Shown here: positions 1 through 37,482 of the stretch, in pieces
Numbering within the stretch: the stretch's first letter is position 1
How the letters are laid out: every line of letters begins with the position of its first letter
DNA from: Clostridia bacterium
GTDB lineage: Bacteria; Bacillota; Clostridia; Christensenellales; Aristaeellaceae
Length of the DNA: 37,482 nt
Direction: 5' to 3'
Assembly (NCBI GenBank): GCA_017459565.1
Contig: JAFUCP010000102.1
Location: 1 to 37,482 of the forward strand
Notes under the pieces: model-generated
What the model was told of the DNA's origin: nothing
Seen by the model: only the letters and a program-made list of their open reading frames with translations
Database searches by the model: none
Position numbers and translations under genes: made by a program

Positions 1-520
1 CGGGATCGGCGCCGCCCACCGCTTCCTGCTTCGTATGCCCGGAATTCAGAGAGCAGGTAAAGCTATAGACCGCCCCGGAAACGCAGTTCGCGGGCGAAAC
101 CATTTCCCCCTGCACCCAGTTGTGGGCATCGGGATTGACCTCGCCCACCGAGGCCGTCGTGGTGGCTCCACAGTTATTCATACATGTATAGGTATAGATC
201 GCCGGGGACACGCAGGTCGCAGGCGACGATTCTACGCCCGCGTCCCAGACATGCTCCCCCGTCGCGTTCAAGGTGGTATGATCGCTGGCCAGCACCGCGC
301 CGCAGCTGCTGCAGCGCGTGACCATGTCATAGCCGCCGTCCGCCCCGCAGGTCGCCGCGACGTAGTTTTCCTGCTGCGCCTCCCCGGCCACATGCGCCGC
401 GCCGGTATTGGGGCATATATCGTCCGCCAGCGCCGGGAACATGCCCAGCGCCATCAGCAGGCCAACGACCATGACCAGCGCCAGAGAGCGTAATGCCATG
501 TAATGCTTTTGATTTGTCAT
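1..520 (-). CDS. Secreted cysteine-repeat protein, C-terminus outside window
   Basis: This is a partial gene: the ATG is at 520 and the reading frame is still open when it leaves the window at base 1 (173 codons seen). GGAGG stands 8 bases before the ATG. The protein starts with a positively charged stretch and a hydrophobic segment (about residues 10-31) ending in ALA, a typical signal peptide. The mature part has a CSSCG pair (70-73) and two ~42-residue repeats (about 88-130 and 131-173), each with a His-x-Trp, a Cys in an A-T/N-C-V context, and a Y-x-x-C segment. Repeats of this form (TC..G.Y.YTC..CG..) are common in secreted or surface proteins of gut Firmicutes and may bind a metal or be disulfide-linked; that is inference. 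No catalytic domain is visible and no function is proposed. It lies downstream of ftsZ with its own ribosome-binding site. Confidence 0.75.
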   Translation of the reverse strand, partial: MTNQKHYMALRSLALVMVVGLLMALGMFPALADDICPNTGAAHVAGEAQQENYVAATCGADGGYDMVTRCSSCGAVLASDHTTLNATGEHVWDAGVESSPATCVSPAIYTYTCMNNCGATTTASVGEVNPDAHNWVQGEMVSPANCVSGAVYSFTCSLNSGHTKQEAVGGADP

Positions 521-733
521 ACTTTCAGCCTCCCGCCAAACGGCAAAATGCGTTTTTGTTCAACTTACTCTTATTCTACATGCCTCTTGCGATTCCTGCC
601 GGATATTTTTTCTTACCATAAATACCCTTTGTTCGCCGTCATCCTGTCACATTCCCGCCGGATATTTTATGGCAGGCATCCTGCCCGTTATTGGACGCGG
701 CGCGGCGGCGATAGGTTCCATTTTCCGGCAAAG

Positions 734-763
734 CGCCGCCCCGCCATTTCCGGCGGGGCGGCG
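734..763 (-). terminator. Probable terminator hairpin after ftsZ
   Basis: A perfect 12-bp GC stem (CGCCGCCCCGCC and its complement) with a 6-base loop lies 15 bases past the ftsZ stop codon. No run of T follows on the minus strand, so it is not a textbook intrinsic terminator, but its position at the end of the dcw cluster and its stability fit an end-of-operon signal. The rest of the gap to base 520 holds a duplicated GCCGGATATTTT (598-609 and 657-668) and no gene that I can see. Confidence 0.5.
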
Positions 764-778
764 GACGCGCTCAAGCGG

Positions 779-2077
779 TTACTTTTTCTTCATGAAGCTG
801 GGAACGTCGGGCGTGAAGCCGCGGCGGTTCTGCTGGGGGCGCTGCTCCTGGCCCTCCTCCTGATAGACCCTGCGGCGCGGGGCCTGGGCGCGCTCAGAGC
901 GGCGGGCTTCGCGCTGCTCATAGCCGTCGGCGCTCTCCCGGGCGGGACGCTCCGAACGGGCGCGGCGCTCAAAGATCGGGGAGACCTGCTCCTCCTCATA
1001 GCGGGAGGCCCTGGGCGCGCGGGGCGCCGGCTCGTCGTCCAGGTCCGGCTCGGCCTTGTTTTCGCCGATGCTGGAGGCCGTGCGGCTGGCGGAGAAGCTG
1101 GGCTTTTCAAAGCCTGTGGCGATCACGGTGATCTTCACCTCATCCTCCATGCTCTCGTCGATGCCCGCGCCGAAGATGATGTTGGCCTCGGGGTCGGCGG
1201 CGGCGGTGATCAGCTGGGCCGCCTCGTTGATATCGATGATGGAGGTGTCCGGGCCGCCGGTGATGTTGATCAGCACCGCGCGCGCACCGTCGATGGAGGT
1301 TTCCAGCATGGGACTGGAGATGGCCTGCTTGGCGGCGTCCACCATGCGGCTTTCGCCCTTGCCGATGCCGATGCCCATGTGGGCCAGGCCGCGGGACTGC
1401 ATGACCGTGCGCACGTCGGCGAAGTCCAGGTTGATCAGCGAAGGCACGGCGATCAGATCGGAAATGCCCTGGATGCCCTGACGCAGCGTGTCGTCCGCGA
1501 TTTTGAAGGCGTCGGTCATCGTGGTGCCCTTGGTGACCACGGACAGCAGCCTGTCGTTGGGAACCACCACCAGCGTATCCACGTTGGCCTTGAGGCGCTC
1601 GATGCCCGCCTCGGCGTTCTTCATGCGCTGACGGCCCTCGAACAGGAAGGGCTTGGAGACGACGCCGATGGTGAGTATGCCCATCTCCCGGGCCGTTTCA
1701 GCGATGATCGGGGCCGCGCCGGTGCCGGTGCCGCCGCCCATGCCGCAGGTGACGAACACCAGGTCGGAGCCCTTGATCTTGTTTGCGATATCCTCGCGGC
1801 TCTCCTCCGCGGCCTTCTGGCCCACCTCGGGGTTCGCGCCCGCGCCCAGGCCCTTGGTCAGCTTGTCGCCGATCTGGATCTGTATGGGGGCCTTGGACAG
1901 CGCCAGCGCCTGCTTATCGGTGTTCACGGCGATGAAATCCACGCCCCTGAGGCCGGAATCCACCATGCGGTTGACGGCGTTCGTGCCCGCGCCGCCCACG
2001 CCGATAACCTTTATCGCCGCAAAGTTGGTGTCCTCTTCCTCAACGATGTTCTTGTTTTCCATTTCGAATTCCAGCAC
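779..2077 (-). CDS. ftsZ: Cell division protein FtsZ
   Basis: FtsZ is the tubulin-like GTPase that forms the cytokinetic ring at midcell. The 432-residue product has the N-terminal nucleotide-binding start [13 protein letters not shown] (23-35), the tubulin signature GGGTGTG (114-120) and the T7 catalytic loop N-LDFAD (216-221). Residues ~1-320 are the globular core. They are followed by a ~95-residue linker very rich in Arg and Glu and by a conserved C-terminal peptide ending VPSFMKKK, the part that docks FtsA and other partners. The start is GTG at 2077, with GAGGGGG 7 bases upstream; the family's usual MLEF opening supports it, and an in-frame ATG lies 15 bases further in. It follows ftsA by 54 bases and is the last gene of the cluster. 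Identification is certain; only the exact start is open. Confidence 0.97.
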
Positions 2078-2131
2078 AAGGCATCCCCCTCGTCAGTATA
2101 TTGGTTGTAGTTTGAGTGCTTCTATGATGAA

Positions 2132-3319
2132 TCAGCTTCTGCCGAAGAGACTCTTCAGGCGGCTGCCGAGGCGCTCGTCCTGTCCGTCCTGGCGCTCGAT
2201 GGAATCAAACACCAGATCCGCCAGCCCCAGAGACGCCGAAAAGACGGGGCTGTTCAGCTTGGAGGACTTGGCCGCGGAAATCTTGACCGGGCGGTTGATC
2301 TTCGCCGCCAGCGCCTCCCGCGCGCCGCGCATCAGCGCGATACCGCCGCCGGTGAGGAACACCTGGGATTTCTTGCCCAGGAACGGCTCCGCGTCGTTGC
2401 GCAGGGTCATGTCGATCATGCCCGCAAGCTCCGCGAAGCTCTCCTCCACGATCTTGCCCACCTGCTCCCGGGGGAAGGTCATGCGGCGTCCCGATTCATC
2501 GAACACCTCCGAAAAGGAATTGGCATCGAATTCATCGGGGGTAAAGACGTAGCCCCTCTTAATCTGCTCCGCGGCGCGCATCGGTATGCGCAGCTGGGTG
2601 GCGATATCCGCCGTGATGTGGCCACCGCCCCGGGGCAGTATGGCATGGTAGATGATGGCGTCGCCCTCCACCACGCTGATTTCCGTGTTCAGATAGCCCA
2701 CGTCGATCAGCACCGCGGCGCGGTCCCTGTCGTCCAGGGAAAGCACCAGCAGGCTCTCTCCCAGGGAGCAGGACAAAAAGCCCAGGATGGTGATATTCTG
2801 CCGGCCGATCATTTCGGAAACGTCCTCGATGAACTGCGGGTCCGCGATGATGAAGGTGGTCATCGCCCGCAGCCGGCTGCCGCGCCCGCCGGGGGTCATG
2901 GTCTTTTTGCCGTCGTCCACCATGAACCAGGAGGGCGTGCGGTGCATGACCAGGCCGCCTTCGCCTCCGATGTTCAGCTTGTCCGCAGCGGCATCCTGCA
3001 CGGCGTTGATCGCCGCCTCGTCCACCAGGCCGTCCGGCAGCTCCACCTCGGTTTCGCAGGTGCGCACATGGATGTATTCGCCGGGCACGCCCACGTAGAT
3101 TTCCTTGATCTTGGAATTGGCCTCCAGCTCCGCGGCGGCGATGGAATCGCGCACGCGCTGGATCATCTGGCCCGGAGTATTCCAATCGCCGTCCGAATAG
3201 CCGTCATAGGGCACCGTGCCCGAACCGATGATATCCAAACGGTCCATGCCGCCGCTCTGCGCGATTACCGTGACGATCTTGGAGGTGCCAAATTCAATGG
3301 CAGCAATTTGCGTCTTCAT
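2132..3319 (-). CDS. ftsA: Cell division protein FtsA (actin-like)
   Basis: FtsA is an actin-family ATPase that ties FtsZ filaments to the membrane. The 395-residue protein opens with the phosphate-1 type motif IEFGTSKI (8-15). It contains an SHS2-type insertion (about 80-165), a second phosphate loop region around VLIDVGYLNTEISV, and the adenosine motif LTGGGIALMRG near the C-terminus. It ends in a short basic amphipathic tail (RLGSRLKSLFGRS), which matches the membrane-targeting helix of FtsA. Overall similarity to well-known FtsA proteins is modest, so an actin-like relative is the only alternative, but the place directly before ftsZ makes FtsA by far the best call. A promoter of its own lies at 3393-3421. 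The ribosome-binding site before the ATG is weak. Confidence 0.9.
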   Translation of the reverse strand: MKTQIAAIEFGTSKIVTVIAQSGGMDRLDIIGSGTVPYDGYSDGDWNTPGQMIQRVRDSIAAAELEANSKIKEIYVGVPGEYIHVRTCETEVELPDGLVDEAAINAVQDAAADKLNIGGEGGLVMHRTPSWFMVDDGKKTMTPGGRGSRLRAMTTFIIADPQFIEDVSEMIGRQNITILGFLSCSLGESLLVLSLDDRDRAAVLIDVGYLNTEISVVEGDAIIYHAILPRGGGHITADIATQLRIPMRAAEQIKRGYVFTPDEFDANSFSEVFDESGRRMTFPREQVGKIVEESFAELAGMIDMTLRNDAEPFLGKKSQVFLTGGGIALMRGAREALAAKINRPVKISAAKSSKLNSPVFSASLGLADLVFDSIERQDGQDERLGSRLKSLFGRS

Positions 3320-3392
3320 ATCCGCTGTCGACCCACCCTATTCCTATGTACGTTGCCTGTGTGTGGACTTAAATCTCATCCAACTTAACCGT

Positions 3393-3421
3393 ATTATACA
3401 TGGATTTGCGATGATATGCAA
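3393..3421 (-). promoter_or_regulatory. Promoter ahead of ftsAZ
   Basis: On the minus strand, TTGCAT (3416-3421) and TATAAT (3393-3398) are separated by 17 bases. The element sits in the 193-base gap between ftsQ and ftsA, the only large gap inside the dcw cluster. It leaves an untranslated leader of about 65 bases. This would let ftsA and ftsZ be transcribed apart from the upstream wall genes. The rest of the gap is AT-rich and holds no gene. Confidence 0.7.
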
Positions 3422-3512
3422 ACCGGAAAGCCCCGTTTTTCGCCTTTTTCGGCAGTTTTCAAAATAGTTTCAAATTTACGGCCACGGTTTGTCACACCGA
3501 TTCTACGTCGCT

Positions 3513-4418
3513 TTAACTCTCCGGCGGCTGCGCCTGTCCCGCCGCATCGGAAGAGCCGACCTCGGTCTGTTCTGTGCCGACCTGCGTCTGATCGACCTGC
3601 GTCTCATCCGCCCCGGAGGCATTTGCCCCGGTGCCGTCCAGCCCCTCGGGGGGCATGTAATCGGCCTTGGTGCCGCTGGAGACATCCAGCCTGCCGCCGT
3701 TTTCGCCCCGGGCCTCCAGATCTGCCAGCGCCCCTGCCATCCAGGCAATCTTGCGGTTCATATCGCTCTCGTCGCCCAGCAGCACCGTGGTGCCCTTGCG
3801 GGTGATGATATACAGATTGGCGGTGTCCGCCACGCTCAGCTCCGAGGCGTAAGCCGTGGCGCCGTTGGCCTTCAACGCCTCCACCACCGCCTTCATGCAG
3901 GCACAGCGCCCGTCCGCCGTGTCCAGCTGGCGGCCCAGCTGGTAATAGGGGGCCTTGAGCCCCGTGACATAGGGTATGGCCGCGTCGGGCAGCCGGCTCG
4001 TAACCTGGACCACATAGGCGTCCGAATCCAGCACCAGCACCCGGCCCGCGCCCGCCAGCAGCACCAGTGCGTCCATCGTGCGGGGCCGCACCGTCAGCAC
4101 CGCGCGGTTGGGAAAGCGCGTCTCGAGGCTCACAAAGGCCACGCGGCCGTCGCTCTCCACCTCAAGGCGCACCTTTTCCGCGTCCAGCGCGCTCAGCCGC
4201 GTGCCCAGCCGTATGCCCGAAAGCCGGCGCACATCGTCCTCGTCAATCGCGCCCGCGCCCACGACCTGTATATCGCGCACCACAAATACCGCGCTGGTCA
4301 GCAAAAGCCAAAGCGCCGCCGCCAGCGCGATCCCCGCCACGGCCCACGGCAGCGCGCCGCGGCTCTTGCGCCTCGCGCTCCGCCTGGCAGCGGGCCTGCT
4401 CCGTCTGTTCTGCGTCAT
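3513..4418 (-). CDS. ftsQ: Cell division protein FtsQ/DivIB
   Basis: FtsQ (DivIB in Gram-positives) is a bitopic membrane protein of the divisome that forms a complex with FtsL and FtsB/DivIC outside the membrane. The 301-residue protein has a very basic cytoplasmic start (residues 1-22), one membrane segment (about 24-46) and a POTRA domain beginning VRDIQVVGAGAIDEDDVRRLSGI (47-70). A beta-rich region then runs to about 255. The last ~45 residues are a low-complexity tail rich in Gln, Thr, Asp and Gly (TQVDQTQVGTEQTEV), as seen in several clostridial DivIB proteins. Its ATG overlaps the ftsW stop by 4 bases (ATGA), which implies translational coupling. Sequence conservation in this family is low; the call rests on architecture plus position. 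Confidence 0.88.
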   Translation of the reverse strand: MTQNRRSRPAARRSARRKSRGALPWAVAGIALAAALWLLLTSAVFVVRDIQVVGAGAIDEDDVRRLSGIRLGTRLSALDAEKVRLEVESDGRVAFVSLETRFPNRAVLTVRPRTMDALVLLAGAGRVLVLDSDAYVVQVTSRLPDAAIPYVTGLKAPYYQLGRQLDTADGRCACMKAVVEALKANGATAYASELSVADTANLYIITRKGTTVLLGDESDMNRKIAWMAGALADLEARGENGGRLDVSSGTKADYMPPEGLDGTGANASGADETQVDQTQVGTEQTEVGSSDAAGQAQPPES

Positions 4419-5617
4419 CCCCGTTCGTTCCCTTCAATTGTCCCCGCGCCGCCCGTCTGATTTGCCCGGGATATGTTCATCACCACCGCGACAGCGCACA
4501 TAAGTATCGATATGGAAGTGCCCCCCGCGCTGAAGAAGGGCAGCGGAAGTCCCGTCGTGGGCATCATGCCGATCACCACGGCCACGTTCAGCACGCACTG
4601 TACGCCGATCATGCAGGTGATTCCCCCGGCCAGCAAACTGCCGAAGCGGTCCTCGCAGCGCATGGCCACGCGCAGGCCGAAGAACAAAAACACCCCGAAC
4701 AGCGCCAGCACAGCCACGCAGCCCACAAAGCCCAAATCCTCCCCCACCACGGCGAATATGAAGTCCGATTCCGGGTAGGGCAAAAAGGCGAACTTCTGCC
4801 GCCCCATGCCCATGCCCATGCCGAACAGCCCGCCGGAGCCGAAGGCCAGCAGCGACTGGGACAGCTGGTAGCCCTCGTTGGTCATGAAGTCAAAGGGATG
4901 GCGGAAGGACATCAGCCGCGCCCGGCGATAGTCCTCCGAAAGGGCATAGAAGGTGCCCAGCGCCATGCCGGCCGCGCCGACGAGGCCCATGTGCCGCCAG
5001 CGCGCGCCGGAGAGCATGGCCATCACCGCCGTGACGATCAGCACGCTGCCCGCCGTGGACAGGTTGGGCTGGAGCAGTATCAGCATGAACATCAGCCCCG
5101 GCAGTATGAACAGCGGCACGAGGCCCGTAAAAAAGCGGGTCACGTCCCGCCGCCGCTGGCTCAGCGCCCGGGCCAGGTAGAGGATCATGGCATACTTGCC
5201 CAGCTCCGAGGGCTGGAAGCTGACCGGCCCCAGGCGGAGCCAGCGCCTGGAGCCGTTGAGCAGCTTCCCGATCCCCGGCACCGCCACCAGCGCCAGCATC
5301 GCGAAGCTGCCCGCCAGCAGCGCGCCGCAGAGCCAGGGCCGCGCCAGCGTCCGATAATCGATTTTCAGTATGACGGCCATGCCCCCCGCGCCCACGGCCA
5401 TGCCCAAAAGCTGGGATGCCACCTCCGAAAAGGCGCTGCCCGAATCCTGGGCGTTATAATAGCTGGCCGCGTACAGCGTGGCGACGCCCGTGAGCATGAG
5501 CAGCGCAAAGCTCGCCGCCAGCCCCCTGTCGATGCCCCGCAGGGCGCGCAGCCCCGTATGCCTCCGCGCGGCGCCGCGCCGCGCTTCCTTTGCCCCGTTG
5601 ACGCGCCCGGGCGTCAA
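4415..5617 (-). CDS. ftsW: Septal peptidoglycan polymerase FtsW (SEDS family)
   Basis: FtsW is the SEDS-family glycosyltransferase that polymerises lipid II at the septum together with the class B PBP encoded upstream. The 400-residue protein has about ten hydrophobic segments after a basic N-terminus. It carries family hallmarks: SRRWLRLGPVSFQPSELGK (about 123-141), DFIFAVVGEDLGF with the conserved acidic residues, and TGLPLPFFSAGGTS near the end. The start codon appears to be TTG at 5617, overlapping the murD stop as TTGA, with GGAGG about 10 bases upstream; no ATG occurs nearby. In spore formers the dcw copy may be SpoVE, a close relative, and sequence alone cannot separate the two. It is coupled to murD before it and ftsQ after it. 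Confidence 0.93.
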   Translation of the reverse strand: MTPGRVNGAKEARRGAARRHTGLRALRGIDRGLAASFALLMLTGVATLYAASYYNAQDSGSAFSEVASQLLGMAVGAGGMAVILKIDYRTLARPWLCGALLAGSFAMLALVAVPGIGKLLNGSRRWLRLGPVSFQPSELGKYAMILYLARALSQRRRDVTRFFTGLVPLFILPGLMFMLILLQPNLSTAGSVLIVTAVMAMLSGARWRHMGLVGAAGMALGTFYALSEDYRRARLMSFRHPFDFMTNEGYQLSQSLLAFGSGGLFGMGMGMGRQKFAFLPYPESDFIFAVVGEDLGFVGCVAVLALFGVFLFFGLRVAMRCEDRFGSLLAGGITCMIGVQCVLNVAVVIGMMPTTGLPLPFFSAGGTSISILMCAVAVVMNISRANQTGGAGTIEGNERG

Positions 5618-6987
5618 GCCCGGCGGCCCTCCAGGGCATTCACGATGTCCTTGAAGATGCGGCCCCGCGCCTCGTAATCCTTGAACATATCGAAGGAGGC
5701 GCAGCTGGGAGACAGCAGCACGTTGCCCCCGGGGTTGGCCTGTTCAAAGGCCAGCTCCACGGCTTTCTTGAACTCGTATCCCGCGTGGGTCCAGGCATGG
5801 TAGCCCACCTTTTCCAGCGTCTGCTCCAGCTGCTTCGCCGTCTCGCCGATCAGCACGATCCGCGCGATGGGGCAGCGGAGTATCTCCTTGCACAGCGGGG
5901 TAAAATCGGTGTGCTTGTCATAGCCGCCCAGGATCAGCACCGTGGGGCGGTTCATGGCCCGCACGGCCTGTATGGTGGAATCCACGTTGGTGCCCTTGGA
6001 ATCGTTGATGAAGCGCACGCCGTCCAGCTCCCGCACAAATTCAATGCGATGCTCCACGCCCTTGAAGGTGCGCAGGGTGTGGCGGATCACCGGCGCGGGC
6101 ACCCCCGCAGCCATCGCCATGGCTGTGGCCGCCAGCGCGTTTTTCAGGTTATGCTCGCCGGGTATGTAGATCTCCCCTGCCTCGCAGACGGTCTTGAAGT
6201 CCTGGGGCGTGCCGTGGACCACCATGCCGTCCCGCACGAACGCGCCGAAGGGCACCTCGTTGCGGGAGGAGAACCAGGCCACCCGGCAGCGCGCGCGGCT
6301 GGCCATGTCCCGGGTCACGGGGTCGTCCCAGTTCAAAATCACCCAGTCGTCCCCGACGCTGTTTTCAAAGATGCGCTCCTTTAGGGCGATGTACTTTTCC
6401 ATGGTGCCGTGGCGGTTCAGATGGTCCTCGGAGATGTTCAGCACCGCGCTGATGGCCGGGTGGAACTTGGAGGAGGTCTCCATCATAAAGGAGGAAATTT
6501 CGCAGACGGTCACGTCTCCGCTCTTCATCTGGGCCACAGCGCCGCTGTAGGGCGTGCCGATGTTGCCCACCACGAACGTGCGCCGGCCCGCGTTTTTGAA
6601 GATTTCGCCCAGCAGCGTGGTGGTGGTGGTCTTGCCGTTGGTGCCCGTGATGGCCACCAGCAGGCCCTTGGCCTCCCGATAGGCATATTCCACCTCGCCC
6701 ATCACCTCGATGCCCAGCGCCTTCGCCCGCTGTACGGCGGCATGGTCCACGGGGATGCCGGGGCTGACGATCAGCGCGTCCATGCCCTCCAGCAGCGCTT
6801 CCGGGTGCTGCTCGTTCAGGCACAGCTTCGCGCCCGCGGCCTTCAGGTCGTCAAGCGCGCCGTCGAAGTCCGTCTCCGCCTTGGTATCGCAGACGCAGAC
6901 CTCCGCGCCGCGCAGCAGCAGCAGCTTCGCCACGGCGATGCCGCTGCGGGCCATGCCCAGCACCAGAACCTTTTTACCTTTCATCAT
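5614..6987 (-). CDS. murD: UDP-N-acetylmuramoyl-L-alanine--D-glutamate ligase
   Basis: MurD adds D-glutamate to UDP-MurNAc-L-Ala in the cytoplasm, using ATP. The 457-residue length fits the family. The N-terminal Rossmann-like domain begins KVLVLGMARSGIAVAKLL (6-23). The ATP loop GTNGKT is at 115-120, followed by NISEDHLNRHG, a Mur-ligase substrate and metal region. The C-terminal domain contains ILGGYDKHTDF, typical of MurD, and LLSPSCASFDMFKDYEARG, which is the MurD signature. GGAGG stands 7 bases before the ATG at 6987. The stop overlaps the TTG start of ftsW. It lies 48 bases after mraY in the wall precursor operon. Confidence 0.97.
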   Translation of the reverse strand: MMKGKKVLVLGMARSGIAVAKLLLLRGAEVCVCDTKAETDFDGALDDLKAAGAKLCLNEQHPEALLEGMDALIVSPGIPVDHAAVQRAKALGIEVMGEVEYAYREAKGLLVAITGTNGKTTTTTLLGEIFKNAGRRTFVVGNIGTPYSGAVAQMKSGDVTVCEISSFMMETSSKFHPAISAVLNISEDHLNRHGTMEKYIALKERIFENSVGDDWVILNWDDPVTRDMASRARCRVAWFSSRNEVPFGAFVRDGMVVHGTPQDFKTVCEAGEIYIPGEHNLKNALAATAMAMAAGVPAPVIRHTLRTFKGVEHRIEFVRELDGVRFINDSKGTNVDSTIQAVRAMNRPTVLILGGYDKHTDFTPLCKEILRCPIARIVLIGETAKQLEQTLEKVGYHAWTHAGYEFKKAVELAFEQANPGGNVLLSPSCASFDMFKDYEARGRIFKDIVNALEGRRA

Positions 6988-7035
6988 GGAATAACCTCCA
7001 TATTTGAGAGTGGAAGGCGATCGGTAAACCGCCCG

Positions 7036-8031
7036 TTACGCCACAAACCCCACGAGGGAGATCAGGCACAGGATGGCCGTGACGATATAGTACATGGCCA
7101 CGATGCTGGTTTCCGGCATACCGCTGAGTTCAAAGTGATGGTGCAGCGGCGCCATCTTGAAAAACCGCTTGCCGTGGGTGGCGCGGAAGTAGGCGAACTG
7201 TATGAGGTCGGACAGGCTGGAGACCACCATGGCCAGCGCGATGACGGGCAGCAGCAGCGAAAGCCGCGTCACCAGCGTCATGCCCACCAGCGCGCCGCCG
7301 ATGAAGAAGGAGCCCACATCGCCCATGAACACCCGGGCAGGGTGGGAATTATAGCGCAAAAAGCCCATCAGGCCGCCCACCATGGCCCCGGCGAAGATCG
7401 CCACATTCAGCAGGTTGTCCGCCGAGGCGGGGTTGGCCGCCGCCATGGCCACGCAGATCAGCGCCATGGCCACGAAGTCGAACAGCCCGCAGCCGCCCAG
7501 CAGCCCGTCCAGGCCGTCCAGCAGGTTGGCGGAGTTCACCGTGCCCACCAGCACAAAGATCATCACCGGGATATAGAACCAGCCCAGGTTCCATTCCACG
7601 TTGAAAAAGGGCACCGTCAGGCTCGCGCCGATGTTCGGGTTGAGATAGGCCCACACCGAAAGCGCCACGGCCAGCACGATCTGGGGCAGCAGCTTCTGCC
7701 GCGGCGTCAGACCCTCGGCACTGTGGCGGCGGATCTTGAGATAGTCGTCCACAAAGCCAATCAGCCCGAAGCCCAGCGCGCTCACCAGCGCGATGAGCAA
7801 AAAATCCCAGCGGGCGTCGCCATAGGAGAACGCCAGCGCCGCGATCAACGCGGGCACGGCGAATATGATGCCGCCCATCTGGGGTGTGCCCTGCTTCTTC
7901 TTGTGGGTCTGCGGGCCGAGTTCGTAGATTTCCTTGCCGAATTTCATTTTTTTCAGCCATGGAATGACGATCGGCCCCAGTACAATCGCCATCGCAAAGG
8001 CGGCGACCACCGTCCATATCAGTCTTTGCAT
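7036..8031 (-). CDS. mraY: Phospho-N-acetylmuramoyl-pentapeptide-transferase MraY
   Basis: MraY moves phospho-MurNAc-pentapeptide onto undecaprenyl phosphate to make lipid I in the cytoplasmic membrane. The 331-residue protein has about ten membrane segments. The catalytic aspartate pair is FVDDYLK (D95, D96), the second conserved motif is NSANLLDGLDGL (166-177), and the magnesium/nucleotide region ends with the triple histidine H297-H299 in PLHHHFEL. The N-terminal KKKQGTPQMGG (44-54) is also diagnostic. It follows murE by 21 bases; the murF gene that often sits between them is absent here, so the pentapeptide ligase must be encoded elsewhere. Confidence 0.98.
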   Translation of the reverse strand: MQRLIWTVVAAFAMAIVLGPIVIPWLKKMKFGKEIYELGPQTHKKKQGTPQMGGIIFAVPALIAALAFSYGDARWDFLLIALVSALGFGLIGFVDDYLKIRRHSAEGLTPRQKLLPQIVLAVALSVWAYLNPNIGASLTVPFFNVEWNLGWFYIPVMIFVLVGTVNSANLLDGLDGLLGGCGLFDFVAMALICVAMAAANPASADNLLNVAIFAGAMVGGLMGFLRYNSHPARVFMGDVGSFFIGGALVGMTLVTRLSLLLPVIALAMVVSSLSDLIQFAYFRATHGKRFFKMAPLHHHFELSGMPETSIVAMYYIVTAILCLISLVGFVA

Positions 8032-8052
8032 CTTCTGTTTCCCCCACTCACA

Positions 8053-9510
8053 CTAATCTCCCATTTCCTCCAGCAGCTCGCGCACGACCACCTTTTCATC
8101 AAAGGGGTGCTTGACGCCCTTGATATCCTGATAGGTCTCGTGGCCCTTGCCCGCCAGCACCACCACGTCCCCCGCGCCGGCGTGGTTCAGAGCGAAGCGT
8201 ATGGCCTCGCGCCGGTTTTCGATCACCACGTATTCACAGCCGGTGGGCTTGATGCCCGCTTCAATGGCGTCCAGAATCTGCATCGGGTCCTCGTTGCGGG
8301 GATTGTCGCTGGTCAGGATGCAGAAATCCGCCAGCTCGCCCGCGATTTCGCCCATCAGCGGGCGCTTGGCGCGATCCCTGTCCCCGCCGCAGCCAAACAG
8401 CGCGATCATCCGGCCCCTGGCCGTATCGCGCACGGCCTTCAGCACGTTCTCCAGGCTGTCCGGGGAGTGGGCGTAGTCCAGAATCACGCGATAGGGCGTG
8501 CCAGTGTCCAGCAACTCGATGCGCCCGGGCACGGCGTACACGCTCTCCAGGCCCTGGCGGATGCTCTCCGGCCCGGCCCCGGCACAGATGCAGATGCCCG
8601 CGGCCATCAGCGCATTGTAGACGTTGAATATGCCCGCCAGGTGCAGCGAAATGGTGGTGCGGAAGCGCTTGTGCCAGGTCATGAGGAAGCTGCAGCCCCT
8701 CTCGCCGATTTCAATGTCGTTGGCATAGACGTCGCTGCTCTCCCGGATGCCGATGCGCATGGCCTTGCGCCCCAGCGCGCGCACGCCGTTGTTCACGCGT
8801 TCGTCGTCCACGTTGTAGACGATGTTTTCGCACACCCCGGGGGCGAACAGCTTCATTTTTGCGGCAAAATAGGTGTCCATATCGGCAAAGTAGTCCAGGT
8901 GGTCCTGAGAAAAGTTGGAAAACGCGCCCACCTTGAACTTCATGCCCGCAAGCCGGTGCATGTCCAGCGCGTGGGCGGAGACCTCCATGATCACACACTC
9001 CATGCCCGCGTCCACCATGCGGCGCAGCAGCGTCTGGGTCTCGATGGGATCCGGGGTGGTCAGGCGGTTGGGGATGGTCTCCTCGCCGATCATGGAGCAG
9101 ACGGTACCGATCAGGCCGGTTTTGACGCCGGCGGCGTCCATGATGGCCTTGACCAGGAAGCTGGTGGTGGTCTTGCCCTTGGTGCCGGTGATGCCCAGCA
9201 TCATCAGTTTGTCCGCGGGATTGCCGAAAAATTCGGCAGCGACATAGGAAATGGCCGTGCGGACGTCCTCAACCTTCACCTGGGGCACGTCCAGCGGCAG
9301 CCTGCGCTCCACGATCAGCGCCACAGCGCCCTTGGAAACGGCCTGGGGCGCGAAGTCGTGGGCGTCCATGTGCAGGCCCGGCGTGCAGAAGAACAGCGCG
9401 CCCGGCGCGGCCTTTCTGGAGTCCACGCACAACCCACTGATTTCAACGTCCGTATCGCCATATACCGCGACCTCACCGGGAATTTTCCCGATCAATCTAT
9501 CCAGCTTCAT
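8053..9510 (-). CDS. murE: UDP-MurNAc-tripeptide ligase, meso-diaminopimelate type
   Basis: MurE adds the third amino acid to UDP-MurNAc-L-Ala-D-Glu. The 485-residue protein has the ATP loop GTKGKTT (109-115), YNVDDERVN in the central domain, and in the C-terminal domain the motif D402-N-P-R405. DNPR is the known selectivity motif for meso-diaminopimelate (lysine-adding enzymes differ here), so this cell probably makes DAP-type peptidoglycan. The chosen ATG at 9510 has GGGAGG 7 bases upstream and gives the usual MKL..LI start; an in-frame ATG 51 bases further upstream has no such signal. The gene lies 47 bases after ftsI and 21 bases before mraY. Confidence 0.96.
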   Translation of the reverse strand: MKLDRLIGKIPGEVAVYGDTDVEISGLCVDSRKAAPGALFFCTPGLHMDAHDFAPQAVSKGAVALIVERRLPLDVPQVKVEDVRTAISYVAAEFFGNPADKLMMLGITGTKGKTTTSFLVKAIMDAAGVKTGLIGTVCSMIGEETIPNRLTTPDPIETQTLLRRMVDAGMECVIMEVSAHALDMHRLAGMKFKVGAFSNFSQDHLDYFADMDTYFAAKMKLFAPGVCENIVYNVDDERVNNGVRALGRKAMRIGIRESSDVYANDIEIGERGCSFLMTWHKRFRTTISLHLAGIFNVYNALMAAGICICAGAGPESIRQGLESVYAVPGRIELLDTGTPYRVILDYAHSPDSLENVLKAVRDTARGRMIALFGCGGDRDRAKRPLMGEIAGELADFCILTSDNPRNEDPMQILDAIEAGIKPTGCEYVVIENRREAIRFALNHAGAGDVVVLAGKGHETYQDIKGVKHPFDEKVVVRELLEEMGD

Positions 9511-9557
9511 CCGGCTGCCTCCCAGATCATGGTAATGTATGTCTCGCCCTGAAGGGC

Positions 9558-11687
9558 TCACGGCGGCTCAAAGCGCACCGTGACCAGCGTCGTCGGGTTC
9601 ACCTGCTCACCGGGCGAAGGGCTTTGCTCCACCGCCAGGCCGCTGCCCGTCACCCGCATTTCCAGCCCGTAGGCGTGCAGCAGGCGGTTGGCCTCCATCA
9701 CGGGCATCCCCGCCACGTCCGGCACGGCCACCTGCCCGCCCTGCTCCGCCAGGGTGGCGGAATCGACGTACAGCATCACCAGCGCGCCCTCGTTCATCTC
9801 CGCGCCCGCCGCGGGCAGCTGGCCCGTCACGCGGCCGCCGGAGCCGTCCAGCACGCTGTCCAGCCCGGCCCGCTTCATGGCCCCGATGGCCGAATCCACG
9901 TCCATGCCCGTCACATCGGGAACCGTCACCTTTTGGGCGGGGGGCTCGTCGGCATCCGGGGCGACGCCCATGTAGACGAGGGCACGCTCCAGGATTTCCC
10001 TGGCATAGGGCGCGGCGGTCACGGAGCCGAAGTCCACCGCCACGTTCGCCTCGTCCACAATCAGGATCACGGCAATCTTCGGGTCGTTGGCCGGAGCGAA
10101 GCCCACGAAGGAGCCGATGTGCGTGTCCCGGGACACCACGCCGTCCACGTAGACCTGAGCCGTGCCCGTCTTGCCGCCAACGTGATAGCCGGGAATATGG
10201 GCGTTCTTGCCGCCGCCCAGCGCGACCACGTCCTCCAGCAGCCTGCGCATGGTGGCCGAGGTTTCGGCGGAGATGGGATGGCCCACCACCGTCGTCCCGC
10301 CCCGCTGGATCGCCTCGCCCCGGGCGTCGTCGATTTGCTTGATCACATAGGGCCTGAGCAGCCTGCCGCCGTTGACGGCGGCGCACACCGCCGTGAGCAG
10401 CTGCAGCGGCGTCACAGCCACGGACTGGCCGAAGCCGATGCGGGCCACATCCACCCGCTTGACGGCGCTCTTTGAAATGACGATGCCCTCGGCCTCGCCG
10501 GGAATGTCCACGCCCGTCCTGCGGCCGATGCCGAAGGCGTCCATGTAATCGTAGAGCTTCTGGGCCCCCAGCCGCAGCCCCATTTCCACAAACACGGGGT
10601 TGCAGGAATTTTGCAGCGCCTGGGCGAAGGTCTGAGCGCCGTGGGGTTTGCCCCAGCAGCGTATTTTGCCCCCGTCCACCACCACGGAGCCTGCGCAGTA
10701 AAAGCCCTCGTCCACCCGCACCAACCCCGCGTCCAGCGCAGCGGAGGCCGTGATGATCTTGAAGGTGGAGCCCGGCTCGTAGGCATCGGTGATCGCCCGG
10801 TTGCGCAGGCGCTCCGTCAGCGTCTCGACGTCGCTTCGGGGCGGGTCGTTCAAATCAAAGTCCGGCTTGTTGACCATGGCGAGGATTTCGCCGGTCTGAG
10901 GGTCCATGACCAGCACGCGCACCGCCTTGGCGTCGTTCACCCGCAATGCCTCCCGGGCCGCCTGCTCGGCGAAGCTCTGGATGGAGGCGTCGATAGTCAG
11001 CGTCACATTGCCGCCGTTGACGGCGGCGATATACGCGCTCTCGCCGTACCCCAGGGACCGGCCCTTGCCGTCGATCTCCGACAGCACGCGGCCCGCCTTG
11101 CCTGAAAGATAGCGGTCCAGCGCCTGCTCCAGCCCCGCCTGGCCCACGCCGTCGATGGTGGTCAGCCCGATGAGCTGGGTGGCAAATTCGCCCATGGGAT
11201 AGTAGCGCTTGCTCTCCTCCTCCAGGTACAGCCCGTTCAGCGCGTCGGAGGACGCGGCGGCATATTCAGCCTTCATCTGCTTGAGCTGCTGTGCCGTCTC
11301 CCGGGACAGCTGGCGCTTGAGCGTCACGCCGCCCTTGCTCTTGTCTGATGCCCGTTTTTCAATCAGTGCCGCCTCCATGTTCAGCACCGGGGCCAGTATG
11401 CGCGCAAGCCGCGCGGCGTCGCTGACCTGCCGGGGGCTGACGGAGGCGGTGTAGGCGGTGGCGCTCTGGGCCAGCACGGCGCCGTTCCTGTCCAGCAGCA
11501 TCCCCCGGGTGGGGCGTATGACGCTTTCGCTGGTCCACTGAGACTGCGCCCGGCGCTGCAAATCCTCCGCGCAGATGACTTGGAGATAGAACAGCCGCCC
11601 GCTCAGCACCGAAAGCAGCAGGAAAAAAAGAGCCATGCACAGCGCAAGGCGGCGACGGATGACCGGCCCCGTGAGAACCAAGCGCAT
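9558..11687 (-). CDS. ftsI: Septal class B penicillin-binding protein with two PASTA domains (FtsI/SpoVD type)
   Basis: This is the transpeptidase partner of FtsW, crosslinking septal peptidoglycan outside the membrane. The 709-residue protein has one membrane segment (about 14-33), a class B dimerisation domain (about 50-230) and a transpeptidase domain. The active-site motifs are S307-T-F-K310, S361-C-N363 and K506-T-G508. Two PASTA domains close it (about 578-635 and 645-708), each opening with VPDV.GM. PASTA-bearing enzymes of this type in clostridia are PBP2x/SpoVD-like; a vegetative and a sporulation role cannot be told apart here. The ATG at 11687 touches its GGGAGGG directly, so the true start may be the TTG at 11681, which would have 6-base spacing. 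It sits 22 bases after ftsL. Confidence 0.94.
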   Translation of the reverse strand: MRLVLTGPVIRRRLALCMALFFLLLSVLSGRLFYLQVICAEDLQRRAQSQWTSESVIRPTRGMLLDRNGAVLAQSATAYTASVSPRQVSDAARLARILAPVLNMEAALIEKRASDKSKGGVTLKRQLSRETAQQLKQMKAEYAAASSDALNGLYLEEESKRYYPMGEFATQLIGLTTIDGVGQAGLEQALDRYLSGKAGRVLSEIDGKGRSLGYGESAYIAAVNGGNVTLTIDASIQSFAEQAAREALRVNDAKAVRVLVMDPQTGEILAMVNKPDFDLNDPPRSDVETLTERLRNRAITDAYEPGSTFKIITASAALDAGLVRVDEGFYCAGSVVVDGGKIRCWGKPHGAQTFAQALQNSCNPVFVEMGLRLGAQKLYDYMDAFGIGRRTGVDIPGEAEGIVISKSAVKRVDVARIGFGQSVAVTPLQLLTAVCAAVNGGRLLRPYVIKQIDDARGEAIQRGGTTVVGHPISAETSATMRRLLEDVVALGGGKNAHIPGYHVGGKTGTAQVYVDGVVSRDTHIGSFVGFAPANDPKIAVILIVDEANVAVDFGSVTAAPYAREILERALVYMGVAPDADEPPAQKVTVPDVTGMDVDSAIGAMKRAGLDSVLDGSGGRVTGQLPAAGAEMNEGALVMLYVDSATLAEQGGQVAVPDVAGMPVMEANRLLHAYGLEMRVTGSGLAVEQSPSPGEQVNPTTLVTVRFEPP

Positions 11688-11709
11688 CCCTCCCCGCCCT
11701 GGAATTCAT

Positions 11710-12078
11710 TTAATCCATGATTTCCTCAGCGCCGGAACTGTCGGCGCTCTGCGTGGAAGTACTTTCAACCAGCGCGGGCAGGTTGACCACCCGCAGCTGC
11801 GATCCCTCCGGCATCGTCATGCCCAGCTGCTTGGCCAGGGCCGTGATCCTGTCGTGGTTGTGGTATTTGCTCAGGCTCAATTCCAGATTGTCGATCTTGG
11901 CCTGCCATTCATGCGTCTCCTTCCGGGTGGCCACGAGCTGCTTGTTCTGGCCCGTCAGCCGCGCCATCATGGCGATCTGCGAACAGGCGCCGAGGAACAG
12001 CACCAGCGCAAAGGCGATCATCAGCAGCCGGTTCAGCTTCTTTTCCCGCGTCCTGCGGGAAACGTGCGTCCTGTTCAT
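11710..12078 (-). CDS. ftsL: Cell division protein FtsL-like
   Basis: FtsL is a small bitopic protein that joins FtsQ/DivIB and DivIC and activates septal wall synthesis. The 122-residue product has a basic cytoplasmic start (residues 1-17), one membrane segment (about 18-38), and a heptad-rich coiled-coil stretch (about 42-78) ending in a region that includes ALAKQLGM, as in FtsL and DivIC. The tail is Ser/Thr-rich and acidic. GGGAGG stands 7 bases before the ATG. Sequence conservation is poor in this family, so identification rests on size, topology and its place directly upstream of ftsI. DivIC is the only real alternative. Confidence 0.85.
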   Translation of the reverse strand: MNRTHVSRRTREKKLNRLLMIAFALVLFLGACSQIAMMARLTGQNKQLVATRKETHEWQAKIDNLELSLSKYHNHDRITALAKQLGMTMPEGSQLRVVNLPALVESTSTQSADSSGAEEIMD

Positions 12079-12154
12079 ATCTATTCCTCCCTCGTTGGGG
12101 GTAGAACCCGCGGTCCATCTGCCAGTTGGGCGCGCGCCGACGGGCGTCTATCCG

Positions 12155-12168
12155 GGGCGGCTCCGCCC
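12155..12168 (-). other. Small GC hairpin between mraZ and ftsL
   Basis: A perfect 6-bp stem (GGGCGG/CCGCCC, 2-base loop) lies 15 bases past the mraZ stop. It has no T-run, so it is more likely an RNA processing or partial attenuation structure than a terminator. The 104-base gap holds no rsmH gene, which normally sits here. Confidence 0.3.
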
Positions 12169-12182
12169 TGGGATCCTTTCAA

Positions 12183-12647
12183 TCAGTCTTTCCTGGGACT
12201 GAAATAGCGGTCGTTCACATATTCCAGCAGCGCGCTGCGGTCGCGCACGCTGTCCATGAAGGCGGCGGTGAAGCGGCCCTCGTCCCATATCTCCATCCAG
12301 CGGCCCATGCCCGCAAAGCGAATCGCCTTGTCCATGCCCGCCTGCTCCCGCAGCACCGCGGGCAGCAGCACGCGGCCCTGGCCGTCCAGAGACTGATTGG
12401 TGAAGGAAAAGGCCTTGACCAGCCGGACGTAGGCCATGCCCCTGGCGTCGCTGTCGGGGATGCGGTCCAGCTGTTCGCTCATGCTCTGCCACTTCTGCAC
12501 GGGATAGAGGGCAATGGCGTTGAACTCGTTGTTCAGGCCGATGGTAAAGCCGTCGCCCAGCGCCTCACGATAGGCCACGGGGATGGTCACGCGGCCCTTG
12601 GGGTCAATATTATGCGCGTAGTTCCCCGAAAATTCTGCGCCCGGCAC
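12183..12647 (-). CDS. mraZ: Transcriptional regulator MraZ
   Basis: MraZ is a ring-forming AbrB-like DNA-binding protein that regulates the dcw cluster it heads. The product contains two SpoVT/AbrB-type halves. The first has the hallmark NIDPKGRVTIPVAYRE (about residues 13-28 from this start). The second has LDGQGRVLLPAVLREQAG in its middle; the paired DxKGR/DGQGR motifs define the family. The GTG at 12647 is preferred because GGGGG lies 8 bases before it and it gives a short lead to GNYAHNIDPKGR as in other MraZ. An upstream GTG at 12656 directly touches that purine run. The promoter and an array of likely MraZ sites lie directly upstream. Family length is normal (about 150 residues). Confidence 0.94.
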   Translation of the reverse strand: MPGAEFSGNYAHNIDPKGRVTIPVAYREALGDGFTIGLNNEFNAIALYPVQKWQSMSEQLDRIPDSDARGMAYVRLVKAFSFTNQSLDGQGRVLLPAVLREQAGMDKAIRFAGMGRWMEIWDEGRFTAAFMDSVRDRSALLEYVNDRYFSPRKD

Positions 12648-12680
12648 CGGCTTCACCCCCTTCTATGCCACTCTGTATGA

Positions 12681-12725
12681 CACATTATACCACATCCACT
12701 CCCTTTGTGCCACTTTTTGACACTT
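12681..12725 (-). promoter_or_regulatory. Array of five MraZ-box-like repeats, 10-bp period
   Basis: On the minus strand, AAGTG (12721-12725), AAGTG (12711-12715), AAGGG (12701-12705), ATGTG (12691-12695) and ATGTG (12681-12685) stand exactly 10 bases apart. MraZ boxes reported from mollicutes follow AAAGTG(T/G)NNN in tandem, and E. coli MraZ also binds tandem TGGG-type repeats in 10-bp register. The array covers the -35 and -10 of the mraZ promoter, so the encoded MraZ probably acts here on its own operon. The binding is inference; the register is seen directly. Confidence 0.7.
12684..12713 (-). promoter_or_regulatory. Promoter of the dcw operon (mraZp)
   Basis: On the minus strand a perfect TATAAT (12684-12689) lies 37 bases before the mraZ start. 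The -35 is poor (GTGGCA with an 18-base spacer at 12708-12713, or TGGCAC with 17). A weak -35 fully covered by the repeat array described separately suggests a promoter that depends on a regulator. Confidence 0.75.
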
Positions 12726-12789
12726 ATTTCATATATTTTTCGTCTTTTGTCACATTCAATGGCTTTTTTCGGATAAACCCGATTTTAAT

Positions 12790-12803
12790 AGAACATACGT
12801 TTG
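12790..12803 (+). promoter_or_regulatory. SOS (LexA) box ahead of lexA
   Basis: The sequence AGAACATACGTTTG matches the Gram-positive LexA site (CGAAC-N4-GTTCG) at the key GAAC and GTT positions. It overlaps the -35 of the lexA promoter, so LexA would block its own gene until DNA damage. Confidence 0.8.
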
Positions 12804-12829
12804 CTTTTGGGTGAAAAATGTGCTATACT
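12801..12829 (+). promoter_or_regulatory. lexA promoter
   Basis: TTGCTT (12801-12806) and TATACT (12824-12829) are separated by 17 bases, with TG one base ahead of the -10 (an extended -10). The transcript would start about 27 bases before the lexA ATG. The SOS box covers the -35. Confidence 0.8.
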
Positions 12830-12862
12830 GTATTCATTAAACGCCGACAGGAGGGTGTTGCC

Positions 12863-13462
12863 ATGCGCGCTTCCCATGAAAACCAGCAGCGGATATTGGA
12901 TTTTATCAAATCGGAAATCGAGGACAAGGGCTATCCCCCGTCCGTGCGGGAGATCTGCGCCGCGGTGGGGCTGCGCTCCACCTCCACGGTCCACGCCCAT
13001 CTGAACCACCTGGAGGAGCAGGGCCTGATCCGCCGGGATTCCACCAAGCCCCGGGCGCTGGAGGTGGTGGACGGCACGCAGGCCCGGGGACGCAGCGTGC
13101 CGCTGGTGGGCAAGGTGACCGCCGGACAGCCCATATTGGCCGTGGAAAACATCGAGGATTATCTGATGCTGCCCCAGAGTATGCTGGGCAAGGACGAAAT
13201 GTTCTGCCTGCGGGTGCAGGGCGAAAGCATGATCGATATCGGCATACTGGACGGGGACATCGTGGTGCTGCGCAAGCAGGATACCGCTGAAAACGGGGAG
13301 ATCGTCGTGGCCATGACCCCCGAGGACGAGGCCACCCTCAAGCGCATTTACTATGAAAAGGACCGGGTGCGCCTCCAGCCGGAGAACAGCACCATGGAGC
13401 CCATTTACACGGAAAACGCCACCGTGCTGGGAAAGCTGGTGGCGCTGGTGAGACAGTTCTGA
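12863..13462 (+). CDS. lexA: SOS repressor LexA
   Basis: LexA represses DNA-damage genes and cleaves itself when RecA filaments form. The 199-residue protein has an N-terminal winged helix (about 1-68, recognition region VREICAAVGLRSTSTVHAHL). The C-terminal S24 peptidase domain contains the cleavage site A87-G88, the nucleophile S122 (in GESM) and the general-base K160. All catalytic residues are present, so it should be cleavable. The ATG at 12863 has AGGAGGG 7 bases upstream; an in-frame upstream ATG at 12818 would lie inside the promoter and is rejected. It is divergent from mraZ and appears monocistronic, with a strong hairpin after it. Confidence 0.97.
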   Translation: MRASHENQQRILDFIKSEIEDKGYPPSVREICAAVGLRSTSTVHAHLNHLEEQGLIRRDSTKPRALEVVDGTQARGRSVPLVGKVTAGQPILAVENIEDYLMLPQSMLGKDEMFCLRVQGESMIDIGILDGDIVVLRKQDTAENGEIVVAMTPEDEATLKRIYYEKDRVRLQPENSTMEPIYTENATVLGKLVALVRQF

Positions 13463-13466
13463 GAAT

Positions 13467-13492
13467 GGCCCTTCCCGCGCGCGGGAAGGGCC
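13467..13492 (+). terminator. Hairpin after lexA
   Basis: A perfect 12-bp stem (GGCCCTTCCCGC and complement, GC centre) begins 5 bases after the lexA stop codon. There is no T-run, so termination is inferred from position and stability. Confidence 0.55.
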
Positions 13493-13494
13493 CG

Positions 13495-13522
13495 GACCGT
13501 TGACAAAGGCACGTCAACGGTC
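13495..13522. repeat. Second hairpin, 10-bp stem
   Basis: GACCGTTGAC, 8-base loop, GTCAACGGTC. It lies 2 bases beyond the lexA hairpin and 1 base before the intergenic repeat element, whose first bases again contain GTTGAC-AAA-GTCAAC (13530-13544). The shared GTTGAC/GTCAAC words suggest a related origin. Confidence 0.55.
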
Positions 13523-13523
13523 A

Positions 13524-13718
13524 CAGGATGTTGACAAAGTCAACAGACCACAGGACGTTGAGATAGCCCGCAAGACAAGGAAGGACAGCCTGCAAATGAG
13601 GGCGCTTACACAAGCGTAACCACATTTGCAGGCTGTCCTGACGCAGGAAGCAGAAATTCCCGCCGCGGATGCGGTTTTTCAGGGAACTTCTGCGTTTGTG
13701 GGCTTTGTCAGCAGTCTG
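13524..13718. repeat. Dispersed intergenic repeat element, copy 1
   Basis: About 195 bases that align along their whole length with 35640-35839. The core is a perfect 17-bp inverted repeat (arms 13582-13598 and 13623-13639, word AGGACAGCCTGCAAATG) around a 24-base centre that itself can pair CGCTT with AAGCG. Flanking blocks shared by both copies include GACAAAGTCAA on the left and GCAG-AAGCAGAAA, CGGTTTTTC and GGGCTTTG on the right. In this copy TGACAAAG (13532-13539) and CTTTGTCA (13703-13710) are inverted repeats near the ends. No protein is encoded. This 358-base gap (13463-13820) holds otherwise only hairpins. A MITE-like element or a structured RNA family are both possible. Confidence 0.8.
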
Positions 13719-13805
13719 TGTCTTCCCCCTATGGGAAAGCTAAACATCCTCTCTCCGTCCCGCCGCCCGGCCGTCTACAGCTCAACATTCCACACATTCA
13801 TGCCT

Positions 13806-13825
13806 CGTAACAACTGATTGTTACG
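13806..13825 (-). terminator. Hairpin at the end of the ABC operon
   Basis: CGTAACAA, 4-base loop, TTGTTACG; the TAA stop of the second ABC gene lies within the stem. No T-run follows, so it may act as an RNA 3'-end stabiliser rather than a terminator. Confidence 0.4.
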
Positions 13826-15689
13826 TCAGTTCGCTCTTTCCCGTGTACAGCTCGTAATACCGCCCCTTCATGGCCAGCAGATCGTCGTGGTCGCCGCGCT
13901 CGATGATCTCGCCATTTTCCAGCACCATGATGGCGTCGGCATTGCGCACGGTGGACAGGCGGTGGGCGATGACGAAGGTGGTGCGCGTGGCCATGATCTT
14001 GTCCATGCCCTTTTCGATGTGCCTCTCCGTGCGGGTATCGACGGAGGAGGTGGCCTCGTCCAGCACCAGGATCGGCGCGTTGCTGATGGCCGCCCGGGCG
14101 ATGTTGAGCAGCTGCCGCTGGCCCTGGGACAGGTTCGCGCCGTCGCCCTCGATCATGGTATCATAGCCGTCGGACAGCCTGCGGATGAAGCTGTCGGCGC
14201 TGGCGGTCTTGGCGGCGGCGACCACCTCCTCGTCGGTGGCGTCCAGCCGTCCGTAGCGGATATTCTCCATCACCGTGCCGGTGAACAGATGGGTATCCTG
14301 AAGCACCATGGCGATATTTTTGCGCAGGTAATCCCTGGGCAGCTTTTTGATATCCACGCCGTCCACGGTGATGGTGCCGGAATCGATATCGTAGAAGCGG
14401 TTCAGCAGGTTGGTGATGGTGGTCTTGCCCGCGCCGGTGGAGCCCACGAAGGCGATCTTCTGGCCCGGCTTGGCATACAGGCTGATATGCTTCAGCACGG
14501 TCTTGTCCGGCACATAGCCGAAGCTGACATCGTCCAGAACCACATGGCCCTCCAGCTTTTCGGGCGTGCGGGCGTCGGGCGCGTCGGCGGCCTCGGGCTC
14601 CTTGTCCATCAGGGCAAACACGCGCTCCGCGCCGGCCAGGGCGGAGAACACCGTAGCCATCTGCTGGGACAGCTCGTTGATCGGGCGGGAGAACTGGCGG
14701 GCATAGTTTACGAAGATGGCCAGGCCGCCCACGTCGAACCGGCCCAGCGCGCACAGTGCGCCGCCGATGCCCGCGGTGAGGGAATAGCTGATCTGGGTGG
14801 TGTTGCCCATGACGGGGCCCATGATGCCGCCGAAGAACATGGCCTTTTCCTGTTTGCCGCGCAAATCTCCGTTGAGCAGGTCAAACTCCGCCACGCAGTC
14901 CGCCTCGTGGTTAAACACCTTGACCACCTTCTGCCCGGCCACGGATTCCTCGATATAGCCGTTGGCCGCGCCCAGAGCCGCCTGCTGGGCGGAATAGTAC
15001 TTCCGGCTTTTGCTGATGATGACCCGCCCGCCCAAAGCGAAGATGGGAATGAACACCAGCGTGATCAGCGTCAGCCAGATGTTGGTATAGATCATCATGG
15101 CCAGCGTGCCCACCAGGTTGATGATGCCGGAGACCATGCTCATCAGCGACTGGTCCAGCATCATGCCGATATTGTCCACGTCGTTGGTGAAGCGGCTCAT
15201 CAGTTCGCCGGTGGTCTCGTTGTCGTGGAAGCTTAGCGGCAGGCGCTCGATCTTTGTGAACAGATCGTTGCGGATGTTCTGTATGGCGTTGCGGGAGACG
15301 CCGATCATCAGCTTGGACTGGAGCCAGGTGCCCGCCACGCCCACGATATATATGAGCGCCATCACGCCCAGCATCATGCCCAGATAGGCCAGCCGGTCCG
15401 CGGCGGAGGCGGCGGGGTCGGCGATGTTGTTGATCACCGGGCGCAGCACATAGCCGCCCGCCAGGCTGGCCGCGGTGCTGAGCATCATGCACAGGAACAC
15501 CAGCACCAGGCGGCGCCTGAAGCCGCCCACATAGCCGAGGATGCGGCCGATGGTCTGGCGCATGTTCCGGGGCTTGCCCTTGGCGTTGTTGGTGGCCGCC
15601 ATCGGGCCCCTGCCGGGGCCCCCGCCGAGTTTTCCGCTCGCGACGGCCCTGTTGTACTGCTTTTGCAGCTTTTCAAGCGTTCTGGCCAT
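13821..15689 (-). CDS. ABC exporter subunit with the canonical ATPase site
   Basis: This is the second half-transporter of a heterodimeric type IV ABC exporter. The 622-residue protein has a cytoplasmic Gly/Lys-rich lead (about 1-45), six membrane segments (about 50-330), then an ATPase domain. It has Walker A GSTGAGKTT (K422), Walker B LDEATSSVD with the catalytic Glu E545, and the switch His H576 (IAHR). Its signature is LSQGQ rather than LSGGQ. In TM287/288-type heterodimers exactly this combination (intact Glu and His, altered signature) marks the canonical subunit. The start ATG overlaps the stop of the partner gene by one base (TGATG). With marR upstream the pair probably exports drugs or toxic compounds; the substrate cannot be read. 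Confidence 0.93.
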   Translation of the reverse strand: MARTLEKLQKQYNRAVASGKLGGGPGRGPMAATNNAKGKPRNMRQTIGRILGYVGGFRRRLVLVFLCMMLSTAASLAGGYVLRPVINNIADPAASAADRLAYLGMMLGVMALIYIVGVAGTWLQSKLMIGVSRNAIQNIRNDLFTKIERLPLSFHDNETTGELMSRFTNDVDNIGMMLDQSLMSMVSGIINLVGTLAMMIYTNIWLTLITLVFIPIFALGGRVIISKSRKYYSAQQAALGAANGYIEESVAGQKVVKVFNHEADCVAEFDLLNGDLRGKQEKAMFFGGIMGPVMGNTTQISYSLTAGIGGALCALGRFDVGGLAIFVNYARQFSRPINELSQQMATVFSALAGAERVFALMDKEPEAADAPDARTPEKLEGHVVLDDVSFGYVPDKTVLKHISLYAKPGQKIAFVGSTGAGKTTITNLLNRFYDIDSGTITVDGVDIKKLPRDYLRKNIAMVLQDTHLFTGTVMENIRYGRLDATDEEVVAAAKTASADSFIRRLSDGYDTMIEGDGANLSQGQRQLLNIARAAISNAPILVLDEATSSVDTRTERHIEKGMDKIMATRTTFVIAHRLSTVRNADAIMVLENGEIIERGDHDDLLAMKGRYYELYTGKSELT

Positions 15690-17419
15690 CAGGCTGCCTC
15701 CTTTCCGCCCATCTGGGAGTTGTAGATTTCCTGGTAGGCGCGGTTGGAGGCAAGCAGCTCCTCATGGGTGCCGACGCCGGTGATCGCGCCGTCGTCCATC
15801 ACAATGATCTTGTCCGCCTCCTGCACGGAGGTGATGCGCTGGGCAATGATGATCTTCGTGGAATCGCGCAGCTCGTTGCGGAAGGCTTCGCGGATGGAGG
15901 CCTCCGTCGCGGTGTCCACGGCGCTGGTGGAGTCGTCCAGAATCAGTATCTTCGGGTGCTTCAATAGCGCACGGGCGATGCACAGCCGCTGCTTCTGCCC
16001 GCCGGACACGTTCAGGCCGCCCTGCACCAGCTCCGTCTCATAGCCCTTTTCAAAGGAGCGGATAAAGCCGTCGGCCTGGGCGCTCTGCGCCGCCTCGGTC
16101 ATATCATCCTCGGTGGCGTTCTCGTCGCCCCAGCGCAGGTTATCGGCGATGGAGCCGGAGAACAGCACGTTCTTTTGCAGCACCATGCCCACGCCCTCGC
16201 GCAGGTGGTACAGGCTGTAATCCTTCACATCGATGCCGTCCACCAGCACCTCGCCCTCATCCACATCGTACAGGCGCGGGATCATGGACACCAGCGTGGT
16301 TTTGCCGCAGCCGGTGGAGCCAATGATGCCCACGGTCTCCCCCGCGCCGATGGTCAGATTGATATTGGACAGCACGCACCTTTCGGAATTCTTGTAATAG
16401 CGGAAGGACACGTTTTTGAACTCGACCTCGCCCCTCTCCACCCGGGCATCCCCGTGAGCGGCATTGTCGTCGCTCAGGTCGATCTTCTCCTCCATGACCT
16501 CCTTCACGCGGCGGGCGGAGGCCAGGGCGCGGGAGCTGTTCATGAACAGCATGGACAGCATCATCAGCGACATGAGGATCTGGGTAATGTAGGTTAAAAA
16601 CGCGGAAAAGTCGCCCACGGGCATGTCGCCCGCAATGACCTGCTTGCCGCCGAACCACACCACCGCCATGGAGGTGAAGTTCATCAGCAGCATCATAAGG
16701 GGCATCATGAATATGACCACGTTCAGGGCGCGCAGCGCGGCGTCCTTCAAATCGCCGTTGGCCTTCTGGAACTTCTTTTCCTCGAAGTCCTCCCGCACGA
16801 AGGACTTGACCACGCGAATGTTGGTCAGGCTCTCCTGAATGGTGGAATTCAGATGGTCGATCTTTTCCTGCATGGCCGTGAACCGGGGAAAGCCCGTGCG
16901 AATGACCAGGAATTCCACGATCAGCAGCACGGGAATCGTCACCGCCAGCACTCTGGCCAGCTCCGGGTTCATGGCGATGGCCATGATCAGCGCGCCGATC
17001 AGCATACCGGGCGCGCGCAGGAACATGCGCAGCATCATGTTCACAAAGTTCATCAGCTGCGTGATATCGTTGGTCAGGCGCGTGACCAGTGATCCCGTGG
17101 AATACTTGTCGATGTTGGCAAAGGAAAACTTCTGCACCTTGGCGTAGACGTCCTTGCGCAGATCGGCCGCGAAGTTCACCGATGCCTTCGCCCCAAAGTA
17201 TGCGCCGCCCACGCCGCCGCCCATCATCAGAACCGCCGTGAGAATCATCAACAGGCAGGTGACGACGATATAGCCGACATCGTGGTTTTCAACGCCCACG
17301 TTCAAAATCTGGGAATACAGCCGGGGCATGACGATTTCGCCCACGACCTCCACGATCATGCACAGCGGCCCCAACACGAAGTACTTCCAATAGGGCTTGA
17401 CGTATTTGCTCCATTTCAT
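15689..17419 (-). CDS. ABC exporter subunit with a degenerate ATPase site
   Basis: This is the first half of the heterodimeric exporter: six membrane segments (about 12-300) followed by an ATPase domain. Walker A is GSTGCGKTT (K373) and the signature is the normal VSGGQ. Walker B reads LDDSTSAVD, with Asp D496 where the catalytic Glu should be, and the switch position is Gln Q527 (IAQR) in place of His. Such paired losses are typical of the non-canonical subunit in heterodimeric exporters (TM287, BmrC and LmrC types), so this is a normal asymmetric transporter rather than a decayed gene. The gene begins 3 bases after the marR stop. Its purine-rich GGAAAGGAG lies inside the marR end, about 13 bases before the ATG. 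Confidence 0.93.
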   Translation of the reverse strand: MKWSKYVKPYWKYFVLGPLCMIVEVVGEIVMPRLYSQILNVGVENHDVGYIVVTCLLMILTAVLMMGGGVGGAYFGAKASVNFAADLRKDVYAKVQKFSFANIDKYSTGSLVTRLTNDITQLMNFVNMMLRMFLRAPGMLIGALIMAIAMNPELARVLAVTIPVLLIVEFLVIRTGFPRFTAMQEKIDHLNSTIQESLTNIRVVKSFVREDFEEKKFQKANGDLKDAALRALNVVIFMMPLMMLLMNFTSMAVVWFGGKQVIAGDMPVGDFSAFLTYITQILMSLMMLSMLFMNSSRALASARRVKEVMEEKIDLSDDNAAHGDARVERGEVEFKNVSFRYYKNSERCVLSNINLTIGAGETVGIIGSTGCGKTTLVSMIPRLYDVDEGEVLVDGIDVKDYSLYHLREGVGMVLQKNVLFSGSIADNLRWGDENATEDDMTEAAQSAQADGFIRSFEKGYETELVQGGLNVSGGQKQRLCIARALLKHPKILILDDSTSAVDTATEASIREAFRNELRDSTKIIIAQRITSVQEADKIIVMDDGAITGVGTHEELLASNRAYQEIYNSQMGGKEAA

Positions 17420-17422
17420 GGG

Positions 17423-17944
17423 TCAGTACCGGCTCCTTTCCTGTTGCATTGTCGTCCCGTCCCCGCAGCCTTCAGACTGCGCGGCGTCCCGCCGCTCCAT
17501 GTCCGAAAGGTTGCCCTGCACGCGGCGCATCAGTGCCTTCAGCGTGGCAAGCTCCCCGGCGGAGAGCCCGTCGAACATCTCTGCTCCGATCTGTCTGAAC
17601 AGCGCCAGTGAATCCTCCACCAGCCTTGCGCCCTGGGGCGATATGCTGATTTCGTTGCACCGCCCGTCCGCGCCGCCTTCCTTTTCCACCAGGCCCGACG
17701 CCGTCAGCGGCTTCAGCATACGGGCCACGCAGGCCGGGCTCACATCCATCGCACCGGCAATGTCCTTCTGCGAGGCGCTCTTGCCCAGCATTGACAGCTT
17801 CATCAGCAGCCTGTGCTGGCTGTGATGCACGCCGAGTCCGTCGATGCGCTTTTCCACAATTCGGTGGTGCAGCCGCATGGCGCGAATCAGCGCGTCGATG
17901 CACTCGCGTATCTGGTCGTTGCGCTCACGCTCCTGTGCCTCCAT
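17423..17944 (-). CDS. MarR-family transcriptional regulator
   Basis: MarR proteins are dimeric winged-helix repressors released by small ligands. The 173-residue protein has the helix-turn-helix SQKDIAGAMDVSPACVARML (about 58-77), a wing with GADGRCNEISIS, and long N- and C-terminal helices for dimerisation. GGAGG stands 6 bases before the ATG. A near-perfect promoter and a perfect 12-bp inverted repeat lie just upstream, so it very likely represses its own operon with the two ABC genes that follow at 3 bases and a 1-base overlap. The inducer may be an export substrate; this is inference from the usual marR-exporter pairing. Confidence 0.93.
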   Translation of the reverse strand: MEAQERERNDQIRECIDALIRAMRLHHRIVEKRIDGLGVHHSQHRLLMKLSMLGKSASQKDIAGAMDVSPACVARMLKPLTASGLVEKEGGADGRCNEISISPQGARLVEDSLALFRQIGAEMFDGLSAGELATLKALMRRVQGNLSDMERRDAAQSEGCGDGTTMQQERSRY

Positions 17945-17963
17945 GTGTCGCCTCCATAAAAAA

Positions 17964-17994
17964 GCTTAACACGTTTATGGTTAACGTGTTAAGC
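17964..17994 (-). promoter_or_regulatory. Likely MarR operator (12-bp inverted repeat)
   Basis: Arms GCTTAACACGTT (17964-17975) and AACGTGTTAAGC (17983-17994) are perfect and separated by 7 bases. The right arm directly abuts the -10, so a bound dimer would cover the transcription start. The arm length and AT-rich character suit a MarR dimer or a pair of dimers. Confidence 0.8.
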
Positions 17995-18023
17995 ATTATA
18001 CCATCCCCTACGCCCGCGGTCAA
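17995..18023 (-). promoter_or_regulatory. Promoter of marR-ABC operon
   Basis: On the minus strand TTGACC (18018-18023) and a perfect TATAAT (17995-18000) are separated by 17 bases, one of the strongest promoters in the window. This fits a gene set held down by a repressor at the adjacent operator. Confidence 0.85.
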
Positions 18024-18111
18024 GCCGGCAGGGCGCGGAATTGGGTTAAAATCGCATAAAGCGGGCGGAGACTGGCCGGAACGGCTCCTTAAACCCGTCC
18101 GGCCCGCCCGA

Positions 18112-18139
18112 TTTGATCCAAGGCTCTGTTCGGATCAAA
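18112..18139 (-). terminator. Hairpin after pepF
   Basis: TTTGATCC, 12-base loop, GGATCAAA, 6 bases past the pepF stop. A second GC-rich imperfect hairpin (18074-18104, GGCCGG/CCGGCC ends) follows. Neither has a clear T-run. Confidence 0.45.
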
Positions 18140-18145
18140 CCCGCT

Positions 18146-19906
18146 TCAGCCTTTTTCGGTCAGCGCCTCCAGCTCGTTCAGCTTATCCTCGAATACCTTC
18201 AGGCTCGAGCGCCAGAAATTGACGTCCGCCACGTCGATGCCCACGCCGGCGGCCACCTCGCGCACGTCCCCGCTGCCCGCGGAGCGCAGCAGCTTTTCGT
18301 AGTCGGGCAAAAAGTCCGCCCCCTTCTTCTGATACAGGGCATAGACCCCCACCGCGAACAGCTGGCCGAAGGCATAGGGGAAGTTGTAGAAATGCACGCC
18401 CGTGGAATAGTAATGGCTCTTGCAGGCCCACATGTAGGGATGCATGAAGTCCGCGTCCAAACCGTCGCCGTAGGTCCGCTTCTGGGCGTCCAGCATGATC
18501 CGGCACAGCTGGGCGGGGCTGAGTGTCGTATCGGCGCGGCGCTCCACAACCTCCTTTTCGAACAAAAAGCGGCTCATGATATCCACAATCACCTGCGCTG
18601 CGTCGGAAAGCTGCTGCTCCAGCATGGCCACGCGCATAGGCGCGTCTGCCCTTTCCAGCATCCGCTGGGCCAGCAGGGTTTCGTTGAAGATGGAGGCCGT
18701 CTCCGCCAGCGGCATGGGATAGTCGCTCATCAGGATGGGCACGTCACGCATACATTCGTTGTGATAGGCGTGGCCCAGCTCATGGGCCAGCGTGCTGACG
18801 GAGCCGTAGCTGCCCTCGAAGTTCGCCAGCACATAGCTGATGCCCAGCGGATGCATACCACTGCAAAACGCGCCGCCGGTCTTACCCTCCCGGGGATACA
18901 TATCGATCCAGCGCTCGTCAAAGGCCCGGCCGATCATGGCCGCCATGCGGGGACTGAACGCGCCGAATTCCTGCACCAGCAGCTCACGGGCCTCCTCGGG
19001 CGTGTAGCCGCCGCGCATTTTCCCCACCGGGGCAAACAGGTCGTAGAATTTCAAACCGCCCTGATAGCCCAGCAGCCTGGCCTTGAGCCTGAAATAGCGG
19101 CGGAACATGGGCAGGCTCTCCTCCATGGCTGCAAGCAGCGCGTCCAGCGTCTCGCGGTCCATGTTGGCGGTGTCCAGCGCCATATCCAGCACGGAATCAA
19201 AGTGCTTCAGTTCGCACATCGTGCGCGCCTCGCCCTTTATGCCGTTCAGGCACGCCGCCATGGGGATCTCCAGCTTCGGATAGGCGGCCAGCTCCGCCTC
19301 GTAGGCGACTTTGCGCACTTCGGCATCCGGGCTGTTGGCCATGCCCCGCACCGCCGACAGCGGCAGGCTCTGTGCCTGGCCGTCGAGGGTAATTTCCACC
19401 ATGTGGTTGGCGTCCAGCTGGTCCCGCAGCTGCTCCCAGGCGGAGCCGCCGGTCATTTGCAGCTTCAGCACCGTGGGCTCCAAGGCCGGATCGATCAGGT
19501 GCGCGGCGTTCCTTTGCAGCTTTCTGAGGAAAAAGGCGTGGGCTCGCAGCAGCTCGCTCTGTTCGATCAGCGCGTCGAGGTCCTCCGCCTGGCCCAGTTT
19601 CGCGCTGAAGGCGCTGGTTGCCTCCTCCACCCGGTTCATCACGGGCAGCAGCCGGGCGTAAGCCGCCATGGCGGGCTCACAGTTGGCGTCCGCGGCCAGG
19701 GTCAGCTGGGCATAGGACATGGTCTTTGTCGCCAGCGTCATCATATCGGCGGCCTTGTTAACCGCCTCCTCCAGCGCGGAAACCGTCAGCTCCATGCTCC
19801 GCGCGCTGTCCAGCAGCTCGTCCGCGATCGCCCCGAAGGCCTCCATGTCCTTCAAAAAGGCCGCGTCTTCAAATCCCTTGTAGAGCTTTTCCAGATCCCA
19901 GGTCAT
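18146..19906 (-). CDS. pepF: Oligoendopeptidase F-type M3 metallopeptidase
   Basis: A cytoplasmic zinc peptidase that trims oligopeptides. The 586-residue protein has an all-helical N-terminal region, a PepF-type middle, and the zinc motif H375-E376-L-G-H379 in TLAHELGHAYH. The third ligand is probably E402 in PLAETASIFNE, 27 residues from H375, which is the M3 arrangement. All key residues are present. The ATG has AAGGAGAAGG upstream. A strong promoter (19997-20025) drives it alone; its -10 faces that of ogt. Roles of PepF range from nutrition to peptide turnover and sporulation control, and context does not decide among them. Confidence 0.95.
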   Translation of the reverse strand: MTWDLEKLYKGFEDAAFLKDMEAFGAIADELLDSARSMELTVSALEEAVNKAADMMTLATKTMSYAQLTLAADANCEPAMAAYARLLPVMNRVEEATSAFSAKLGQAEDLDALIEQSELLRAHAFFLRKLQRNAAHLIDPALEPTVLKLQMTGGSAWEQLRDQLDANHMVEITLDGQAQSLPLSAVRGMANSPDAEVRKVAYEAELAAYPKLEIPMAACLNGIKGEARTMCELKHFDSVLDMALDTANMDRETLDALLAAMEESLPMFRRYFRLKARLLGYQGGLKFYDLFAPVGKMRGGYTPEEARELLVQEFGAFSPRMAAMIGRAFDERWIDMYPREGKTGGAFCSGMHPLGISYVLANFEGSYGSVSTLAHELGHAYHNECMRDVPILMSDYPMPLAETASIFNETLLAQRMLERADAPMRVAMLEQQLSDAAQVIVDIMSRFLFEKEVVERRADTTLSPAQLCRIMLDAQKRTYGDGLDADFMHPYMWACKSHYYSTGVHFYNFPYAFGQLFAVGVYALYQKKGADFLPDYEKLLRSAGSGDVREVAAGVGIDVADVNFWRSSLKVFEDKLNELEALTEKG

Positions 19907-19940
19907 AATCCTTCTCCTTTATATTTCATTTGCCGTTCGA

Positions 19941-19969
19941 TTTCATTCTTCCCATCTTTGCGCTATAAT
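19941..19969 (+). promoter_or_regulatory. Probable ogt promoter
   Basis: TATAAT at 19964-19969 with a poor TTTCAT 17 bases ahead (19941-19946). It points right, toward ogt. Its -10 word GCTATAATG (19962-19970) is the exact inverse of the pepF -10 word at 19996-20004. Confidence 0.55.
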
Positions 19970-19996
19970 GAAACGGGAGGCAGTTCTCCGTGGACC

Positions 19997-20025
19997 ATTA
20001 TAGCAAAACCGGCGGTCGTTGTAAA
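19997..20025 (-). promoter_or_regulatory. pepF promoter
   Basis: On the minus strand TTTACA (20020-20025) and TATAAT (19997-20002) are separated by 17 bases. The transcript would run left over the ogt promoter, giving two face-to-face promoters that share about 30 bases. The -35 overlaps the right arm of a small CGGCGGT/ACCGCCG hairpin (20010-20031) in the ogt leader. Confidence 0.75.
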
Positions 20026-20045
20026 CCGCCGATGAGGTGAGAGAT

Positions 20046-20543
20046 ATGGATTATATTTTCCGCTGCGATTCGCCCCTGGGCGACATCACGATGGCCAGCG
20101 ACGGCGAAGCCCTCACGGGGCTGTGGTTCGACGGCCAGAAGCGCTTCGGCGCCACGCTGTCCGGGAAAAGCGAGGAAAAGCGCCTGAGCGTGTTCGACGG
20201 GGCGGAAAACTGGCTGAAAATTTATTTCAGCGGCCGCGCGCCGGATTTCACGCCGCAGCTGGCCCCCCGGGGCACGGCGTTCCAGCGGGCAGTGTGGGAC
20301 GCGCTGTTGGCCATTCCCTTCGGCCAGTTAGCAACCTATGGCGGCATCGCCCGCGCGGTGGCGCAGTCGGGCTTCCCCCGTGCGTCCGCAAGGGCCGTGG
20401 GCGGCGCGGTGGGCCGAAATCCCATATCGCTGATCATCCCCTGCCACAGAGTATTGGGCGCGGACGGCAGCCTGACGGGCTACGCGGGCGGGCTTGCGCG
20501 CAAGCGCGCGCTTTTGCGGATGGAGGCGGAGAGCGCGAAATAG
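20046..20543 (+). CDS. ogt: Methylated-DNA--protein-cysteine methyltransferase
   Basis: This suicide repair protein moves the alkyl group from O6-methylguanine (and O4-methylthymine) to its own cysteine. The 165-residue protein has the N-terminal ribonuclease-H-like fold (about 1-75) and the C-terminal DNA-binding domain (GTAFQRAVWDALLAIPFGQLATYG). The active-site motif is PCHR with acceptor C133. The ATG at 20046 has GAGG 8 bases upstream; a GTG 9 bases earlier lies inside that site and is less likely. It lacks the extra AraC-type domain of Ada, so it is the constitutive Ogt type. It converges with the NYN gene. Confidence 0.95.
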   Translation: MDYIFRCDSPLGDITMASDGEALTGLWFDGQKRFGATLSGKSEEKRLSVFDGAENWLKIYFSGRAPDFTPQLAPRGTAFQRAVWDALLAIPFGQLATYGGIARAVAQSGFPRASARAVGGAVGRNPISLIIPCHRVLGADGSLTGYAGGLARKRALLRMEAESAK

Positions 20544-20572
20544 GCGACGGGCGCGCGGCGGACCGCGTCGCC
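20543..20572. terminator. Possible shared hairpin between ogt and NYN gene
   Basis: GGCGACG (20543-20549) and CGTCGCC (20566-20572) flank a GC-rich loop that can pair further. It starts at the last base of the ogt stop codon. No T-run on either side, so support is weak. Confidence 0.3.
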
Positions 20573-20635
20573 CATCGGAAACGGCGTTGTATCTCTGACA
20601 GCCGGCCCGGTTCCCGGGACACGGTCCTTATTATT

Positions 20636-21613
20636 TCAGCAGATTCTGAGCAGCATGGTGTGGGCGTCGTCCATTTCGATCACCAGCAGGCCCTGCTTTT
20701 CCAGCGCCTTCATCACGTCGCTGAAGCGCTTGAAGCCAATCTGCTTTTCCTCGAAGCTGGGATAGTCGGCCTGTATGGTGGCCTTGAGGATGGAGGGGTT
20801 CACGCGCTCGAAGCCCTCGTCCTTGAAATGCTCCAGCGCCTGTCTGAAGGCCGGCAGCCAGTTGGCCTTGTCCAGCCTCGGCTCCTCCTCGCTCTCGGTG
20901 TCCAGGCCGATCATCAGGCTGGAATTCTCCATCCAACTGGTCAGCTTGTCGGAATTTCGGGTGATCTGGGCCACCAGCTTGCCAAAGGTGGCGCAGCCAT
21001 AGCTTTTTTCAGAAAAATCCGGGCGCAGGCGGTTCAGCGTGTCCTTGAGTTCGCTGGCGTACATCTGCTCCTCGTCCTGGTCGCCCACGATGGTCTCCAC
21101 CTGGCTGACCAGCTCGTTGATATCGCCCTCCTCGATGGCGCGCTCCTCCTTCTTCGCCTTCTTGGGCTGGCGCTTGGCCACGGACTCCAGGAACACGAAT
21201 TCGTTGCAGGCGTTCACGAAGATGCTGCTGGCCGCCTCTGATCGGGAGATGCCCAGCACGTGCTTGCCCATGCTCTTGAGCCGGCCCACCAGCGGCGTAT
21301 AGTCGCTGTCGCCGGATACGATGCAGAAGCTGTCGATCAGCGGGTTGGTATAGGCCACCTCCATGGCGTCGATCACCAGCTGGATATCCAGGTTGTTCTT
21401 CTGAACCTTTCCCCAGCGCAGCGAAGGCACCACGGCGAAGGTGTTGGACAGCAGCACGGGCTTCAGGTCCGTATAGCGGTCCGTATAGCCGTAGACCTTG
21501 CCCAGCAGGATATCCCCGCGAATCTTGACCTTTTCAATGATGGAGAGCAGCAGCGATTCCTTCGCGCCCACATTCTCCAAATCCACAAATACCGCAAAAT
21601 TGGATGTACCCAT
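20636..21613 (-). CDS. NYN-domain ribonuclease-like protein with C-terminal LOTUS domains
   Basis: The 325-residue protein begins with an NYN (PIN-like, LabA/DUF88) domain: VFVDLEN (D11, N14), NNLDIQLVIDAM (D76, D82) and SGDSDYTPLV (D102, D104), the acidic residues that bind metal in this nuclease fold. A Lys/Glu-rich linker (about 150-180) follows. Two regions then resemble OST-HTH/LOTUS domains (about 184-235 and 258-325), which bind RNA, notably G-rich RNA, in studied proteins. An RNA-cleaving or RNA-binding role is therefore likely but unproven. The ATG at 21613 has AAAGGAG 5 bases upstream; the gene begins 14 bases after the ilvN stop, so it is probably the third gene of an ilvB-ilvN operon. 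Confidence 0.85.
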   Translation of the reverse strand: MGTSNFAVFVDLENVGAKESLLLSIIEKVKIRGDILLGKVYGYTDRYTDLKPVLLSNTFAVVPSLRWGKVQKNNLDIQLVIDAMEVAYTNPLIDSFCIVSGDSDYTPLVGRLKSMGKHVLGISRSEAASSIFVNACNEFVFLESVAKRQPKKAKKEERAIEEGDINELVSQVETIVGDQDEEQMYASELKDTLNRLRPDFSEKSYGCATFGKLVAQITRNSDKLTSWMENSSLMIGLDTESEEEPRLDKANWLPAFRQALEHFKDEGFERVNPSILKATIQADYPSFEEKQIGFKRFSDVMKALEKQGLLVIEMDDAHTMLLRIC

Positions 21614-21627
21614 AATCGCTCCTTTGT

Positions 21628-22179
21628 TCACAGGACGTTTTTCCCGTAATCGAACTCGCCCTTTTCCTTGGTCTGTTCATCGATGGTATACCGGCCGCGC
21701 TCCAGGGCCACAGTGCCCGTGCGCACCAGCTCCAGTATGCCGAATTCGCCGAGCAGGTTCTGAATGGCCGCGGCCTTGCTGTCGTCCCCGATGAGGGCGA
21801 TGGTCAGCGAGCCCGTGGACACATCGATGATGGAGGCCCGGAAGATATTGGCGATCTGTATGATCTCATTTCGGATGCCGTGGCTGGCGGCGGCCACCTT
21901 GATCAGCACCAGCTCCCGCCGGATGGCCCTCTCGGGGTCCAGGCGCTTGACGGAATGGACGCAGATGAGCTTGCGCAGCTGGCTGCAAATGAGCCGCGCC
22001 TGCTTTTCATCCGCCGAGACCTCGATGGTGATGCGGGACACGGCGGGGTCGTGGGTGGTACCCACGGCCAGGGAATCGATGTTATAGCCCTTGCCGGAGA
22101 ACAGGCGCGCCACGCGGGACAGCACGCCCGCCTCGTTGTCCACAAGCACGGCGAGGGTATGCCTCTTGATTTCGTTCAT
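21628..22179 (-). CDS. ilvN: Acetolactate synthase small (regulatory) subunit
   Basis: IlvN/IlvH binds the catalytic subunit, raises its activity and confers feedback inhibition by valine. The 183-residue length is that of the two-domain form. An N-terminal ACT domain (about 4-78) opens HTLAVLVDNEAGVLSRVARLFSGKGYNIDSL, with the Gly and Asn positions that form the effector site. A C-terminal domain follows (about 90-165), containing DVSTGSLTIALIGDDSKA. GGGAGG stands 8 bases before the ATG and it begins 15 bases after ilvB. Confidence 0.96.
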   Translation of the reverse strand: MNEIKRHTLAVLVDNEAGVLSRVARLFSGKGYNIDSLAVGTTHDPAVSRITIEVSADEKQARLICSQLRKLICVHSVKRLDPERAIRRELVLIKVAAASHGIRNEIIQIANIFRASIIDVSTGSLTIALIGDDSKAAAIQNLLGEFGILELVRTGTVALERGRYTIDEQTKEKGEFDYGKNVL

Positions 22180-22194
22180 ATCGCGCGCCTCCCG

Positions 22195-23898
22195 TCAGTT
22201 GACCACAAACTCGGTAATGTTGCCGCCGCCGTTGACCATCGGGCGCACCATTTCATCGGTGGCAATGGCGCAATCGATCACCATGCCCCGCCCCTCTGCC
22301 AGCGCGCGCCTGAGCGCCGCCTCCAGCTCGTTCACATGGGCCACCCGGCGCCCCGGCACCCCATAGGCCTCGGCCAGCTTCACAAAATCGGGGCCCCGGT
22401 CCAGCGTGGTCTGGGAGTGCCTGCCGCCGCAGGTCAGCGTCTGCCACTGGCGCACCATGCCCAGCGCCCCGTTGTTAAACAGCACCGTGATGATGGGCAA
22501 GCCGTAATACGCCACCGTGGCCAGCTCGCCGGCGTTCATGCGGAAGCTGCCGTCGCCGGTGATGTGCAGCACCACCTTGTCCGGGTTGCCGATCTGCGCG
22601 CCGATGGCTGCGCCCAGGCCGAAGCCCATGGTGCCGTAGCCGCCGGAGGTGACCAGCTGGCCGGAATACTCAAAGTGCAAATGCTGTATGGCCCACATCT
22701 GGTGCTGGCCCACGTCGGTGGCGAATATGGCGTCGCGGGGCACGATGCGGGCGATGGCGTCCAGCACCTGGCTGGGCGTCAGCCGGTCGTCCGCCCCGTC
22801 GTATTCGGTCTCGGTCTTGAAGGAGAACACATAGTTCTTCCACTCGGAATGGTCCAGCTGCTCCAGCTTCCCGTTGAGGATCTCCAGCACCCGCCGGGCG
22901 TCGCCCACGATGTGGTGGGCGGTCTCCACGTTCTTGTTGATCTCGCTGCGGTCGATATCGATCTGCACCACCCGGGCGTTGCGGGCAAAGTTCGCGGGGT
23001 TCAGCGCCACCCGGTCCGAAAACCGACAGCCCACGGCGATGAGCAGGTCGCAGGCGTCCACGGCCATGTTGCTGGCCTGGCTGCCGTGCATCCCCACCAG
23101 CCCCGTGGACAGCTTGTTGAGGCCCCTGAAGCCGCCCGCGCCCATCACGGTAATGCCCACGGGCGCGTCCACGCGGTTGGCAAAGGCTTCAAGCTCCGCG
23201 TCCGCCCGGGCGCGCACCACGCCGCCGCCGCAGATCAGAAGCGGCCTGCGGCTTTCGCGGATCATGTCCATGAGGATGTAGATATCCCGGTAATCCGGCT
23301 CCGGGGCCTTGAAATCCTGGGAGGAGCGCTTCATCAGCCGTCCCAGCCGCCCGCTGAGCCCGTGTTCGCCCCTGTCCAGCGGCGCGTATTCGCACATATC
23401 CGAGGTTACGTTCTTGGGAATATCGATCAGCACCGGGCCGGGCCGACCGCTGCGGGCAATGGCGAAGGCCTCCCGCACGGTGTCCGCCAGGTCGTTCACG
23501 TCCCGCACCAGGTAGTTGCACTTGGTGATGGGCATGGTCACGCCGGTGATATCCACCTCCTGGAAGGAATCCTTGCCCAGAAGGGGCAATTCCACATTGC
23601 AGGTGATGCAGACCAGCGGCGAGGAATCCACATAGGCCGTGGCGATGCCCGTGACCAGGTTGGTCGCCCCGGGGCCGGAGGTGGCAAAGCACACGCCCAC
23701 CTTCCCCGTGGCCCGGGCATAGCCGTCCGCGGCATGGCAGGCGCCCTGCTCATGGGTGGTCAGGATGTGGCGGATACCCGGGTAGTCCAGCAGCGCGTCG
23801 TAGACATGGATGATGGTACCGCCGGGATAGCCGAAAACCGTGTCCACGCCCTGCTCCAGCAGACACTCCATCAATATCCTTGCCCCGGTCATTTGCAT
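22195..23898 (-). CDS. ilvB: Acetolactate synthase large (catalytic) subunit
   Basis: This thiamine-diphosphate enzyme joins two pyruvates (or pyruvate and 2-oxobutyrate) in the first common step of branched-chain amino acid synthesis. The 567-residue protein has the N-terminal pyrimidine domain with catalytic E50 (THEQGACHAADGYAR), a central FAD-binding domain, and the C-terminal diphosphate domain with G448-D449-G450 (GDGSFRMN) and a downstream FNN. The ATG at 23898 gives the expected MTGARILMECL start, with AAGGGGG 8 bases upstream; the frame is open 66 codons further upstream but that part is unlike the family. No plain promoter is visible in the 124 bases upstream, so it may be read from htrA or through a hairpin-controlled leader. 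Confidence 0.97.
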   Translation of the reverse strand: MQMTGARILMECLLEQGVDTVFGYPGGTIIHVYDALLDYPGIRHILTTHEQGACHAADGYARATGKVGVCFATSGPGATNLVTGIATAYVDSSPLVCITCNVELPLLGKDSFQEVDITGVTMPITKCNYLVRDVNDLADTVREAFAIARSGRPGPVLIDIPKNVTSDMCEYAPLDRGEHGLSGRLGRLMKRSSQDFKAPEPDYRDIYILMDMIRESRRPLLICGGGVVRARADAELEAFANRVDAPVGITVMGAGGFRGLNKLSTGLVGMHGSQASNMAVDACDLLIAVGCRFSDRVALNPANFARNARVVQIDIDRSEINKNVETAHHIVGDARRVLEILNGKLEQLDHSEWKNYVFSFKTETEYDGADDRLTPSQVLDAIARIVPRDAIFATDVGQHQMWAIQHLHFEYSGQLVTSGGYGTMGFGLGAAIGAQIGNPDKVVLHITGDGSFRMNAGELATVAYYGLPIITVLFNNGALGMVRQWQTLTCGGRHSQTTLDRGPDFVKLAEAYGVPGRRVAHVNELEAALRRALAEGRGMVIDCAIATDEMVRPMVNGGGNITEFVVN

Positions 23899-23925
23899 GG
23901 AAAGCGCCCCCTTGCTATTGTGACA

Positions 23926-23955
23926 ATAACGCCCTCCACCAATGAAGGGCGTTAT
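23926..23955 (-). terminator. Hairpin between htrA and ilvB
   Basis: A perfect 10-bp stem (ATAACGCCCT/AGGGCGTTAT) with a 10-base loop stands 27 bases before the ilvB ATG. It is followed by a short ATTGT-C-ACAAT palindrome. It could end the htrA transcript or act as an ilvB leader structure. I see no T-box features and no leader peptide rich in branched-chain codons. Confidence 0.45.
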
Positions 23956-24022
23956 CATGGCTCCGTACCGGGGCGCGACGGGATTCGGTTTCCCGCCCGG
24001 CCCCGGTTCAGGATCGGTTTGC

Positions 24023-25144
24023 TCAATCGACGATCTCAAGCTGAAGCGTGATCTCCAGCCTCTCATACATGCCGGTGACGTTGCCGTCGGCGTCATAATT
24101 GTAGCGGTACACCACCAGGTTCATGGTGCCATCCTCGCCGCACAGGTCCACGGCGTCCACCATCTCCTGGGAGGAATGGATGCGCGCGCCGTTGGCTTCG
24201 ACGATGATGTCCTTTTCCTGCAGGCCGGCCCGGTCGGCGGGGGTGCCCGGCTCCACGGAATAGACCTGCGCGCCGACGGGCGGATAGCGCCGCATGGCCT
24301 CGTCCGGGCCGTCCACGGTCACCACGGTCACGCCCATGCGCGGCCGCACCACGTTGCCGTTATCGATGATCTGCTCGATATAGTCCTTCACGGCGCTGAT
24401 GGGGATACAGAAATTCATGCCCTCGGTCAGCATGGTGTAGATCACCGGGATGCCCACCATCTCGCCCCTGGCGTTCAAAAGCGCGCCGCCGGAGCAGCCG
24501 CCGCTGATGGCCGCGTCAGTCTGGATAGTGGTGATGTGGTGGCTGAAATTGCCTACGTTCACGCCCTCGCGCTCCAGACCGGAGATGATGCCGGCGCTGA
24601 CGCTGCCGAACAGCATGTCCTCGCTGGTGCCGGGGTTGCCGATGATGATGGCCAGCTCGCCGATGCGCAGGGCATCGGAATCGCCCAGCTCGATGGGCTG
24701 CGCACCGCCGGGGGCCTCGCCCTCGAAGCGCAGCACGGCGATATCGCTGCCGTTGTCATAGCCGACGAGTTCCACATCCGTCTCGGTGCCGTCCAGCCAG
24801 AGCGCGGAGAAGGCGTCGCAATCCTGCACCACGTGATAGTTGGTCAGCAGATAGCCGCCGTTGCCGTCCTCCGTCCGGCGGATATAGCAGGCGGAGCCAT
24901 AGCCGGAATCATAGATATCGGCCACGCGGGTGACGGGGTCCCAGTTTTCCACCTTTGAGGTGATCTGCACGATGGCGGGGCGCACCCTCTCCGCGATATC
25001 GGGGATGGGGTTGGCGGAGGAATAGACGATATCATAGGAAACCGCTTCCTCCTGGAGGGCGGGCTCGGCCGCGGCCAACATGCCCGAGAGCATCAACGCC
25101 GCCAGCAGCAGCGCAAGAACCTGGGTCAACAGTGTACGCTTCAT
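24023..25144 (-). CDS. HtrA-like trypsin-family serine protease with PDZ domain
   Basis: An exported quality-control protease of the S1C family. The 373-residue protein has a signal peptide or membrane anchor (about 4-26, LLALLLAALMLSGMLAAAEPA). The trypsin-like domain carries H104 (LTNYHVV), D134 (GSDIAVLRF) and S218 (GGCSGGALLN). A PDZ domain follows (about 275-365, including VEPGTPADRAGLQEKDIIVEANG). The nucleophile context is GCSGG rather than the usual GNSGG, a mild change that leaves the Ser and glycines intact. GAGG lies 8 bases before the ATG. It has its own promoter (25191-25219) but follows a response regulator and kinase on the same strand, the layout of envelope stress sets such as CssRS-HtrA and WalRK-HtrA. 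Confidence 0.9.
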   Translation of the reverse strand: MKRTLLTQVLALLLAALMLSGMLAAAEPALQEEAVSYDIVYSSANPIPDIAERVRPAIVQITSKVENWDPVTRVADIYDSGYGSACYIRRTEDGNGGYLLTNYHVVQDCDAFSALWLDGTETDVELVGYDNGSDIAVLRFEGEAPGGAQPIELGDSDALRIGELAIIIGNPGTSEDMLFGSVSAGIISGLEREGVNVGNFSHHITTIQTDAAISGGCSGGALLNARGEMVGIPVIYTMLTEGMNFCIPISAVKDYIEQIIDNGNVVRPRMGVTVVTVDGPDEAMRRYPPVGAQVYSVEPGTPADRAGLQEKDIIVEANGARIHSSQEMVDAVDLCGEDGTMNLVVYRYNYDADGNVTGMYERLEITLQLEIVD

Positions 25145-25167
25145 ATTTTGTTCCTCGCTTTCATCCG

Positions 25168-25191
25168 TTGAAGCTGTATATACGGCTTCAA
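25168..25191 (-). promoter_or_regulatory. Inverted repeat at the htrA transcription start
   Basis: TTGAAGC, 10 bases, GCTTCAA. The right arm touches the -10 hexamer and the repeat covers the expected start point and early leader, so it may be an operator or a 5' RNA hairpin. Confidence 0.5.
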
Positions 25192-25219
25192 TTATACACT
25201 TTATCGCCGCGTTTGCCAA
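25191..25219 (-). promoter_or_regulatory. htrA promoter
   Basis: On the minus strand TTGGCA (25214-25219) and TATAAT (25191-25196) are separated by 17 bases. A GTTCAC half site (25230-25235), the same word found twice in the response-regulator promoter, lies 10 bases upstream of the -35. Confidence 0.8.
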
Positions 25220-25250
25220 TGCGCGTAATGTGAACTTAATATGATACAGC

Positions 25251-26693
25251 TCAGTCCTTCGCCGCGGGCAGCGTGAATTCAAAGGAGGTCTCCCGTTCAT
25301 CGGAGCGCACCTCGATCTTCGAACCGTGCTGCTCGATGATCCGCTGGCAGATGGACAGCCCCAGGCCGGTGCCGCCGCCGGAGGTATGGGCCTTGTCGGC
25401 CTTGTAGAAGCGCTCGAAGATGTAGGGCAGGTCCGCCTCGGCGATCCTGGGCCCGTTGTTGCGGATCCAGAAGCGCACATTCTTCCCCTCGCGCGCCGTG
25501 CCCACGGTCAGCCGGCTGTCTGCGCCGTCCATGAACTTCACCGCGTTGTCGATGATGTTGGACACCACCTGGTTGATCCGGTTGGCGTCGGCCATCACCG
25601 TCAGCGCGCCTTCCGCAAGCTCCACCGAAACGGATATGCCCTTTTCGTCGATGCGCGGCTCAAAGTTGATCAGATTGCGGCGCATCAGCTCGTTGGCGTC
25701 AAAGGGAGCCGGGGTCAGCGGGAAGTTGCCCGATTCCAGCCGGGAAAGGTCCAGCAAATCGTTCACCAGCGCCGTCAGCCGGTCCGTCTCGTCCAGCACG
25801 ATTTGCAGGTACCTGGGCATTTCCTCCGGGCCGATCACGCCGTCCTGCATGGCCTGGACATAGCCGCGCATACAGGTCATGGGAGAGCGCAGTTCATGGG
25901 ACACGTTCGCCACAAAGCTGCGCCGGGAATCCTCCAGCCGGGACAGCTCCTTGGCCATGCGGTTGATGGAATCGCCCAGCTCCTCCAGCTCACCGCCGCA
26001 GCTGATGTCCACCCTGCGGGTCAAATCGCCCTTTGAAAACTCCTGCACGGCGCGACTCATCTCCCGAAGGGGCTTGATCTGGCTGCGCGCCAGGAAAAAC
26101 GCCAGGATCGTGCCCAGCGCCAGCGCCAGCAGCGCGGGGGGCAGAATCTGCAATATCACGCTGCCCAGGCTGATCTTCAGAGAGGCCGTGGGGATGTGCA
26201 GAAGCACCGCGCCAACCACATCGGTTCCGCCGTAATACCAGGGCACGCCGATGGTGACGATCTGCTCACCATGCTCCAGCTCCGGGAACAGGCCCGTGGC
26301 GCGTATGTCGTTGCCCTGCTGGATCAGCGAAAGCTGCTCCTTCACGGCGTCGGTGGCGATGCTGCGGGTGGTGTTCCAGCTGCTGTCCAGGTACTGGACG
26401 GTGCCGGAATCATAGCTGACGATCCAGATATCGGCGTTGTAGGTGCTGTAAATATCCGCGATCTTCCGGCGGATGACGGAGCGCATGGTGGCGTTGCTCT
26501 GCAAAAAGCTCAGCGCGCTCAGATCCGCCATGTAATCCGCCACCTCCCGGGCCTGGCGGCGCACCTCGGTCTCATAACTCTGCTGCATGGTCTGCTGCCG
26601 CGCCGCGGTCAGCACGCCGGTGAAAATGACGATGGTCGCCAGCAGCGCCGCCAGCAGCACGCTGTATGTGCGCCAGAACAGGCTTCTGCGCAT
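25251..26693 (-). CDS. Membrane sensor histidine kinase
   Basis: The 480-residue kinase has two membrane segments (about 9-30 and 168-192) that flank a ~135-residue outside sensor domain with a fold reminiscent of PhoR/WalK-type sensors. A HAMP linker follows (about 193-245). The HisKA domain carries the phospho-acceptor H266 in SHELRSPM, and the ATPase domain has the N box near INQVVSNIIDNAVKF and the G box GGGTGLGLSI. There is no PAS domain between HAMP and HisKA. It begins 4 bases after the regulator gene ends; its GAGGTGA site lies in the end of that gene. The signal is unknown; the htrA gene downstream suggests envelope stress. Confidence 0.94.
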   Translation of the reverse strand: MRRSLFWRTYSVLLAALLATIVIFTGVLTAARQQTMQQSYETEVRRQAREVADYMADLSALSFLQSNATMRSVIRRKIADIYSTYNADIWIVSYDSGTVQYLDSSWNTTRSIATDAVKEQLSLIQQGNDIRATGLFPELEHGEQIVTIGVPWYYGGTDVVGAVLLHIPTASLKISLGSVILQILPPALLALALGTILAFFLARSQIKPLREMSRAVQEFSKGDLTRRVDISCGGELEELGDSINRMAKELSRLEDSRRSFVANVSHELRSPMTCMRGYVQAMQDGVIGPEEMPRYLQIVLDETDRLTALVNDLLDLSRLESGNFPLTPAPFDANELMRRNLINFEPRIDEKGISVSVELAEGALTVMADANRINQVVSNIIDNAVKFMDGADSRLTVGTAREGKNVRFWIRNNGPRIAEADLPYIFERFYKADKAHTSGGGTGLGLSICQRIIEQHGSKIEVRSDERETSFEFTLPAAKD

Positions 26694-26697
26694 GGTG

Positions 26698-27390
26698 CTA
26701 TTTCACCTCGAATTTATAGCCGACGCCCCAGACCGTCTTGATCTGCCAACCCAGCTTCTCGCCCTCGCCCAGCTTCTCCCGCAGGCGCTTGACATGCACG
26801 TCCACCGTGCGGGAATCGCCGAAATAGTCGTAGCCCCACACCTGCTCCAAAAGCTGCTCCCGGGTAAAGACCTGGTTGGGGTGGCTGGCCAGGAAGTTGA
26901 GCAGCTCCAGCTCCTTGGGGGGCATCTCCATCTGCCTGCCCATGAAGCTGACCGTGTACTGACTGATGTTCACCGTGAGTCCGGGAAATTGCAGCTCGCG
27001 GCCGGGCTCCGCGGCTTCCGGCGCCTGATAGCGCCGCAGCACCGCCTTGATCCGGGCCACCAGCTCCTTCATATCAAAGGGCTTTGAGATATAGTCGTCC
27101 GCGCCCAGCTCCAGCCCCAGCACCTTGTCGAAGGTCTCGTCCTTGGCCGTGAGCATGATGATGGGCGCGTTTGATGCCTTGCGCACCTCGCGCAGCACCT
27201 GCCAGCCGTCCATGCCGGGCAGCATCACGTCCAGCAGCATCAAGTTCGGCGGGGACGCCTGGAACCTCTTCACCGCCTCGTCGCCCCGCTCGGCCATCTC
27301 GACCTCGAAGCCCTCCTTCTGGAGGTACAGGTTCACAAGCTGGCGGATGTTCGGGTCGTCGTCCACCAGCAGGATCCTCGTGTTCATCAT
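26698..27390 (-). CDS. OmpR/PhoB-family response regulator
   Basis: The 231-residue protein has a receiver domain (about 4-118) with the acidic pocket D10-D12, phospho-acceptor D54 (LLDVMLPGMDG), the conserved T/K switch around MLTAK, and K103 (SKPF). A C-terminal winged-helix domain follows (about 130-228, VRTVDVHVKRLREKL-type recognition helix reading SRTVDVHVKRLREKLGEG). The ATG at 27390 has GAGG 10 bases upstream; the longer frame to 27468 lacks support and runs over the promoter. It is the first gene of an operon with the kinase. Direct repeats in its own promoter suggest autoregulation. Confidence 0.94.
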   Translation of the reverse strand: MMNTRILLVDDDPNIRQLVNLYLQKEGFEVEMAERGDEAVKRFQASPPNLMLLDVMLPGMDGWQVLREVRKASNAPIIMLTAKDETFDKVLGLELGADDYISKPFDMKELVARIKAVLRRYQAPEAAEPGRELQFPGLTVNISQYTVSFMGRQMEMPPKELELLNFLASHPNQVFTREQLLEQVWGYDYFGDSRTVDVHVKRLREKLGEGEKLGWQIKTVWGVGYKFEVK

Positions 27391-27422
27391 GGGTCTTTCA
27401 CCTCTATATTTCCGACGGTTCC

Positions 27423-27454
27423 ATTGTACCGCAAAGTCGTGAACGCGATGTGAA
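27423..27454 (-). promoter_or_regulatory. Response-regulator promoter with PhoP-box-like repeats
   Basis: On the minus strand TACAAT (27423-27428) is a good -10 with no clear -35. In its place stand two direct repeats, TTCACA (27449-27454) and TTCACG (27438-27443), exactly 11 bases apart. PhoP of B. subtilis binds TT(A/C/T)ACA repeats in 11-bp register; OmpR-type regulators often bind such repeats to activate weak promoters. The encoded regulator is the natural candidate. Confidence 0.6.
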
Positions 27455-27535
27455 CAAAGCGGAAACAATCACTTTCGCGGCGATGGCGCAAGGCGGATGA
27501 GGTCGCCCCGCACAGCCGTCCCGACAAACCGCGCC

Positions 27536-29911
27536 TTACTTCAGCGCCGCCACGGTCACGCCGTCCTCGCCCTCGCCGTACTTGCCCAGCCGGAAGGACT
27601 TCACGGCGGGGTGCTTCTTCAAATGCTGCTGGATGCCGCTTCTGAGGACGCCGGTGCCCTTGCCGTGGATGATATACACCTGGCCCAGCTTGTTCAGCAC
27701 CGCGCCGTCCAGAAACATGTCCACGGCCAGCAGGGCCTCCTCCAGGTTCATGCCCCGCACGTCGCACTCCGTCTCCACCGCCCGGGGCGATATGCCCGCA
27801 TAAGAGACCCCGCCGCCGCTGCCTCTGGCGGGCTGCCTGCCCCTGGGCTTCTTTTCGGCGTCGGGCCGGGCCGCGCGCATGTCGGCGATGTTGGCCTTCA
27901 GCTTGAGCGCCCCCGCCTGCACGGTACATTCGCCCTTCGCGTCCGGCTCGGTCAGCACCGTGGCCTTGGCGTTCAGGCTCGTAAGCAGCACGGTGTCCCC
28001 CACCTTCACGTCCCGGACGGGGCCGCCCTCCTGGCCGGGGGCGAGCTGTTCGCTGTTGGCGTCGATGGCGTCCTGGAGCTTCGCGCGCATGGCGTGCAGC
28101 TCATGCTCCTTCATGCCGCCCTCAGAGCGCTGTTTTTTCAGGTCTGCAATGATCTGCTCGCTCTCCCGCTGCGCCTTTTGCAGCAGCTGCCGTGCCTCGT
28201 TCTTCGCCTTGCGCAGTTCCGTCTCCCGACGGGTGGCCAGCTCCCTTTGCAGCTTCTCTGCCTCGTCGCGCAGCTTCTGGGTCTCCCGGTGGGCCTGCTC
28301 GGCCAGCTCCCGCTCCTTTTCGGCGATCTGACGGTGGTACTCCGCGTTGGCGATCACGTCCTCAAAGCGCACGGCGTCCTTGCTCAGCCGGTCCCCGGCG
28401 TCCTCGATCAAAAACTCCGGCAGGCCCAGCTTGCGGGAGATCTCAAAGGCGTTGGACTTGCCCGGCACGCCGATGGACAGCCGGTAGGTGGGCTGGAGGG
28501 TCTCCACGTTGAACTCCACCGAGGCGTTCTCCACCCCTGGCGTGCCCAGGGCGAAGGCCTTGAGTTCGCTGTAGTGGGTGGTGGCCATGGTGGTGACCTT
28601 CCGCGCAAGCAGGTGGCTGAGGATGGACATGGCCAGCGCCGCGCCCTCGGTGGGGTCGGTGCCCGCGCCCAGCTCGTCAAACAGCGCCAGGGACCGCGGC
28701 GTCACGCTGCGCAGGATCTCCACGATGTTGGTCATATGGGAGGAGAACGTGGACAGGGACTGTTCGATGGATTGCTCATCGCCAATATCGGCGAAAACCT
28801 CGTCGAATATGGCCAGCTCTGAGCCATAGGCCGCCGGGATCTGCAGGCCCGACTGGGCCATCAGCGAAAGCAGGCCCACGGTCTTGAGGGTCACCGTCTT
28901 GCCGCCGGTGTTGGGGCCGGTGATGACCAGGGTGGTGAAGTCCTCCCCCAGCCACAGCGTGGAGGGCACCACCTTCTCGGGATCGATCAGCGGGTGACGG
29001 GCCTGGATCAGCCGCACGCGCCCCTCCTCGTTCAGCTTCGGAGGCACGGCCCGCATGTGACGGGCCAGGGACGCCTTGGCGAAGATCACGTCCAGCGCCG
29101 CCATCAGCGAAAGGTTGCTTTCGATCAGGTCGGCATCCGGCGCGATCCGGTCGGAAAACGCGCCCAGGATGCGCTCGATCTCGTTCTTTTCCTTGATCGT
29201 CCACTGCTTCAGCTCGTTGCCGGCCTCCACCACGGCCATCGGCTCGATGAACAGCGTAGAGCCCGTGCCGGACTGGTCGTGGACGATGCCGGGCACCGAG
29301 GCGCGGCACTCCGCCTTCACCGGCACCACATAGCGCCCGTTGCGCTGGGTGATGATGGCGTCCATCAGATATTTCTGCATCGTGGCGGAGCGAATGATGC
29401 CGTTCAGCTTGTCCCGCACGCGGTCGTTCAACACCCGCATCTGGCGGCGGATATTGTACAGATCGGGGCTGGCGTGGTCGCTGATCTCATCCTCGGAGAT
29501 GATGGCGTCGAAGATTTCCTCCTCCAGGGCACGGTTCGTGGCAAGCCTTGACCCCATCTCGGTCAGAATCGGCGTATCCTCCCGGTCCGTGACCAGCGCG
29601 CTGCGCAGCGTCCGGGAGGCCTTCAGCACGTCCGCCACCTGCAAAAGCGCCTTGGGCGACAGCGTGCCGCCGGCCCGGGCCAGCTTCAAATAAGGCCGCA
29701 CGTCCGTGAAATACGCCATTGGGTTCGACCCGCTGTAGGCGATCACGCTGGAGGCCTCCTCCGTCTGGGCCTGCCAGCGCCGCACCGTCTGCGCGTCGCC
29801 GGAGGGACGCAGCGCCCGGGCCGCCTCCCGGCCGGGGTCCGTCACGGCCAGCGCCGCCAGCTGCTCCAGGATCTTGGGCAGTTCAAGCACCCGTATGTTT
29901 CGCTCGTTCAT
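27536..29911 (-). CDS. mutS2: MutS2 ATPase with Smr domain
   Basis: MutS2 is a MutS-related ATPase. It was first linked to suppression of recombination and more recently to ribosome collision rescue in Bacillus. The 791-residue protein has the MutS core and clamp regions (about 1-320) and Walker A G332-PNTGGKT339. It continues with Walker B and the ABC-type signature region (SLSTFSSHMTNI), and a long Lys/Glu/Arg coiled coil (about 515-620). The C-terminal Smr nuclease domain (about 715-791) has DVRG and HGKGTGVLR, its active motifs. It lacks the mismatch-recognition domain, as expected. GGAG stands 8 bases before the ATG and it follows the U32 gene by 54 bases. Confidence 0.96.
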   Translation of the reverse strand: MNERNIRVLELPKILEQLAALAVTDPGREAARALRPSGDAQTVRRWQAQTEEASSVIAYSGSNPMAYFTDVRPYLKLARAGGTLSPKALLQVADVLKASRTLRSALVTDREDTPILTEMGSRLATNRALEEEIFDAIISEDEISDHASPDLYNIRRQMRVLNDRVRDKLNGIIRSATMQKYLMDAIITQRNGRYVVPVKAECRASVPGIVHDQSGTGSTLFIEPMAVVEAGNELKQWTIKEKNEIERILGAFSDRIAPDADLIESNLSLMAALDVIFAKASLARHMRAVPPKLNEEGRVRLIQARHPLIDPEKVVPSTLWLGEDFTTLVITGPNTGGKTVTLKTVGLLSLMAQSGLQIPAAYGSELAIFDEVFADIGDEQSIEQSLSTFSSHMTNIVEILRSVTPRSLALFDELGAGTDPTEGAALAMSILSHLLARKVTTMATTHYSELKAFALGTPGVENASVEFNVETLQPTYRLSIGVPGKSNAFEISRKLGLPEFLIEDAGDRLSKDAVRFEDVIANAEYHRQIAEKERELAEQAHRETQKLRDEAEKLQRELATRRETELRKAKNEARQLLQKAQRESEQIIADLKKQRSEGGMKEHELHAMRAKLQDAIDANSEQLAPGQEGGPVRDVKVGDTVLLTSLNAKATVLTEPDAKGECTVQAGALKLKANIADMRAARPDAEKKPRGRQPARGSGGGVSYAGISPRAVETECDVRGMNLEEALLAVDMFLDGAVLNKLGQVYIIHGKGTGVLRSGIQQHLKKHPAVKSFRLGKYGEGEDGVTVAALK

Positions 29912-29965
29912 ATCACACGCTCCGATATTCTGTCGTCATCCTGTGGAAAGCTCCCCCGTCCGGCT

Positions 29966-32311
29966 CTATTCGACGCCCCGGAAGAAGTGTCCCGTGGTGG
30001 TGTCCATGTCCTCGACGGTCCGCCACTGGGGCATCGACCTGAAATCCGCCCCGTCCAGCGCCGCGCGGTAGAGGTCCACAATGACCTCCACCGGCTCCCC
30101 CGCGTCAAGCAACAGCCGCCACCCGGCGCTTGCCGGCAGGCGCTCCAGCCTGCGCAGCGGCATGATGGGCGCGGAATTGAGCAGCTGGACCACGCAGCCG
30201 CCCGGCTGGGCCAGCCGCCGCAGCGGAAAGGCGACGCCCTTTCGGTCCGTCATCACCCTGCCGTCGAGCCGCTCCGCCGCCGCGCAGGTATCGCAGTGGC
30301 GGCATTGGGCGTGCCTGCCCTGCATGTTCTGCGCCGCGCGCAACGGGCAGTGCCGAAGCTGCATCAGCGGCACCCGGCCCCATACGATCAGGTCAATGCA
30401 CCCGCCCAGGCGGGCGATCTGCCCGGCGTTCAGCTCTACGGAGGGGGTGTACCGCTTAACGCCCCAGTCGCAAAGCTGCTTCGCCGCGGCGTTATTGCCG
30501 ATGTTCAGCATATAGTCCCCGGCCCACGTCCCCGGCCATTCCAGGGCGAATTGGCCGATGTTGGAAAGGAAGGTCATTTCAAAGCATACCCTGTTCTCCA
30601 GCGCCCAGGCGTTCAGGCCGTCAAGGGCCTCATCCGCCGCCACGGCGGGCAGCGCCAGCGCAAGCCGACCCGCCGCGGCCAGCGGCTTCAGGTCCACCGC
30701 CGCAAGCGACGCGGGGCGAATGTCCCGCGGGGCGAACACCGCCACATCCGCGCCGGCCTTCAGCGCCGCCAGCAGCTGGGTGGGATCGGCGCTCTGGGCC
30801 ATCAATAGCGGCGCATCCGCCGCCTCCCTGGGCAGGGCGGGCATCTCAAACGTCAGACTTTGGCGGCGCACCCGCGTCCGCTGCGCCTCCAGCGCTTCAA
30901 GCGCGTTGCGCCGCAGTGCGTTCAAAAGGGACGCGGGACAGTGGGCATCGGCGTCGGCGTGGAGCGCAACCCCGGTCACGGCATAGCACGTCCCGCCGGT
31001 CTTTGAAAGCTGGACCCGCGTCCGCTCCGCGTCGAAGCCCCGTCCTGTGGCCGCTTCGATCACCGGCCCCTCGGCCGTGGCCGCGTGTTCGCCGTCCCAC
31101 ACTGTCAGCGCGGCGGGCTGTCCCACCTTCAGGACGGCCAGGGCGCTCACGGGGATCTGCCAGTGTTCGCCGTCAAAGCTCTGCCGGGCGCGCTTCATCT
31201 GCTCTTCGCTGACCAGCCGCCACAGCCCGTCCCCGCGCCTCGCCGCCGCGCACCGCGCGCGCTCCCCCGCCAAGCCGGACAGGCTGACGGGAATATCCTC
31301 GCTCCCCTTCCGGCGAAGCGCAAGGATATCCGCGCCGGATACCGTCGCCGCCAGGACAACTTCTCCGTTTTTTCCGGATTCACCCACCCGCACCCCCACG
31401 TGGTTCGGGCGCTCCGGGTACATCAATTCCGATTCCGCCGCGCCGGGCCCGTAGCCCCGGGTGAAGCCGCCCCGGTTGAACATCTGGCGCAGCTCGTCCC
31501 GCGCCGCGCCGGAATCGAAGGGCTTTTTCTCATACAGCGCGTCCAGCGCCCGACGGTAGGCCGCCACGGTCACAGCCACGTATTCCGCGCGCTTGAGCCG
31601 CCCTTCGATCTTCAGGCTGCTCACGCCCGCTTCGCGCATCCGGGCCAGCTCGTCGATGGCGCACAGGTCCCTTGTGGACAGCAGATGGCCCGCGCGGTCC
31701 CCCAGCCTCCAGGGCAGGCGGCAGGGCTGGGCGCACAGGCCGCGGTTGCCGCTCCTGCCGCCCACCATGGAGGACATCAGGCACTGGCCCGAACAGGCTG
31801 CGCACAGCGCGCCGTGGACAAAGGTCTCGATCTCGATGCCCTCATCGGCGCAGCGTGCCATCTCCTCAAAGGTCAGCTCGCGGGCCAGCACCACTCTGTC
31901 GAAGCCCTGCGCCTTTAAAAACGCCACGCCCTGCCGGTTGTGGACGGCCATCTGGGTGCTGGCGTGAAGCTCAAGCCGCGGCGCGATCTGGCGCAGCGCT
32001 GCGGCCACGCCCAGATCCTGCACGATCACCGCGTCCGCGCCGGATTCGTTCACCGCCCGGGCGGCCTCGAGCAGCGCGTCGAATTCATCCTGCCGCACCA
32101 GGGTGTTCAGCGTCACATGGACGCGAACGCCCCGGGCATGGCAATACGCCACGGCGTCATCCAGAGCCCGGCCATCGAAATTTCCCGCGTTGCGCCGGGC
32201 GTTGAAGCTGCCCGCCCCCAGATACACGGCGTCCGCGCCGTTCTGCACCGCGGCCCGCAGGGCGCTCTCATCCCCCGCCGGGGCGAGCAGCTCCATCCGG
32301 CGTTCATTCAT
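29966..32311 (-). CDS. U32 peptidase-family protein (large DUF3656-type)
   Basis: The 781-residue protein opens MELLAPAGDESALRAAV, the typical start of U32 proteins, with a TIM-barrel-like domain. The family signature is ETFVHGALCAACSGQC (162-177), followed by C193 and C197, cysteines that in related proteins (RlhA, TrhP) hold an iron-sulfur cluster used in RNA hydroxylation. A long C-terminal extension (about 380-781) carries a second cysteine cluster (CRHCDTC) and matches the large clostridial form. The annotated collagenase activity of the family is doubtful; RNA modification is the better guess by homology. The ATG overlaps the zapA stop by 8 bases (ATGAATGA), implying coupling. Confidence 0.9.
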   Translation of the reverse strand: MNERRMELLAPAGDESALRAAVQNGADAVYLGAGSFNARRNAGNFDGRALDDAVAYCHARGVRVHVTLNTLVRQDEFDALLEAARAVNESGADAVIVQDLGVAAALRQIAPRLELHASTQMAVHNRQGVAFLKAQGFDRVVLARELTFEEMARCADEGIEIETFVHGALCAACSGQCLMSSMVGGRSGNRGLCAQPCRLPWRLGDRAGHLLSTRDLCAIDELARMREAGVSSLKIEGRLKRAEYVAVTVAAYRRALDALYEKKPFDSGAARDELRQMFNRGGFTRGYGPGAAESELMYPERPNHVGVRVGESGKNGEVVLAATVSGADILALRRKGSEDIPVSLSGLAGERARCAAARRGDGLWRLVSEEQMKRARQSFDGEHWQIPVSALAVLKVGQPAALTVWDGEHAATAEGPVIEAATGRGFDAERTRVQLSKTGGTCYAVTGVALHADADAHCPASLLNALRRNALEALEAQRTRVRRQSLTFEMPALPREAADAPLLMAQSADPTQLLAALKAGADVAVFAPRDIRPASLAAVDLKPLAAAGRLALALPAVAADEALDGLNAWALENRVCFEMTFLSNIGQFALEWPGTWAGDYMLNIGNNAAAKQLCDWGVKRYTPSVELNAGQIARLGGCIDLIVWGRVPLMQLRHCPLRAAQNMQGRHAQCRHCDTCAAAERLDGRVMTDRKGVAFPLRRLAQPGGCVVQLLNSAPIMPLRRLERLPASAGWRLLLDAGEPVEVIVDLYRAALDGADFRSMPQWRTVEDMDTTTGHFFRGVE

Positions 32312-32594
32312 GCGCGTCCGCTTCCTCCCCGGCCGGTCCCGCCGCGGCGGCGCGCAGCCCGTCCAGCTCTGCCCGCAGCCGGGTGATCTCGTCCCGGGAC
32401 TTCATCATGTCGTCGGCGGCATTCACCGCCACCAGCACGGCCAGCTGCGAGGCGGGCAGCTTCGTGGCCGCCGCCAGCTCATTCATCCTGCGGTCCACCC
32501 AGGCGGCTACCCGGGCGACGTATTCCTCGCTGTCGGTACTCGCAATGGTGTATTCCCTGCCCGCAATGCGGACGGTCGTCCTGATTTTTTCCAT
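32304..32594 (-). CDS. zapA: Cell division protein ZapA
   Basis: ZapA crosslinks FtsZ filaments in the Z ring. The 96-residue protein has the N-terminal beta/alpha head (KIRTTVRIAGREYTIASTDSEEYVARVAAWVDRRM, about 3-37) and a C-terminal coiled coil (about 45-85, ending in an Ala/Glu-rich tail). The ATG at 32594 has GGAGG 5 bases upstream; the in-frame ATG 12 bases earlier lies across that site. It heads an operon with the U32 gene and mutS2, a common Firmicute grouping. Its own promoter is clear. Confidence 0.92.
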   Translation of the reverse strand: MEKIRTTVRIAGREYTIASTDSEEYVARVAAWVDRRMNELAAATKLPASQLAVLVAVNAADDMMKSRDEITRLRAELDGLRAAAAGPAGEEADAHE

Positions 32595-32626
32595 ACAGCC
32601 CTCCATAGCTACAATAGTCCATGCTG

Positions 32627-32655
32627 ATTATAGCACAAGTGCGCCCGCGCCACAA
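32627..32655 (-). promoter_or_regulatory. zapA operon promoter
   Basis: On the minus strand TTGTGG (32650-32655) and TATAAT (32627-32632) are separated by 17 bases, with TG one base before the -10 (extended -10). Confidence 0.8.
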
Positions 32656-32667
32656 GTTCAGCGGCAC

Positions 32668-32696
32668 AAAAAAAGGGGCGAACGCCGCGTCGCCCC
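32668..32696 (-). terminator. Intrinsic terminator of the SH3-protein gene
   Basis: On the minus strand GGGGCGA, 8-base loop, TCGCCCC is followed at once by seven T. It lies 18 bases past the stop codon of the gene at 32714 and is the only textbook rho-independent terminator in the window. Confidence 0.9.
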
Positions 32697-32713
32697 AGGG
32701 GTCCGTTTTCCGA

Positions 32714-33586
32714 TCAGTCATAATTCACCGCGTAGCGCGTCAGCGCCCAGCCGCTTCTGTCGTTCAGGCCGCTCTTGCCCACGTCGATCACGGCGCAGCC
32801 CTCGCGGTACCGGCCGTCATAGGAGGGATAGGCCCGGCGTGCCTGATCCGGCGTATACCGGCAAGCATCGTTGCTCCAGTTCGTGTCGCCGGCGTAGATG
32901 TGGAACCCCACGCGATAGCGACCGTTTCCCAGTGCCTCCACCCAGTCCAGGCAGGCAAAGCCGTCGCTGGTGTGGCCGCCGGTCTCCTGCCAGTAGTAAT
33001 AGCCGTTTTTGTAGTCCATGTAAGGCGGCTGATGGCTGGGGGTGATGTTCCGCCCAAAGTACTTTTTCACCACGGGCGCGATCTGACTCTCCGGCAGGCG
33101 CACATTGTTCCAATCGAAGTATTCGCCCCACTCCAGCCTGCTCTGGCGGTTGAACCAGCAGTGGTCCGCGGCAAATTCGGTCAACTGCGCGTCGACCTTC
33201 CAGTCGGAATCATAAGCGCCCTCCTGCCAGCAAAAGCCCGCCTCGGTGAAGTTGGACAGGAACAGGTTCAGGTTGTAGCGCTGGGCATCGGTCACGTCGA
33301 CGCTGCTGCCGTATTCCCTTTGCGGCGACAGGTACTTCGCCAGCGCCCAGCCCGCCTGGCCCTGATAGCCCACGCGCACAAAGCCGTTCTGCTCCGCGCC
33401 CAGGGATATCGCCCACTGGCGAAGCGGGATGCGCGCAAGCGCCGCGGAGGCGGTGTCAGGCTCTTCCCGCAGGGTGATGAATTCATTGCAGTTGACGACG
33501 GTCAGCTTCGCCGCCATTTCCGTCTCCGCCAGCGCGGACGCGCCGCACAGCAAGAGCGCCAGCAGGCACGCAATCAGCTTTTTCAT
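32714..33586 (-). CDS. Secreted SH3-domain protein of unknown function
   Basis: The 290-residue protein has a clean signal peptide (MKKLIACLLALLLCGASALA, 1-20, cleavage after A20) and a bacterial SH3-type domain (about 27-88, LTVVNCNEFITLREEPDTASAAL...GQAGWALAKYL), a fold that often binds peptidoglycan. The remaining ~200 residues are rich in Trp, Tyr and Asp (WNNVRLPESQIAPVVKKYFG, GYYYWQETGGHTSDG) and form a domain I recognise only as common in secreted clostridial proteins, with no catalytic motif I can name. The chosen ATG at 33586 gives the signal peptide; an upstream in-frame ATG lies 12 bases earlier. It follows the nucleotidyltransferase by 78 bases and may share its transcript. Confidence 0.82.
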   Translation of the reverse strand: MKKLIACLLALLLCGASALAETEMAAKLTVVNCNEFITLREEPDTASAALARIPLRQWAISLGAEQNGFVRVGYQGQAGWALAKYLSPQREYGSSVDVTDAQRYNLNLFLSNFTEAGFCWQEGAYDSDWKVDAQLTEFAADHCWFNRQSRLEWGEYFDWNNVRLPESQIAPVVKKYFGRNITPSHQPPYMDYKNGYYYWQETGGHTSDGFACLDWVEALGNGRYRVGFHIYAGDTNWSNDACRYTPDQARRAYPSYDGRYREGCAVIDVGKSGLNDRSGWALTRYAVNYD

Positions 33587-33664
33587 ATTAGCCACCATCC
33601 TTTCCCGGTAACGCGCTTCAATCGACGCACATTTCTTTGACCGCACACGCGCGGCAAAGGTTCC

Positions 33665-34579
33665 CTATTCCCACAGCTTTTTGGGATACAGCCCCCGTGC
33701 CTTCATATCCGCTATGGCGGCGCCGACCTTTTCCGCGTCCTCGCGGTAGGTCATGCCGTACCAGCGTTCACGGGTGTCCAGCAGGCGCACGCGGCCTTTG
33801 CCCTCGTTAATCAGCGCTTTGGGCACGTTGGGCAGGTAGAATTCCGCCTTCACGGGGTTCGCCGGCACGTCCTTCTCCAAAAAATCGCGGAACAGCCGGG
33901 TAAAAGCCTCCCGCGCACCGTCCCGGAAGGCCCAAAGGTTCATGGAAACCGGCGTCCCCGCGGGCACAAAGGTCCAGCTTGTCCCGCCGTCCTCTGTGTA
34001 GGCCGCGCCGCCCTGGCGGGGCTCGATTCTCGTGCGCTCGGTGATATCGGTCAGATAGCCGTCCCTTGCGGCGCAGACCCCCCGGGACACGGAGCCGTTC
34101 TCCGTCAGCGTGTTTTCGATGCGATAGCCCACCATGGCGTGTTCATTGGCGTCCCCCGCCTCCGCGAGGAACCGCCCCGCCGCTTCAAACGCGCCGCGCC
34201 CGTAGAAATCATCCGCGTTGATCACCGCGAAGGGGCCCTCCACCTGCTCGAGGGCGCACAGCACCGCGTGGCCGGTCCCCCAGGGCTTCACGCGGCCCTC
34301 AGGCACGGTAAAGCCTTCCGGTAGGGCGTCAAGGGTCTGCCAGGCATAATCAACGCGCGCCTTTTTCGCCAGTCTGTCGCCGATGGCACGTCGAAAATCC
34401 GCCTCCATCTGGGGCTTGATCACGCAGACCACCCTGTCAAAGCCCGCAAGCAGCGCGTCATAAACAGAAAAATCGATGATGATATGGCCCTCCGGGTCCA
34501 CTGGGGCGATTTGCTTGTTGCCCCCGAACCGGCTGCCCATGCCCGCTGCCATCACGATCAGCGTCGGCTTGACTGTCAT
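33665..34579 (-). CDS. Sugar-phosphate nucleotidyltransferase-like protein
   Basis: The 304-residue protein starts with the nucleotidyltransferase motif MAAGMGSRFGGNKQ (10-23), where Gly-rich loop, Arg and Lys bind the nucleotide. The substrate region GTGHAVLCALEQVEGPFAVINADDFYG follows (about 121-147, D143-D144 for the metal). It resembles the NTP_transferase family that includes glucose-1-phosphate uridylyl- and thymidylyl-transferases, but belongs to a less studied branch; the sugar and nucleotide cannot be stated. The ATG at 34579 has GGGAGGG 6 bases upstream. A promoter lies at 34629-34656. Confidence 0.85.
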   Translation of the reverse strand: MTVKPTLIVMAAGMGSRFGGNKQIAPVDPEGHIIIDFSVYDALLAGFDRVVCVIKPQMEADFRRAIGDRLAKKARVDYAWQTLDALPEGFTVPEGRVKPWGTGHAVLCALEQVEGPFAVINADDFYGRGAFEAAGRFLAEAGDANEHAMVGYRIENTLTENGSVSRGVCAARDGYLTDITERTRIEPRQGGAAYTEDGGTSWTFVPAGTPVSMNLWAFRDGAREAFTRLFRDFLEKDVPANPVKAEFYLPNVPKALINEGKGRVRLLDTRERWYGMTYREDAEKVGAAIADMKARGLYPKKLWE

Positions 34580-34628
34580 GTCGTTCCCTCCCAGGATTTC
34601 AATGTATTTTCCGGCACAGCCATTTTTC

Positions 34629-34656
34629 ATTTTAAGCGATTGCCGGCAAAAGTCAA
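34629..34656 (-). promoter_or_regulatory. Nucleotidyltransferase gene promoter
   Basis: On the minus strand TTGACT (34651-34656) and TAAAAT (34629-34634) are separated by 16 bases, 50 bases before the ATG. Confidence 0.65.
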
Positions 34657-34821
34657 GCCCGGCGGCGCATATTTTCCCATCCGCACGCATAGTGAGATAA
34701 TAATGCCACCCATTTTATATGTTCCGGCGTATTTTAAGAACTTTTGACAATCGCGGATTTCAGTATATTCCCGGCACACGGCGTGCATACTCTGTATCAT
34801 CAACGGTTTGGAGGGGATCAA

Positions 34822-35604
34822 ATGGATCAGGCTATCACCCACGAAGGAAGCGGGCGCATGGAATTTCCCCGGGCGGGCAGGCGCGCGGGCTGGAGCGACA
34901 CCGAAAACAAGCTGCTTTGGGAAACCGCCGACGAGGCGCAGCAGCAGGGCTTGCCGCTGAAATCCGTGTTTGAGCAGATCGCCCGTCAGACGGGCCGCCG
35001 CCCCAACAGCATCCGCAACTACTATTACGCCCAGGTGCGCGAGCATGACGGCTCTCAGGCGCGCCCCGCACGGTTCGTTCCCTTTACACAGCAGGAGGTG
35101 GACTGGCTGATGGAGCAGGTGCTGGTGGCGCGTTCAGCGGGCCAGTCGGTGCGTTCCTGCCTGCAAAAGCTGTCCGGCGGCGACCACAGCCTGATGCTGC
35201 GCTATCAAAACAAATACCGCGCCGTTATCAAGAGCCGCCCGGAATACGTTCAGGATATGGTGGAGAGGCTCAACCGGCAGGGCGTGGCCTGTGAAACGCC
35301 CCAGGTGAACCACCGTGCCAGGGCGGACCTGCAAGCCTCCGGGGACGCGCTGGTGACAGAGGCGCGGCGCTCCGGCGACGCGGAGCTGGCCCGGGCCTGC
35401 GATGTGCTGACCCAGTACCTGCGCGCCCGGCACGCGCAGAGGCAGGACGACGCGCTGGCGGACGCGGCGCGGGACGTGATCGGCCCCATCAAGGAGTTTG
35501 TCGCCCTGAGCGCCCAGGCACGCACAGAGGCCGCCGAGGCCTTTTGCGACGACATCGCCCGGCGCATCGGCGCGCTGGAGGCGCGGCTTGAGGCAGATAA
35601 TTGA
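34822..35604 (+). CDS. Myb/SANT-like DNA-binding protein (RsfA-type)
   Basis: The 260-residue protein has a Myb-like domain (about 22-73, GWSDTENKLLWETADEAQQQG...RRPNSIRNYYYAQV) with spaced Trp/Leu/Tyr core residues. A second, more divergent copy follows (about 85-140, PFTQQEVDWLMEQVLVARSAGQSVRSCLQKL...MLRYQNKYR). The C-terminal half is Ala/Arg/Glu-rich and helical, likely for dimerisation. The first domain resembles RsfA, a prespore regulator under sigma F in Bacillus, so a role in sporulation or development is possible but not shown. GGAGG stands 7 bases before the ATG. TTGACA occurs at 34744 but no -10 lies at normal spacing; the promoter is unclear. Confidence 0.8.
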   Translation: MDQAITHEGSGRMEFPRAGRRAGWSDTENKLLWETADEAQQQGLPLKSVFEQIARQTGRRPNSIRNYYYAQVREHDGSQARPARFVPFTQQEVDWLMEQVLVARSAGQSVRSCLQKLSGGDHSLMLRYQNKYRAVIKSRPEYVQDMVERLNRQGVACETPQVNHRARADLQASGDALVTEARRSGDAELARACDVLTQYLRARHAQRQDDALADAARDVIGPIKEFVALSAQARTEAAEAFCDDIARRIGALEARLEADN

Positions 35605-35617
35605 CAGCACACAAAAA

Positions 35618-35862
35618 GGGGCCCGTCCGCAGGGCTCCGCAGGATATCGACAAAGTCAATAGACGGACAGGCCGTTGAAAAAACCTGCAAGGCAAAGAAG
35701 GACAGCCTGCAAATGAGGGCGCTTACCCAGTTGTAAGCAACCGCATTTGCAGGCTGTCCTGACGCAGCAAGCAGAAACTGCAACCGCGCAATCGGTTTTT
35801 CCGGAAACTTTGGCGTTTGAGGGCTTTGACGGCGGTCTGAGGGGCGCGTCCGCAGGGCTCCG
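35618..35862. repeat. 22-bp direct repeats flanking repeat copy 2
   Basis: 35618-35639 and 35841-35862 match at 21 of 22 positions (GGGGC-N-CGTCCGCAGGGCTCCG). They directly bound the intergenic element, as a duplicated target or a duplicated terminator-like piece would. The first copy of the element lacks such flanks. Confidence 0.7.
35640..35839. repeat. Dispersed intergenic repeat element, copy 2
   Basis: About 200 bases homologous to 13524-13718. The 17-bp arms are at 35699-35715 and 35744-35760 and are identical in sequence to copy 1. The centre differs but can again pair (GCTTAC with GTAAGC), so pairing is kept while bases change. It lies between the converging ends of the Myb-like gene and the GGDEF gene, a place where a terminator or an inserted element would be tolerated. 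No protein is encoded in this 270-base gap. Confidence 0.8.
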
Positions 35863-35874
35863 TTTGTATTCGGT

Positions 35875-36990
35875 TCAGACGACCACCCGGTTGCGCCCGC
35901 TCTCCTTTCCCATGTACAGCTTGCGATCCGCCTCCTCGATGATCGCGTCGATGGCGGAGTGAAAATCGTATTCCTCCACGCCCGCGGTAATGGTGATGGA
36001 AAAATCCGTTCCCTCAAAGTTCAGGGGCATCCGGCCCACGGCCACGTTGAGGTCCATCATCACCTTGCCGGCGTCGTCGATGTTCATCCCCGGCATGAAA
36101 AAGCAGAACTCCTCACCGCCCCAGCGGCAAACCTTGTAACCCGTCCCGGCCGTCTGTCTGAAGCGCTCCGCCAGGCTCTTGAGCGTATAGTCCCCGCAGA
36201 GGTGCCCGTAGGTATCGTTGACCTTCTTGAAAAAATCGATATCCGCAATGGCCACGCAGAACGTCTCGCTGGGCCGTTCCTTCATGAACGAGTCGATTTC
36301 GTCCATCAGCGCGCGGCGGTTTGGCAGCTGGGTAAGCGGATCGGTGCCCGCCTCCCGGTACAGCGCCTGGTTGTCCAGGCGAAGCTGTCGCTCTGCGTCC
36401 TGTATGCTGGAGCTTAGATAGATGCATATAATGGCCATCAGGAAAAACATCACGGCGCTGTTGGCCGTCTGGAACAGCACACTGAAGCCCCGGTCCAGCT
36501 CATACACCGCGCTGTGGCTCAGCGAATAGGAATACAGCAGCATCCGCACACCCAGCAGCAGCAGGAAAAAAACGATCTTGACCCAGGGTGGATTGAATAT
36601 ATTGAAAAAGATCAGCACCAGCAACGGCACCAGCAGCCCCTGTATGCCGGTGCCCCAGCCCAGTATATACACGTACCACGCGCACCAGCCGAGGATCACG
36701 GCGGCGAAGATGCCGATGCTCAGCCGCGGCCCATGCTGGTCCGCATTGAACGCGCTCAATGCCACAATCACCAGCATCACCGCGGGCACCCATTCCCAGT
36801 GCAGTGTCGCCCGGGCGATGAAGAAAAAGCTCAGTGCAAAATACAGTCCCAAAAGCTTTTCACCCGTAACAAGGGCGCCGCGAAAATAGGCGGGCATTTC
36901 CGTTCCCGCCTTGGGCGCCTGTTGCTGGAAAAAGTTTTTCAAGAACTGCACAGAACTCCCCACTTTCCAAGTAGACGATGATTCATTCAA
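35875..36990 (-). CDS. Membrane diguanylate cyclase (GGDEF domain)
   Basis: The 371-residue protein makes cyclic di-GMP from two GTP. The N-terminal part holds about six membrane segments (from ~45 to ~192) with no recognised sensor motif. A short helix (195-212) leads to the GGDEF domain (about 213-371). The active motif is GGEEF (291-295), the metal aspartate is in ADIDFFKKVND (about 249-259), and GHLCGD is the expected helix start. The inhibitory I-site (RxxD, about 282-285) reads GTGY, so product inhibition at this site is probably missing. No EAL domain. The ATG at 36990 has a poor ribosome site and the start could be further in. A promoter lies far upstream, leaving a ~160-base leader with no cyclic-di-GMP riboswitch that I recognise. 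Confidence 0.9.
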   Translation of the reverse strand: MNESSSTWKVGSSVQFLKNFFQQQAPKAGTEMPAYFRGALVTGEKLLGLYFALSFFFIARATLHWEWVPAVMLVIVALSAFNADQHGPRLSIGIFAAVILGWCAWYVYILGWGTGIQGLLVPLLVLIFFNIFNPPWVKIVFFLLLLGVRMLLYSYSLSHSAVYELDRGFSVLFQTANSAVMFFLMAIICIYLSSSIQDAERQLRLDNQALYREAGTDPLTQLPNRRALMDEIDSFMKERPSETFCVAIADIDFFKKVNDTYGHLCGDYTLKSLAERFRQTAGTGYKVCRWGGEEFCFFMPGMNIDDAGKVMMDLNVAVGRMPLNFEGTDFSITITAGVEEYDFHSAIDAIIEEADRKLYMGKESGRNRVVV

Positions 36991-37158
36991 GCATCAAGGC
37001 TGCGAGGGCATTCCCCGGCAGGTGACCTTGCAGATTTCGAAGCTTTACCGAAGGTAAATTGAGAAACCCGCAACAGACAGATGCCGGAAAAGGCGCCGCG
37101 GAATCGGTGCGGGAATGATTCAGCGTCCACCTATATTTCACCGCTATATTCCAGTATT

Positions 37159-37187
37159 ATTATGCCTCAAAACCGCCCCCTTTTCAA
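37159..37187 (-). promoter_or_regulatory. GGDEF gene promoter
   Basis: On the minus strand TTGAAA (37182-37187) and CATAAT (37159-37164) are separated by 17 bases. Confidence 0.65.
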
Positions 37188-37281
37188 GGGTATGGCTCAT
37201 ATTGTCTTAATTATTTAATAACTTATTCGCCCCGCCGGCGCTCCCATTTGTGTTAAATATCCCGTTCCCATGCGAAAGCTA

Positions 37282-37311
37282 TGGACAAAAGCGCTGCGAA
37301 TGTGCTATAAT
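37282..37311 (+). promoter_or_regulatory. tRNA promoter
   Basis: TGGACA (37282-37287) and TATAAT (37306-37311) with an 18-base spacer and an extended -10 TG; the start would lie about 20 bases before tRNA-Thr. Confidence 0.75.
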
Positions 37312-37341
37312 CTCTAATTGTCAGCGACGATGTACAATCGT

Positions 37342-37417
37342 GCCAATGTAGCTCAGTTGGCAGAGCAGCGGTTTCGTAAACCGCAGGTCAAGGGTTCGAG
37401 TCCCTTCATTGGCTCCA
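37342..37417 (+). tRNA. tRNA-Thr (anticodon CGU)
   Basis: A full cloverleaf can be drawn. The acceptor stem is GCCAATG/CATTGGC. The D arm has AGCTCAGTTGGCAGAGC. The anticodon stem is GCGGT/ACCGC with loop TTCGTAA and anticodon CGT (reads ACG). The T arm is AGGGTTCGAGTCCCT-like, with GGTTCGAGTCC, the discriminator base is T, and CCA is encoded. It is 76 bases with CCA. It is followed after 6 bases by tRNA-Pro, so the two are probably cotranscribed. Confidence 0.96.
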
Positions 37418-37423
37418 TGACAA

Positions 37424-37482
37424 CGAGGTGTAGCGCAGTTTGGTAGCGCGTTTGGTTCGGGACCAAAAGGTCGCAGGTTCAA
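37424..37482 (+). tRNA. tRNA-Pro (anticodon CGG), cut by window end
   Basis: The 5' acceptor strand CGAGGTG, the D arm, and the anticodon stem TTTGG/CCAAA with loop TTCGGGA (anticodon CGG, reads CCG) are present, along with the start of the T arm (GCAGGTTCAA). The 3' end lies beyond the window. A CGAGG start is usual for proline tRNAs. Confidence 0.93.

Follow-up and report, generated by a model that had tools for sequence, protein, structure and literature searches.

In the window, by which we mean the whole 37,482-base stretch of DNA that was analysed, the region directly upstream of mraZ carries a predicted autoregulatory MraZ operator at the start of a division and cell-wall operon. Its boxes appear to be arranged as two plus two and fused with the promoter, and we put the probability of this reading, autorepression included, at roughly 0.8. 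The operator is probably ordinary in kind and unusual in layout: the principle is already known, and the exact layout is a local variant. On the minus strand, pentamers start at 12725 (AAGTG), 12715 (AAGTG), 12705 (AAGGG), 12695 (ATGTG), and 12685 (ATGTG) in exact 10-bp steps, so that the array fills 12725-12681 with GTG in four slots and GGG in one. The elements of the array and its promoter are listed here in the direction of mraZ transcription; the counts give the rows with GTG at the slot among 26 rows of the genus (own row included) and among 14 sister genera represented by one row each.

12724-12753, minus strand: upstream block GTGACAAAAGACGAAAAATATATGAAATAA, the 30 bases preceding the GTG of box 1, with GTGACA at 12753.
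12721-12725, minus strand: box 1, AAGTG (in AAGTGTCA), upstream of the -35; GTG in 26/26 genus rows and 10/14 sister genera.
12711-12715, minus strand: box 2, AAGTG (in AAGTGGCA), whose GTGGCA is the -35-like hexamer; GTG in 26/26 genus rows and 13/14 sister genera.
12708-12713, minus strand: -35-like hexamer GTGGCA from the promoter scan, matching at 4/6 positions, overlapping box 2 and followed by an 18-bp spacer.
12701-12705, minus strand: slot 3, AAGGG, degenerate, in the spacer between -35 and -10; GTG in 0/26 genus rows and 5/14 sister genera.
12691-12695, minus strand: box 4, ATGTG (in ATGTGGTA), which supplies the TG of the extended -10; GTG in 24/26 genus rows and 13/14 sister genera, the TGGTA-type anchor of the genus alignment fixing two of its three bases so that only the first G is independent.
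12684-12689, minus strand: -10 hexamer TATAAT with extended TG (TGGTATAAT) from the promoter scan; an anchor of this type occurs once in each of 27 genus rows.
12681-12685, minus strand: box 5, ATGTG (in ATGTGTCA), whose AT is the end of TATAAT; GTG in 26/26 genus rows and 8/14 sister genera.

A sequence-only reading of this DNA had proposed five MraZ-box-like pentamers in exact 10-bp register, and the pentamers are indeed present at 12725-12681 beyond what shuffled sequence yields. The pair pattern AWGKG-N5-AWGKG has four matches in the window, which are the four consecutive pairs of the array; shuffled windows gave a mean of 1.05, and at least four matches anywhere in the window arose in 2 of 100 shuffles. 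When the 206-base intergenic region, array included, was dinucleotide-shuffled 20,000 times, no shuffle reached four of five pentamers at period 10, and across periods 8 to 12 four pentamers were reached once and five never. With the stricter GTG core, for which four of five slots are observed, four were reached in 1 of 20,000 shuffles at period 10 and in 7 of 20,000 at any period from 8 to 12. Runs of at least three consecutive boxes exist only if AAGGG is counted; judged by GTG, the array is two plus two with a degenerate turn between, and slot 3 most plausibly represents a blank or weak turn.

Across the 3.4-Mb genome, AAGTGK-NA-N3-AGTGG, a pattern modelled on boxes 1 and 2, has a single match, at the array, which suggests local control. 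The spacing pattern GTG 0/10/30/40 (offsets in bp from the first GTG; since it reads the same backwards, a backward control is uninformative) has five matches in the genome, namely the array site and four overlapping ones on contig C125. We considered those four, which all lie in a 10-bp tandem repeat near a tRNA-Arg gene, as further MraZ targets and judged them unrelated. That repeat (TGACTTGTGA, 8.4 copies, L104 1495-1578, about 230 bp from tRNA-Arg(ccg)) mimics a 10-bp GTG register.

The genes flanking the array were assigned from family profile matches.

12183-12656, minus strand: mraZ, GTG start, 157 amino acids, the probable cognate regulator (PF02381, E=1.2e-21; fold match).
11710-12078, minus strand: ftsL-like gene, next after mraZ with no rsmH between (TIGR02209, E=1e-8, 34.9 bits, below the cut-off of 42.45).
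12863-13462, plus strand: lexA, divergent from mraZ (TIGR00498, E=1.5e-71).
12790-12803, plus strand: LexA-box-like AGAACATACGTTTG upstream of lexA, resembling the LexA-box consensus.

The protein encoded by mraZ scored 76.9 bits against PF02381, above the Pfam cut-off of 23, and its best NCBIfam match was TIGR00242 (E=2.7e-22), at 79.2 bits below the equivalog cut-off of 98.35; by sequence it is a divergent family member. The DxxGR-type loops of MraZ have a role in DNA binding, and the two loops of this protein, D18-P-K-G-R22 and D91-x-Q-G-R95, were invariant in 25 aligned proteins. A predicted structure of moderate confidence (pLDDT 60.9, poor at residues 1-14 and 106-157) matched solved MraZ folds with Z 10.5-11.1 over 119-122 aligned residues, including 1n0e (Z 11.1, rmsd 3.2, 121 aligned) and 9sz7 (Z 10.7, rmsd 3.8, 119 aligned).

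We compared the surrounding loci, some of which in the genus and family are cut by contig ends, and found no rsmH (mraW) match in 27 genus loci or 23 family loci; 30 of 30 class loci have one. Nor did 20 further family loci of 2.5 kb yield a match. The rsmH of the window's genome sits on another contig. ftsL was matched in 26 of the 27 genus loci, and a penicillin-binding protein gene in 17/23 and 16/20 of the two sets of family loci. lexA adjoins mraZ in 22/27 genus, 3/23 family, and 0/30 class loci, a neighbourhood that puts SOS and division control side by side.

MraZ is described as a ring oligomer in PMC7761207. On the reading we favour, it would recognize four sequence-specific boxes with a GTG core (mostly GTGG or GTGTCA) in 10-bp register, interrupted by a degenerate turn in mid-array. 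One ring would set successive subunits on successive helical turns along one face of the DNA, reading turns 1, 2, 4, and 5 and bridging turn 3 with little recognition of bases. Once bound, the ring would block RNA polymerase, and MraZ would thereby limit its own production together with that of FtsL and the products of the downstream genes. Autorepression by such occlusion fits best. The sequence, its register, the pattern of conservation, the overlap with the promoter, and the presence of an MraZ protein are observed directly; we infer the binding, the geometry of the ring on the array DNA, and the sign of regulation.

Of 28 genus genomes, counting the window's own, 27 yielded an MraZ, and the 27 upstream regions were anchored on the extended -10, which was found once in each. 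One row (L013) lacks boxes 1-3 and was excluded from the 26-row counts. Among the 27 rows without use of the anchor, the longest in-register GTG run was 0/10/30/40 in 23 and 0/10 in 3; in L003 it was 0/10/20/40/50, which amounts to an additional GTG one turn before box 1. GTG pairs in the 27 rows were in excess at spacings of 10, 20, 30, and 40 bp (52, 26, 66, and 42 observed against 4.5, 4.0, 3.6, and 3.3 expected). Off-register spacings of 12, 22, and 42 bp were also in excess (22, 20, and 21 against 4.0, 4.3, and 3.0), a count that includes pairs with an extra GTG at +52. Because boxes 2 and 4 double as promoter elements, their conservation and the 20-bp spacing can partly be attributed to the promoter. 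Conservation in the genus extends beyond the boxes to everything between about -31 and +47 relative to box 1, so the genus level does not single out MraZ contacts and sister genera do so better.

In the 24 rows from sister genera, GTG was found at box 1 in 19, box 2 in 23, slot 3 in 5, box 4 in 21, and box 5 in 12. Two rows (L058 and L060) have four boxes consecutively, which could mean either that the blank turn was lost or that box 1 was lost and box 3 gained; in another (L062) each of the first four slots, slot 3 among them, is GTG. For the wider family we took 63 of the 129 family genomes outside the genus that gave a match and dropped two, one whose contig begins inside mraZ (L046) and one that is short (L086), leaving 61 rows. 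GTG pairs in these were again in excess at 10 bp (81 observed, 5.5 expected), 20 bp (44 and 4.1), and 30 bp (44 and 5.0), with a smaller off-register excess at 3, 13, 21, 31, 41, and 42 bp (38, 40, 29, 24, 26, and 28 against 3.4-6.3). The longest run was 0/10 in 22 family rows, 0/10/30 in 10, and 0/10/30/40 in 9, others making up the rest; thus the full two-plus-two array is a feature of the nearer genera.

The class sample comprised 70 of 181 class genomes with a match, 30 of the 70 being those with the best-scoring MraZ; two poorly placed rows (L117 and L132) and a short one (L145) were kept. In these 70 rows the longest run was 0/10/20 in 37, 0/10 in 9, 0/10/20/30 in 6, a single GTG in 6, 0/10/30 in 5, 0/20 in 4, 0/10/20/40 in 2, and 0/20/30/40/50 in 1. 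No 0/10/30/40 run occurred among the 70. Runs of five GTG were met in one family row (L093) and one class row (L149); in the latter a single slot of the 10-bp register upstream of mraZ is blank (0, 20, 30, 40, 50). The relatives that carry names are uncultured Clostridiales or Clostridia assemblies, several of them rumen-labelled, and Candidatus Pullichristensenella.

The register is thus retained in relatives, as the earlier reading had expected of a genuine array; the fifth box is not. All five pentamers occur together in 3 of 26 genus rows, and five boxes are rejected as a conserved feature. The core at slot 3 in the genus is GGG in 10 rows, GAG in 8, AGG in 6, GCG in 1, and GAA in 1, and the permissive A[AT]G[TG]G fits this slot in 6 of 26. 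These counts bear on the possibility that the operator truly has five boxes, with AAGGG also specifically bound as a weak box that tunes cooperativity. Of the 26 genus rows, 25 retain G at the third core position of this slot and 20 at the first, and GTG stands there in five of the 14 sister genera. However, the middle T is lost in every one of the 26 genus rows, full sets of five pentamers are as scarce as noted, and in 6 of 24 sister rows (L039-L041, L043, L044, and L056) the slot is of CCC type. We consider a specifically bound fifth box unlikely.

Upstream of box 1, 27 of the 30 columns of the conserved block have a majority letter at 73-100% in the 26 genus rows, against a mean of 42% over the 68 columns further upstream, which puts its conservation in the genus roughly on a par with that of the boxes; it is single-copy in the genome at up to three mismatches. 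Its GTGACA stands exactly 30 bp, or three turns, upstream of the box 1 GTG. Of the 26 genus rows, 22 have TGACA exactly at this position and 15 have GTG proper. In one sister genus (L047, L048, and L051) GTGACA lies 21 bp from box 1, so its membership of the MraZ register is not clear-cut. GTGACA also resembles a -35, but no good -10 for a second promoter was found behind it by eye or by promoter scan, and 12500-13000 gave no Rfam match at gathering thresholds. The A+T-rich half of the block probably lies where the upstream element for polymerase would be, with the GTGACA half beyond that; an upstream element, a site for a second regulator, and a distal MraZ contact are all possible roles. The last of these could be part of a larger wrap, in which the ring would read turns 1, 2, 4, and 5, bridge the blank turn, and reach GTGACA three turns upstream, wrapping ~80 bp. 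We regard this extension as doubtful, slightly more so than a fifth box. If it were true, operator, core promoter, and upstream element would form one composite closed by MraZ in this lineage.

The array spans both promoter hexamers, in agreement with the earlier placement of the boxes over the -35 and -10: TATAAT (12689-12684) and GTGGCA (12713-12708) are both covered. Box 2 is the -35, box 4 provides the TG of the extended -10, and box 5 shares its first two bases with the end of TATAAT; the sequence here reads GTGG-TATAAT, at once a box and an extended -10. The distance of 20 bp from box 2 to box 4 suits a -35/-10 distance, and the blank turn may therefore be only a promoter spacer. The difference between the AAGTG and ATGTG boxes had been taken as a hint of graded affinity. 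Since box 5 takes its AT from the end of TATAAT, that difference is no evidence for it; the two bases before the box 4 GTG, moreover, vary in the genus (AT, TT, GC, AC, GT, and CT).

A further GTGGCA lies at 12666-12671 (minus strand) near the inferred transcription start, its GTG 12 bp after that of box 5 and out of register. Among 27 genus rows, 18 have GTG at this offset (+52) and 4 have it one base further on; this element is possibly a spare box or a leader signal.

Among the 28 family rows with at least three in-register GTG, a -10 was found in 22, after box 1 in all 22, at +6 (1 row), +24 (3), +34 as in the window (16), or +38 (2); at +14, +24, and +34 the -10 hexamer starts four bases past the start of a register slot. 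In 44 of the 51 class rows with at least three boxes a -10 was recognisable; it preceded box 1 in 37 of these and followed it in 7. Some assignments far from the boxes are possibly due to chance.

Known MraZ operators share the register and differ in layout. In E. coli K-12, our yardstick, GTGGG boxes stand at -44, -34, and -24 from the mraZ start codon, in exact 10-bp register just before the gene as in the window, which makes the 10-bp register a signature of a known MraZ operator. However, the three boxes of E. coli Pmra lie downstream of the -10 according to PMC7761207, whereas the array in the window lies over the -35 and -10 with four good boxes and one degenerate one. At Burkholderia cenocepacia PmraBc, described in the same source, MraZ binds a fragment with four 7-nt repeats separated by 3-nt spacers, hence with a 10-bp period; unlike the array here, the repeats are continuous and span the transcription start, downstream of the -10. 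In Mollicutes the operator consists of AAAGTG[T/G] repeats (PMC8475190), sharing the core AAGTG[T/G] with boxes 1 and 2, and a Mycoplasma genitalium cryo-EM entry (PDB 9sz7) likewise has four boxes, going by its title, 'MraZ in complex with 4 box promoter'. The four boxes in the window are, by contrast, split two plus two by a degenerate turn. The mraZ leaders of other Clostridia have AAAGTGG-type boxes in 10-bp register but prefer the 0/10/20 run, and their -10 is mostly upstream of box 1. The repeated GTG motif is conserved across distant bacteria according to PMC7761207. In assigning the boxes to the MraZ type, the sequence-only reading is borne out by the equal spacing in E. coli and by 0/10/20 being the commonest run in the 70 Clostridia rows. 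Its remark that MraZ arrays usually have three or four boxes likewise agrees with those rows, with E. coli, and with PMC7761207. A literature search met no split or promoter-embedded MraZ array, which does not by itself show that none is in print.

The degenerate -35 had also been read as a sign that MraZ may activate as well as repress. Such a dual role could work by occupancy: when it is low, boxes 1 and 2 would recruit polymerase to the poor -35, and when high, boxes 4 and 5 would shut the promoter. The -35 does match at 4/6 positions only, a conserved block lies upstream of box 1, and MraZ is described as an activator in mycoplasmas in PMC7761207. However, the -35 is degenerate because the hexamer is itself box 2, and with an extended -10 (TGGTATAAT) the promoter requires no activator, which leaves activation unsupported. 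Boxes 1 and 2, moreover, lie on or beside the -35, so that a ring bound to them would be expected to clash with sigma. MraZ is reported as a repressor in E. coli and M. genitalium, and its loss in M. genitalium raises mraW, MG_223, and ftsZ, both according to PMC8475190. A dual role thus seems quite improbable, more so than the wrap. It is most improbable of all that the repeats are chiefly a promoter or leader signature (extended -10, discriminator, and A+T-rich upstream element) with MraZ binding incidental: boxes 2, 4, and 5 do overlap promoter elements, and within the genus the A+T-rich upstream block and the boxes are conserved to a similar degree, but box 1 lies outside the hexamers and yet keeps its GTG in every counted genus row and in most sister genera, and in 37 of 44 other Clostridia rows the boxes come after the -10 that was recognised, in a region where no known promoter element demands them.

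If the window does hold a split, promoter-embedded MraZ operator, it would offer a natural test of how the MraZ ring reads DNA. One turn is without GTG in every genus row and has GTG in some sister genera, and elsewhere four boxes are consecutive, while the register stays constant. The operator is fused with the core promoter here, whereas it is downstream of the -10 in E. coli and in most Clostridia rows with a recognisable -10. Finally, in the loci examined, the family has mraZ followed by ftsL and not by rsmH, an arrangement that bears on the purpose of MraZ without its usual operon partner.
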